From assembly GCA_003170475.1 (NCBI GenBank), contig PMZI01000032.1, positions 33,652 through 78,336 on the forward strand: a DNA stretch of 44,685 nt, written 5' to 3'. This stretch comes from Ignavibacteriota bacterium. GTDB lineage: Bacteria; Bacteroidota; Ignavibacteria; UBA10030. Positions 1 to 44,685 of the stretch are shown one piece after another (the stretch's first letter is position 1; the number at the start of each line of letters is the position of its first letter). The notes beneath the pieces were generated by a model. The model was not told the DNA's origin, did no database searches, and saw nothing but the letters and a program-made list of their open reading frames with translations. The translations under genes and the position numbers were made by a program.

Positions 1-909
1 ACGAAGACCGCGACGGGAGCGGTCATAGAACAGTTTGATTTCGGAGGCAACAAGATAGGGGAGAGCTGCCAACTTTCTGTTGACGGTCAGTTCCTTAACT
101 ACTGGGAAGCTGCGGTGGCTGTCGGGTTGAACGGCGAGACCTATGACGACCAACGGACGCGGGGAGGCCCGCTCATGCGGCAGTGGAGCAGCCAGAGCAT
201 GGTTCTTACCCTCTGGAGTGATACAAGAAAGCCGTTTTACGGGACGTTGAACACAACGGTGGGCAAAGGTCGATCAGGTTCCTGGACGTTCAACCCCGGT
301 CTCAGCATAAACTGGAAGGCCACGCGAACTCTGAACGCGAGCATCAACCTCGATTTCTCGAGGGTCCATTCAGAGGCACAATATATTGTGGCCATCAGTG
401 ATCCTCTGGCGACGGCAACCTATGGCTCTCGCTATGTCTTTGGCGCCCTCGATCAAAGACAACTTTCGACGACGTTCCGCCTGAACTGGACGTTTACACC
501 GAAGCTGAGTCTCCAGTTCTACGTCCAACCCCTTCTCTCTACGGGTGCATACGCCGGCATCAAGGAATTGGCCCGGCCGGGTACATTCTTGTTCAACAGG
601 TATGATGAGGGACCATCGAAAGTTTCCATCGCGGGAGACAACTTCACCGTCGACCCGGATGGACCGCTTGGACCAGCCGCACCGTTCAATTTCTCAAATC
701 CGGACTTCAACTACAAATCCATTCGAGCGAATGCGGTTTTCCGGTGGGAGTACTTGCCCGGGTCGACAATGTACTTCGTCTGGACACACGAAAAAGCAGA
801 CTATGAAAGCCGCGGGGACTTTGCGTTTGGACGGGATGTGAGCAGGCTTGCGCGCGTTGAACCGGACAACGTTTATTCGATCAAGATAACGTACTGGCTG
901 AATCCCTAA
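1..909 (+). CDS. DUF5916 outer-membrane protein, C-terminal part (5' truncated by window edge)
   Basis: The reading frame is open from base 1 and ends at TAA 907-909, so this is the last 302 residues of a longer protein. The segment 'TRGGPLM' (bases about 154-177), followed by alternating aromatic/polar beta-strand sequence, is characteristic of the DUF5916 family, where an N-terminal CBM9-like domain precedes a C-terminal outer-membrane beta-barrel. Only the barrel part is present. Strand-like runs such as 'STTFRLNWTFTPKLSLQFYV' and the final 'VYSIKITYWLNP' agree with a barrel ending at the C-terminus. The family's biochemical role is unknown. The next gene converges on it with 54 bases between, where I see no terminator hairpin. 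Internal start codons in this stretch (for example GTG 115) are not credible starts. Confidence 0.8.
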   Translation, partial: TKTATGAVIEQFDFGGNKIGESCQLSVDGQFLNYWEAAVAVGLNGETYDDQRTRGGPLMRQWSSQSMVLTLWSDTRKPFYGTLNTTVGKGRSGSWTFNPGLSINWKATRTLNASINLDFSRVHSEAQYIVAISDPLATATYGSRYVFGALDQRQLSTTFRLNWTFTPKLSLQFYVQPLLSTGAYAGIKELARPGTFLFNRYDEGPSKVSIAGDNFTVDPDGPLGPAAPFNFSNPDFNYKSIRANAVFRWEYLPGSTMYFVWTHEKADYESRGDFAFGRDVSRLARVEPDNVYSIKITYWLNP

Positions 910-963
910 GCACTCACCGCTCTGCAACAACAACAACCAAGCCCAGAAGATGAAGCCACCACG

Positions 964-3780
964 CTACCGTGTGGCTCCCGACCCGCGCTGCTTGCGCGCA
1001 AGGATGGTGGCAAAGTCCGGATCTCGCCACACAGACATCATATCGGGGTCCAGAACCTGAGGAAAACTGTATTCGATCCCAAGGGCCTTGGCGAGTTCAT
1101 TCAGCGCCTTGGCGTGGTCATTCTGGACGGCATGCACTCGTGCCTTCCAGTAATGCACGCGGGCTGAAGTTGAATCAAATGTGAAAACCTGCAGCATACC
1201 ACGAACAGCAAGTTCAGGGTGTTTTCCTCTGCGCGCTTGCAAAAGTGCATAGTACGCAAGAGTTGTGTAATCCCGCGGATTCTCCGAGAGGACGCGGTCA
1301 GCGAGCAGAAGACCCTGATTGAGCGGATCGAGGGATTCGAGCTTTCCTCGTAATTGATACGCGCGTCCCATCCAATAGCACAGCACAACCTTCGTTCGGA
1401 TATCCGCACGATCCATCATCTGCTGACAGTATTGAACGATCTTGTCATCCTGATCGAGGCCCGTCCACGCACGAAATTTATAATTGACCGTCAAGAGTGA
1501 ATCGGGGGCATGAAGTGCCGTGGCCTCTTCAAAAAGTCTCTCTGACTCCTCGTACTGTTCCTTGAAGAGGTGGACAATCCCTTTTACCACGTAGGACTCG
1601 TAATTTCTGGGATCGCCCTTCATTGCAGCAGTTGCGTGTTCGAGCCCTTCGTCGCTGTTCCCTTGTATCAGTGACAAAAGAGCCAGTTGACGCAATCCCT
1701 CCGAGCTACCGGGCTCTATGGCAAGACTCGCATTAATTTCTTCATGAGCTTTGTCAAACTGCTGTCCATATCGATACGACTCACCGAGTACAAGATGTGC
1801 CAATGCGCTTTTCGGGTCTTCTTTGACGGCCTGAAGGGCCAAAGTCGCGGCGGACGTCAGAATACTCTTATCCTGCTCCCCTTGCAGTTTGAATTGTTCG
1901 AGCAGTGCATCGGCAAGCTCAGACCTTGCTGATGTCATGGTGGAGTCTTTTCGTAACGCGTCATTGAAAAAGGCGGAACCTTGGCGCACTGCATCCAGCG
2001 TCGGGACTGTCAAGGAACTCAGTCCCTGTAGATATGCGACGAATGCCTCTGGATTTGAAGTCTTTCGTCCTGAGCTCTGCTCGGGAACGTCTATCCCCAT
2101 CGATTTGAATATCTCGGAGTTTGTTTGCGCTGCCAGCCGGCCAATGTCCAGAAGACTCCCCTGTGCAGTCGATTGCCACAATGTTTTGCCCTCGGTGACC
2201 TCGATGAGTTGGGCCTTCAAGACGACCGTCGTTCCGCTCAGGGAAACTGAGCCGCGAACGATGTGGCTTATGCCGTATTTCGCAGCGATCTCGCGGGGAT
2301 TTGTCCCTTCTGCGGCGAGCACTTTCGCGCTTATGGGGGAAATAGCAATCATGTCGGGAACGTGTGAAACGTACCTCGCGACGATGATCGAGAGTGCCTC
2401 TCCAACATAGCTATCCTCCGCACGTTCTGTTGTGAACGGGAGGACGGCAATCGAGGATGGCGGTTTAAGATGACTTCGTGTGAGCAGAACGAGGGAGATA
2501 ATCGCTATGAGGACAATTGCTCCCAGGCCGATGCCCATGTAGAGCTTCGTCTTGTGCGGTTCTGGCTGATGATCGGTGTACGGGTAAGCATCTTCAAGGG
2601 CTGAATCAGAAAGGCCATCCACACCGGGTGCATCGGGCTGCTGATTCATGAGCTCTTCCCGCACGCGATCGGCCTCTGCCATCGCTTCGAGCCTCATGAG
2701 TTCAAGACGGGCTTCTTCAGCGGAGATGATCTGCTCTTCGAGCTCCTTTGCAGGTTGGTTGTTCGGGTCGATGTCGTACACTTCCTGGAGTGCATTCAGG
2801 GCTTCCGGGTACTGATCGTACTCGACGTATTGAAGTGCGTGATCGATATGCTGCTGGATCCGCTGCTGACGTTCTTCTTCCTTCCGTTTCTTTTCTTCTT
2901 TCACTCGATTGCGACGGTTTTCCTCTTCAAACCGCGCGCGCCGTTCTTCGATTTGAAGAACAAGCATTTGAGCTTCGTAATGCATCTGCACAATTTTGAA
3001 AATCTCTTTGATCTCCTCTTCCGCCTTGTCCATGTCGCCGGACTGGAAATACTCCTCGGCTTTTGAAAATCGCGCGTCTGCCCGGGCTTGTTTCTCAGCA
3101 TCCTCGCGCTGACGGTCTTCATCCACTTTTCGTTTTGCTGCCTCGACCCGATCGGCCTCTTCTTCTTCCTGCGACGAGAGAAGCTCTGCGCGCCCCCGTG
3201 ATTGAACAAGCCTGGCAGTTTCGGACGGCTCGGAGAATTCCGGGATGGAATCGATGAGAAGCTCGAATACTTCAACCGGCTCGGCGATATTCTTCAGCTC
3301 GATCGAACCGATGCTGAAGGCGCGGATCGGCATCTTATTCTTCACCTGATTGTAGATATCGGCAGAGACGCAGATGCGGGTAGGTTCGGTGATGGACTCG
3401 ATGCGGGCGGCGATATTCACGCCGTCGCCGTAGATGTCGTTTCCGACCGTAATGACATCGCCAAGGTGGATACCGACGCGAATCTGAATCCTGTCAAACT
3501 CCGATTTGCCCTGGTTGTAATTCCAGAATTGCTCCTGTGCTTCGATCGCGCAATGCACGGCATTGACCGCGCTGGAGAAATCCACCATAAAGGAATCGCC
3601 GAGCGATTTGATAATCGTCCCGCCGTATTTCACTACGACATCCCGGACCAGGCCGTCGTGGACTTTCAGGAGCTCCATGGCGGCAATTTCATTCTCGCTC
3701 ATCTTCTTGGAGAAGTCCCTGACGTCGGTAAACATGATCGCCGCAAGTTTGCGGGTACCACCATCTGGATTCGAAGCCAT
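964..3780 (-). CDS. Class III adenylate/guanylate cyclase with coiled coil, TM helix, TolB-like domain and TPR repeats
   Basis: 938 residues. The N-terminal class III cyclase domain (about 8-180) has the full catalytic set: metal-binding D19 ('MFTDVRDFS') and D62 ('KSLGDSF'), base-recognition K58 and D115, and transition-state N122 and R126 ('VNIAAR'). The Lys/Asp pair favours ATP, so cAMP is the likely product. A long charged coiled coil with TPR-like helices follows (about 195-390), then one membrane helix (about 413-434), then a periplasmic 'SIAVLPF' FlgO/TolB-N-like domain (about 442-560) and a TPR array to the C-terminus. The cyclase is thus cytoplasmic and the TPR part outside the inner membrane, which suggests that an envelope signal controls nucleotide synthesis. 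The ATG at 3780 starts the domain at its usual distance, but I see no good Shine-Dalgarno. It is transcribed toward the DUF5916 gene. Family assignment is secure; the signal is unknown. Confidence 0.92.
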   Translation of the reverse strand: MASNPDGGTRKLAAIMFTDVRDFSKKMSENEIAAMELLKVHDGLVRDVVVKYGGTIIKSLGDSFMVDFSSAVNAVHCAIEAQEQFWNYNQGKSEFDRIQIRVGIHLGDVITVGNDIYGDGVNIAARIESITEPTRICVSADIYNQVKNKMPIRAFSIGSIELKNIAEPVEVFELLIDSIPEFSEPSETARLVQSRGRAELLSSQEEEEADRVEAAKRKVDEDRQREDAEKQARADARFSKAEEYFQSGDMDKAEEEIKEIFKIVQMHYEAQMLVLQIEERRARFEEENRRNRVKEEKKRKEEERQQRIQQHIDHALQYVEYDQYPEALNALQEVYDIDPNNQPAKELEEQIISAEEARLELMRLEAMAEADRVREELMNQQPDAPGVDGLSDSALEDAYPYTDHQPEPHKTKLYMGIGLGAIVLIAIISLVLLTRSHLKPPSSIAVLPFTTERAEDSYVGEALSIIVARYVSHVPDMIAISPISAKVLAAEGTNPREIAAKYGISHIVRGSVSLSGTTVVLKAQLIEVTEGKTLWQSTAQGSLLDIGRLAAQTNSEIFKSMGIDVPEQSSGRKTSNPEAFVAYLQGLSSLTVPTLDAVRQGSAFFNDALRKDSTMTSARSELADALLEQFKLQGEQDKSILTSAATLALQAVKEDPKSALAHLVLGESYRYGQQFDKAHEEINASLAIEPGSSEGLRQLALLSLIQGNSDEGLEHATAAMKGDPRNYESYVVKGIVHLFKEQYEESERLFEEATALHAPDSLLTVNYKFRAWTGLDQDDKIVQYCQQMMDRADIRTKVVLCYWMGRAYQLRGKLESLDPLNQGLLLADRVLSENPRDYTTLAYYALLQARRGKHPELAVRGMLQVFTFDSTSARVHYWKARVHAVQNDHAKALNELAKALGIEYSFPQVLDPDMMSVWRDPDFATILARKQRGSGATR

Positions 3781-4022
3781 GGTCGATGCGATGTGGTATT
3801 AACGGTTGAGCATAGTTAGAGGGGGGAACAAAACCCTAACGGCAGGTAGCCGCAGAGATCCCTGACAGTGTTGATCATCCCCTCAGACGGACGGGACAAG
3901 AACTCCGTCGTGCTGTGCAACCAAGATATTCACTCCTGAGCGGAATGTCAACACGGAGCTATTTCCTGCCCGCATCAGGAGAATAACAGGGGGAAGAGAA
4001 CGATGAAGTGAAAGACCTCCCG

Positions 4023-6152
4023 TCAGCGGGGTATATAGTAACGGGTTACGTACTCGGCCACCATCCGGTCTGTGTTATAGATGGGGACGAGGAATCGCAT
4101 AGCATTGCGAATGCGCTTTATCCATTCCACGGGTATTCCATGGTCGTTGCGATGATAGAATTCGGGAATCACGTGCTCGGTCAGCGCCTGATAGAGGTTT
4201 GTTGAATCCTTCTCGTCCTGTATCTCGAGATCGGTTTCGGAGGAATCTTCTCCGATGGCCCATCCATTGCTGCCGTTGTATCCTTCGCGCCACCAACCGT
4301 CCATAATGCTGAGATTCAGCCCGCCATGGATAACGATTTTCTGACCACTGGTGCCGCTCGCTTCTAAAGGACGGCGGGGAGTATTCAGCCAGACGTCCGC
4401 CCCCGAGACAAGATGCCTTGCGACATTCATGTCGTAGTTTTCAATGATGACGACTCTACCCGCCAATTGAGGATGGCGTGAAATCTCGACGATTCGTTGC
4501 ATGAATCGCTTCCCGTCAGTGTCCCTCGGATGGGCCTTTCCGGCAAAAACGAACTGCATCGGATGATTGGGATGGTTCACAAGCTCAATGATACGGTCGA
4601 GGTCGCGAAAGATGAGTGGGGCCCGCTTGTACGTAGCAAACCGACGCGCAAAACAGATTGTCAGAGCGTCCGGCGAGAGAGCCTGATCGACAGAGACCGT
4701 GTGATCGGCGTCCGAACGCAGGAGCTGGTTGCGAAGCCGTTGGCGGACGAATTCGACGAGATCACGGCGAAGGATGGTGCGAAGTGCCCAGAGTTCTTCA
4801 TCCGTGGCGAGATCACCGTTTTCCAGTTTGCTCCAGTACTGAGCGTCCATCAACTTGGCGGTCCAGTCAACACCGAGCCGTTTGTTCCAAAACTCGTGTG
4901 CCTTCGCAGTAGCCCAGCTGGGAGTATGGATTCCATTGGTGATGGAGCCGATGGGCACCTCGTCCACATTTCGGTTTGGGTAGAGCTCCTTCCACATTTC
5001 GCGGCTCACCTCACCGTGCAACTGACTTACACCGTTGGCAGAGCGCGACATCTTGAGAGCGAGCACGGTCATCGTGAACAATTCCTGGTGGTCGTCCGTG
5101 TTGATCCTGCCGAAGGACATGAGCTGACTATGGGTGAGCCCCGTATCGCTCCAAAAGCGACCGAGGGTATGCTCGAGAAGTTCTGAACTAAAGCGATCGT
5201 GTCCAGCGGGGACCGGAGTGTGTGTTGTGAACATGCATCGGGCATTGACGACAGTTTGAGCTTCCTGGAAATCCTTCCCCTGCTTGATCTGCTCACGAAG
5301 GAGCTCAAGCGTCAGAAAGGCCGAGTGCCCTTCATTCATGTGAAAAACGGAAGGCTCAATGTGCAACGATCGGAGAAGACGCGCTCCCCCAACGCCGAGG
5401 ACGATCTCCTGCCCGATTCTCGTATCGACATCCCCGCCATAAACATGAGCGGTGAGGCTTTGAAAATGCTGATCGTTCTCAGGGAGATTGGTGTCGAGGA
5501 GGTAGATGACGGCTCTGCCGACGAGCAGGCGCCAGGTCTGGAAATAGACCGCACTGTGTCCAATCTCAACAGAGTTGAGCAGTCTTCCGCCGGCCTCCTC
5601 GGTTACAAGTTCAAGGGGAAGTCGGAGCGGGTCGTAACGAGGATAGGACTCTTGTTGCCAGCCGTCTGAGCCGATGTGTTGCTGAAAATAGCCGTTTCGA
5701 TAGAGAAGACTGATTCCAATGAAGGGGATGCCAAGATCGCTGGCTGACTTTGTGTGATCGCCCGAAAGAACACCGAGACCGCCTGAATAGATAGGAAGCG
5801 ATTCATGAAGTCCAAACTCAGCACTGAAGTACGCCACGGGGCCAGAAAATTTCGTCGCCAGGCGTGAGGCCCACATGTCTTTGGATTCCATGTAGGACTC
5901 GAAGTCGACGAGGACACTTTGCACCTTCTTCAGAAAATCTGAATCGTGGAGTCGGGCGGCGAGCTCGATGTGGGAGACATCATGCAGCACCTCAACCGCG
6001 CTGTGGTTCGACCGCTCCCAGGTCAGGGGGGAAAGCTCCCGGAAGATTTCTTGCCCTTGGGGATTCCATGTCCACCAGAGATTACGCGCCAGGTTGTGTA
6101 GTCGCTCGGGAACGGATCGATGGTCACTCTTGCTCAAAGCGTCTTCTTCCAT
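4023..6152 (-). CDS. glgP: Alpha-glucan (glycogen/maltodextrin) phosphorylase, GT35
   Basis: 709 residues. It performs phosphorolysis of alpha-1,4-glucans to glucose 1-phosphate in the cytoplasm. The N-terminus (about 10-120, 'LARNLWWTWNP') is the DUF3417 domain that marks the bacterial short-type 'alpha-glucan family phosphorylase'. The GT35 core follows, with 'AYFSAEFGLHES', 'GGLGVLSGDH', 'HMNEGHSAF' and the PLP site 'EASGTSGQK', where K605 should form the Schiff base; 'GWWREGYNGSNGW' follows it. The protein is shorter than the roughly 840-residue Thermotoga-type enzymes and stops soon after the catalytic C-lobe, with no sign of frameshift. It lies 130 bases downstream of copA on the same strand. 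That spacer holds no clear terminator, so read-through from copA is possible, but the functions are unrelated. The start is ATG without a clear Shine-Dalgarno. Confidence 0.93.
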   Translation of the reverse strand: MEEDALSKSDHRSVPERLHNLARNLWWTWNPQGQEIFRELSPLTWERSNHSAVEVLHDVSHIELAARLHDSDFLKKVQSVLVDFESYMESKDMWASRLATKFSGPVAYFSAEFGLHESLPIYSGGLGVLSGDHTKSASDLGIPFIGISLLYRNGYFQQHIGSDGWQQESYPRYDPLRLPLELVTEEAGGRLLNSVEIGHSAVYFQTWRLLVGRAVIYLLDTNLPENDQHFQSLTAHVYGGDVDTRIGQEIVLGVGGARLLRSLHIEPSVFHMNEGHSAFLTLELLREQIKQGKDFQEAQTVVNARCMFTTHTPVPAGHDRFSSELLEHTLGRFWSDTGLTHSQLMSFGRINTDDHQELFTMTVLALKMSRSANGVSQLHGEVSREMWKELYPNRNVDEVPIGSITNGIHTPSWATAKAHEFWNKRLGVDWTAKLMDAQYWSKLENGDLATDEELWALRTILRRDLVEFVRQRLRNQLLRSDADHTVSVDQALSPDALTICFARRFATYKRAPLIFRDLDRIIELVNHPNHPMQFVFAGKAHPRDTDGKRFMQRIVEISRHPQLAGRVVIIENYDMNVARHLVSGADVWLNTPRRPLEASGTSGQKIVIHGGLNLSIMDGWWREGYNGSNGWAIGEDSSETDLEIQDEKDSTNLYQALTEHVIPEFYHRNDHGIPVEWIKRIRNAMRFLVPIYNTDRMVAEYVTRYYIPR

Positions 6153-6282
6153 TATAGATGAATGGATAATTCACGAATTTCTAAAAATGCAAAAAAATGC
6201 GCGCAATTACCAGTGAAATTGGCACGAAACCTCGACTCGAAGGAGAGACTCGATCGAAAATGTTGATGTTGGAGAGCGGAAG

Positions 6283-8535
6283 TTACGACGAGGACTTGAA
6301 GCGGCGCAATCTCAATGAGTTTGAGACGACGCTGACGGAACTCATTGCCATCGCGCCAGCGGCAAACATCGGATTCAGAAGTCCGAACGCTGCCATCGGA
6401 ATGCCGATGATGTTGTAGACGAAAGCCCAAAAAAGATTCTGCTTGATAGTACGGATAGTTCGTTCGGAGAGTCTGATTGCCTCGACGACACCGGAGAGAT
6501 CGCTCTGCATCAGGGTGATATCTGCAGTTTCCATTGCAACATCCGTTCCGGAGGCCATGGCGATGCTGACGTCGGCTTGTGCGAGAGCCGGTGCGTCGTT
6601 GACACCATCACCAACCATGGCAACGCGTTCGCCTTTTGCCTGGAGATTTTTGATCTGTTGTGCCTTTTCCTGAGGCAGCACCTCAGATATGAACGAGTCA
6701 ACCCCCACTTGCGCAGCAATAGACTCCGCAGTCTGGGAATTGTCACCAGTGATCATGACAACGCGCAAACCCATCTTCTTGAGCCGACGAACCGCTTCCC
6801 GTGATCCCGGCTTCGTCGTGTCCGCAATTCCAAAGACGCCTGCGAGCGTGCGATTGACGGCCACAAAAACCGGGGTCTTTCCCTGTCTCGATAGATCCAG
6901 ACTGGTTTGTTCCAGGCTTGCGAGGTTCACTCCCAGGCGTTGCATCATCTTCAGATTGCCGATGCTCACCTCATCCCCTTGAACGGAGCCCTCCAATCCT
7001 ACGCCGGGAAATGAATCGAAGTGTGTGACGGATTCCGCTTCGACGCTCAGGCTTCTGGCGTATTCCACGATGGCGCGTCCCAACGGGTGTTCCGATTTGT
7101 TCTCCAAGGAACTTGCCCGCTGTAACAGAATCCGCCGGTCGATTCCGGCCAACGGGAAATAATCGGTGACCGAAGGTTTCCCCTCTGTGATCGTGCCGGT
7201 CTTGTCAAGAATGACGACTTGGATATGTTTTGCTCTCTCGAGACTCTCGGCGTTCTTAATAAGGATGCCCTTGGAAGCCCCCACTCCGGTGCCGACCATG
7301 ATCGCGGTAGGCGTTGCAAGTCCGAGGGCGCAGGGGCAGGCGATGATCAGGACGGCAATGAAATTGATCATCGACGCTGTGAAGGGAAGTTGGCCGATGG
7401 TGAACCAGGCCAGGAATGTCACCACAGCGATGCCTATGACAGTGGGCACGAAGACACTCGCGATCCTATCCGCCAGAGCCTGGATCGGCGCTTTCGATCC
7501 CTGTGCCTCTTCTACCATTCTTACAATGTTGGCGATGACGGTGTCTTTGCCGACGGCCGTCGCCTTGAACTCAATACTCCCATTCTTGTTTAGCGTTCCG
7601 CCGGTGACTTTCTCGCCTGCAGTCTTATCGACGGGCAGGGCTTCCCCCGTCACAAGCGATTCATCGATCGACGTGTCGCCGCTCGTGATGATTCCGTCGA
7701 CCGGTATCTTTTCTCCGGGCCGAACGATAATCGTGTCGTTGACAAGCAACTCGGAGACGGGGATATCAATTTCTCCTCCGTTTCTCCTGACCCTTGCGAT
7801 CTTAGGCTGCAGATCCAACAACTTCCTCATCGCATCGGTCGCTCGCTTCTTGGCTCCGGATTCCAGCACTCTACCCATGAGAATGAGAGTAGTAATAGTA
7901 GCTGCGGAGTCAAAATAGATGCCGTGCGCCGCCGCACTGGGCATCCAATGCGGAAACAAGACCACGATCGAACTGAAGCCGTACGCGGTTCCCGTTCCCA
8001 CGGCAACGAGCGTATTCATGTCGGCGGAGAAATGTCTCGCCAGCTTCCAGGCTGTTGAAAAGAATCGTCTTCCGGGAAGCACGATGACCGCGGTGGTTGC
8101 AAGGAACAGGAGCTTATTCAGATCCTCCATAGAGAGCGGAGACCAGCGCATGAACCAATCCGTCGTGCCGATCATGCTGACGATCATGATGGGGACGGTC
8201 AGGGTCGCACTGAGGAAGAAATCAGCCTTGAGTTTTCGGTAGGCGTTCTCCTGATGTGTGCCCTCGGAGAGAAGTGGATCCCCTCGTTCACGAGTCAGAA
8301 TCTTTGCAGGTTCTTCGGGAAGGAGAAGCCTGTAACCTGCGTTCTCGACGGAGAGGGCAAGCTGGTTAAGGTTCGTGACGTTCTGATCAAATGACATTGT
8401 CACGCGTTCTGAGGCGAGATTGACGATGGCTGAATCGACTCCGTCGACGCGTTGCAGGACTTTTTCAACGCGCGCAACGCAGCTAGCACATGTCATCCCT
8501 TCTACGGGAAGCGTCAATGTTTGAATTGATTTCAC
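6283..8535 (-). CDS. copA: Copper-translocating P1B-type ATPase
   Basis: 750 residues; exports Cu(I) across the inner membrane using ATP. One N-terminal HMA domain carries 'GMTCASC' (C16, C19). The transmembrane metal site is C400-P401-C402 ('IIACPCALG'). The phosphorylation site is D444 in 'DKTGT'; the actuator 'TGEA', the P1B 'SEHPLG' His-Pro, and the hinge '[10 protein letters not shown]' are all present. The last helix has the 'MAMSS' signature of the copper subclass. The start is GTG (8535-8533), placing the HMA domain at the very N-terminus; no better in-frame start exists. It lies 33 bases downstream of the CopZ-like gene, so the two are very probably co-transcribed, and the HMA-AraC gene upstream is the obvious candidate regulator. 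Confidence 0.95.
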
Positions 8536-8568
8536 GTGGTCATACTTTCTCGAAAGACAGCATCGACG

Positions 8569-8772
8569 CTATGGAACAAGCTTGTAGCCCGCCTCTTCAA
8601 TGGCTTTCGCTATCAGTTCTCTGGTGACGATGGTTTCGTCGAACTCGACGAGAGCTTTGCCGATATCGACACTTTCGGTCTTCAGGCCGCTTACTGTGGC
8701 AAGAGCTTTTCTCACATGCATCACGCAATGGCCGCAGCTCATGCCTTGAATCGTGAGTTCTAGTGTTTTCAT
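8569..8772 (-). CDS. copZ: CopZ-like heavy-metal-associated (HMA) copper chaperone
   Basis: 67 residues, a single HMA domain with the metal site 'GMSCGHC' (C13, C16) and the conserved C-terminal 'AGYKLV'. It should bind Cu(I) in the cytoplasm and hand it to the HMA domain of CopA, whose gene starts 33 bases downstream. The start is supported by a near-perfect Shine-Dalgarno: the minus strand reads AAGGAGGAAAC just before the ATG, one of the few strong ribosome sites in the window. The 140 bases upstream, up to the HMA-AraC gene, should hold its promoter; I could not pick out a convincing metal-responsive operator there. Confidence 0.92.
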   Translation of the reverse strand: MKTLELTIQGMSCGHCVMHVRKALATVSGLKTESVDIGKALVEFDETIVTRELIAKAIEEAGYKLVP

Positions 8773-8912
8773 GTTTCCTCCTTGGGATCAGATGTTTGCA
8801 TTCCCATGACTCAATATAGGACATTGCAACGGAGATGGCGTTATACTTTACGGCGAGAGAATTACATGATTTTCGGCGGAATGGAGCAACAGGGGACAGT
8901 CAAGCAACACCA

Positions 8913-9473
8913 TCAGGACACGTGATCGAGCGGATTCCTCATGTTCTCGGTCATGCGCTTGAAATGGGTGGGTGTCAATCCGGTGATGTGCTTGAATTGA
9001 CTGGAAAGATGTTGAACGCTGCTGTATCCGAGTTCGTAGGCGATTTCACTGAGCGTCAATTCGCCGTACTTGAGGAGCTCCTTTGCACGCTCAACTCTCT
9101 GCAGGATGACGTATTGTTCGATCGTGACATTCTCAACAGAAGAAAACAGGGTGCTGAGGGAGTGGTACTCGATACCCAACTCCTTGCTCAGGTACGCGGA
9201 GTATTTCAGCTTCCGGTCGCCGCGTTCGCGCACGAGTCTGATGATCGCGAGCTTCAGCTCTTCTATGGTTCGCCCCTTTCGATCCTCGATGAGTTCAAAT
9301 CCGTTCTCATCCAGGGTCTTCTTGATCTGATCCATCGGAAGGTTGCGGGAACTGCCGGTAAGTTTGACCTCTCCGAGCGACACGCTTCGGACATCCAGGC
9401 CGATATTCTTCAACTCTTGCGTCACAACACGGATACACCGGTCGCACACCATGTTCTTGACATAGAGTGTCAT
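8913..9473 (-). CDS. AraC-family regulator with N-terminal HMA metal-binding domain (putative copper sensor)
   Basis: 186 residues from the ATG at 9473. Residues 1-65 form an HMA-like fold starting 'MTLYVKNMVCDRC' with both cysteines (C10, C13). Residues about 85-180 are an AraC/XylS DNA-binding domain: 'LSEIAYELGYSSVQHLSSQF' is the second helix-turn-helix and 'GLTPTHFKR' the usual end. Short AraC proteins with this N-terminal domain are common in Bacteroidota. The open frame extends upstream to 9863, but that part overlaps the ackA coding sequence and crosses its terminator, so the start directly before the HMA domain is preferred; a GTG a few codons upstream is an alternative. The location just upstream of copZ and copA, same strand, suggests copper-responsive control of that pair. 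The metal specificity is inferred. Confidence 0.85.
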   Translation of the reverse strand: MTLYVKNMVCDRCIRVVTQELKNIGLDVRSVSLGEVKLTGSSRNLPMDQIKKTLDENGFELIEDRKGRTIEELKLAIIRLVRERGDRKLKYSAYLSKELGIEYHSLSTLFSSVENVTIEQYVILQRVERAKELLKYGELTLSEIAYELGYSSVQHLSSQFKHITGLTPTHFKRMTENMRNPLDHVS

Positions 9474-9533
9474 CGTTGTTTCGTTCTGCGCTGATGTCTT
9501 CTCGGGGGGAGGTGCTTTCACATCCAAGTATAC

Positions 9534-9565
9534 AAAAAAAAAGCACGGAACAAAATTCCGTGCTT
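9534..9565 (-). terminator. Rho-independent terminator of ackA
   Basis: Perfect 10-bp stem AAGCACGGAA / TTCCGTGCTT (9541-9550 with 9556-9565) and a 5-base loop. On the minus strand it is followed by a run of nine T (A-run 9534-9542 on the plus strand). It lies 30 bases after the ackA stop and separates ackA from the HMA-AraC/cop block. Confidence 0.93.
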
Positions 9566-9594
9566 GAACAACATTCCTGCTTGAATTGTCGCTT

Positions 9595-10842
9595 CTACCA
9601 CCGCCGAGGGGCATTTCGAACGCTGCGGACCGTATCGCGGGCAATGAGGAGTTCCTCGTTGGTCGGGATGACGAACAACTTGACCCTGCTGTTCGCTTTG
9701 CCCATCTCACCCTCTTTGCCTCCATAAAGCTTGTCATTGGCGGCGACATCAATGTCGATTCCCAGCCACTCAAGCCCGGCACAGATGCGTCGACGAACTT
9801 CAGCGGAATTTTCCCCGATACCTCCGGTGAACACGATGGCATCTGCTCCGCCCATTTCAGCAAGGTAAGCGCCGATGTACTTCTTCACTCGCAGACAGAA
9901 AATATCGACGGCAAGTTTTGCGCGCCGATCCTGGTGTTCGCTTTCTTCGGCGAGCAGATCGCGCATGTCGTTCGTAAGACCCGACAAACCGAGCAAGCCC
10001 GACTGCTTATTCAACAGGGCATCGATCTCGTTGAGCGACATAGCCTCTTTATGAGAAAGAAACTCGATGACCGAAGGATCGAGGTCGCCGCCACGCGTCC
10101 CCATGACAAGTCCTTCGAGAGGCGTCAGTCCCATGGAAGTATTCAGCGATGATCCGCCCTTGATGGCACACGCGGAGCACCCGTTTCCAAGGTGGAGGGT
10201 AATGATGTTTGTGCTCTCGACATCCTTCCCCGTCAGCTGACGGTAACGGTAGGCGACGTAACGATGCGAGGTCCCATGAAAACCATATCGGCGGATTTTG
10301 TGTCTTCGGTACAGCTGATACGGGATGGCATACAAATACGACGTCTCCGGCATGGTGGAGTGAAACCCCGTATCGAATACCGCCACTTGCGGGACTCCGG
10401 GCCCCATAACGTCTTTCGCAGCACTAATGCCCTTCAGGTTGGCGGGATTGTGCAACGGGGCGAGTTCGATGCAGTCTTCAATTCCGCGAATGACTGTCTC
10501 ATCGATTACCACGGACTTCGTAAACTTCTCCGCCCCATGAACGACTCGGTGACCGACGGCATGGATGTCAGCGAGTGAGTGTATCCCCGGGACCTGAGAT
10601 TCAGAGGAGATAATCCAGCGGATGACGTAGTCGAGAGCGGCTCTGTGGTCGCGCAAAGCAACGGCGGCTTTCATCGCGGGTCGGCCGGTCGCTTGAAATG
10701 ACACAAGCGATTGTCCGCCGATGCGTTCGACAAGGCCTTTCGCTTTCTGTACGTCTGCATTCTTCTCGATGATTTCGAGATCGGTTTCAATAATTTGAAA
10801 TTTGAGCGATGAACTGCCGCAGTTGAGGACGAGGATATTCAT
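9595..10842 (-). CDS. ackA: Acetate kinase
   Basis: 415 residues. It interconverts acetyl phosphate + ADP and acetate + ATP, and is usually paired with phosphotransacetylase. N-terminal 'MNILVLNCGSSSLKF' is the ASKHA phosphate-1 motif, 'FHGTSHRYV' and 'HLGNGCSA' are family signatures, and 'FTGGIGENSAEVR' is the C-terminal nucleotide-binding motif. Length matches the family. It stands alone: no pta is adjacent, a strong terminator follows, and the upstream gene is divergent with 193 bases between the two start codons. Its role is acetate formation with ATP gain, or acetate activation. Confidence 0.96.
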   Translation of the reverse strand: MNILVLNCGSSSLKFQIIETDLEIIEKNADVQKAKGLVERIGGQSLVSFQATGRPAMKAAVALRDHRAALDYVIRWIISSESQVPGIHSLADIHAVGHRVVHGAEKFTKSVVIDETVIRGIEDCIELAPLHNPANLKGISAAKDVMGPGVPQVAVFDTGFHSTMPETSYLYAIPYQLYRRHKIRRYGFHGTSHRYVAYRYRQLTGKDVESTNIITLHLGNGCSACAIKGGSSLNTSMGLTPLEGLVMGTRGGDLDPSVIEFLSHKEAMSLNEIDALLNKQSGLLGLSGLTNDMRDLLAEESEHQDRRAKLAVDIFCLRVKKYIGAYLAEMGGADAIVFTGGIGENSAEVRRRICAGLEWLGIDIDVAANDKLYGGKEGEMGKANSRVKLFVIPTNEELLIARDTVRSVRNAPRRW

Positions 10843-11035
10843 AGGCTTTCAAGGGGATCGTTGAGACCGATCGCCGCAAAGTTCGGTTCGTGTGGAATGA
10901 AAAAAGTGTTCTTCTTAAACGACTGAGAAAAAGATCGTGTTCGAAGCTACAAGGAAATCGCGGGAAACTCAAGCCAGCCGATTTCACTTTTAGCTATTTT
11001 TGAGGTATCTTCTCAACATTGAGACTCGCCATCAA

Positions 11036-12025
11036 ATGAAAAAATTCACACTTAAGCAACTTCCTACCGATAATCTGCACCTCGTTCATCCGCAACGATT
11101 CAGAATCGATTATAAGAAAGAGCTGAATGCGGAGCAGTATGAAGCGGTCACCTCAGTCGATGGCCCTCATCTGATTATTGCCGGCGCGGGGACGGGAAAG
11201 ACGCGCACGGTGGTGTACCGCGTTGCGTACCTGGTTGAGCTGGGTGTCAAACCTGACAATATCTTGCTGCTCACGTTCACGCGCAAAGCTGCACAGGATA
11301 TGCTCAGGCGTGCGACAATCCTGCTGGATAGTCGATGCGAACACATCTCGGGCGGAACATTTCACTCCTTCGCCAACAACGTCTTGCGTCGCTATGCGGT
11401 AAAGCTAGGATATGAAACGAACTACTCCATCCTTGATCAGGGGGATGCCGAAGATGTGGTGAGTCTTGTTCGCACCCGCTTGAAATTTGACACCAAAGAG
11501 AAGAGATTTCCAAGAAAAGAAGCCCTCTACGATTTGTACAGCCGTTCCATCAATACCATGACGCCGGTCAAGGAGCTGCTTGCTCTGGATTATCCGCATT
11601 ACCTCGAGATCGAACCTGACATACAGATGGTACATAACGGCTACGTCCAGTACAAACATCAACACAACCTCATGGATTACGACGATCTTCTGGTGAACTT
11701 CGCACTCTTGCTGAACAAGGATGAAAGCATCAGGGCTGTTCTCTCTGATCGGTACAAGTACATTATGGTGGACGAGTATCAAGACACCAACCGCGTGCAG
11801 GCTGAGTTGGTCAAGCTTCTCGCGTTCAAGCATCGGAATATCATGGTCGTGGGAGATGATGCACAGTGTATCTACTCATTTCGCGGTTCTACCATCAAGA
11901 ATATCATGACCTTCCCGCAGGAATTCCCCGACTGTAAAGTCGTCAAGCTGGAGGAAAACTTCCGCAGCACGCAGCCAATTCTGAATCTTGCCAACGAGAT
12001 CTTGAAACGAGGGACTGTCTCCTGA
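11036..12025 (+). CDS. UvrD/PcrA-type superfamily 1 DNA helicase, N-terminal half (split gene)
   Basis: 330 residues from ATG 11036 (an upstream in-frame TTG at 11000 is less likely). Contains the Q motif region 'LNAEQYEAV', Walker A 'AGAGTGKTRT', motif Ia 'LLTFTRKAAQDML', motif II 'VDEYQDTN' and motif III 'VGDDAQCIYSFRGS', then 'EENFRSTQPIL' (motif IV). The frame ends at TGA 12023-12025, inside a 32-base insertion (12017-12048). Removing that insertion joins this frame exactly to the next one and restores the expected '..LKRGTP-MYYKELYT..' helicase sequence. The family role is ATP-driven 3'-5' unwinding in repair or replication restart. Alone, this half lacks motifs V and VI and should be inactive. 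The divergent upstream region has TATTTTTG at 10995, like the Bacteroidota -7 element, but no partner -33. Confidence 0.85.
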   Translation: MKKFTLKQLPTDNLHLVHPQRFRIDYKKELNAEQYEAVTSVDGPHLIIAGAGTGKTRTVVYRVAYLVELGVKPDNILLLTFTRKAAQDMLRRATILLDSRCEHISGGTFHSFANNVLRRYAVKLGYETNYSILDQGDAEDVVSLVRTRLKFDTKEKRFPRKEALYDLYSRSINTMTPVKELLALDYPHYLEIEPDIQMVHNGYVQYKHQHNLMDYDDLLVNFALLLNKDESIRAVLSDRYKYIMVDEYQDTNRVQAELVKLLAFKHRNIMVVGDDAQCIYSFRGSTIKNIMTFPQEFPDCKVVKLEENFRSTQPILNLANEILKRGTVS

Positions 12026-12048
12026 ATTCTGGTTTCTGAAGTCTGACT
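12017..12048 (+). repeat. 32-base insertion of short-period repeat sequence splitting the helicase gene
   Basis: The stretch iterates around TCTGAATTCTGG / TTCTGAAGTCTGACTCC, a low-complexity heptamer-like pattern of the kind found between genes, and nothing in it resembles helicase coding sequence. The codon ACT lies immediately before it (12014-12016) and ACT is also its last triplet (12046-12048), each in frame with its own half of the gene. Excising exactly 32 bases therefore restores one continuous frame. It introduces TGA at 12023 and a +2 shift. Confidence 0.75.
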
Positions 12049-12051
12049 CCT

Positions 12052-13074
12052 ATGTACTACAAAGAACTCTATACGCGTCGCTCCGGCGGAAGTCTCCCGC
12101 AGCTCATCTCCACGGAGAATGAGAACATGCAGTCGCGCTATGTCGTGCAGAAAATCCTGGAACTGCGCGAACAGGGAGTGCCGCTGGAAGAAATCGCCGT
12201 GCTGTTCCGGTCGTCGTTCCTCTCGTTCGATCTTGAAATCGAGTTGACGAAGGCGAACATCCCCTTTGTCAAATTCGGGGGCTACAAGTTTGTCGAAACG
12301 TCACACGTGAAAGATGTTGTGGCGTACCTGCGGGTTTTGGAGAACCCACGCGACGTTGTTTCATGGAACCGCATTCTTCTTTTGATCGACGGTGTCGGCC
12401 CGAGGACGGCGGAGAAAGTCGTCGACGACATCCTGAAGAGACGGGTGTCGCTGAGCTCTGATGGCCGGGAATCCTTGCCGACGACGAAGTTCTGGATGCA
12501 GTTCAATGACTACGCGGAAAACGTTCAGAAACTTTTTGATGTTTTGAAACAGGCTTCCCTGGCGAATCTGGGACCGGCCGAGAAGACGTTCCAGATACTT
12601 CAGTATTATGAGCCAATCCTTCGCGCCCGATACGATGATCATCAAAAAAGGAAGAAGGACCTTGAGATGTTCCAGAACATCACCGAGCGATACAAGGAGG
12701 TCGATGCGCTCCTGACTGACCTTGCCCTCGAGCCGCCGAATGAGAGCGTCGTCGATGTCGAGTCGCCGGGACCGGAGGAAGAATTTCTCACTCTTTCGAC
12801 CATCCACAGCGCGAAAGGGCTTGAGTGGAATTCCGTGTTCATTATCTATGCGCTGGAGGGACGATTTCCGACCATGCGATCGGTTGCCAGCGACGAAGAA
12901 GTCGAGGAGGAACGCCGCTTGATGTATGTTGCCTGTACGCGCGCCAAGGCAAACCTGTTCATTACGTATCCCATGAATGTGTATGATCGCGAGAGCGGAC
13001 TTATCCTCACAAAACCATCTCGTTTTATCCAGGGTCTCGGGGAACATCTGCTCGAGCCATGGGTTGTTGAATAA
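12052..13074 (+). CDS. UvrD/PcrA-type DNA helicase, C-terminal half (split gene)
   Basis: 340 residues from an ATG that is probably an internal Met of the original protein, since no Shine-Dalgarno precedes it. It carries the rest of the SF1 helicase: the 2B region, 'IAVLFRSSFLSFDLE', a helix-hairpin-helix-like 'LIDGVGPRTAEKVVDDIL', motif V 'LSTIHSAKGLEWNSVFI' and motif VI 'EERRLMYVACTRAKANLFI'. The sequence shows no further damage, so the split is recent or the two parts are still used. It ends 23 bases before the aminotransferase gene and may be co-transcribed with it. See the entry for the N-terminal half. Confidence 0.85.
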   Translation: MYYKELYTRRSGGSLPQLISTENENMQSRYVVQKILELREQGVPLEEIAVLFRSSFLSFDLEIELTKANIPFVKFGGYKFVETSHVKDVVAYLRVLENPRDVVSWNRILLLIDGVGPRTAEKVVDDILKRRVSLSSDGRESLPTTKFWMQFNDYAENVQKLFDVLKQASLANLGPAEKTFQILQYYEPILRARYDDHQKRKKDLEMFQNITERYKEVDALLTDLALEPPNESVVDVESPGPEEEFLTLSTIHSAKGLEWNSVFIIYALEGRFPTMRSVASDEEVEEERRLMYVACTRAKANLFITYPMNVYDRESGLILTKPSRFIQGLGEHLLEPWVVE

Positions 13075-13097
13075 ATGCATTCAGGACTCACAGAACT

Positions 13098-14180
13098 ATG
13101 ACAAATTCCGGCACACTCAATCCTGACGCTGTTCTTCACCTTGACCGCAATGAAAACCTCTACGGTCCCGCGCCAAAGTGTTTCGAAGCCCTTCGCAGCA
13201 TCGGGCTGGAAGAATTGAGCGTTTACTCCCGTGACTTTACTCGTGGCGTGAAAAGCAGACTCTCAGAGCGTTTGGCGATGGAGCTTCAAATCCCGGAACC
13301 GCAGATTTTGCTGAGTGAGGGGAGTGAGGATATGCTCAAGCAGGCGGTGCATTGCTACCTCGGCCCCGGTGAGAAAATGCTCTGTCCGTCTCAATCATGG
13401 TGGTACTATCAAAAGGTGGCTGCCGAAGTCGCGGGCGAGACCGTCACCTACTCGCTCAAAGAAGGCCCCGATGCATTCTCCTACGATGTCGATGAGCTTA
13501 TCGAGCTCTACAAGAAGGAATCGCCGCGCGTTGTCCTGATCGCTTCCCCGAACAATCCGACCGGCAATTCATTTCCTGATGATGACCTGAACAAACTCAC
13601 CGAGGCCTTTCGGGAGAGCATCGTCGTCCTCGATGAAGCGTATTGGGGATTTGCCGATGTTTCGAATGAACATATCGCCAGTCTTGTCAGCCGCTATCGC
13701 AATCTCGTCGTTCTGAGGACTTTTTCCAAGTACTACGCTCTTGCGGGAGCCCGCATTGCGTTCGCTGCAGTTGGCACAAGCCTGAGTCGATTGACCAAAT
13801 TCTCTGCACGGTATCTGGGGTACAACCGCATTTCTGAAATCCTGGCGCTTGCCGCGCTGGATTCAGCGGAATACTATGAAACAATCAGCAGACAGATGCG
13901 CCAAGATCGTCAAGCCTACTACGAACTGTTTAGACGATACAAGGGATTCCGCTGCTTCACCTCGGACGCAAATTTCATTCTGGTAAAAGTCCCGCCGGAT
14001 GCACATGCACGATTGCAGGACTTTCTCCAAAGAAGACAGATCATGATCAAGTTCTTCTCGGAACCCGAGTTCGTCAACTGCGTGCGGATCACTCTCGGTA
14101 CACAGGAGCAGAACGCCCGGCTGTTGTCAGCACTTTCCGAATTTCTCGAAGCCCGTGAAGCAAGGGGAGGTTTGGCGTGA
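13098..14180 (+). CDS. HisC-like class I/II PLP-dependent aminotransferase
   Basis: 360 residues, fold-type I. 'SPNNPTG' (150-156), D179 and Y182 in 'VLDEAYWGF', the Schiff-base lysine K211 in 'RTFSKYYALAGARIAF' and R219 give a complete PLP site. The N-terminal 'LDRNENLYGPAP' is typical of the histidinol-phosphate aminotransferase / CobD-like branch, whose members act on phosphorylated amino compounds. No his gene is nearby. Instead its stop overlaps by four bases the start of a cytidylyltransferase/CDP-alcohol phosphotransferase fusion, so it probably makes or consumes an amino-alcohol phosphate (or related compound) for that enzyme. The exact substrate cannot be read from sequence; true HisC activity or threonine-phosphate decarboxylase (CobD-like) activity are alternatives. 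Confidence 0.88.
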   Translation: MTNSGTLNPDAVLHLDRNENLYGPAPKCFEALRSIGLEELSVYSRDFTRGVKSRLSERLAMELQIPEPQILLSEGSEDMLKQAVHCYLGPGEKMLCPSQSWWYYQKVAAEVAGETVTYSLKEGPDAFSYDVDELIELYKKESPRVVLIASPNNPTGNSFPDDDLNKLTEAFRESIVVLDEAYWGFADVSNEHIASLVSRYRNLVVLRTFSKYYALAGARIAFAAVGTSLSRLTKFSARYLGYNRISEILALAALDSAEYYETISRQMRQDRQAYYELFRRYKGFRCFTSDANFILVKVPPDAHARLQDFLQRRQIMIKFFSEPEFVNCVRITLGTQEQNARLLSALSEFLEAREARGGLA

Positions 14181-15835
14181 AGTGTATCATTCTTGCCGCG
14201 GGCACCTCAACCCGTCTGCGACCTCTGACGAACAATCTCCCGAAATGTCTCTTGCCGGTAGGGGAAAAGCCCATCCTGCAGCGAGCCATCGAACACGTCA
14301 CGGCAGCGGGCATTGAACAGATTGGGTTGGTGATCGGCTTTCATGCCGAGATGATTCGCGATTTCGTGAAGAAGCAGTTTCCATCTCTCCGTATTCGTTT
14401 CATGGTCAATCCAAAATTTGAATCGACGAACAACGCCTTCTCACTTCTGATGGCCCGTGAGTTCTTCAACGCAGAATCCAAGAAGAACAAACCCCTCCAC
14501 GATCTTTTGCTGATGGATGCGGATATTGTTTTTTCGCCGCACTTGCTTCCATTCTTGCTCAACGAGGGTTCGCCAAATCGCATCGCGATGAGAGTGGCGG
14601 GACATCATGACGAAGAAGAAGTGAGGGTGCAGGTCGACGCTTTAGGGAACGTTCTCGTCATCGGAAAAACCACACCGTTGGCGGACGCGTTCGGGGAATC
14701 CCTCGGCATCGAGTTCTTCTCTTCTCTTGCCGCACAGAGACTTTTCGAGATCCTCGAGCAGCGTGTGAGGGCTGGTGAAGGGCGACACGAATTCTATGAA
14801 GCAACATTTCAGGCGATGATCGATCAGGGAATTCGCTTCAAAGCTGTGGACGTGAGTTCTTTTCCCGCAATCGAGATTGATACTCCGGAAGACCTCTTCG
14901 CGGCCGAAGCTCTCGTTCTGCGCAGCACGGCAATTCGAAATAATCTTGACGAAGATCCGGGACCCCCACTCTTGACGTACGATTACAAGAAATCAGTGAA
15001 GTCGAGTCTTTCGGATGAACTGATCAATACATACCTGCTGAGGCCATTGGCTGGGCTTGTCGTCCGGGTCTTTTACCGCACGCCGATCACGCCGAATCAC
15101 GTCACATTTGCTTCGACCATCGCTGGGCTCGTTGCGGCAAGCCTTTACCTGAAGGGTGATGCTTTCCTCACTGCGATTGCCGGTTTGTGTGTGACGCTCA
15201 AAGACATCCTTGACTCGGCCGATGGTCAGCTCGCACGTGCAAAGCAACAGTATTCGCGGAGAGGCAGGTTTCTCGATTCGCTCGGGGACTTCGTTGTCGA
15301 TGTGGCTGTGTTTGGAGCTCTTGGGTGGGTACTGTATGCTTCCTCAGGGGATTGGAGGATGATCGTTCTCAGTATCCTCGGACTTTTTGGTATCACGTTA
15401 CGCGTATCGTACCACGTCTTCTATCAGACCTCGTTTCTCCACCTCGAGCAAAAATATGAAGTCAATCGGATCACAGAAAACATCACGACCAACGATTTGA
15501 CCGGTGACCTCGTAGCCTTGCGGCTGCAGAAGGCTTTTCAGCTCATCTACGGATGGCAGGATCGTTTGATGCTCCGGGTCGATACATGGTGCAGACACGG
15601 GCGGGCTGACCGGGAATTTTTGATCCACTGGTATTCCCATCCAATGGGTCTCAGGCTCTCGGGCCTTGTGGGATTCGGAACAGAATTGTTTCTGCTCATG
15701 GTTTGTTCGTTGTTCAATGCGCTTGCACTCTATCTGGTTCTTAATGTATTCTTCATGAGCGGAATAGTTTTGGTTTCCGTACTTTATCGTCGTTGGTACC
15801 TCAGCGCAACACTTCCCTTGAAAGGTCAGTCATGA
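14177..15835 (+). CDS. Fusion: LicC/IPCT-like cytidylyltransferase + CDP-alcohol phosphotransferase
   Basis: 552 residues, start GTG overlapping the previous stop (GTGA), with AGGGGAGG at 14163-14170 as ribosome site. Residues 1-250 are a nucleotidyltransferase: 'LAAGTSTRLRPLT', 'PKCLLPVGEKPIL', the 'STNNAFSL' motif (83-90) shared by choline-P, aminoethylphosphonate and inositol-P cytidylyltransferases, D114/D116 'LMDADIVFS' for metal, and 'EIDTPEDL'. Residues about 275-540 are a membrane CDP-alcohol phosphotransferase with a perfect signature D346-x2-DG-x2-AR-x8-G-x3-D-x3-D371 and several membrane helices. One protein can therefore make a CDP-alcohol and transfer its phospho-alcohol to a second alcohol. 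The known analogue is the IPCT/DIPPS enzyme of di-myo-inositol phosphate synthesis. The substrate here is unknown; the adjoining aminotransferase points to an amino alcohol. Confidence 0.88.
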   Translation: MKCIILAAGTSTRLRPLTNNLPKCLLPVGEKPILQRAIEHVTAAGIEQIGLVIGFHAEMIRDFVKKQFPSLRIRFMVNPKFESTNNAFSLLMAREFFNAESKKNKPLHDLLLMDADIVFSPHLLPFLLNEGSPNRIAMRVAGHHDEEEVRVQVDALGNVLVIGKTTPLADAFGESLGIEFFSSLAAQRLFEILEQRVRAGEGRHEFYEATFQAMIDQGIRFKAVDVSSFPAIEIDTPEDLFAAEALVLRSTAIRNNLDEDPGPPLLTYDYKKSVKSSLSDELINTYLLRPLAGLVVRVFYRTPITPNHVTFASTIAGLVAASLYLKGDAFLTAIAGLCVTLKDILDSADGQLARAKQQYSRRGRFLDSLGDFVVDVAVFGALGWVLYASSGDWRMIVLSILGLFGITLRVSYHVFYQTSFLHLEQKYEVNRITENITTNDLTGDLVALRLQKAFQLIYGWQDRLMLRVDTWCRHGRADREFLIHWYSHPMGLRLSGLVGFGTELFLLMVCSLFNALALYLVLNVFFMSGIVLVSVLYRRWYLSATLPLKGQS

Positions 15836-18186
15836 GAAAACTTTTCCTCTTTGTTCTGCAGCTCATCTTCGTGCTGTCTCTGAACGCCCAGATCCCCGGT
15901 GACTCCGGTAACCGGGTTCTTCTCCCGAATGGTTGGTGGCTCTCCCCGGCCGGAGAGCAGATTCCCTTGGGTGATTTTCCCATGAACGCAGCAATGACTG
16001 AGGACGAAGCATACCTTGCCATACTGCATGGTGGCCAATCGAAGGCTCAGGTCATGCTCTTCGATGTGAAAGAAAAAAAAATCACACAGATAATTCAGCT
16101 GAAAGATGCATGGCAGGGAATCGTGTTTCAGGGAAGGAGCCTGTATGTATCCGGTGGGTTCCAGAACTGTGTTTACACCTTCCGCCTCGAACAGGGAACT
16201 TTGGTGGCGGGAGATACTCTCAAGCTTGTGGCTGGCAAACCGGACTATGACGGCGCAGCGGCCGGATTGGATGTGAGACAGAATACACTCGCCATCGTAT
16301 TCCGAAGAGACAGTACGTTGCGGTACTACGACCTGCGAACAAAACTGCAGAGTGTCGTGAAGTTGACCGGCATGCCGTATTCCTGCAAGTTCGATGCGAA
16401 AGGGCTGCTCGTTGTATCCCTCTGGGGCTCGAAAAAGATTCAAGTGTTTGAGAAGACCAGGCTTCTCTATGACTGTCCGACCGGCGATCATCCAAACGAA
16501 ATCATCCTCTCGAACGACAATCGATATGCCTATGTTGCGTGTGCCAACGACAACACCGTCTCTGTGATTGATCTTCAAAAGAAAAAGGCTGTGGCGTCGG
16601 TCTCCACTGCTATCCATCCCGATGCACCGGAGGGATCGACAACAAACTCTGTCTGTCTGACCCCTGATCAGAAAACTGTTCTCGCGGCAAACGCCGACAA
16701 CAATTCTCTCACCGTGGTCGATGTCAGGGATCCCGTTCATCCGCGGCCTGTTGGGTTCATTCCTGTCGGTTGGTATCCAACGAAAGTCATGATGCTCAAG
16801 GATAAGACCGTACTCGTTTTGAACGGGAAAGGGGCGCGCTCGCTGGCGAATCCACTGAAGCAATACATCGGCAGCCTGCTTGATGGCATGCTTTCCATCT
16901 TCACGCTTCCGACAGAGAAGGAGTTACTTGAGTACTCTCAGCAGGTATTCAAGAACACACCGTACAAGCAAGCATCGCTCCTGAAAGCGGAGTACAACGG
17001 CGAAAGCTCGGTTCCAAAGAAAGTGGGTCAGTCATCACCCATAAAGCATGTCCTCTATATTATCAAAGAGAACCGCACGTACGACCAGGTGTTCGGTGAC
17101 ATGCCCGAGGGAAACGGGGATACATCACTCTGCCTCTTCGGCGAAGTGGTGTCGCCGAATCACCATAAGCTCACGCGGGAGTTCACATTGTTCGACAATT
17201 TCTATGTGAATGCCGAGGTCAGCGCCGACGGCCACAACTGGTCGATGGCTGCGTACGCGACAGACTACATCGAAAAAACATGGCCTACTCAATATGGCGG
17301 ACGGGGTGGCCCGTACGATTTCGAAGGATCAGAGCCGACGGGCAGGCCAAAGGCGGGATACCTGTGGACCACCTGTGCCAAAAAGGGGGTGAGCTTCAGG
17401 ATGTACGGCGAGTTCATCGATGCCGCGACTCCGGAAGGCCAGCCCGCGAAGCCGCGCGATCCCGGCATTGGCAAGAACTTTTCCTCGACGTACCGCGGTT
17501 GGGACCTCGACTATTCTGATGTCGATCGATTCAAAGCGTGGGAAAAAGAGTTCTCTGAATATGAGAAGAATGGAAAGCTTCCGAGTCTCTGCATTATGCA
17601 TCTCCCGAACGACCACACGGCGGGCACGCATAAAGGAACTCTGACACCGAAGGCTTATGTCGCGCAAAACGACTACGCTCTTGGATTGATTATTGAGCGA
17701 TACTCAAAAAGTCCGTACTGGAAGGAATCAGCGATCTTCGTCGTCGAAGACGATGCCCAAAATGGACCCGATCACGTCGACGCCCATCGCTCTGTCGGCA
17801 TGGTTATCAGTCCGTTTATCAAGAAGCACACGGTCAATCATACTCTCTATACTACCGCTTCCATGCTCAGGACGATCGAGTTGTTCCTCGGTTTGCCTCC
17901 GATGAGTCAGTACGATGCCGGAGCGACACCGATGTTCGACGCCTTCGCGCCAAAACCTGACCTAGCGTCCTATCTCGCCGAAAAGCCGCGAATAGATCTG
18001 GGTGAGAAGAACAAGGCGGGAAGTGTCGGCCAAAATATGATGGAGAAGTACAATCTGAAGAGGGAGGACGCGATTCCCGACCGCGCGTTCAACGAGATTA
18101 TCTGGCAAGCGGTGAAAGGGACGCCGATGCCGGCACCGCGGTATTCTATCTTTTCGCGTGCGGCAGGAGCAGAGGGTGACGACTAA
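15832..18186 (+). CDS. Exported YncE-like beta-propeller / phosphoesterase (PF04185) protein
   Basis: 784 residues from ATG 15832, which overlaps the previous stop (ATGA) and begins a clear signal peptide 'MRKLFLFVLQLIFVLSLNAQ'; a longer frame from 15793 would bury it. Residues about 30-370 are YncE/NHL-type propeller repeats ('YAYVACANDNTVSVIDL', 'TVLAANADNNSLTVVDV'). Residues about 400-780 are a phosphoesterase/phospholipase C-like domain with 'ENRTYDQVFGD' (E413, N414, T416), 'HLPNDHTAGTH', and metal ligands in 'EDDAQNGPDHVDAHR' (D640, D641, H648, D650, H652). It acts in the periplasm or at the surface, probably on a phosphodiester or phosphomonoester. Tight coupling to the CDP-alcohol phosphotransferase suggests its substrate is that product or a related lipid, but this is inference. 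A terminator follows. Confidence 0.9.
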   Translation: MRKLFLFVLQLIFVLSLNAQIPGDSGNRVLLPNGWWLSPAGEQIPLGDFPMNAAMTEDEAYLAILHGGQSKAQVMLFDVKEKKITQIIQLKDAWQGIVFQGRSLYVSGGFQNCVYTFRLEQGTLVAGDTLKLVAGKPDYDGAAAGLDVRQNTLAIVFRRDSTLRYYDLRTKLQSVVKLTGMPYSCKFDAKGLLVVSLWGSKKIQVFEKTRLLYDCPTGDHPNEIILSNDNRYAYVACANDNTVSVIDLQKKKAVASVSTAIHPDAPEGSTTNSVCLTPDQKTVLAANADNNSLTVVDVRDPVHPRPVGFIPVGWYPTKVMMLKDKTVLVLNGKGARSLANPLKQYIGSLLDGMLSIFTLPTEKELLEYSQQVFKNTPYKQASLLKAEYNGESSVPKKVGQSSPIKHVLYIIKENRTYDQVFGDMPEGNGDTSLCLFGEVVSPNHHKLTREFTLFDNFYVNAEVSADGHNWSMAAYATDYIEKTWPTQYGGRGGPYDFEGSEPTGRPKAGYLWTTCAKKGVSFRMYGEFIDAATPEGQPAKPRDPGIGKNFSSTYRGWDLDYSDVDRFKAWEKEFSEYEKNGKLPSLCIMHLPNDHTAGTHKGTLTPKAYVAQNDYALGLIIERYSKSPYWKESAIFVVEDDAQNGPDHVDAHRSVGMVISPFIKKHTVNHTLYTTASMLRTIELFLGLPPMSQYDAGATPMFDAFAPKPDLASYLAEKPRIDLGEKNKAGSVGQNMMEKYNLKREDAIPDRAFNEIIWQAVKGTPMPAPRYSIFSRAAGAEGDD

Positions 18187-18222
18187 TCGCTGCTATCCGA
18201 AGAGGATATTCCTGAAACGAAC

Positions 18223-18255
18223 AAGGCCAACCGTGAAAGGTTGGCCTTATTTTTT
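18223..18255 (+). terminator. Strong (bidirectional-type) terminator
   Basis: Perfect 10-bp stem AAGGCCAACC / GGTTGGCCTT (18223-18232 with 18239-18248), 6-base loop, then ATTTTTTC on the plus strand. It ends the helicase/aminotransferase/phosphoesterase transcription unit. The 3' end of the convergent response-regulator gene overlaps the right stem, so the same hairpin probably stops that transcript too, although the T-run on the minus side is weaker. Confidence 0.92.
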
Positions 18256-19527
18256 CTTGTTCGCCATTTCCGAGAGTTTCCTGAATCGCTTCAGCTTTCC
18301 CCTGATGGTGGCGAGGAGGGTTTCATCTGAAAAAGGCTTGGTGACGTAGTCGTCCACGCCCAACTCTTTGCCGGTACGGATTAAGACCTCATCGGTAAGG
18401 CCGCTGAGGAAAATGAAGGGGATGTTGTGCAGGTGATCCAGCTCCCGGACTTTCTCATAAAATGAAAACCCGCCCATCGTTGACGTTTCGAGGTTGATAT
18501 CAGAGATGATAAGATCCGGCTTATTCTCCTTGAGGTACTTGAACGCGTCGTCGGACGTTGAGAACGATCGAACGTTGTACTTTGATTCCCGCAGGGTTTC
18601 GCTCACCACCTTCAGAAATTTGATATCGTCATCGACAATCGCCAGTGTCGTTGGATGTGCCTCGGACCTGACTTCCCAAAGGATCTCCGCCTCGAGCCGG
18701 TCGGATTCCTCAGGTGTAATCTGAAAGCGCGTTCGCAAATCGGAGAGCTCTGAGGCGCGATCGGGCGTAATGGATCCACTCGACCATGATTGCCGAAACG
18801 CTTGAAGGTAGGATTCCAGCTGTGCTTCTTTCGTCAGCCGGGCATGTTCTTCTGCTGTGATGCCGTATTTTGCTTTGAGTTCCACAAGCTGCATTTCTTC
18901 GAACGGCGTAAGCGTTCCGTCCTCCCAGGCTTTCAGAAGCTCATTCTTGTATTTTACCAGCCTGTCAGACTGAATGGTCTTCGTGGCGGCCTGTCTCTTG
19001 GTCTCCTCTTCCTTCCGACGCAACTCGGCTTCTGCTTCGCGGAGCTCACGCTCGAGCTCTTCGAGAGAAAGTGCGCTCTCTCCGGTCCGACCTTCCTTTG
19101 GTTCTACTGGTGGTTTAATGATCTCAGGTGGCCTTGTTTCCGGACGATGTACCTCAGCTTGCTTCGCCTCCTGCTTCCGTGCCTCCTGTTGCTTTCGCAC
19201 TGTCTCCTGCCTGCGTACCTCCTCCTGCTTGAGGCGCTCGAGCTCCACATCCGCTAGTCGCCGGGCCTCTTCGTCCCGAACTCGAGCTGCTTCCTCGGCC
19301 TCTTTGCGTGTTTGTTCATCCTTGATATGTTTTTCGTGCTCATTCCTGAGGTAGGTCAACCGTTCTTCATACGCGAAGATGTAGACATTCTTTGGGTCGA
19401 CTTCCTTCGCCTGGATGATCTCACGGATAGCCTGGTCGAGCTCTCCCGCGCGAATGAGACGGTCCACCCGTTTCAGGATCTCGCTGACCTTCTTCTTAAT
19501 ATCATCTCGGGGAGTGAGTTCTGTCAT
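18247..19527 (-). CDS. Coiled-coil protein with duplicated helical module and C-terminal response-regulator receiver domain
   Basis: 426 residues from ATG 19527 (GGAG just upstream; ATG 19536 is an equal alternative, and the longer frame to 19650 would run through the promoter). Residues 10-60 form a TPR-like helix pair ('AGELDQAIREI..DPKN'), then a charged coiled coil (about 60-180). Two copies of a 44-residue module follow (about 193-236 and 240-283) sharing W..G.(L/I)TP....L..L+..(Y/F).IT.EE. The C-terminus (about 293-426) is a receiver domain with acidic pocket D299-D301, phosphoacceptor D343 ('ISDINLE'), S375 and K397 ('VTKPF'). There is no DNA-binding or enzymatic output domain, so the phospho-signal probably alters protein contacts. 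No histidine kinase is adjacent. A consensus sigma-54 promoter lies about 55 bases upstream. Confidence 0.88.
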   Translation of the reverse strand: MTELTPRDDIKKKVSEILKRVDRLIRAGELDQAIREIIQAKEVDPKNVYIFAYEERLTYLRNEHEKHIKDEQTRKEAEEAARVRDEEARRLADVELERLKQEEVRRQETVRKQQEARKQEAKQAEVHRPETRPPEIIKPPVEPKEGRTGESALSLEELERELREAEAELRRKEEETKRQAATKTIQSDRLVKYKNELLKAWEDGTLTPFEEMQLVELKAKYGITAEEHARLTKEAQLESYLQAFRQSWSSGSITPDRASELSDLRTRFQITPEESDRLEAEILWEVRSEAHPTTLAIVDDDIKFLKVVSETLRESKYNVRSFSTSDDAFKYLKENKPDLIISDINLETSTMGGFSFYEKVRELDHLHNIPFIFLSGLTDEVLIRTGKELGVDDYVTKPFSDETLLATIRGKLKRFRKLSEMANKKK

Positions 19528-19582
19528 GATCTCCATCGTACCTGAAAAATCAGGGGAAAAGTAACCAACTGTTGAGGCAAAT

Positions 19583-19597
19583 GCAAGAAAGGTGCCC
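19583..19597 (-). promoter_or_regulatory. Sigma-54 (-24/-12) promoter of the response-regulator gene
   Basis: The minus strand reads GGGCACCTTTCTTGC followed by A. Against the consensus TGGCACG-N4-TTGCW it matches GGCAC at -24 and TTGC(A) at -12 with exact spacing; only the first T and the G at the end of the -24 block differ. Transcription would start near 19571, giving a leader of about 45 bases before ATG 19527. A dyad lies about 95-115 bases further upstream, where an enhancer site would be expected. Confidence 0.6.
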
Positions 19598-19689
19598 GGC
19601 GACCTTGTTATCGTGTGCCGGACGAAATCAGAAAGGTCGCAATCGATCACCGAACTGGGTCAGCGACAAGAGAAGATTGAAATGGTGTC

Positions 19690-19709
19690 GCACACGGTGA
19701 ATTGTGTGC
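19690..19709. promoter_or_regulatory. Dyad GCACAC-N8-GTGTGC, candidate activator binding site
   Basis: Perfect 6+6 inverted repeat (19690-19695 and 19704-19709), centre-to-centre spacing 14 bases, about 130 bases upstream of the predicted sigma-54 start of the response regulator and about 90 bases upstream of the PhyH promoter on the other strand. Position fits an enhancer (UAS) for a sigma-54 activator, such as the one encoded at 25030-26514, but could also serve the PhyH gene. Confidence 0.4.
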
Positions 19710-19775
19710 AAACTCGATGCGCTGGAATCGTCTGTCTCTCGCGACTCATGTGGCATCATCGTCCACGTGCTCTTC

Positions 19776-19802
19776 TTGATTGTCGCTGAAAGTATCTATA
19801 AT
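19776..19802 (+). promoter_or_regulatory. Sigma-70-like promoter of the PhyH gene
   Basis: A perfect -10 TATAAT at 19797-19802, with TTGATT at 19776-19781 as a -35 (15-base spacer, shorter than ideal). The start would fall near 19809, about 45 bases before the ATG. The ribosome site CGGAGGG is at about 19840-19846. Confidence 0.45.
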
Positions 19803-19853
19803 ATGCGAAAGAGGTGATGCATCGTAGGGAGTGAACGTATCGGAGGGTGATCG

Positions 19854-20663
19854 ATGAATCAAAGCCTTTCCACCATGTATCCAATTTCCCAGGACCAGAT
19901 CGGCCAATATCAACGTGACGGCCATATCCTGTTGAAAAATGTTGCCGCGCAGGAAGACGTGAAGGTCATACGCCCGCTCATCATCGGAATCGTTGACGGA
20001 GTAGCGAAGGCAGGCGAAACGCAGGGCCGAATTTCTGACTACAGCAAGATGTTCACGCAGACGACCAATGTGTGGCGCAAAAACGAATTGATCCGGGAAT
20101 TCATTTTTGCAGATCGCTTCGCTCGCATTGCGGCAGACCTGATGGGAGTGAACGGGGTTCGTCTCTATCACGACCAGGCGCTGGTCAAAGAACCCGGCGG
20201 CAAGCCTACGCCCTGGCATCAGGACTACTACTACTGGCCTCTTGCAACGGAGCACGCCATCACCATGTGGATGCCCCTGGTGGATGTCACGACGGAGATG
20301 GGGTCGATGAGCTTTGTTCAGGGTTCGCACGTGGAAAGCGCCTATGAGCAGCTCCCAATCTCTGAAACCTCCCAGGAATACTTCGAACGAGTTATCAAAA
20401 ATCAGAACGGCAAGATCCGGAGCTACTCGCTCAATGCCGGTGATGCGACGTTTCATTCCGGTCGTGCGCTCCATTCCGCGCACGCAAATGCGAGCAGTAG
20501 GAGGCGAGAAGTCATCACCGTCATCTACTATGCCGACGGAACCCGAATCATGGAACTGGACAACCAGCACCGGAAGGTTGATATGCAGGTGTTCCATCCC
20601 GGTCAAATGCCGGGGGAACTTGCCGCGAGTGAGTTGAACCCGCTGTTGTTCTCAAGACTGTAG
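19854..20663 (+). CDS. Phytanoyl-CoA dioxygenase (PhyH) family Fe(II)/2-oxoglutarate oxygenase
   Basis: 269 residues with GGAGGG before the ATG. The PhyH facial triad is present: H122-x-D124 in 'PWHQDYYYWPL' and the distal H207 in 'ALHSAHANAS', with 'SRRREVIT' supplying the 2-oxoglutarate-binding arginine. 'MWMPLVDVTTEMGSMSFVQGSH' is typical of the family, which hydroxylates small molecules ranging from ectoine to acyl-CoA and natural products. The substrate here cannot be assigned. It is cytoplasmic, with no signal peptide. The next gene, a secreted mannosidase, begins 81 bases later on the same strand with no terminator between, so they may be co-transcribed, but no metabolic link is apparent. 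Confidence 0.88.
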   Translation: MNQSLSTMYPISQDQIGQYQRDGHILLKNVAAQEDVKVIRPLIIGIVDGVAKAGETQGRISDYSKMFTQTTNVWRKNELIREFIFADRFARIAADLMGVNGVRLYHDQALVKEPGGKPTPWHQDYYYWPLATEHAITMWMPLVDVTTEMGSMSFVQGSHVESAYEQLPISETSQEYFERVIKNQNGKIRSYSLNAGDATFHSGRALHSAHANASSRRREVITVIYYADGTRIMELDNQHRKVDMQVFHPGQMPGELAASELNPLLFSRL

Positions 20664-20744
20664 ATTGCTTCGCTATTGATCCGTCACTGCACCAAGGGAC
20701 GAACTGTCGATCAAGCAACTCTCCCACACACCGAGGATCCCACC

Positions 20745-23700
20745 ATGAAAATCATCCGATGTCTCCTTGTCATCCTTCTACTCCCCGTTGTCCTTTCCGC
20801 ACAAACAAACGTTGACAAACTGGTCAAGGCGCTCGACTCCCTGAGTCTTGCGTCCTTCAATGACTGGAAAGTCAGTCCCGACCTGAAGGGGTTCAAACCA
20901 AACGGCGATCCTACGAAAGCCGGGTTTGATGATTCCTCCTGGGAAACGCTGAAGCTCAATCAAAACATCTACCCCGACTCATGCTGGATTAGAAAAGAGA
21001 TCGTACTGCCGGCAAAGATCCTCGGCAAAGCCATCAAGGGAGCGATGCAAATCGAAGTCTCTGTCGACGACTACGGTTACATGTGGATCAACGGGGTCAG
21101 CAAAGGATACTTCCCCTGGGATGGTGAGTTCGAACTCACGAAGGATGCGAAGCCGGGGGAGCATTTTCTCATCGCCATCAAGGCAATCAATACCGGCGGA
21201 CCCTTGCGGTTGATTCGGGCCCAGATTGCTTCCATTGAACTTCAGCCCTTGCGCTCCATGATCGAGAACCTCTCCCTCAGTATGCGCGTTGGACAGAAGC
21301 TCCTGAGTTTTGATACCTATCAGACGAGTTCCAACAAACGTGTTGATCCGAAGACAGACTTGTCGACCATGGACAAGGCGGAGAAGCAGCGTCTCAACGA
21401 CGTCCTGCAATCGGCTGCCGCAATTGTCGATCTTCGCTCTCTCATTGACGGCCCGATGGAGAAATTCGAGGCTTCTGTGGCCGATGTCCGAAAGCAACTG
21501 AAGCCGGTCCATGCGTATGCGAAACGCTTCACGGTGTATCTCAACTCCAATGCCCATATCGATGCAGCGTGGCTCTGGCGATCGAAGGAGACCATTGAAG
21601 TCTGCAAGAACACGTTTGCTTCGGTGCTCAATATGTTCAATGCGCGGCCGGACTTTACCTACACACAAAGTGCTGCAGCGTACTATGATTGGATGGAGCG
21701 ACTTTATCCTGAGCTCTTCAAGGACATCCAGAAACGCGTCAAGGACGGGCGGTGGGAAGTTGTTGGTGGAATGTGGATTGAACCGGACTGCAATATCCCG
21801 AGCGGCGAGTCATGGGCCAGGCATCTCCTGTACGCGAAGAGCTACTTCCGGCAAAAGCTCGGTGTTGACGTCAAGATCGGCTGGAATCCGGATTCGTTCG
21901 GCTACAACTGGAATATGCCGCAATTCTACCTGAATGCCGGGATTGATGCGTTCATCACGCAGAAGATCGGATGGAACGACACGAACGTTTTTCCGTACCG
22001 ATTGTTCTGGTGGGAAGGACCTGATGGATCTCGAGTCCTCAGCTACTTTCCGTTCGACTATGTCAACGAAGTCAAGAATGGATACCAGCTCGTTGACTGG
22101 CTGCGGCAATTCGAAGCAAATACGGGTTTGACAAAAATGATGATCCTTTTTGGTGTCGGCGACCACGGTGGCGGACCGTCCATGGATATGCTGGATCGGA
22201 TTGATGAGCTCAAGAAACTCGACATCTTCCCGACGATTGAGTTCGGCAATACAACAAAGTATCTGCAATGGATCAAAGAGCATGACCTGAGTAAAATCCC
22301 CGTGTGGAAGGATGAACTGTACCTCGAGTACCATCAGGGGACCTACACCACGCAGGCGAACATGAAGAAGTTCAACCGCGGCAGCGAAGTGCTGCTGACC
22401 AATGCGGAAAAGTTTTCCGCCTTCGCTTCATTGTCAGGACGGCCGTACAACAGTGGTGCCCTTCAGGAGGCGTGGAAGAAAGTCATGTTCAATCAGTTCC
22501 ACGATATTCTTCCGGGATCAAGCATCCGTGAAGTCTACATCGACGCGACAGAAACTCACAAAGAGGCTCAGGAGATCGGGATGTTTGAGTTGACCGGGTC
22601 ACTCCAGCAGCTTGCCCAACATGTCAACACTTCGAACCTCCGCGGAGGAATCCCCGTCGTTGTCTTCAATCCTCTTTCCTGGGATCGCACCGATGTCGTG
22701 AGAGTTGCCTTGCCGAAGGCAGACGAAGCCGACTATGCGGTGCTCGACGACGGCGGCAAAGAACTTACGTCTCAAGTCGTAGGGACGGGGAGATACCAAC
22801 GTGAAGTGATGTTCATCGCACAGAATGTCCCGTCGCTTGGGTACAAGACGTTTCAGTTGAAGAAGCAGAAGCCGGCGAGCGCGGGCACTCTGGTTGCAAC
22901 AAAGGAGAAGATTGAAAACAGCTTCTTTGCAGTCAGCATCGATCCGCAATCCGGGTGGGTCAAGAGCATCGTCGACAAACGAAATGGAAAGGAAGTCCTG
23001 AGCGGTCAGGGGAACGAACTGCAGCTCTTGGCCGATTACCCGCGGGAGTACGACGCCTGGAATATCGGCCTGACCGGCGTGTCGTATCCATCAACGTTTC
23101 GCAAGGCGGAAGTTGTGGAGAGCGGTCCGCTCAGGGTCGTTCTCAGGCTCTCGCGCGACTATCTCAAACCGGGAATAAAGAAGGAATTCCCCACGGAGGA
23201 TTTTCCGAGTTCATTCTTCACACAGGATGTTATTCTGTATGATGGAGTTGATCGCATCGATTTCAAAACCGATGTCGATTGGTGGGAGGACAAAACATTT
23301 CTCAAGGTAGCGTTCCCAGTGTCTGTCAGTGATTCACTCGCGACCTACGAGATCCCCTATGGATCGATCCAGCGCTCGACGCAACTGCGGGACAGCTGGG
23401 AACGGGCAAAAGTCGAGGTGCCGGCTCGTGCGTGGGCTGACCTGTCTCAAGGAGATTACGGCGTAAGCCTTCTGAATAACTCGAAGTACGGGTATGACAT
23501 TAAAGGCAACGTTATCCGGCTTTCCTTGCTGCGTTCGCCGAAGTCTCCCGATCCCACTGCCGACCGGGGTAAGCATTCGATTGAGTTCGCACTCTACCCG
23601 CACAAAGGTACCTGGCGTGATGCGAAGACGGTGAGAAAAGGCTATGAGTTCAACAATCCCCTCATCGCACTGGCGACCGACGTGCACAAAGGCGATCTGC

Positions 23701-23969
23701 CGATACAGCATTCTTTCGTTCAGATCTCGCCGTCGAATCTTGTGCTGACTTCAGTGAAGAGGAGCGAGGATGGCGAAGCATGGGTTGTGCAATGGTACGA
23801 CACAGAGGGAAAGGTCTCCGATGCAACGATCTCCTTCCCCAGGACGCCGAAAAAGGTCGTTCTGTCGAACTTCCTGGAGGAAGTAGGCTCTTCGGTGCCG
23901 GTTCGGAACAATGCGGTGAATGTCAGGACCCGGGCATCATCGATTGTCACACTTCGAGTGAGTTTTTAG
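20745..23969 (+). CDS. Secreted glycoside hydrolase family 38 alpha-mannosidase
   Basis: 1074 residues from ATG 20745, which has GAGG eight bases upstream and opens a signal peptide 'MKIIRCLLVILLLPVVLSAQ'. The frame open from 20676 adds 23 residues that would hide it. Residues about 40-180 look like a galactose-binding beta-sandwich ('IEVSVDDYGYMWINGVSKGY'). The GH38 catalytic domain carries zinc ligands H271 and D273 in 'NAHIDAAWLWR', the nucleophile D383 in 'WNPDSFGYNWNMPQ', and 'GDHGGGPS'; the middle three-helix domain has 'FNQFHDILPGSSIREVY'. The rest is the C-terminal beta domains of the family. It should remove alpha-linked mannose from glycans in the periplasm or outside the cell, fitting a polysaccharide-degrading lifestyle. 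Linkage specificity is not readable from sequence. Confidence 0.92.
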   Translation: MKIIRCLLVILLLPVVLSAQTNVDKLVKALDSLSLASFNDWKVSPDLKGFKPNGDPTKAGFDDSSWETLKLNQNIYPDSCWIRKEIVLPAKILGKAIKGAMQIEVSVDDYGYMWINGVSKGYFPWDGEFELTKDAKPGEHFLIAIKAINTGGPLRLIRAQIASIELQPLRSMIENLSLSMRVGQKLLSFDTYQTSSNKRVDPKTDLSTMDKAEKQRLNDVLQSAAAIVDLRSLIDGPMEKFEASVADVRKQLKPVHAYAKRFTVYLNSNAHIDAAWLWRSKETIEVCKNTFASVLNMFNARPDFTYTQSAAAYYDWMERLYPELFKDIQKRVKDGRWEVVGGMWIEPDCNIPSGESWARHLLYAKSYFRQKLGVDVKIGWNPDSFGYNWNMPQFYLNAGIDAFITQKIGWNDTNVFPYRLFWWEGPDGSRVLSYFPFDYVNEVKNGYQLVDWLRQFEANTGLTKMMILFGVGDHGGGPSMDMLDRIDELKKLDIFPTIEFGNTTKYLQWIKEHDLSKIPVWKDELYLEYHQGTYTTQANMKKFNRGSEVLLTNAEKFSAFASLSGRPYNSGALQEAWKKVMFNQFHDILPGSSIREVYIDATETHKEAQEIGMFELTGSLQQLAQHVNTSNLRGGIPVVVFNPLSWDRTDVVRVALPKADEADYAVLDDGGKELTSQVVGTGRYQREVMFIAQNVPSLGYKTFQLKKQKPASAGTLVATKEKIENSFFAVSIDPQSGWVKSIVDKRNGKEVLSGQGNELQLLADYPREYDAWNIGLTGVSYPSTFRKAEVVESGPLRVVLRLSRDYLKPGIKKEFPTEDFPSSFFTQDVILYDGVDRIDFKTDVDWWEDKTFLKVAFPVSVSDSLATYEIPYGSIQRSTQLRDSWERAKVEVPARAWADLSQGDYGVSLLNNSKYGYDIKGNVIRLSLLRSPKSPDPTADRGKHSIEFALYPHKGTWRDAKTVRKGYEFNNPLIALATDVHKGDLPIQHSFVQISPSNLVLTSVKRSEDGEAWVVQWYDTEGKVSDATISFPRTPKKVVLSNFLEEVGSSVPVRNNAVNVRTRASSIVTLRVSF

Positions 23970-24034
23970 CCGTTAACGTTGTTTGATTCTGCTCACAGAC
24001 GACGATTGATCAAAATGGTACCATAAATACTGCG

Positions 24035-25027
24035 ATGCAGCGAAGTCCATCATATTGTGCGTCTCTTCTAGTGGGGGCATGCCTTCTCGTGTCCGGTTGC
24101 GTGCCCGATGCCTCGCATGACAACCCCTTGGATCCGAACTCAAGAGCGTTCTCGAATAGTGGGACGATCTCGGGAAACGTGTTATCGTTCTATCAACCGT
24201 ACACGGGAATCTCCGGCGCGCTCGTGACAATTCAGCCCTCCGGCGTTGCCGGTGTGACAAATTCCTCCGGGGCATTCTCCGTCAGCGACGTACCCGCCGG
24301 GAGTATCAGCATCATCGTCTCGCGTTCGGGATACCTGGCTGATACAGTGAATAGCAAAGCATCGGTCGGGGTCGAAGCGAAGGTCGACATTCATTTGGAT
24401 GCGATGCCGGTGGTTGGCGCTTGTCAGGTCGTAACACGGAAGATCGACCAATGGTGGCCCCATGCCGTCTATTCCATTGTGGTCAGCGGAACACTGACCG
24501 ATCCCGATGGACTCGGAGATATCGCAGGCGCGTCATTGCAGGTGGATACGATGAAATTCGCCATGTCGTATGTACCCGACCAGCAATCCTACCAGGTGAG
24601 CGTGGATGCCGCAACCTTGCCTCAAGGGAACCTGGAATGGCTGGTGGGAAGACCGCTTACCATTACTGCGCGGGACAGAATCGGTGCTACAACAACGGGA
24701 AAATCTTTCTCTCTTACGCGCATTATCCAGGATGCCCCGATACCGGCTTCTCCGACTGCCCTCGATACTGCATCGGCGTCTCCACAGTTGTTCTGGACAC
24801 AAATTACGCCGCAATTCCTGTACACCTATAAGCTCGAACTCTTCAGGCTTGACCAGGGAGTTCCGACTCTTCTCTGGTCGGTCTCAAATCTCTCTTCATC
24901 ACTTTCAAGCTTCCAGTATCCCGCCGTCCTGACGACAGGGACGTTCTTCTGGACGATCTCGGTTGTTGATGAGTTCGGAAACCTTTCGCGATCCAAAGAA
25001 GCCTCATTTGTGGTGAACGGGCAGTAA
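24035..25027 (+). CDS. Lipoprotein with carboxypeptidase-regulatory-like (CarboxypepD_reg) domain
   Basis: 330 residues. The signal peptide ends in lipobox 'LVSGC', so C22 is the lipid-modified residue. After 'DNPLDPNS', a common lipoprotein N-terminus in this lineage, residues about 45-125 form a CarboxypepD_reg/CNA-B-like beta-sandwich ('TISGNVLSFYQPYTGISGALVTI', 'GVTNSSGAFSVSDVPAGSISIIV'). The remainder is predicted beta-rich, possibly fibronectin-like, with no recognised catalytic motif. It ends two bases before the sigma-54 activator gene, so it probably shares its transcript, which may mean a role in the signal that activator senses. No clear Shine-Dalgarno is seen. Function unknown. 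Confidence 0.82.
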   Translation: MQRSPSYCASLLVGACLLVSGCVPDASHDNPLDPNSRAFSNSGTISGNVLSFYQPYTGISGALVTIQPSGVAGVTNSSGAFSVSDVPAGSISIIVSRSGYLADTVNSKASVGVEAKVDIHLDAMPVVGACQVVTRKIDQWWPHAVYSIVVSGTLTDPDGLGDIAGASLQVDTMKFAMSYVPDQQSYQVSVDAATLPQGNLEWLVGRPLTITARDRIGATTTGKSFSLTRIIQDAPIPASPTALDTASASPQLFWTQITPQFLYTYKLELFRLDQGVPTLLWSVSNLSSSLSSFQYPAVLTTGTFFWTISVVDEFGNLSRSKEASFVVNGQ

Positions 25028-25029
25028 AT

Positions 25030-26514
25030 ATGAGCGAACCACGAAACGATAATTTCAGCGCTCTGTACGAGGTGACGCAAACCATCGGCTCCATCCTTGA
25101 GCCGAAACGGCTGCTGGAACAAGTGCTTGAAATTGCCATGAAGCATCTTGACGCCGAACGCGGCTTTCTTCTGTTGAAAGGCAAGGAGAGCGAGTCCGGG
25201 TTCACGGTCGCCGCCTCCAGGAATTTTGCAGGTGATGATCAATCGTCCGCTCTCGCTGCATCGTCTTCTGTCGTCAAGAAAGTGTTGACGAGCGGAGAAT
25301 CCGTGCTCACGGTGGATGCCGCGACGGACGAACGCTTTGAAGCTTCGAGAAGCATCGTCGCACAAAAAATACTCTCGATCATCTGTATTCCTCTGAAAGC
25401 GCAGGATCTGGTTCGCGGAGCGTTGTATCTCGACAGCGCAAAAACGCGCGGCAAGTTCAACAACGATTCGCTGCAGTTCTTGACGGTGTTCGGCAACCTT
25501 GCGACGATCGCGCTCGACAACGCCCGGTCGTACGAGCGATTGCGCGTGGAAAACGACAGACTTCGCGAGGGGACGGAATCAGCAAAGCTCTTCGAGGGCA
25601 TCGTTGGCCAGAGCAAAGAGTGGACGGCCGTCCTGGACCTGGTCCGTCGAGTGGTCGACGTCGATGTGTCGGTACTTATTACGGGCGAGACCGGAACGGG
25701 GAAAGAACTCATTGCGCGTACGATTCATGGGCAGAGCGGTCGTGCATTCAAGCCGTTCGTTGCCGTGAACTGCTCTGCCATTCCAGAGCATTTGCTGGAA
25801 AGTGAGTTGTTTGGCTACAGGAAGGGTGCGTTCACAGATGCAACGAGCGATAGGATGGGTCTTCTTGAGTACGCTCACTCGGGAACGTTGCTTCTCGACG
25901 AAATCGGAACTCTCGCCCCCCAATTGCAGTCAAAGCTGCTCAGAGTGCTTCAGGAACGGGAAGTTCGAAGAGTCGGTGACGTCGAAAACCGCAAGATCGA
26001 TGTGCGCATTCTCGCCGCGACAAACCGGGATCTCCAGGAGGAAGTGCGAAAGGGGCTTTTTCGAGAGGATCTCTTCTTTCGTTTGAATGTCATCGAAATT
26101 CATTTGCCCCCGCTGCGGCAACGGACGGCGGATATCCCGCCTCTCGCTAACTACTTTCTCAAGAAAGCAGCGACGAACTACAAGCGCCCCATCAGCGGCA
26201 TGAGCCCGCAGGCAATGCAATTGCTCCTGACGCACCCGTGGCAAGGGAATGTCCGGGAGCTACAGAACGTCATCGAGCGCGCTGTGGTGCTGTGCAGCGG
26301 AGAAGTAGTGACAGAACAGGATCTCCAACTTCAGCGCGTGCGCGAGTCGGACTTGCTCGAGAGCGGATTGACGCTCGAAGAATTTGAACGCAAACTGGTG
26401 GAACGGACACTCAAAGAAATGAAGGGTAACAGGACGCAGACCGCCGAAACGCTCGGCGTCTCCCTCCGATGGCTTCAGTACCGATTGAAAGAGTGGGAGA
26501 TTGGGAAAGAATAG
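25030..26514 (+). CDS. Sigma-54-dependent transcriptional activator: GAF - AAA+ - Fis-type HTH
   Basis: 494 residues. A GAF sensor domain (about 15-170) precedes a sigma-54-interaction AAA+ domain (about 190-420) with Walker A 'TGETGTGKE' (K225), 'ELFGYRKGAFTDAT', Walker B 'LLLDEIG', and the arginine-finger region 'FREDLFFRLNVIEIHLPPLRQR'. The C-terminus is a Fis-like HTH ('GNRTQTAETLGVSLRWLQYRL'). The loop that contacts sigma-54 reads GAFTDA (266-271) rather than GAFTGA, a variant found in some GAF-type activators. There is no receiver domain, so control is by ligand at the GAF domain or by protein contact. The gene for a Ser/Thr kinase overlaps its 3' end by 14 bases. A consensus sigma-54 promoter two genes downstream (29010) is its likely target. 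Confidence 0.93.
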   Translation: MSEPRNDNFSALYEVTQTIGSILEPKRLLEQVLEIAMKHLDAERGFLLLKGKESESGFTVAASRNFAGDDQSSALAASSSVVKKVLTSGESVLTVDAATDERFEASRSIVAQKILSIICIPLKAQDLVRGALYLDSAKTRGKFNNDSLQFLTVFGNLATIALDNARSYERLRVENDRLREGTESAKLFEGIVGQSKEWTAVLDLVRRVVDVDVSVLITGETGTGKELIARTIHGQSGRAFKPFVAVNCSAIPEHLLESELFGYRKGAFTDATSDRMGLLEYAHSGTLLLDEIGTLAPQLQSKLLRVLQEREVRRVGDVENRKIDVRILAATNRDLQEEVRKGLFREDLFFRLNVIEIHLPPLRQRTADIPPLANYFLKKAATNYKRPISGMSPQAMQLLLTHPWQGNVRELQNVIERAVVLCSGEVVTEQDLQLQRVRESDLLESGLTLEEFERKLVERTLKEMKGNRTQTAETLGVSLRWLQYRLKEWEIGKE

Positions 26515-28081
26515 CTTCACGATCCTTGAAACCATCCGGGATGGGCATTTGACGCGGGTTCTGAAAGCTGAGCAACCCTCGTTGAAGCGCACCGTTCTCC
26601 TGAAGACGCTGCACAAGCATCTTGTGACAGACACAAATCTTGTGAAGCGCTTCGAGCGCGAAGCGCGTGCGTGTGCAATGATCCGTTCGGAGCACATCGT
26701 CCAGGTGTATGATCTCATCGAGCTGGACGGGGCGCCGGCGATCGTCATGGAGTATGTCGAGGGGAAGTCGCTGCAGGAGGTCCTCCACGATGGTCCTCAA
26801 TCGGAAGAATTCGCCAGCATGGTCGCTGTAAGCGTGCTGACTGCATTGTCCGTCGCACATCGTTCCGGAGTCATTCATCGGGATATCAAACCCTCCAACA
26901 TCATGATCGACCAGCATGGCGTTGTGAAGGTGGCGGATTTCGGTCTGGCGAGCGTTGGAGTGGAGACAACCCTGACGCTGGAGGGGACCGTGCTCGGGAC
27001 GCCGGCGTATATGTCGCCGGAACAGGTGAGCGGAGGCGTCATCGATGGAAGGTCGGATCTCTTTTCGCTGGGAGTGACGCTCATCGAACTTGTCACTGGC
27101 GAAAAACTGTTTCAAGGCGAGTCGTATGCTGAATGCCTTAACAAGATTCTCAACTTCAAGTCAGAATCACTCGATCGTTTCGCCGGGACTCTCTCGATCT
27201 CTTTTCTAGCATTTGTTCGGCGACTGATGATGCCGCGGAAAGAAGATCGATTTGCATCGGCATCGGCCGCTCTGAAGGAGCTCACCGGAAAAGAGTCTGC
27301 GCCGCCGGAACGGTCGTCAAAGTCCAGGGTGAAATTCCGCGTGCTCTATGCTGTGGTCGCAGTTCTGGCGATTGTTCTCGCGACGATGGCAATTCTCAAT
27401 TTCTGGTCATCCGAAAAGTTGAATGGAGGAAACGAAATCAACCGGCAGCAGAAATTCGCTGCGGCCGATTCGACAAGAACAGATACTGTGTCGGTGCCCC
27501 CCTCCGGTGGAAATTCCGGAAAGAGCAACCTGTTGGAGGATTCGCAACGAAGTGGAAGTGTGAAGCTGCCGGCAGAGAATGCCGACCATGAGCCTCGAAT
27601 CGTGGCCGAACAACGCACCCTATCCAATGCTGCACTGGCTGAGACGACGATTTCAGACTCCGGGTATGTTCAGATTTCCTGCATCCCCTGGGCGAAAGTC
27701 TTTCTCGGCAACGAATATATCGGTACGACGCCTATCGCGGGCTCTCTGAAGGTAAGAACAGGCGTGCATCTCATTACCTTCAATAACCCATCGTTTCTCC
27801 CCCTTGTCCGCTCGGTAACGGTTCATGCGGGGGCACAATCGCATGTCGAAGCTAATTTCCTCGAGCAAGTTGGATATCTTCTTGTCGTGTCCCAACCGTG
27901 GGCGGAAATCTACGTTGACGACCAATATCGTGAGACCACTCCGCTCGGCGAGCCGCTGATGGTGACTTCCGGAAACAGAAAAATCAGACTTCACAATCCG
28001 GCATTCGAAGATATTATTACAAACGTTGCCATTGGTGTGCACGATACGGTCAGGCTGGTCAAACCCTTTTCCATGAAATGA
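26501..28081 (+). CDS. Membrane Ser/Thr protein kinase with two PEGA domains
   Basis: 526 residues from TTG 26501, inside the end of the activator gene; this start puts the kinase fold at its normal N-terminal position, though GGGAG sits too close to be an ideal ribosome site. The catalytic residues are present: K35 ('VLLKTL'), 'HRDIKPSN' (D128), DFG (D146), 'GTPAYMSPEQ' and 'SDLFSLGVTLIEL'. The glycine-rich loop is degenerate ('IRDGHLTRVLKAE', residues 12-24, in place of GxGxxG), so ATP binding may be unusual. A juxtamembrane linker, one TM helix (about 281-302), a low-complexity stretch and two PEGA domains (about 385-455 and 458-523; 'PWAKVFLGNEYIGTTPI', 'PWAEIYVDDQYRETTPL') follow outside the membrane. 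It may phosphorylate the co-encoded activator; that is inference. Confidence 0.9.
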   Translation: MGKNSFTILETIRDGHLTRVLKAEQPSLKRTVLLKTLHKHLVTDTNLVKRFEREARACAMIRSEHIVQVYDLIELDGAPAIVMEYVEGKSLQEVLHDGPQSEEFASMVAVSVLTALSVAHRSGVIHRDIKPSNIMIDQHGVVKVADFGLASVGVETTLTLEGTVLGTPAYMSPEQVSGGVIDGRSDLFSLGVTLIELVTGEKLFQGESYAECLNKILNFKSESLDRFAGTLSISFLAFVRRLMMPRKEDRFASASAALKELTGKESAPPERSSKSRVKFRVLYAVVAVLAIVLATMAILNFWSSEKLNGGNEINRQQKFAAADSTRTDTVSVPPSGGNSGKSNLLEDSQRSGSVKLPAENADHEPRIVAEQRTLSNAALAETTISDSGYVQISCIPWAKVFLGNEYIGTTPIAGSLKVRTGVHLITFNNPSFLPLVRSVTVHAGAQSHVEANFLEQVGYLLVVSQPWAEIYVDDQYRETTPLGEPLMVTSGNRKIRLHNPAFEDIITNVAIGVHDTVRLVKPFSMK

Positions 28082-28917
28082 ACTGCTCCTCATATCCATA
28101 TTTGCACCGAAGAAGATTTACGTCCACAGGCCGGACTGCGTTTGTGGCTTCTGGAGTGATATGTCTTCTCTCGCTCCTGGTTGCCGGGACGCTTCGCGCA
28201 CAGCCTTCTGCCCGCGCAGATTCTCTTGTAGCGCTTGTTCGGGGGCTCTACGATCAAGGATCGTATCTCTCATCCGAGGTAGAAGCGCGCCGTCTGCTCG
28301 ATAATCGTTCTCTCCCGGATTCGGTGAGAATTCGGGTCGAGCAATATCTTGCTTTCTCGCTTGTTGCCCAGGCAAAGAATGCAGCAGCGGTGGATCATTT
28401 CGTCACGATCTTGAGAATCGACTCTGCGTTTGTACTCGATCCTATCCTGACTTCGCCGAAAATCCTCTCGGTGTTCAGTGAAGCTCGCAGACAATACCGA
28501 GAATGGAAACTCTCAGATCGTTCGCATCTGCAACATGAGCAACGGGCGACGGATCACAGCATTTCCTTTCGTACAATTCTTTTTCCTGGTTGGGAACAAG
28601 TGTATCAGGGGAGACCAGTCAAGGGATATTCGCTTGTAGGTGCCGGAGTGCTTTCACTCGGTGCTTTTGTTTTTCTGGATCGCGAGCGTCGCTCTGCGCA
28701 GGACGAATATCTTTCCGCAAGCACGCCGGAGCTTGCAGCCTCAAAGTACACTCGCTACAATAACTATCATAAGGCGGAATATTATTCGCTTGCTGCTTTC
28801 GTTGCCATCTACATCTACTCACAGTTTGATGCTTTCTTCGATCTTCCCCCGCATCTCGATCCCGCCCTCTCTCAATCAGGTTCCAATGTCCAGGTGACAT
28901 TATACCTTCCCCTCTAG
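28078..28917 (+). CDS. Membrane protein with TPR-like N-terminal part and DUF5683-like C-terminus
   Basis: 279 residues; the ATG overlaps the kinase stop (ATGA), implying translational coupling. A signal peptide or TM helix (about 20-42) leads to a helical, TPR-like periplasmic region (about 45-140: 'GSYLSSEVEARRLLDN', 'AKNAAAVDHFVTILRIDSAF'). After 'ILFPGWEQVYQGRPVKGYSL' come two more hydrophobic helices ('AGVLSLGAFVFL' and 'YSLAAFVAIYIYSQFDAF'), the pattern of DUF5683 proteins of Bacteroidota. That family has no known biochemical role. Position after the PEGA kinase suggests a partner in an envelope signalling complex. It ends the coupled series; the following gap carries a sigma-54 promoter. 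Confidence 0.78.
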   Translation: MNCSSYPYLHRRRFTSTGRTAFVASGVICLLSLLVAGTLRAQPSARADSLVALVRGLYDQGSYLSSEVEARRLLDNRSLPDSVRIRVEQYLAFSLVAQAKNAAAVDHFVTILRIDSAFVLDPILTSPKILSVFSEARRQYREWKLSDRSHLQHEQRATDHSISFRTILFPGWEQVYQGRPVKGYSLVGAGVLSLGAFVFLDRERRSAQDEYLSASTPELAASKYTRYNNYHKAEYYSLAAFVAIYIYSQFDAFFDLPPHLDPALSQSGSNVQVTLYLPL

Positions 28918-28932
28918 GCGAAACGCAATGAA

Positions 28933-28958
28933 TGCACGCGGTATGCAGGATTTGCACG
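28933..28958. promoter_or_regulatory. Three spaced TGCA(C/G)G repeats, candidate enhancer for the sigma-54 promoter
   Basis: TGCACG at 28933, TGCAGG at 28944 and TGCACG at 28953, spaced 11 and 9 bases, close to one helical turn. They lie about 80-105 bases upstream of the predicted transcription start at about 29036, the usual place for an activator binding site. A weaker -24/-12-like match (GGGAA-N6-TTGC) is at 28970-28984. Confidence 0.35.
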
Positions 28959-29009
28959 TTGTCAGTGTTGGGAAACCCGGTTGCAGGTCGAATTTGAAGG
29001 AATTCATCC

Positions 29010-29024
29010 TGGCATATAGATTGC
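29010..29024 (+). promoter_or_regulatory. Sigma-54 (-24/-12) promoter of the T9SS surface protein
   Basis: TGGCATATAGATTGC matches the consensus TGGCA at -24 and TTGC at -12 with exact spacing. Transcription should start near 29036, leaving a leader of about 27 bases that contains the strong ribosome site AGGAGG (29051-29056), six bases before ATG 29063. The activator encoded at 25030-26514 is the natural candidate to work here. Confidence 0.68.
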
Positions 29025-29062
29025 CCTTTGTTTAGGAGTAAAACAACAACAGGAGGAAGTAT

Positions 29063-31432
29063 ATGCACCAGCGATACGTCGTTTCTACGTTGTTTGTCTT
29101 CCTAGCGCTGCTCGTCTGTCTGACGACTCTTCAAGCGCAGATCTTACCGCCCGTACTAGCACCTTCGATTGCGCTCAAGGGAGCATTGACGGATGGGGGA
29201 AAAGTCCAGCTAGCCTGGCAAGTGCTGACCCGCGATACGGTGAAATTCTATTCCATCTATCGGGCTGCGTTCCCCGACACTACGAAGTACAGCCGGATCG
29301 ATTCGGTCACGAAGACTGAGTACACGGATCTTCCTCCGCGTCTGGCGACCACGTCGGCGTCCATGTCATACGTCTATGTTTACTATGTCACAGGCACAAC
29401 CACAAAAGGAACGCTGTTGAAGAGCAATCTGATCGTCGTGATTGTTCTCCCGCCTCCGCTCCCGAAAGAGGTCGTCCGGATTACATCCACTCCGAACGAG
29501 AATGGCCAAATCAACGTTGTTTACACGTACCAGGTGAAAGCGGTCTCTTCGGATTCCACTGCCAAGCTCGCGTACTCTTTGAACACGAAGCCCAACGGAA
29601 TGACGATCGACGCGACGGGCTTGATCACGTGGACTCCTACGGAACGGGGATACCCTGTTGTAGAAGTAGCGGTCAAATCAAGCAAAGGTGGGACTGCATC
29701 CCAGCGGTTCACGATTCGCGTGGCCGGCGGAAGCGGCAGCGTTGCTGGTACCGTCACGGACACAACCCGAACCAAGCCGATCGGCCAGGTGGTAGTGTAT
29801 TTGCTCAAAGCTGATCTCACGGTATCGTTTGACTACAAAGCGATCACGGATCCGACCGGAAAGTACAGAATCGATGGTGTTGATCCAGGAAACTATTATG
29901 TTCGCGCTGAACCCATGAGCGCCGATTATTTGTCCCAGTGGTATGACGGAGTTTCCAGTCAGAAAGACGCGAAGACGATCGTTGTAACGAACGGTGGGTC
30001 GACGCAGGTTGACATGAAACTTCAAGCAAGGTATCGGCCTGTTCTCTACACCGTGAAAGGCACTGTTGTTGATTCAGCCAATCACGCGCCGCTGAAGGAA
30101 GCCACGGTCAACTTTGTTCTCGCAGGCTTTGCTCTCAATGGCAGTCGAGGGTTTGCTGCTGATCCTACGCTTGCGCAGGATTTCAGAGGGATGTTCGACC
30201 TCAACCCGTCGCTTGATCATAGGCTCGATGGAACCGCTGTTCAGTTTGTGTTCAGTACCCGAACTGATGCGTCGGGAGGATTCTCGTTGCAGCTCCCCCA
30301 GGGCTCGTTCATAGCATACTCAGAAGCAAAAGGTCACCACAAGGTATTCTATAATCAGAAATCAAATCTGCTTCTGGCAGATACGATTGGGGTGAGCCGC
30401 AATCTCGATGGCATCAACTTCAATTTGCCGCCATTGCCGGCCGTTGTGCTCGGTGAAATCAATGGGGCGATCACGGACTCAGCCACAGGACATGGAGTAA
30501 GGTCACGAGTGATTGCCTACAGGCAACTCTGGTTGAAGACAGATCCGTTGCCGGGGCCGGTGGGTTCTTATATCCCTGGCACATACCTGGTCGACACCGA
30601 CTCACTTGGAAAGTATTCCATTCCGAATGTTCTCTCGGGTCAGTATATCGTTCTTGCTCTGCCGATGGGAAGCTATGCACCCACCTACTATAACAAGTTG
30701 GGGGGCACGCAGAACTGGCGTCAGGCAGACACCGTATCCGTGAATGGCAACGTTGTGGCCGGTATCGACATCACTGTAAAACCGCTCACGAAAATGAAGG
30801 TCGGATACACTTTTGTAACAGGGACGGTCAGCACGAACCCAACTCCCGGAAAGTTAGGGAAAACGAGCGGGACAGTTGGAGTCATCGGAGCGATCGTGTA
30901 CGCGGCGAATGATAATGGTACGATCTACGGTTATGACATTACCGATGCGAATGGATCGTATGCCATCGCCGGTGCGGCTCCGGGCTCGTACACTCTCTTC
31001 GTCGATGCTCCTGGATTCACTACGCCGTCGTCTGTGAACGCTTCCCCGACAAACGCTACGGATGCGAGGGGCGCACTGATGGGAGCACCCGGTGTGAATT
31101 TCAGCCTCAACTCCGTCCTCACTGCAGTTGAGGAAAATCAGCCGCTGGTTCCCAGCGGGTACGTTTTGGAGCAGAACTACCCAAATCCATTCAATCCGAC
31201 GACTCAGATCCTGTTCAGTCTCCCGAACAACGAAAGGGTGACGCTGACCGTCTATAACCTTCTTGGTCAGAAGATCGTTTCGCTTGTGGACGGTGTCATG
31301 GCCGCCGGCACTCATGTTGTGACCTGGAACGGAAGAGACTCGCGTGGATCGCAACTTTCGTCCGGCGTGTACTTCTATAGACTGGAGTCGCCGAGCTTCT
31401 CTGCGGCAAAAAGAATGCTGATGCTGAAATAA
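29063..31432 (+). CDS. Type IX-secreted multidomain surface protein with CarboxypepD_reg repeats
   Basis: 789 residues with an ideal AGGAGG ribosome site and a signal peptide ending near 'TLQAQ'. Domains in order: fibronectin-III-like (about 35-130, 'KVQLAWQVLTRDTVKFYSIYR'), cadherin/Ig-like (about 140-222, 'TPNENGQINVVYTYQVKAV..GLITWTPT'), then four carboxypeptidase-regulatory-like beta-sandwiches (about 224-320, 330-455, 463-575, 583-700; for example 'GSVAGTVTDTTRTKPIGQVV' and 'DANGSYAIAGAAPGSYTLFV'). The C-terminal 80 residues are a T9SS type A sorting domain ('NYPNPFNPTTQI', 'VYNLLGQKI', 'SGVYFYRL'). It should be exported across the outer membrane and attached or released, perhaps as an adhesin or binding protein. 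No catalytic motif is seen. A sigma-54 promoter precedes it and a strong terminator follows. Confidence 0.92.
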   Translation: MHQRYVVSTLFVFLALLVCLTTLQAQILPPVLAPSIALKGALTDGGKVQLAWQVLTRDTVKFYSIYRAAFPDTTKYSRIDSVTKTEYTDLPPRLATTSASMSYVYVYYVTGTTTKGTLLKSNLIVVIVLPPPLPKEVVRITSTPNENGQINVVYTYQVKAVSSDSTAKLAYSLNTKPNGMTIDATGLITWTPTERGYPVVEVAVKSSKGGTASQRFTIRVAGGSGSVAGTVTDTTRTKPIGQVVVYLLKADLTVSFDYKAITDPTGKYRIDGVDPGNYYVRAEPMSADYLSQWYDGVSSQKDAKTIVVTNGGSTQVDMKLQARYRPVLYTVKGTVVDSANHAPLKEATVNFVLAGFALNGSRGFAADPTLAQDFRGMFDLNPSLDHRLDGTAVQFVFSTRTDASGGFSLQLPQGSFIAYSEAKGHHKVFYNQKSNLLLADTIGVSRNLDGINFNLPPLPAVVLGEINGAITDSATGHGVRSRVIAYRQLWLKTDPLPGPVGSYIPGTYLVDTDSLGKYSIPNVLSGQYIVLALPMGSYAPTYYNKLGGTQNWRQADTVSVNGNVVAGIDITVKPLTKMKVGYTFVTGTVSTNPTPGKLGKTSGTVGVIGAIVYAANDNGTIYGYDITDANGSYAIAGAAPGSYTLFVDAPGFTTPSSVNASPTNATDARGALMGAPGVNFSLNSVLTAVEENQPLVPSGYVLEQNYPNPFNPTTQILFSLPNNERVTLTVYNLLGQKIVSLVDGVMAAGTHVVTWNGRDSRGSQLSSGVYFYRLESPSFSAAKRMLMLK

Positions 31433-31454
31433 CAAATCAGCTCAGCGGTGGGGG

Positions 31455-31491
31455 AAGGGCATTTGTCGATTCGACAAATGCCCTTTTTGTT
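31455..31491 (+). terminator. Rho-independent terminator after the T9SS surface-protein gene
   Basis: Long near-palindrome AAGGGCATTTGTCGA / TCGACAAATGCCCTT (31455-31469 with 31471-31485) followed by TTTGTTTTTT, about 25 bases after the stop. The innermost bases must form the loop. Confidence 0.93.
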
Positions 31492-31558
31492 TTTTGGAGG
31501 AGTAGCCCCGGTATTGGGGGTTTATTTCAAGGCGAAATTTCGTTAGCTTGGACACCAT

Positions 31559-32518
31559 ATGAGCAACTCGAAGCAAAACGTCGTAATTGGTATTGACCTT
31601 GGAGGTACTACCATTAAAGCTGGTGTGGTGTCATCCGAAGGATCGATCCTCTATCAGAATAAAGTCCCCTCACAGGCCGACCGCGGACCAGCCACTGTCG
31701 TGAAGCAAATTGACCTGGCGGTGAAGGATGCAATGGACAAGGCGCCAAATGCCAGAGTCACAGGCGTGGGAATCGGTTCACCCGGTGTTGTGAATGATGA
31801 GGGTGTCGTGAAAGCACCCCCGAATTTCGTCCAATGGGATGAGGTTCCTCTGAAAGCGGAGTTGACAAAACTCTTTCCAGGGCTGCTCATCGGTGTCGAA
31901 AATGACGCGAATGCAGCTGCAATCGCTGAATCAAAATTTGGAGCCGGCGTTCAGTTTCCCAATTTCCTCTTCGTCATCTGGGGAACGGGCGTTGGCGGCG
32001 GCATTATCCTGAATCACAAAATATTCCGGGGACCCACCGGCGGTGCCGGAGAAATTGGGCATATCACGATTGACTACAACGGTCCTCAATGCAACTGTGG
32101 TAGTAATGGATGCGTGGAAGCCTATGTTGGCCAGCGATATCTTTCTCAGCGGGCCGCACAACGGCTTCAATCGCATCCTGAATCGAGAATTCTTAAGCTG
32201 GTCAATGGTGACTTTTCCAGGATTGAACCCGTCTATATCTCGCAGGCCGCTCACGAAGGAGACGAAGTTGCGCGTGCGATTCTGGTCGAAGCCGGGCATC
32301 TACTCGGCATCGGCCTGGCAAGCGTCATGAACATCATGGACTTGCGGGTGAGCATTATCGGTGGCGGTATCTCGGCAGCCGGGGAATTTGTGATGAATGC
32401 TGTTCAGAAATCAGTTGTTCAACACGTTTTGAAACCGCTGAAGAACGATATCCAGGTGTTGCCGGCACGGCTTGGCAACAACGCCGGCATTCTGGGTGCT
32501 GCTGGTCTGGTGATGTGA
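31559..32518 (+). CDS. ROK-family sugar kinase (glucokinase-like)
   Basis: 319 residues. N-terminal phosphate loop 'IGIDLGGTTIKAGVV' (10-23), catalytic D116 in 'VENDANAAA', the sugar-contacting 'GEIGHI' (E165, H168), and the ROK zinc site H168/C178/C180/C185 in 'CNCGSNGCVEAY'. These are the features of bacterial glucokinases of the ROK type; fructokinase or N-acetylmannosamine kinase activity cannot be excluded. Cytoplasmic. It would supply glucose 6-phosphate for glycolysis and pair logically with the glucan phosphorylase elsewhere in the window. No good Shine-Dalgarno is visible. lptD follows after 15 bases, so the two are probably co-transcribed. Confidence 0.9.
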   Translation: MSNSKQNVVIGIDLGGTTIKAGVVSSEGSILYQNKVPSQADRGPATVVKQIDLAVKDAMDKAPNARVTGVGIGSPGVVNDEGVVKAPPNFVQWDEVPLKAELTKLFPGLLIGVENDANAAAIAESKFGAGVQFPNFLFVIWGTGVGGGIILNHKIFRGPTGGAGEIGHITIDYNGPQCNCGSNGCVEAYVGQRYLSQRAAQRLQSHPESRILKLVNGDFSRIEPVYISQAAHEGDEVARAILVEAGHLLGIGLASVMNIMDLRVSIIGGGISAAGEFVMNAVQKSVVQHVLKPLKNDIQVLPARLGNNAGILGAAGLVM

Positions 32519-32533
32519 CATGGGGCACCCGGG

Positions 32534-35125
32534 ATGAAACTCCCTACCTTCTACAACCTTCTCGTTCTCTTTGTTATTTGCCTCAGCCTCTCAGAGGTTG
32601 GAAGCGCGCAATCCCTTCAACCCGCATCGCATGACACGATGAATGTCCGGCTTCCCGTCCGCGACAGCATCGCGTCGAACAAATCCGGCATCGACACCGT
32701 TGTCACCTACGTTGCAAAAGATTCTATTGTCTATTCATTGAACACGCGATTCATGAATCTCTACGGAAAGAGCGAGCTCAAATACCGTACGATCGGACTG
32801 AAAGCAGAGCGCGTCGACGTCAATTGGGATTCGGCGACACTGAATGCGGCGGGAATTCCAGATACTTCGGTCAAGGCAAAGAAGAAGTTCATCGGATCCC
32901 CCGTCATGGTGGATGGAGGCGAGACCTACAACGGGTCGCGGATTGGATACAATTTTCGAACACAGAAGGGAAAGATCACTCTCGGCGAAACAGAGATCGA
33001 GAAAGGGTACTATCACGGCGAGGCGATCAAGAAAGTGGAAAAGGATGTGCTGTACGTCGCGGGTGGGAGATACACGACCTGTGACTTGCCGGATCCGCAC
33101 TATTATTTCTACAGCCCCAAAATGAAAATCACTCTGCACGATCACATAGTCGCCGAGCCCGTGTACTTTTACATCGCTGATGTTCCGGTCTTCGCTCTTC
33201 CCTTTGGCATCTTCCCGAATGAATCGGGGCGACGCTCGGGGATCATTGCTCCCGCATATGGATCGGACGCACGCAGGGGTCAATACTTGAGCCATTTCGG
33301 GTACTACTGGGCCATCAACGATTACATGGACCTCTCATCGACATTCGACTGGTTTACCCGCGGCGGCTGGTTGAACCGCTCCCTGTTCCGATACGCGGAG
33401 CGGTATGATTTCACCGGAGCGGTCTCGGTGAACTTCACGAATCTTTTCACAGGAGAATCGAGCGACCCCAACCGCACGGAACAGCGTGACTATAATATAC
33501 AGATTAACCACAATCAACAAATCGATCCGACCACGAGGGCAGATGTCAATTTCACATTCTCGTCGGGGACCTTCTTCAGAAACACAAGCTCGAACATCGA
33601 CCAAATTCTGCAGCAGAACATCGTCTCCAACGCGACGATCTCCAAGTCGTGGGACGAAGGAAACAGAAGTCTCACCCTGAACATTTACCGCGATCAAAAC
33701 CTGTCAACAAACGACGTCGAAGAGCGATTGCCCTCGTTCTCATTCAGTCAAGGACAATTCTATCCGTTTCGAAGGTCATCGAAGTCTCGCTCTCAGTCAA
33801 TCGATCCGTCGGGCGAGCCCAGTTGGTACGAAATGATCGGTGTGTCGTACAGCGCTCAGGGTCAGTACAATAGAAGTGTCGTACACCAAACCGTGGATAG
33901 CACAATCCTCGAACAGCGTACGGAACGCGCCGGCATCCTCCATCAGGTGACCATCAATGCTTCTCCGAAGGCGGGCCACTTCACAATCGCCCCCTTCCTC
34001 AGCTACACAGAAAAATGGTATGCTAAGAGCATACGGCGGGACAGCCTTGGAACATACGACGTCAATGGGTTCCAGGCCGTGAGAACATTCTCAACAGGGG
34101 TTTCGGCCTCGACACGGTTCTTCGGTATCGTTCAGCCGCAGATCCTGGGGATCACGGGCTTCCGACATACCGTCACCCCGAGCATCACGTTGAGCTACCA
34201 GCCGGATTTCTCCGATCCGCGGTTTGGATACTACGGCTCGTATGTCGACTCGACCGGTCAATCGGTCCGCTATGACAAGTTCGAAAATGCGATCTATGGC
34301 GGCTCCGGAGCAGGTCGTCAGGCGAACCTCAGCTTCGGTGTCGGAAACAACTTCGAGATGAAGGTTCGAACGAGCGATACGGTCCAGCAGGAAAAGAAGA
34401 TCCAGTTGATGAATATTGGAGCAAACGTCGCCTACAATTTTGCTGCTGACAGCCTCCGCCTGTCTCCGCTCAGTTTGTCCTATCGTACCGACATTGGTCA
34501 GTTTCTGAGTCTCAGTGCGGGCACGACGCATAACTTCTATGCATTTGATACTACCTCGCGTCAAAGAATCAACAAGTTCTTGTGGTCGAAAGGACAACAC
34601 TTTCCTGATCTCACCAGCATCTCTTTCTCTGCTTCGACGACTCTGAGCGGAACGAAGAAACCGTCTTCGTCTTCGACAAGTGTTCCAAAAGAAGTTACGG
34701 AGGAGGAGGAGAGGGCGTCCGGCAAGGTGGGAACTTCGACAGTGCCACAGACCTACTCCGGCCTGTTTGGAGAGGAGACGCCGGATTTCGATATCCCGTG
34801 GAACCTCACTCTGAGCTACACGTTCTCACAGACTCAGTCTGACCCGCGAGTGAAGTTCAGAAGCTCTTCAGTCAACGCGTCGCTCTCGTTCAACCTGACG
34901 GAGAAATGGAAATTCTCGACCGCCGGGAGTTATGATTTCGTGAGGAATGAGTTCGCCGCACCGAGCGTCAACGTCTACCGTGACCTCCATTGCTGGGAGA
35001 TGAACTTCACGTGGTTTCCGATTGGTTTCTATCGAGGGTATCGCCTGGAATTGCGCATCAAAGCGCCACAACTTCAGGATCTTAAAGTGACGAAGCAGGG
35101 AAGTGCAAGAGGAACGTATTATTAG
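32534..35125 (+). CDS. lptD: LPS-assembly outer-membrane protein LptD (Bacteroidota type)
   Basis: 863 residues with a signal peptide ending 'SEVGSAQ'. The N-terminal part (about 45-185) is an OstA-like beta-jellyroll ('DSIVYSLNTRFMNLYGKSELKY'), followed by the conserved 'FALPFGIFPNESGRRSGIIAPAYGSDARRGQYL' region (about 218-250), which marks LptD in this phylum. The rest alternates strand-like segments with short turns, as expected of the large outer-membrane barrel. It inserts lipopolysaccharide into the outer leaflet, so the organism should have an LPS-bearing outer membrane. No LptE or other lpt gene is nearby. A low-complexity Ser/Glu-rich stretch (about 712-735) is probably an extracellular or periplasmic loop. 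The clpX gene converges on it across a repeat-rich 94-base gap. Confidence 0.9.
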   Translation: MKLPTFYNLLVLFVICLSLSEVGSAQSLQPASHDTMNVRLPVRDSIASNKSGIDTVVTYVAKDSIVYSLNTRFMNLYGKSELKYRTIGLKAERVDVNWDSATLNAAGIPDTSVKAKKKFIGSPVMVDGGETYNGSRIGYNFRTQKGKITLGETEIEKGYYHGEAIKKVEKDVLYVAGGRYTTCDLPDPHYYFYSPKMKITLHDHIVAEPVYFYIADVPVFALPFGIFPNESGRRSGIIAPAYGSDARRGQYLSHFGYYWAINDYMDLSSTFDWFTRGGWLNRSLFRYAERYDFTGAVSVNFTNLFTGESSDPNRTEQRDYNIQINHNQQIDPTTRADVNFTFSSGTFFRNTSSNIDQILQQNIVSNATISKSWDEGNRSLTLNIYRDQNLSTNDVEERLPSFSFSQGQFYPFRRSSKSRSQSIDPSGEPSWYEMIGVSYSAQGQYNRSVVHQTVDSTILEQRTERAGILHQVTINASPKAGHFTIAPFLSYTEKWYAKSIRRDSLGTYDVNGFQAVRTFSTGVSASTRFFGIVQPQILGITGFRHTVTPSITLSYQPDFSDPRFGYYGSYVDSTGQSVRYDKFENAIYGGSGAGRQANLSFGVGNNFEMKVRTSDTVQQEKKIQLMNIGANVAYNFAADSLRLSPLSLSYRTDIGQFLSLSAGTTHNFYAFDTTSRQRINKFLWSKGQHFPDLTSISFSASTTLSGTKKPSSSSTSVPKEVTEEEERASGKVGTSTVPQTYSGLFGEETPDFDIPWNLTLSYTFSQTQSDPRVKFRSSSVNASLSFNLTEKWKFSTAGSYDFVRNEFAAPSVNVYRDLHCWEMNFTWFPIGFYRGYRLELRIKAPQLQDLKVTKQGSARGTYY

Positions 35126-35128
35126 GGT

Positions 35129-35216
35129 GGTTCATTGGTGAGTGGTTAACTGGTGAATGGTGATTTGGCAATAAGGCAATCAACCAATGAACGAGTTAAC
35201 TATTTAACCAGTTAAC
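35129..35216. repeat. Interleaved inverted repeats between lptD and clpX
   Basis: Two perfect 10-base inverted pairs that interleave rather than nest: GTTCATTGGT (35130-35139) with ACCAATGAAC (35183-35192), and GTTAACTGGT (35145-35154) with ACCAGTTAAC (35207-35216). The A/T-rich wording (GGTTAACTGG, AACTATTTAACC) is unlike neighbouring coding DNA and resembles dispersed intergenic repeats. It fills the convergent gap and may act as a transcription stop for either gene, although no T-run follows. Confidence 0.7.
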
Positions 35217-35219
35217 TTG

Positions 35220-36479
35220 TCACGCAGATTTTCTTTCTTCGTACAAGTAGATCGGCTCTTTTGACTTGATCATCGTGTCCTTCGTAATGATGCATTTCGA
35301 CACGTTTTGTCGGGAGGGGAGCTGATACATGATGTCAAGCATCACTTCCTCGACAATTGCCCTCAGTGCTCTTGCGCCACCCCCGCGGGTGACCGCTTTC
35401 GCAACAACCGCTTCCAGGGCCCCATCCTCGATTTCCAGCTCAACCCCTTCCATCATGAAAAGCTTTTTGTACTGTTTTGCGAGAGCGTTGCGCGGCTCGG
35501 TCAGGATGTTTAGCAATGCGGTTTCATTTAAGGAATGAAGTGTCGCAACCACGGGCAGGCGCCCGACGAACTCGGGAATCAGCCCATACTTCAAAAGATC
35601 ATCCGGCTCGACCTGCGAAAGATAGGTATCTGTGGATCGGTGTTTCTTGCCGTGGAGCTCAGCGCCGAATCCAACGGGATTCTGGCTTACTCTGCGCTCG
35701 ATAATCTTGTCAAGCCCCTCGAACGCACCGCCGCAGATAAAGAGAATGTTCTTCGTGTTGATGTTGATGAGGCTCTGCTCGGGGTGTTTGCGGCCGCCTT
35801 TCGGTGGAACGCCGGCATTCGTCCCTTCGAGAATCTTCAGTAATGCCTGCTGCACACCTTCGCCCGAAACGTCGCGCGTGATGGAAGCGCTGTCGCTCTT
35901 CCTGCTGATCTTGTCGATCTCATCGATGTAGACGATACCTCGTTCAGCTTTTTCCGTGTTGTACTCAGAGTTCTGCAGCAAATACACAAGAATCGTCTCG
36001 ACATCGTCGCCGACATATCCCGCTTCGGTCAGAGTGGTTGCGTCGGCAATGGCGAACGGAACATCGAGTATTCGGGCCAGCGTCTGTGCGAGGAGCGTCT
36101 TGCCGGTACCGGTGGGACCGATCAGTAAAATATTGCTCTTCTCGATCTCCACTTCATCCAAATTGTGAAGATTATCGTTTGAGTCTATACGCTTGTAGTG
36201 ATTATAGACCGCAACCGCAAGGGTCCGCTTTGCATGTTCCTGACCAATGACATATTCGTCGAGGGCCTTCTTGATTTCCACAGGCGTCAGAGCACCGCGG
36301 GAGGGGTGCCTCTTGGCGCTAATCGCGGCCATGTTGTTGCGGATAATGTCCACAGAGCTCGATACGCAAAGGTCGCAGATATAGACGTCGGGTCCCGCGA
36401 TGATACTGTTCACTTCCTCCGACGAACGGCCGCAGAAAGAGCAAATAATCTTTTCACCCTGTTTTGGCTTTTGGGTCAT
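35220..36479 (-). CDS. clpX: ATP-dependent Clp protease ATP-binding subunit ClpX
   Basis: 419 residues. N-terminal C4 zinc domain (C13, C16, C35, C38), Walker A 'GPTGTGKT' (121-128), Walker B '[10 protein letters not shown]', sensor and '[11 protein letters not shown]' with VGF as the ClpP-docking loop in place of the usual IGF. It unfolds tagged proteins and feeds them to ClpP in the cytoplasm. Third gene of the tig-clpP-clpX operon, 29 bases after clpP; order and strand are the classical ones. Length is normal. Confidence 0.97.
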
Positions 36480-36508
36480 GGCATTCTCGGCTACCGGTAT
36501 GCGGTGCG

Positions 36509-37141
36509 TTACTTTTCTTTCTTAGGCTCAGCGATACGCTTGATGATGATGTTGTCGATCAGACCATAGTCCTTTGCTTCTTGCGTGGACATATAGTTGT
36601 CGCGATCAGTGTCCTTCTGAACCTGGTCAACGGTCTTCCCCGAATGAAAGGCGAGGATTTCATTGATGCGTATCTTTGTCTTCAGAATTTCTTCCGCCTG
36701 AATACTGATATCCGATGCGGTTCCCTGGACGCCGCCCCACGGCTGGTGAATCATGATGCGTGCGTTCGGAAGAGCAGTGCGCTTTCCTTTTTGCCCGCCT
36801 GTCAGCAGCACGGCTGCCATGCTCGCCGCCATCCCGATGCAGATCGTCGAAATCTCCGGCCGAATGTACTGCATGGTATCATAAATCGCTAGGCCGGCGG
36901 TGACGCTCCCGCCCGGACTGTTAATATAGAGATGAATATCTTTGTCGGGGTCTTCAGACTCGAGGAAGATGAGCTGAGCGACAACGAGGCTCGCAATATT
37001 GTCGTCGATCGGTGTTCCGATGAACACAATGCGCTCCTTCAGGAGACGCGAAAAAATGTCGTACGCCCGTTCGCCACGACCGGTGGATTCGACAACCATG
37101 GGGACGAGTTGATTGTAGATGTCCATGTGCTTTGAACTCAT
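36509..37141 (-). CDS. clpP: ATP-dependent Clp protease proteolytic subunit ClpP
   Basis: 210 residues with the complete serine-protease triad: S107 ('GMAASMAA'), H132 ('MIHQPWGG') and D181 ('DRDNYMS'). The N-terminal '[23 protein letters not shown]' is the standard ClpP start region. It forms the barrel-shaped protease that works with ClpX, whose gene follows. The ATG lies 8 bases after the tig stop and has AAGGA within that spacer, so translation is probably coupled to tig. Confidence 0.97.
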
Positions 37142-37149
37142 AGATCCTT

Positions 37150-38439
37150 CTATCCTTTCACAAGTTTGTTCGGCAACGATTTGTCGTCGAGTTCTGTAAT
37201 CTTGGAGCTGTTGATGAGCACGTCCATCAACTTGTCGCCGAGGAGACGGTCTTTGATCTGATCGGACGATTTATAGTACGCGATAAGTCGCTCCTTGTCA
37301 ATCCCAATCTTGGGAGCTTCTTTCTCGGCCAGCGCAACGAGTGCGTCGTCGTCAATCGTCAACTTCTCGGCTTTGATGATTTCCTCTCTCAAGAGTGCCC
37401 ACTTCGACTGAAAGACGGCATAGGCGCGGTTTTCCTGAAAGAACTTTTCGGTGTCGAAGTCTTCCGGGAGCTGCTTGTTGGGGTATTGGCCCTTGACGTC
37501 CTCAAGCAGGTTTTCCAGAACGCTCCTGATGAGCGACTCCGGCACCTGGAACTCGTGGAGCCGGATAATCTCACTCACGATGGAATTGATCACGCTGCGT
37601 CGGTTCTTTTCTTTCCAGTACGATTCGAGATCCTCATGAATGCCTTTGCGGAACTCGTCGACCGTGTGCACCTTTTCCTTGGTAAGCTTTGTGACAAAAT
37701 CATCGTTGAGCTCAGGCAAGAGGAGCTTCTCGATCTTCTTCACGTTTGCTTTCAAGTTGACCTTGTGCGTGTGCTCGTCATGCTGATGCTCGAACCTGAT
37801 GTTGTGCTCGCTCCCGGTCGACGTCCCCTGCAGGACATCCTTGAAAGGCTGCTCCAACTGAGGATCCGCCAGGTAGAATTTGGCTCCGTCTGTCTTCTTG
37901 CCGATCATGGGGACGCCGCCTTCATCCAGTTCCTGGAGATCTGCCGAAATAATGTGCTCGGAATCGGTAGCGTTCTGCACTTCTTCCCGCGTGCTGTTGA
38001 TTCTTCGGATCCGAAGGAGCTCGTCTTCGATCTCCGCGTCATCCGTCTTGTGCACGACAGCCTCCACGCTCAGATTCTTGTACTGCTTCAACTCGATCGT
38101 CGGTCGAACGTCATACTGGATTTTCACCCAGAGCTTCTCGCCTCGTTTGTAATTGAGATCCACGAGCGTCGGCTCACCGATCGGCTGGAGATCTTTCGCT
38201 TTGACTGCCTCGCGATAGAGTTCACTGGTGAGTTTTTCCAGGTACTCATTCTCGATCATCTCGCCATAGAGCTTCTTGATCATGTCCAGGGGAGCCTTCC
38301 CCTTTCGGAATCCGTTGATTTCGATTTTGGGCCGGTACTCCCGATACGCTTTCTCGAAATGCGGCTGAAGCTCATCGGCTTTTACTTCGATCTCAACTTC
38401 GCGTGAGACCTCTGATGTTGTGTGAACAGTTACTTCCAA
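37150..38439 (-). CDS. tig: Trigger factor (ribosome-associated chaperone)
   Basis: 429 residues. The ribosome-docking signature 'GFRKGKAP' is at 43-50. The N-terminal domain (1-115), a middle FKBP-type PPIase domain (about 155-240) and the C-terminal helical chaperone arms follow in normal order. The PPIase part is weakly conserved and contains a histidine-rich loop '[10 protein letters not shown]' (217-226, with H218, H220, H223 and H225) where metal binding is conceivable. The start is TTG (38439-38437), supported by AAGGAG seven bases upstream on the minus strand. tRNA-Leu lies 150 bases upstream on the same strand, a common arrangement before tig-clpP-clpX. Confidence 0.95.
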
Positions 38440-38524
38440 GACTCCACTCCTTTCTGGTACTAGGTGTTTGCCCTTCCTTCAGGAAGCAGAAGGGACTTGC
38501 GTGGGACGGGGGAGTGACTCCCCG

Positions 38525-38555
38525 CCTGCCCATGTGAACTCGTCCGGCGGGCAGG
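38525..38555. repeat. Hairpin-forming repeat upstream of tig
   Basis: CCTGCCC (38525-38531) pairs with GGGCAGG (38549-38555) around a 17-base loop. CCTGCCC also recurs at 38742-38748 on the other side of the tRNA, so this belongs to the nested inverted-repeat arrangement around tRNA-Leu. Confidence 0.45.
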
Positions 38556-38575
38556 GAACCCCCACAGGTTACCCT
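38556..38575 (-). repeat. Partial degenerate copy of tRNA-Leu T-arm/variable region
   Basis: GAACCCCCACAGGTTACCCT matches 17 of 20 bases with GAACCCCCATAGGTTTCCCC inside the tRNA gene (38610-38629), in the same orientation, 54 bases beyond it. It looks like a local duplication or a remnant att-type sequence; no integrase is present. Confidence 0.45.
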
Positions 38576-38576
38576 A

Positions 38577-38733
38577 TCCCGCAAAACTCGTGTGGGCGAA
38601 GGGGGACTCGAACCCCCATAGGTTTCCCCACTAGCTCCTAAGGCTAGCGCGTCTGCCAATTTCGCCATTCGCCCTTGGTGCTTCTGCTGTTAGAGAGATT
38701 CGGCTGACTCACCCGCGAGAGAGTTTTGCGGGA
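38577..38733. repeat. 13-base perfect inverted repeat flanking tRNA-Leu
   Basis: TCCCGCAAAACTC (38577-38589) and its exact complement GAGTTTTGCGGGA (38721-38733) lie 3 bases beyond the tRNA 3' end and 46 bases before its 5' end. GGGCAGG (38549-38555) and CCTGCCC (38742-38748) form a second, outer pair. The arrangement may be a pair of inverted repeat-element copies or a large fold of the tRNA precursor. Confidence 0.6.
38593..38674 (-). tRNA. tRNA-Leu (anticodon UAG)
   Basis: On the minus strand the 7-bp acceptor GGGCGAA (38674-38668) pairs with TTCGCCC (38600-38594), with A as discriminator at 38593. The anticodon stem CTAGC/GCTAG closes loop CTTAGGA, giving anticodon TAG. The T arm is GGGGG-TTCGAGT-CCCCC. 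The long variable arm and 82-base length fit a class II leucine tRNA. CCA is not encoded. It lies upstream of tig on the same strand. Confidence 0.96.
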
Positions 38734-38792
38734 CGCGTCTGCCTGCCCACCGAAGTCTCTGTTCCGAAGGCGGACCTCTCTCCCCATGAAAT

Positions 38793-38818
38793 AAAAAAAT
38801 CCTCAAATCTTGAGGATT
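38793..38818 (-). terminator. Rho-independent terminator of the exported TPR protein gene
   Basis: Stem AATCCTCAA / TTGAGGATT (38798-38806 with 38810-38818), 3-base loop, followed on the minus strand by TTTTTTTATTT. It lies about 48 bases after the stop at 38866 and keeps that transcript separate from tRNA-Leu and tig. Confidence 0.92.
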
Positions 38819-38865
38819 CTCAGATCGACTCAATATACGAAGAATTGCCCAAACACAAAACAGCC

Positions 38866-40773
38866 CTAGTGCGAGGTTTTTTGAGCTTCATCGAGTTTCT
38901 GGAGAGCTTCGACTGCTTCCAAACGGTGTGGATCGATAAAAATCGCTTTGTTGTAGTACTCCCGCGCTTTCAGGAAGTTCTTTGCAGCTTGATGGGCGAG
39001 GCCAAGTTGAACATTGGTTTGGTAGTTGCTGGGACTCAGGTCCAGGGCGCGCTCAAATTGCTTGATCGCCTTCGGAAGATCTCCGTCACCAAGATAGGCA
39101 ATGCCGAGGTTGAGATTCGTTTCCCAGAAGTCGTTGCCTTTCGAAAGTGCGCGGGTCAACACTTCAATCATTGCCTTGTAGTTTCCTGATGACTGACAGA
39201 GTGACCATGCCTCGCGGTACGCGCTGATATAAAGCGAATCGATCGCATAGGCGCGCTCGAAAAACGATCGGGCGCGGATCGGATCGCCGTTGCGCACAAA
39301 AAGTCGTCCGCACAGGTAGGCCGGATAGGCAAACTCCGGAGCTATCCGCATTGCAGCAGTGTATCGATCACTCGCAAGATCTTTGTCACCTGCTTTTTCC
39401 GCTGCAGCCGCTTCATCGATCAGCACCATCGCTTCAGGTTGGCTCGCATGCATCCGCAGATTGATGAAGACGCGCATCTGGTCAAACCGTCGGGAAAGCT
39501 CGGGATCATAACATGTTTTCAGCACTTGACGGACAGCCTCCAAAGCAGCGGGATAGGCCCCGTTGTAGTAGTTTTGAATGGCCGTCAGCATTGAATGATA
39601 TGGCAACGTAAATGCTGCCGAGTCCCTGCGAAGATTCGTCAGGAAATTTGGCGGAAGCAGCGGTTGCCGTTTTTGGTACCGCTCGCTTGCCTGCCTCAGA
39701 AACGTGTCATACGATTCCTGCAGGTTGAACTTTGTCAATGCTGATTGCAGGTCGGTCGGTAGAGTAAAGTTTGGCGCATGAGATATGGTATCTCCGAAGT
39801 CAAGAGAGGAAAACGCGTACGCGAGAATCTCGATGATTTTCTCAAACTGTGGTCCGTTCTTTCCCGTCGGAGCGCCTTCGCTGATCCATCGAACATTTTG
39901 GTCGTCGAGTGCGCGCTGTAAGGAATCGCGTGTCCCTTTGAGTTTGATGATGGCATCTTTTGTCCGATCCAGAAGAACTTTGACGGACGTCTCTTCTGCA
40001 GTCACCTTGAGCGATACGTTGGGAAGGGAGTCGACAGCAAACTGAAACTGGGGTTTGAGCAGGTCAATCTGCGAGATTCTCTCTTTCAGTGTTGAGGTGG
40101 TCCCCCGTACCGCCGCCTGAAACGCGGAGGACGTTTCATTGATGTATCCGTCGAAACTCTGCGTCCGTCGGTCCTTGAATTCACCGAACTGAGGAAACAT
40201 GTGCAGGGTGTCTGTTTGCATCAGGTGTTCGTACATTGCAATGGCATCGCGGAAGCGTTTCGTGCCCGACGCTTTTTCAGTCTCCTTCAGCGCACTGATC
40301 AGCGCACTGTATCCCGGCCAGTATTCCTGAGGGATTTTCATCTCTGCTTTGCTGCTGTCGCCGTTGAGAACAAACAGAACCGCAAACGGGAGGTGGAGCT
40401 TGAGGTCTTTTGGAAAACCGACCGTGATCGAGCTACCCGAAGAATCTGTCTTCAGGTTGGATTTCCATCCAATCTGGAAGTTCTGATTGTTCTGTTGGAG
40501 AGCGAGCTTGGGCATCTCGTCTTGTACAAAATCGCCATCGAGAGCCCAGTCCCCGGTTGGAGAGAACTGAAAGTAGTAGTACTGTCCGGCGTTGACGCTC
40601 GTGTCTGTCAGCGGGAGCGTGTGAGACAGACTTGAAAGCTCGAGCTTGGCGTAGCGCTCTCCCTTGAGACCGAACAATCCAGACTCACGAACCTTGAACT
40701 GCGCAGAGGGAACCTGCGCATTCAATGCACCTGCAAGCACAAGCGTAGCAAGGAGGAGAGAAATGATTTTCAT
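38866..40773 (-). CDS. Exported TPR-repeat protein of unknown function
   Basis: 635 residues from ATG 40773, which opens a signal peptide 'MKIISLLLATLVLAGALNAQ'; the frame continues upstream to 40866 but that part covers the promoter. Residues about 25-150 are beta-rich ('YYYFQFSPTGDWALDGDFVQDE'). A helical middle follows, and the last 180 residues are at least four TPR units ('GDPIRARSFFERAYAIDSLY', 'GNYKAMIEVLTRALSKGNDF', 'GDLPKAIKQFERALDLSPSN', 'KNFLKAREYYNKAIFIDPHR'). It is probably periplasmic and involved in protein-protein contacts. I do not recognise the N-terminal part. Monocistronic: own promoter, own terminator, divergent from hpnC. Confidence 0.85.
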   Translation of the reverse strand: MKIISLLLATLVLAGALNAQVPSAQFKVRESGLFGLKGERYAKLELSSLSHTLPLTDTSVNAGQYYYFQFSPTGDWALDGDFVQDEMPKLALQQNNQNFQIGWKSNLKTDSSGSSITVGFPKDLKLHLPFAVLFVLNGDSSKAEMKIPQEYWPGYSALISALKETEKASGTKRFRDAIAMYEHLMQTDTLHMFPQFGEFKDRRTQSFDGYINETSSAFQAAVRGTTSTLKERISQIDLLKPQFQFAVDSLPNVSLKVTAEETSVKVLLDRTKDAIIKLKGTRDSLQRALDDQNVRWISEGAPTGKNGPQFEKIIEILAYAFSSLDFGDTISHAPNFTLPTDLQSALTKFNLQESYDTFLRQASERYQKRQPLLPPNFLTNLRRDSAAFTLPYHSMLTAIQNYYNGAYPAALEAVRQVLKTCYDPELSRRFDQMRVFINLRMHASQPEAMVLIDEAAAAEKAGDKDLASDRYTAAMRIAPEFAYPAYLCGRLFVRNGDPIRARSFFERAYAIDSLYISAYREAWSLCQSSGNYKAMIEVLTRALSKGNDFWETNLNLGIAYLGDGDLPKAIKQFERALDLSPSNYQTNVQLGLAHQAAKNFLKAREYYNKAIFIDPHRLEAVEALQKLDEAQKTSH

Positions 40774-40837
40774 AGTTCGCACGTTGTTTTTCCCGGGCAG
40801 GTCGGCGGTAGCACTACTGCGACATTTGAGTGCCGAA

Positions 40838-40866
40838 AATATAGAAAAAGGGGGTTCGAGATGCAA
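40838..40866 (-). promoter_or_regulatory. Sigma-70-like promoter of the exported TPR protein gene
   Basis: On the minus strand TTGCAT (40866-40861) and TATATT (40843-40838) are separated by exactly 17 bases. The transcript would start about 55-60 bases before ATG 40773. Confidence 0.5.
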
Positions 40867-41018
40867 TAAAACACGCCTGCCTATGGTGCGACGGGGGAGC
40901 CGGGTGGCGGGGCCGTTCGCTTGCTTTTCGTAATGTGATTGCTGATATTCCTTCGCGTTTTGAGTTCAGAACGGCTGTTCTTCTTCCTGATGATGGGAAT
41001 AGCGTGAACACACGATCA

Positions 41019-41900
41019 ATGTTGACTGGGGATCTGAAGAAGGTCGCGCGGCGCAGTTGGACTGTGCCACAGGCCTTCCAGTACTGTGAGCGTCTCGCGC
41101 GGGATCATTATGAGAATTTCCCGGTGGCCTCCTTGATGGTTCCGAAGGAAAAGCGGCCTCATGTCTACGCGATCTACTCGTTTGCCCGCATCGCAGATGA
41201 CTATGCAGATGAACCGGGTTTGACACCGGCGGAGCGAATCGACAGCATCGCCGTGTGGGAGGAACAGCTTATCGACGCGTATCGCGGGCATGCGCACCAC
41301 CCCGTCTTTGTGGCCCTGCAGGAGACAGTCGATCACTTCGAGATCCCCATTGAGCTGTTCCAAAGCCTCCTGAAGGCATTCCGTTCCGATGTCACCACGC
41401 ACCGATATGAAACATTCGAGGATGTGCTGGAATACTGTGAGAGTTCGGCCAACCCGATCGGCAGATTAATGCTGCTCCTGTTCAATTATCGGAGCGAAAC
41501 GACGATGGAGCTCTCCGATTCCATCTGCACTGCGCTCCAACTCACGAACTTCTGGCAGGATGTTACTGTTGATTTGAAGAAGGATCGGGTGTACATTCCA
41601 TTAGATGACATTCGGGAGTTCGGGTATTCGGAAGAGGAACTCCTCGGCCTGCGGTGCTCACAGGCTTTCAAAGATCTGATGTGCTATCAGGTTGAACGGA
41701 CAGAACAGATGTTCCAGGAAGGAAAGCCGCTCCTCGCGGACGTTGGAAGAGATCTCAGGATGGAATTGAAAATGACCTGGAAGGGTGGGATGCGGATCCT
41801 CAGAAAGATCGAACAACAGGACTATGATGTCCTTGCCCTTCGCCCTTCGCTGTCCATGCTGGACAAGACGGCAATCCTTTTTTCATCGCTCGCTGGCTGA
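41019..41900 (+). CDS. hpnC: Squalene synthase component HpnC (hydroxysqualene synthase)
   Basis: 293 residues from ATG 41019. The frame is open from GTG 40935, but the extra 28 residues do not look like family sequence; GTG 41004 is another option. The trans-isoprenyl synthase fold has both aspartate-rich motifs: 'RIADDYADE' (D60, D61, D64) and 'WQDVTVDLKKDRVYIP', and the N-terminal 'CERLARDHYENFPVAS' is characteristic of HpnC. It converts presqualene diphosphate to hydroxysqualene, the second of three steps replacing the single eukaryote-type squalene synthase. hpnD follows after 6 bases and hpnE is next, so the full HpnCDE route to squalene for hopanoids or related lipids is present; a cyclase gene is not in the window. 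Confidence 0.92.
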   Translation: MLTGDLKKVARRSWTVPQAFQYCERLARDHYENFPVASLMVPKEKRPHVYAIYSFARIADDYADEPGLTPAERIDSIAVWEEQLIDAYRGHAHHPVFVALQETVDHFEIPIELFQSLLKAFRSDVTTHRYETFEDVLEYCESSANPIGRLMLLLFNYRSETTMELSDSICTALQLTNFWQDVTVDLKKDRVYIPLDDIREFGYSEEELLGLRCSQAFKDLMCYQVERTEQMFQEGKPLLADVGRDLRMELKMTWKGGMRILRKIEQQDYDVLALRPSLSMLDKTAILFSSLAG

Positions 41901-41906
41901 ACCTCC

Positions 41907-42797
41907 ATGACCGCTCACACCATCGATATTGCCTTACCGGACCTGAACTCGACCCGCAAGAGTAATTTCTTGCTTCCGATTTTGTTTCTCCCTCCGCCGA
42001 AGCGGGAAGCGATCGAGACTATCTACGCGTTCTGCCGCTACTCCGACGACATCGTCGACGAAGATGCTGACACGAAAGAAAAATCCCGACGCCTGCTCGT
42101 TTGGACAAATGAACTGAAACATGCGTTCGAAGGCACATCCCGTTACACGATCCTCAATCGGCTCGTGAGCGTGGCCAAGAGATTCAATATCCCGACACAC
42201 CATTTCCTCGATCTCCTCAAGGGGATGGAAATGGATCTTTCCAGAAACCGTTATGAGACGTTTGCGGATCTTCAACAGTACTGTTATCGTGCCGCATCGA
42301 CCGTCGGATTGATCTGCGCAGAGGTCTTTGGGTATCATCACGAATCGACGAAACAATATGCTGTTCATCTGGGCATCGCGCTCCAATTGACAAACATCCT
42401 GCGCGACATCAAGACCGATGCAAAGAAGGGGCGCATCTACCTTCCCCTGGAAGATCTTCGGAAATTCGGATACACAGAAGAGGATCTGATGAATTCGGTG
42501 TATGACGATCGCTTCCGTGCTCTGATGAAGTTCGAATGCGACCGCGCACACGATTTCTACCGCAAAGCCAAGAAGTATCTTGCGGAGGACGACAAACCGC
42601 TCTTTTCTATGGCGCGGGCCATGGGGAATATTTACTATTTGCTGCTCCTCAGAATCGAGAGGGCCAACTACGACGTTTTCTCGAAGCGAATCCGACTGGC
42701 ATCCCCCGTCAAATTTCTTGTTGCCATGATCCTGCGATTGCGCAACAAGCTCCCAAAGAACTTTCACCGGTATGTCCGGACAGAACTTCCAGCCTAG
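41907..42797 (+). CDS. hpnD: Presqualene diphosphate synthase HpnD
   Basis: 296 residues. 'CRYSDDIVDE' (D47, D48, D51) and 'NILRDIKTDAKKGRIYLP' are the two Mg-diphosphate motifs; 'YCYRAASTVGLI' and 'GIALQLTNILRDI' are typical of the phytoene/presqualene synthase family and of HpnD in particular. It joins two farnesyl diphosphates into presqualene diphosphate, used by HpnC. The gene begins 6 bases after hpnC with no clear ribosome site, so coupling is likely. hpnE follows only after a 395-base repeat-bearing gap. Confidence 0.92.
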   Translation: MTAHTIDIALPDLNSTRKSNFLLPILFLPPPKREAIETIYAFCRYSDDIVDEDADTKEKSRRLLVWTNELKHAFEGTSRYTILNRLVSVAKRFNIPTHHFLDLLKGMEMDLSRNRYETFADLQQYCYRAASTVGLICAEVFGYHHESTKQYAVHLGIALQLTNILRDIKTDAKKGRIYLPLEDLRKFGYTEEDLMNSVYDDRFRALMKFECDRAHDFYRKAKKYLAEDDKPLFSMARAMGNIYYLLLLRIERANYDVFSKRIRLASPVKFLVAMILRLRNKLPKNFHRYVRTELPA

Positions 42798-42923
42798 TAC
42801 ATTGCGAATATCGAAGTGGCAATTTCGAATTGAAAGACTCGAGCTTCTCGTTTCTCTGTTCTCGCCGTCGGCCTTCCTGCTGTTCGCAATTGATAACTCA
42901 CTGAGTGTGCCCAAAAAAGCGTC

Positions 42924-42986
42924 TTTGTCATTTTCCCAAGGGTCCAAAGGACTCCTTCGGAGGATCACTTCGTTCGGAATGACAAA
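42924..42986. repeat. 63-base repeat element with 9-base terminal inverted repeats
   Basis: Begins TTTGTCATT and ends AATGACAAA, exact inverted complements. The interior (TCCAAAGGACTCCTTCGGA and following) can fold into a short hairpin. The wording 'GTCATT...CGTTCGGAATGAC' closely resembles the next element and abundant dispersed repeats of related genomes. Confidence 0.7.
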
Positions 42987-42995
42987 CTGAGCCAC

Positions 42996-43116
42996 TGTCA
43001 TTTCGATCCCGCTGCTTTTTGGCGGGAGAGAAATCTTACTCTTCATTCGGAATATTCAGTCTCCGCCTCCCCGACAACGGAACTCGGGGCAGGTCGACGA
43101 ATCCTTCGAAATGACA
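42996..43116. repeat. 121-base MITE-like element with 11-base terminal inverted repeats
   Basis: Begins TGTCATTTCGA and ends TCGAAATGACA, perfect inverted complements. Two internal hairpins are visible: CCCGC...GCGGG (about 43008-43028) and CCCCGA...TCGGGG (about 43068-43089). There is no coding capacity, so it would depend on an enzyme encoded elsewhere if mobile. It lies ten bases from the preceding element with related ends. Confidence 0.72.
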
Positions 43117-43192
43117 AGACTGGCTCATAGGATAACCTCATGCACCGTCGTGACTCCGTCGCGACGGACAATTCGAAAACTCACGAATTTCC

Positions 43193-44533
43193 ATGGCCAC
43201 TGATGTCATTGTGATCGGAGGTGGACTCAGCGGGCTGAGCACAGCTGTCGACCTTGCCTCGCGCGGATTGTCGGTGCTTGTCCTTGAACGGTCTCAGCAT
43301 CTCGGGGGACGCGCGTACTCCTTTGCCGACGAACAGACGGGAGAGGAGATCGATAACGGTCAACACCTGATGATGGGCTGCTATCACGAAACGCGATGGC
43401 TCCTGCGCACCATCGGTTCCGATCATCTCGCAACGCTCCAGCCAAATCTCCATATCGATTTTCGCCATCCTCAGCGTGGCACAGCTTCCTTGGATTGTCC
43501 TTCGTTGCCGGGGCCCTTTCACCTGCTCGCGGGGCTGCTGAAACTCAAAACGCTCTCCTTCACCGACCGGCTCAAACTCCTGAGAATCGGACTCGCGATC
43601 CACAAACACTCCGAATCCATTGAACCATCGATTGCGGCGCTCACGGTTCACCAATGGCTCGATTCGCTGGGTCAGCCTGAGGAGAACAAAAAGTATCTGT
43701 GGGATATTCTTGCAGTCGGGAGTCTCAACGGCGATCCAAAGGTGGTGTCGGCGCTGCTCTTCTATAGAGTCTTGAGAGCGGCGTTCCTCGGCGGCAAAGA
43801 GAATTCTTCTCTTCTGATTCCGAAAGCAGGATTGTCCAGGCTGTTCGACGAACCGGCTCTGCGCTACCTCCAATCGAAAAGAGGGGAAGTCCTGGTCGGA
43901 TGTGCCGTCGATGAGCTCGTTTCTCAAGGCTCTCGCGTAAAATCTGTCCGTTGTTCTGATGGTTTGAAGCACGAAGCGAAGGCCTTCGTTTGCGCGGTTC
44001 CCTGGTACGCTGTATCCAATCTCTTACCGGCGAATGAACCCGCGCGCCGAGCTGCAGAGCGTATGACCGCGTCCGCCATTCTCTCGATAGATCTTTGGTT
44101 CGATCGCCCTGTCATGGGCGAGGATTTCGTTGCACTTCTTGATTCACGCGTGCAATGGGTGTTCAACAGATCGAAGATATTCGGCGCATCCTCAGCGTCC
44201 GGCCAATGTCTCGCCCTGACCGTCAGCGGTGCTGACGGCCTCATTGACAAAGATGCCCGGGAGCTTGTTGCTCTGGCGGTGGAAGATCTGCGGCGGGTGT
44301 TTCCACGAGTCGGGACCGCGACAGTGGTTCACTCGGTTGTTCTCAAGGAAAGGCGAGCGACGTTTTCTCAACGTCCCGACATTGAACCTCTTCGTCCTTC
44401 TTCAAGAACCTCCCTGGAGAATCTCTTCCTTGCCGGGGATTGGACAAATACGGGGTATCCTGCCACGATTGAAGGCGCTGTGATGAGCGGAAGGAAGGCT
44501 GCTGCACACGTCTCAGAATTTCTGGCCCGGTGA
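43193..44533 (+). CDS. hpnE: Hydroxysqualene dehydroxylase HpnE
   Basis: 446 residues, FAD-dependent amine-oxidase-like fold. The N-terminal dinucleotide-binding motif 'VIVIGGGLSGLSTAVDLA' and 'VLERSQHLGGRAYSF' are followed by 'IDNGQHLMMGCY', typical of HpnE, and the C-terminal FAD motif 'LFLAGDWTNTGYPATIEGAVMSGRKAA'. It reduces hydroxysqualene to squalene, the last step of the HpnCDE pathway. The start ATG 43193 sits directly before the nucleotide-binding strand; no Shine-Dalgarno is evident. It is separated from hpnD by repeat elements, which may force it to use its own promoter. The 150 bases after the stop contain nothing I can call. Confidence 0.93.
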   Translation: MATDVIVIGGGLSGLSTAVDLASRGLSVLVLERSQHLGGRAYSFADEQTGEEIDNGQHLMMGCYHETRWLLRTIGSDHLATLQPNLHIDFRHPQRGTASLDCPSLPGPFHLLAGLLKLKTLSFTDRLKLLRIGLAIHKHSESIEPSIAALTVHQWLDSLGQPEENKKYLWDILAVGSLNGDPKVVSALLFYRVLRAAFLGGKENSSLLIPKAGLSRLFDEPALRYLQSKRGEVLVGCAVDELVSQGSRVKSVRCSDGLKHEAKAFVCAVPWYAVSNLLPANEPARRAAERMTASAILSIDLWFDRPVMGEDFVALLDSRVQWVFNRSKIFGASSASGQCLALTVSGADGLIDKDARELVALAVEDLRRVFPRVGTATVVHSVVLKERRATFSQRPDIEPLRPSSRTSLENLFLAGDWTNTGYPATIEGAVMSGRKAAAHVSEFLAR

Positions 44534-44685
44534 GCGTTGGTTTCGGAGCGCCGAGAGGCTCACACCTATGCTGCCCGACCGGGACGGGGTGTTGGGTTCG
44601 TCCAGCTGCTCCAGAGGTGCTCTGACCGAAAGGATCAATGCACAAAGCCCCTTCCTGATTTCTTCCCATTTCCGGCACTTTCCCC

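What the first reader, a model, noticed from the sequence alone, without database searches (positions are those of the whole stretch)
13098..18186. Candidate undescribed phosphodiester or head-group pathway: aminotransferase + CDP-alcohol synthase/transferase fusion + exported phosphoesterase
Seen: three genes overlapping by 4 bases at each junction (GTGA, ATGA) and ending in one terminator. The middle protein joins a LicC/IPCT-like cytidylyltransferase to a CDP-alcohol phosphotransferase with a perfect catalytic signature; the third is an exported propeller-phosphoesterase. Known: the fusion architecture occurs in di-myo-inositol-phosphate synthesis, and related cytidylyltransferases fuse to transaminases in aminoethylphosphonate pathways. 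Here a separate HisC/CobD-like aminotransferase takes that place, and no PEP mutase or inositol-phosphate synthase is present. Inference: an amino-alcohol phosphate is activated with CTP and joined to a second alcohol or lipid, with the phosphoesterase trimming or recycling the product outside.
Basis: partly seen in the sequence, partly recalled or inferred. Interest (0 to 1): 0.62.

Follow-up and report, generated by a model that had tools for sequence, protein, structure and literature searches.

The report
Amino-alcohol activation operon in Ignavibacteria
A conserved but apparently uncharacterised three-enzyme pathway in Ignavibacteria probably makes a small amino-alcohol phosphate, activates it with CTP and attaches it to a membrane molecule, much as animals make phosphatidylethanolamine.

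Summary
In detail: aminotransferase (AT), cytidylyltransferase-CDP-alcohol phosphotransferase fusion (NTP-CAP) and exported phosphoesterase, four-base overlaps, one strong terminator. AT, NTP and CAP form a conserved module. In 98 genomes of the order (this one included) all 45 AT carriers carry the NTP, adjacent in 43, and all 50 NTP carriers have a CAP. Of eight AT carriers elsewhere in the class, five have AT-CAP-NTP. A Prevotella has AT-NTP-LicD. The fusion was seen only here; the phosphoesterase is loosely linked (beside CAP in 9 of 46 carriers). The genome shows no inositol-phosphate synthase or PEP mutase, but has a separate HisC and a PS decarboxylase, so inositol, phosphonate, histidine and sole-PE readings are disfavoured. 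Best reading: AT makes an amino-alcohol phosphate (ethanolamine or serinol favoured), NTP makes its CDP ester, CAP transfers it to a membrane acceptor. Substrate and acceptor are inferred. Against it: nine genomes keep CAP without AT or NTP, five keep NTP without AT, and CAP scores best with AF2299 and inositol-type enzymes. A new variant of CDP-choline/Lic/Pnt logic; no report of it was found in the open papers searched.

The parts
13098..14180 (+). HisC-like fold-type I PLP enzyme (AT): proposed maker of an amino-alcohol phosphate, as transaminase or decarboxylase. PLP residues N153, D179, Y182, K211, R219 conserved; family marks W101-W102-Y103-Y104 and K318
14177..14926 (+). LicC/PntC-like cytidylyltransferase domain (residues 1-250): proposed CTP + X-phosphate -> CDP-X + PPi. 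D114, D116, E208, E233, D235 invariant in 28 of 28
14963..15835 (+). CDP-alcohol phosphotransferase domain CAP1 (residues 263-552), membrane protein; catalytic signature at residues 346-371 (15212-15289). Seen fused to the NTP only in this genome
15832..18186 (+). Exported beta-propeller + PF04185 phosphoesterase (784 aa from ATG): overlaps gene 2 here, loosely associated elsewhere
18223..18248 (+). Intrinsic terminator, 10-bp stem, T-rich tail
11000..13074 (+). Upstream neighbour, not part of the module: UvrD-type helicase encoded as two ORFs (11000-12025, 12052-13074); marks the genomic place of the module in many family relatives

Best explanation
A bacterial Kennedy/Lic-type head-group pathway with its own supply step. 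Step 1 (inferred from family and context): a HisC-related PLP enzyme makes a small amino-alcohol phosphate from a C3 phosphate, most likely ethanolamine phosphate by decarboxylation of phosphoserine or serinol phosphate by transamination of dihydroxyacetone phosphate. Step 2 (inferred from the fold family and invariant active-site residues): the LicC/PntC-like domain couples it to CTP, giving CDP-X. Step 3 (inferred): the membrane CDP-alcohol phosphotransferase moves phospho-X from CDP-X to a hydroxyl acceptor in the membrane (a lipid is most likely) and releases CMP. The exported phosphoesterase may cleave such phosphodiesters outside, but is an optional neighbour. What is shown here is the genetic module and the family of each enzyme, not the chemistry.
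For: AT, NTP and CAP travel together: 45 of 45 AT genomes have the NTP (5 more have NTP only, 48 neither), adjacent in 43; 46 of 50 NTP genomes have CAP1 and the other 4 have the paralog CAP2; NTP lies beside a CAP in 49 of 50 by coordinates (in the 50th, G060, a short ORF of the same family lies between AT and NTP). Of 8 further genomes of the class with the AT, 5 have AT-CAP2-NTP, 2 AT-CAP2 with no NTP nearby, 1 the AT alone. Terminal transferase swap: Prevotella oral taxon 299 has AT(41%)-NTP(37%)-LicD, LicD confirmed by Pfam. Domain fusion elsewhere: an NTP fused to a class I/II aminotransferase next to a CAP on Erwinia and Rahnella plasmids. NTP profile: best solved relatives are PntC (97.7 bits) and LicC (96.7), IPCT 51.0. 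The residue aligned with PntC Glu196, which with Glu104 is positioned to hydrogen-bond the primary amine of its substrate (PMC6697681, passages), is invariant Glu208 in 28 of 28. AT is not the histidine enzyme: a separate HisC scores 378 bits, the AT 232 against a cut-off of 276.55; it lacks the N-terminal stretch of the genome's own HisC and has Lys where that HisC has Arg. HisC-like PLP enzymes making such phosphates exist: Cj1436 (ethanolamine phosphate) and Cj1437 (serinol phosphate) (PMC12409886, passages; that they are HisC-like is recalled). No PEP mutase and no inositol-phosphate synthase match in the genome.
Against: No experiment and no usable structure model (mean pLDDT 40.7 and 47.6). 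Nine genomes of family f4 keep CAP1 and CAP2 with no AT and no NTP ortholog; a profile search found only distant NTP relatives there, at the level of two module-free control genomes, and a CTP_transf_like search showed no more enzymes of that fold than in module carriers, so CAP1 may use some other CDP-alcohol there. Five genomes have NTP-CAP1 but no AT ortholog. The CAP resembles AF2299 and inositol-type enzymes most: 29 of 29 relatives hit the NCBIfam models for PIP synthase, archaetidylinositol-phosphate synthase and IPCT/DIPPS, and CEPT1 comes only at 19.2 bits for CAP1 and 25.8 for CAP2, so a lipid acceptor is not shown. 28 of 28 NTPs also hit the IPCT/DIPPS model, though the window NTP does so at 50.0 bits against 580. 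PS decarboxylase is present in the genome and in 95 of 98, so ordinary PE has another route. Fisher p 1e-22 for AT/NTP co-occurrence ignores shared ancestry.
Confidence: 0.6

Rival explanations
1. Specific version A: X is ethanolamine. The AT is a phosphoserine decarboxylase, the NTP an ethanolamine-phosphate cytidylyltransferase, and the CAP puts phosphoethanolamine on a lipid other than diacylglycerol, or on diacylglycerol as a second PE route.
For: Cj1436 precedent; invariant Glu208 as in PntC, whose substrate carries a primary aminoethyl group. Loss of AT in 5 genomes that keep NTP-CAP1 is easiest if X-phosphate can be obtained elsewhere, as ethanolamine phosphate can (inference).
Against: PE has the usual route. 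The AT is nearer HisC than CobD (232 against 137.7 bits; solved relatives 189 against 86.7 bits). I know of no ethanolamine-specific residue for the AT.
Confidence: 0.33
2. Specific version B: X is serinol (2-amino-1,3-propanediol) or another chiral amino-alcohol. The AT is a transaminase acting on DHAP; the product would be a serinol-headed lipid.
For: Closer to HisC (a transaminase) than to CobD; Cj1437 precedent; in two class members the AT-CAP2 pair follows genes that read as GAPDH and PGK, i.e. triose-phosphate metabolism (read by eye).
Against: No serinol lipid is known to me; the gene neighbours are weak evidence.
Confidence: 0.2
3. CAP1/CAP2 work with CDP-diacylglycerol or another common CDP-alcohol, and AT-NTP serve a separate pathway that happens to be co-located.
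For: Nine f4 genomes keep CAP1 and CAP2 without AT/NTP; CAP scores best with AF2299 and CDP-diacylglycerol-using inositol enzymes.
Against: NTP-CAP adjacency in 49 of 50 genomes, in several gene orders and with two CAP paralogs, plus a fusion; AT-CAP-NTP also outside the order.
Confidence: 0.15
4. Di-myo-inositol-phosphate or inositol-lipid synthesis, as the fusion architecture suggests.
For: NCBIfam best hit of the fusion is the Thermococcales IPCT/DIPPS model (97.6 bits, cut-off 580); 28 of 28 NTPs and 29 of 29 CAP1s hit it; 4mnd is the second-best solved relative of CAP1.
Against: Far below cut-off; NTP profile closer to PntC/LicC; no inositol-phosphate synthase match in the genome, 10 of 98 in the order, of which only G048 and G072 are among the 50 NTP carriers.
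Confidence: 0.03
5. Aminoethylphosphonate (Pnt) pathway.
For: NTP is as close to PntC as to LicC; a Sinorhizobium plasmid has PEP mutase-AT-NTP-CAP.
Against: No PEP mutase match in this genome; 2 of 98 genomes over the cut-off, one of them (G036) a module carrier.
Confidence: 0.03

Closest known systems
Lic pathway (LicC cytidylyltransferase, LicD transferase; choline phosphate on glycans)
   Same: LicC-like activation of a nitrogenous alcohol phosphate with CTP; a Prevotella relative of the module ends in LicD
   Different: X-phosphate is proposed to be made de novo by a PLP enzyme, not by a choline kinase; the transferase is a membrane CDP-alcohol phosphotransferase
Pnt pathway (PntC and PntC-AEPT fusion, aminoethylphosphonate)
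   Same: Cytidylyltransferase paired with an aminotransferase; Glu196 equivalent conserved
   Different: No PEP mutase match; aminotransferase is class I/II HisC-like, not the class V AEP transaminase
Eukaryotic Kennedy pathway (PCYT2 / CEPT1)
   Same: CDP-amino-alcohol plus CDP-alcohol phosphotransferase logic
   Different: NTP of the LicC superfamily and not of the CTP_transf_like fold; CAP1 only weakly similar to CEPT1 (19.2 bits); acceptor unknown
Archaeal IPCT/DIPPS fusion
   Same: Domain order NTP-CAP in one chain; weak model hits by both domains
   Different: Fusion seen only in this genome among relatives read, NTP closer to PntC/LicC, no inositol-phosphate synthase match
Campylobacter Cj1436/Cj1437
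   Same: PLP enzymes that make ethanolamine phosphate or serinol phosphate for a surface polymer
   Different: There the phosphate is used for amide formation on a sugar and then removed; no CTP activation is described in the passages seen

Membership tests
Histidinol-phosphate transaminase (HisC) | Score over the NCBIfam TIGR01141 cut-off; role in histidine synthesis | tested here: not met
   232 bits against 276.55; another gene in the genome scores 378; N-terminal segment of the own HisC missing in the six family members aligned with it. Role itself not tested
CobD threonine-phosphate decarboxylase | Score over TIGR01140 cut-off | tested here: not met
   137.7 bits against 290.55
Fold-type I PLP enzyme, class I/II | PLP lysine and Asn/Asp/Tyr/Arg ligands | tested here: met
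   N153, D179, Y182, K211 and R219 invariant in 29 of 29; roles of these positions recalled
LicC/PntC cytidylyltransferase group | Closest solved relatives LicC and PntC; metal Asp and amine-contacting acid conserved | tested here: met
   97.7 and 96.7 bits; D114, D116, E208 invariant in 28 of 28
LicC/PntC cytidylyltransferase group | CTP and amino-alcohol phosphate as substrates | not testable with these tools
   needs an enzyme assay
IPCT/DIPPS (di-myo-inositol phosphate) | NCBIfam NF041135 cut-off | tested here: not met
   97.6 bits against 580
IPCT/DIPPS (di-myo-inositol phosphate) | Inositol-phosphate synthase in the genome | tested here: not met
   no PF01658 match in G000, genome 96.3% complete
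Pnt phosphonate tailoring | PEP mutase | tested here: not met
   no TIGR02320 match in G000; 2 of 98 genomes over the cut-off
CDP-alcohol phosphotransferases (PF01066) | D-x2-D-G-x2-A-R-x8-G-x3-D-x3-D signature and membrane helices | tested here: met
   Pfam 40.8 bits over cut-off 22; signature invariant in 29 of 29; hydrophobic segments
Kennedy-type choline/ethanolamine phosphotransferase | CDP-amino-alcohol donor, diacylglycerol acceptor | not testable with these tools
   only weak profile similarity to CEPT1
PF04185 phosphoesterase | Pfam gathering score | tested here: met
   72.7 bits against 23

The most novel reading that the evidence does not exclude
Ignavibacteria run a complete bacterial counterpart of the CDP-ethanolamine branch of the Kennedy pathway, fed de novo by a dedicated HisC-derived PLP enzyme, and use it, beside ordinary PS-decarboxylase PE synthesis, to build a second and so far unrecognised amino-phospholipid (for example a serinol- or ethanolamine-headed lipid on an unusual acceptor); in other bacteria the same AT-NTP pair is plugged into LicD to decorate glycans.
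Probability: 0.3. Interest if true: 0.68.

Novelty: new variant of a known kind. Interest (0 to 1): 0.47.

Why it matters
If right, it gives bacteria a way to make CDP-amino-alcohols de novo, without choline or ethanolamine uptake and kinase, and predicts a lipid class in a poorly studied group. It would also give a usable marker (this HisC-like enzyme next to a LicC-like gene) for amino-alcohol decoration of glycans through LicD elsewhere.

Tried and rejected
Inositol reading: tested by profile scores and by search for inositol-phosphate synthase; disfavoured, though both domains hit the IPCT/DIPPS model below cut-off. Phosphonate reading: tested by PEP mutase search; disfavoured. Sole route to PE: rejected because PS decarboxylase is in 95 of 98 genomes including this one, where a PF01066 gene lies beside it. 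Fusion as defining feature: rejected; G035 looked fused from the open-frame figure, but reading the DNA shows stop codons between the two parts. An extra CTP_transf_like enzyme as donor source in the f4 genomes: not seen. Structure prediction of the fusion and of the AT failed for lack of alignment depth; no fold search was run. The AT tree is of no use: the row meant as own HisC was the wrong ORF, other outgroup rows were picked the same way, and all sat on very long branches. One search used the right HisC ORF. No tree of the NTP or CAP was built.

How the counts were made: rows were copied by hand into the script. Weaker rows (further nucleotidyltransferases, a third CAP type near inositol-phosphate synthase in f4) were not counted. 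One search lists matches only down to about 2e-12, and CAP2 of G060 is missed, so CAP2 is undercounted. For genomes whose NTP and CAP matched as one row, approximate starts were entered.

Rows left out of alignments: A1 used 22 of the 26 NTP ORFs plus 6 others (L054, L068, L076, L083 left out); A2 used 21 of 24 AT ORFs plus 8 others (L055, L077, L080 left out; L123 not added); A3 used 29 of 32 CAP1 ORFs (L054, L074, L081 left out); A4 used 10 of 16 CAP2 ORFs plus 7 others (L054, L056, L058, L059, L068, L076 left out). Weak NTP matches L003 and L004 were not followed; L002 served only in a fold alignment.

Papers: PMC6697681, PMC12409886 and PMC13276843 seen as passages; the primary Cj1436/Cj1437 paper (PMC8524856) is not held and was not read; all others seen only in search listings.
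Full report
What is there. Three genes on the + strand, 13098-14180, 14177-15835 and 15832-18186, overlap by four bases at each junction and are followed by a strong intrinsic terminator at 18223-18248. The products are a class I/II PLP enzyme, a nucleotidyltransferase fused to a CDP-alcohol phosphotransferase, and a propeller-phosphoesterase with a signal-peptide-like start. The window is C2:33652-78336 of an 85-contig, 4.08-Mb genome that is 96.3% complete. A contig matching the fusion at 81% (best segment) is titled Ignavibacteriales (L001) and has the same length, 8204 bases, as contig C90 of same-genus genome G051, so the organism is of that group (inference).

Conservation. I searched the 98 held genomes of the order, this one included, with the fusion and the AT and tallied rows by the criteria given under Tried and rejected: NTP ortholog in 50, AT ortholog in 45, CAP1 in 55, a paralog CAP2 in at least 27. 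All 45 AT genomes have the NTP; 5 have NTP without AT (G026, G027, G028, G030, G032); 48 have neither. AT and NTP are adjacent in 43 of 45; in the other two (G037, G077) the AT sits beside CAP2. NTP lies beside CAP1 in 37 and beside CAP2 in 16, beside at least one in 49 of 50. Recurring gene orders are AT-NTP-CAP1 (as here), AT-CAP2-NTP, and CAP2-AT-NTP-CAP1. The Fisher p of 1e-22 ignores shared ancestry.

Outside the order. Of 395 genomes sampled from the phylum, 17 have the AT at E 1e-50 or better: 9 in the order and 8 in other orders of the same class. Of these eight, five have AT-CAP2-NTP preceded by a gene of one family, which Pfam calls LysE-type in the two tested; two have AT-CAP2 with no NTP nearby; one has the AT alone in the 12 kb read. 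Prevotella oral taxon 299 carries AT (41%), NTP (37%) and LicD in a row, the AT-NTP pair with the same four-base overlap. Among 72 plasmid records with AT-like matches the Prevotella one is first at 41%; of the other 14 listed, all at 29-31%, twelve are annotated histidinol-phosphate transaminase and two carry no annotation (57 records not listed).

The fusion. In the sister genome L001 NTP and CAP1 are separate ORFs, 6262-7035 and 7058-7921, and no other fused ORF turned up in the relatives read. The fusion is therefore likely a recent join, and its likeness to the archaeal inositol enzyme coincidental (inference). It still suggests that the two activities work in one pathway.

Cytidylyltransferase. 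A profile of 28 relatives matches PntC (6pd1, 97.7 bits) and LicC (1jyk, 96.7) best, then sugar nucleotidyltransferases (up to 59.6), IPCT at 51.0. NCBIfam has no closer model: the window NTP scores 80.4 bits with an archaeal GlmU-like model and 50.0 with IPCT/DIPPS, both far below cut-off. [quoted passage not shown] By the printed alignment these are Glu208 (as in PntC) and Asp114 (as in LicC) of the window protein, both invariant in 28 of 28. That favours a small primary amine over choline, but it is an argument from two positions only.

Aminotransferase. It scores 232 bits with the HisC model, below the cut-off of 276.55, while another gene of the same genome scores 378. None of the 25 best NCBIfam models shown reached its cut-off. 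The PLP ligands are invariant in 29 of 29. Against the genome's own HisC, the family members aligned lack the N-terminal segment, have SWWYY(K/Q) where that HisC has PTYGMYR, and Lys318 where it has Arg (that these places touch the substrate in HisC is recalled). PLP enzymes that make ethanolamine phosphate from phosphoserine (Cj1436) or serinol phosphate (Cj1437) are known from Campylobacter (PMC12409886, passages; that they are HisC-like is recalled).

Phosphotransferase. CAP1 has the full catalytic signature, invariant in 29 of 29, CAP2 likewise in 17 of 17; the second half of CAP1, conserved in the family, is not covered by the Pfam match. Best solved relatives of CAP1 are AF2299 (67.8 bits), the archaeal DIPP synthase (53.0) and PIP synthases (37); CEPT1 comes at 19.2 bits, 25.8 for CAP2. 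All 29 CAP1s hit inositol-type NCBIfam models; the window one is far below their cut-offs. Donor and acceptor cannot be read from this.

Exclusions. PEP mutase: no match in this genome; 2 of 98 over the cut-off, one of them the module carrier G036. Inositol-phosphate synthase: no match here, 10 of 98 in the order, of which G048 and G072 carry the NTP. PS decarboxylase: present here and in 95 of 98, so ordinary PE does not need this operon.

The phosphoesterase. A relative at E 1e-50 or better occurs in 46 of 98 genomes but beside CAP1 in only 9 by coordinates, all of family f1 (a lower bound, since contig ends cut some); 12 carriers have no NTP and 16 NTP genomes lack it. Genome-level association exists (p 2e-5, ancestry ignored), but it is a neighbour, not a core part. 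A role in cleaving or recycling the product remains possible.

Results against the reading. Nine f4 genomes keep CAP1 and CAP2 (side by side in eight) without AT or NTP. A profile search found only distant nucleotidyltransferases there, at the level of two module-free controls, and the CTP_transf_like count (1-4 a genome) does not exceed that of module carriers (3-5). Five of the nine have inositol-phosphate synthase. Either CAP1 accepts another CDP-alcohol or these genomes have an unrecognised supply. Five genomes lack the AT but keep NTP-CAP1, so X-phosphate must come from elsewhere there, which fits ethanolamine phosphate better than a rare amino-alcohol.

Conclusion. The module is real, conserved and, as far as the open-licence papers searched show, undescribed as such. 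Its logic is the CDP-choline/Lic/Pnt logic with a dedicated PLP supply step and a membrane phosphotransferase: a new variant of a known kind. The identity of X (ethanolamine 0.33, serinol 0.2) and of the acceptor are open and directly testable.

Noticed in passing
window 11000-12025 and 12052-13074: A UvrD/PcrA-type helicase is encoded as two ORFs (N-terminal and C-terminal halves). The same split is seen in 12 of 42 neighbourhood loci, this window included: gaps from a 41-base overlap to 267 bases in ten, about 0.8 and 1.2 kb in two (L058, L056). It looks like a genuinely split helicase rather than a sequencing frameshift (inference).
   Followed up: partly
L121 7119-7922, L122 8661-9461, L124 5685-6479, L125 7085-7885, L126 7315-8133: A LysE-type exporter gene (Pfam in L121 and L122; the others by blastp) lies directly upstream of AT-CAP2-NTP in five class members outside the order; no match among ORFs of the 42 loci. 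A possible exporter of a pathway compound.
   Followed up: partly
L127 5325-8859, L128 8186-11715: AT-CAP2 follows two genes that read as GAPDH and phosphoglycerate kinase (by eye), which may hint at a triose-phosphate-derived substrate.
   Followed up: no
G012:C64, G013:C4, G014:C73, G017:C39, G021:C82, G023:C56: In these f4 genomes an inositol-phosphate synthase lies within about 15 kb of a CDP-alcohol phosphotransferase-like or nucleotidyltransferase match, pointing to separate inositol clusters.
   Followed up: no
L099 5920-8458, L217 7980-10458: Plasmids of Erwinia rhapontici and Rahnella sikkimica carry a natural-product-like cluster with a cytidylyltransferase-aminotransferase fusion, a CDP-alcohol phosphotransferase, HAD proteins and an SDR gene.
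   Followed up: no
L219 2385-8050: A Vibrio alfacsensis plasmid has a LicC-like cytidylyltransferase after a PEP-utilizing enzyme and a glutamine-hydrolase-like gene, a set that recalls the Campylobacter phosphoramidate pathway (recalled, not tested).
   Followed up: no
window 18247-19650 (-): A response-regulator gene with a long charged N-terminal part faces the operon; its single-linkage family has members in 23 of 42 neighbourhood loci.
   Followed up: no
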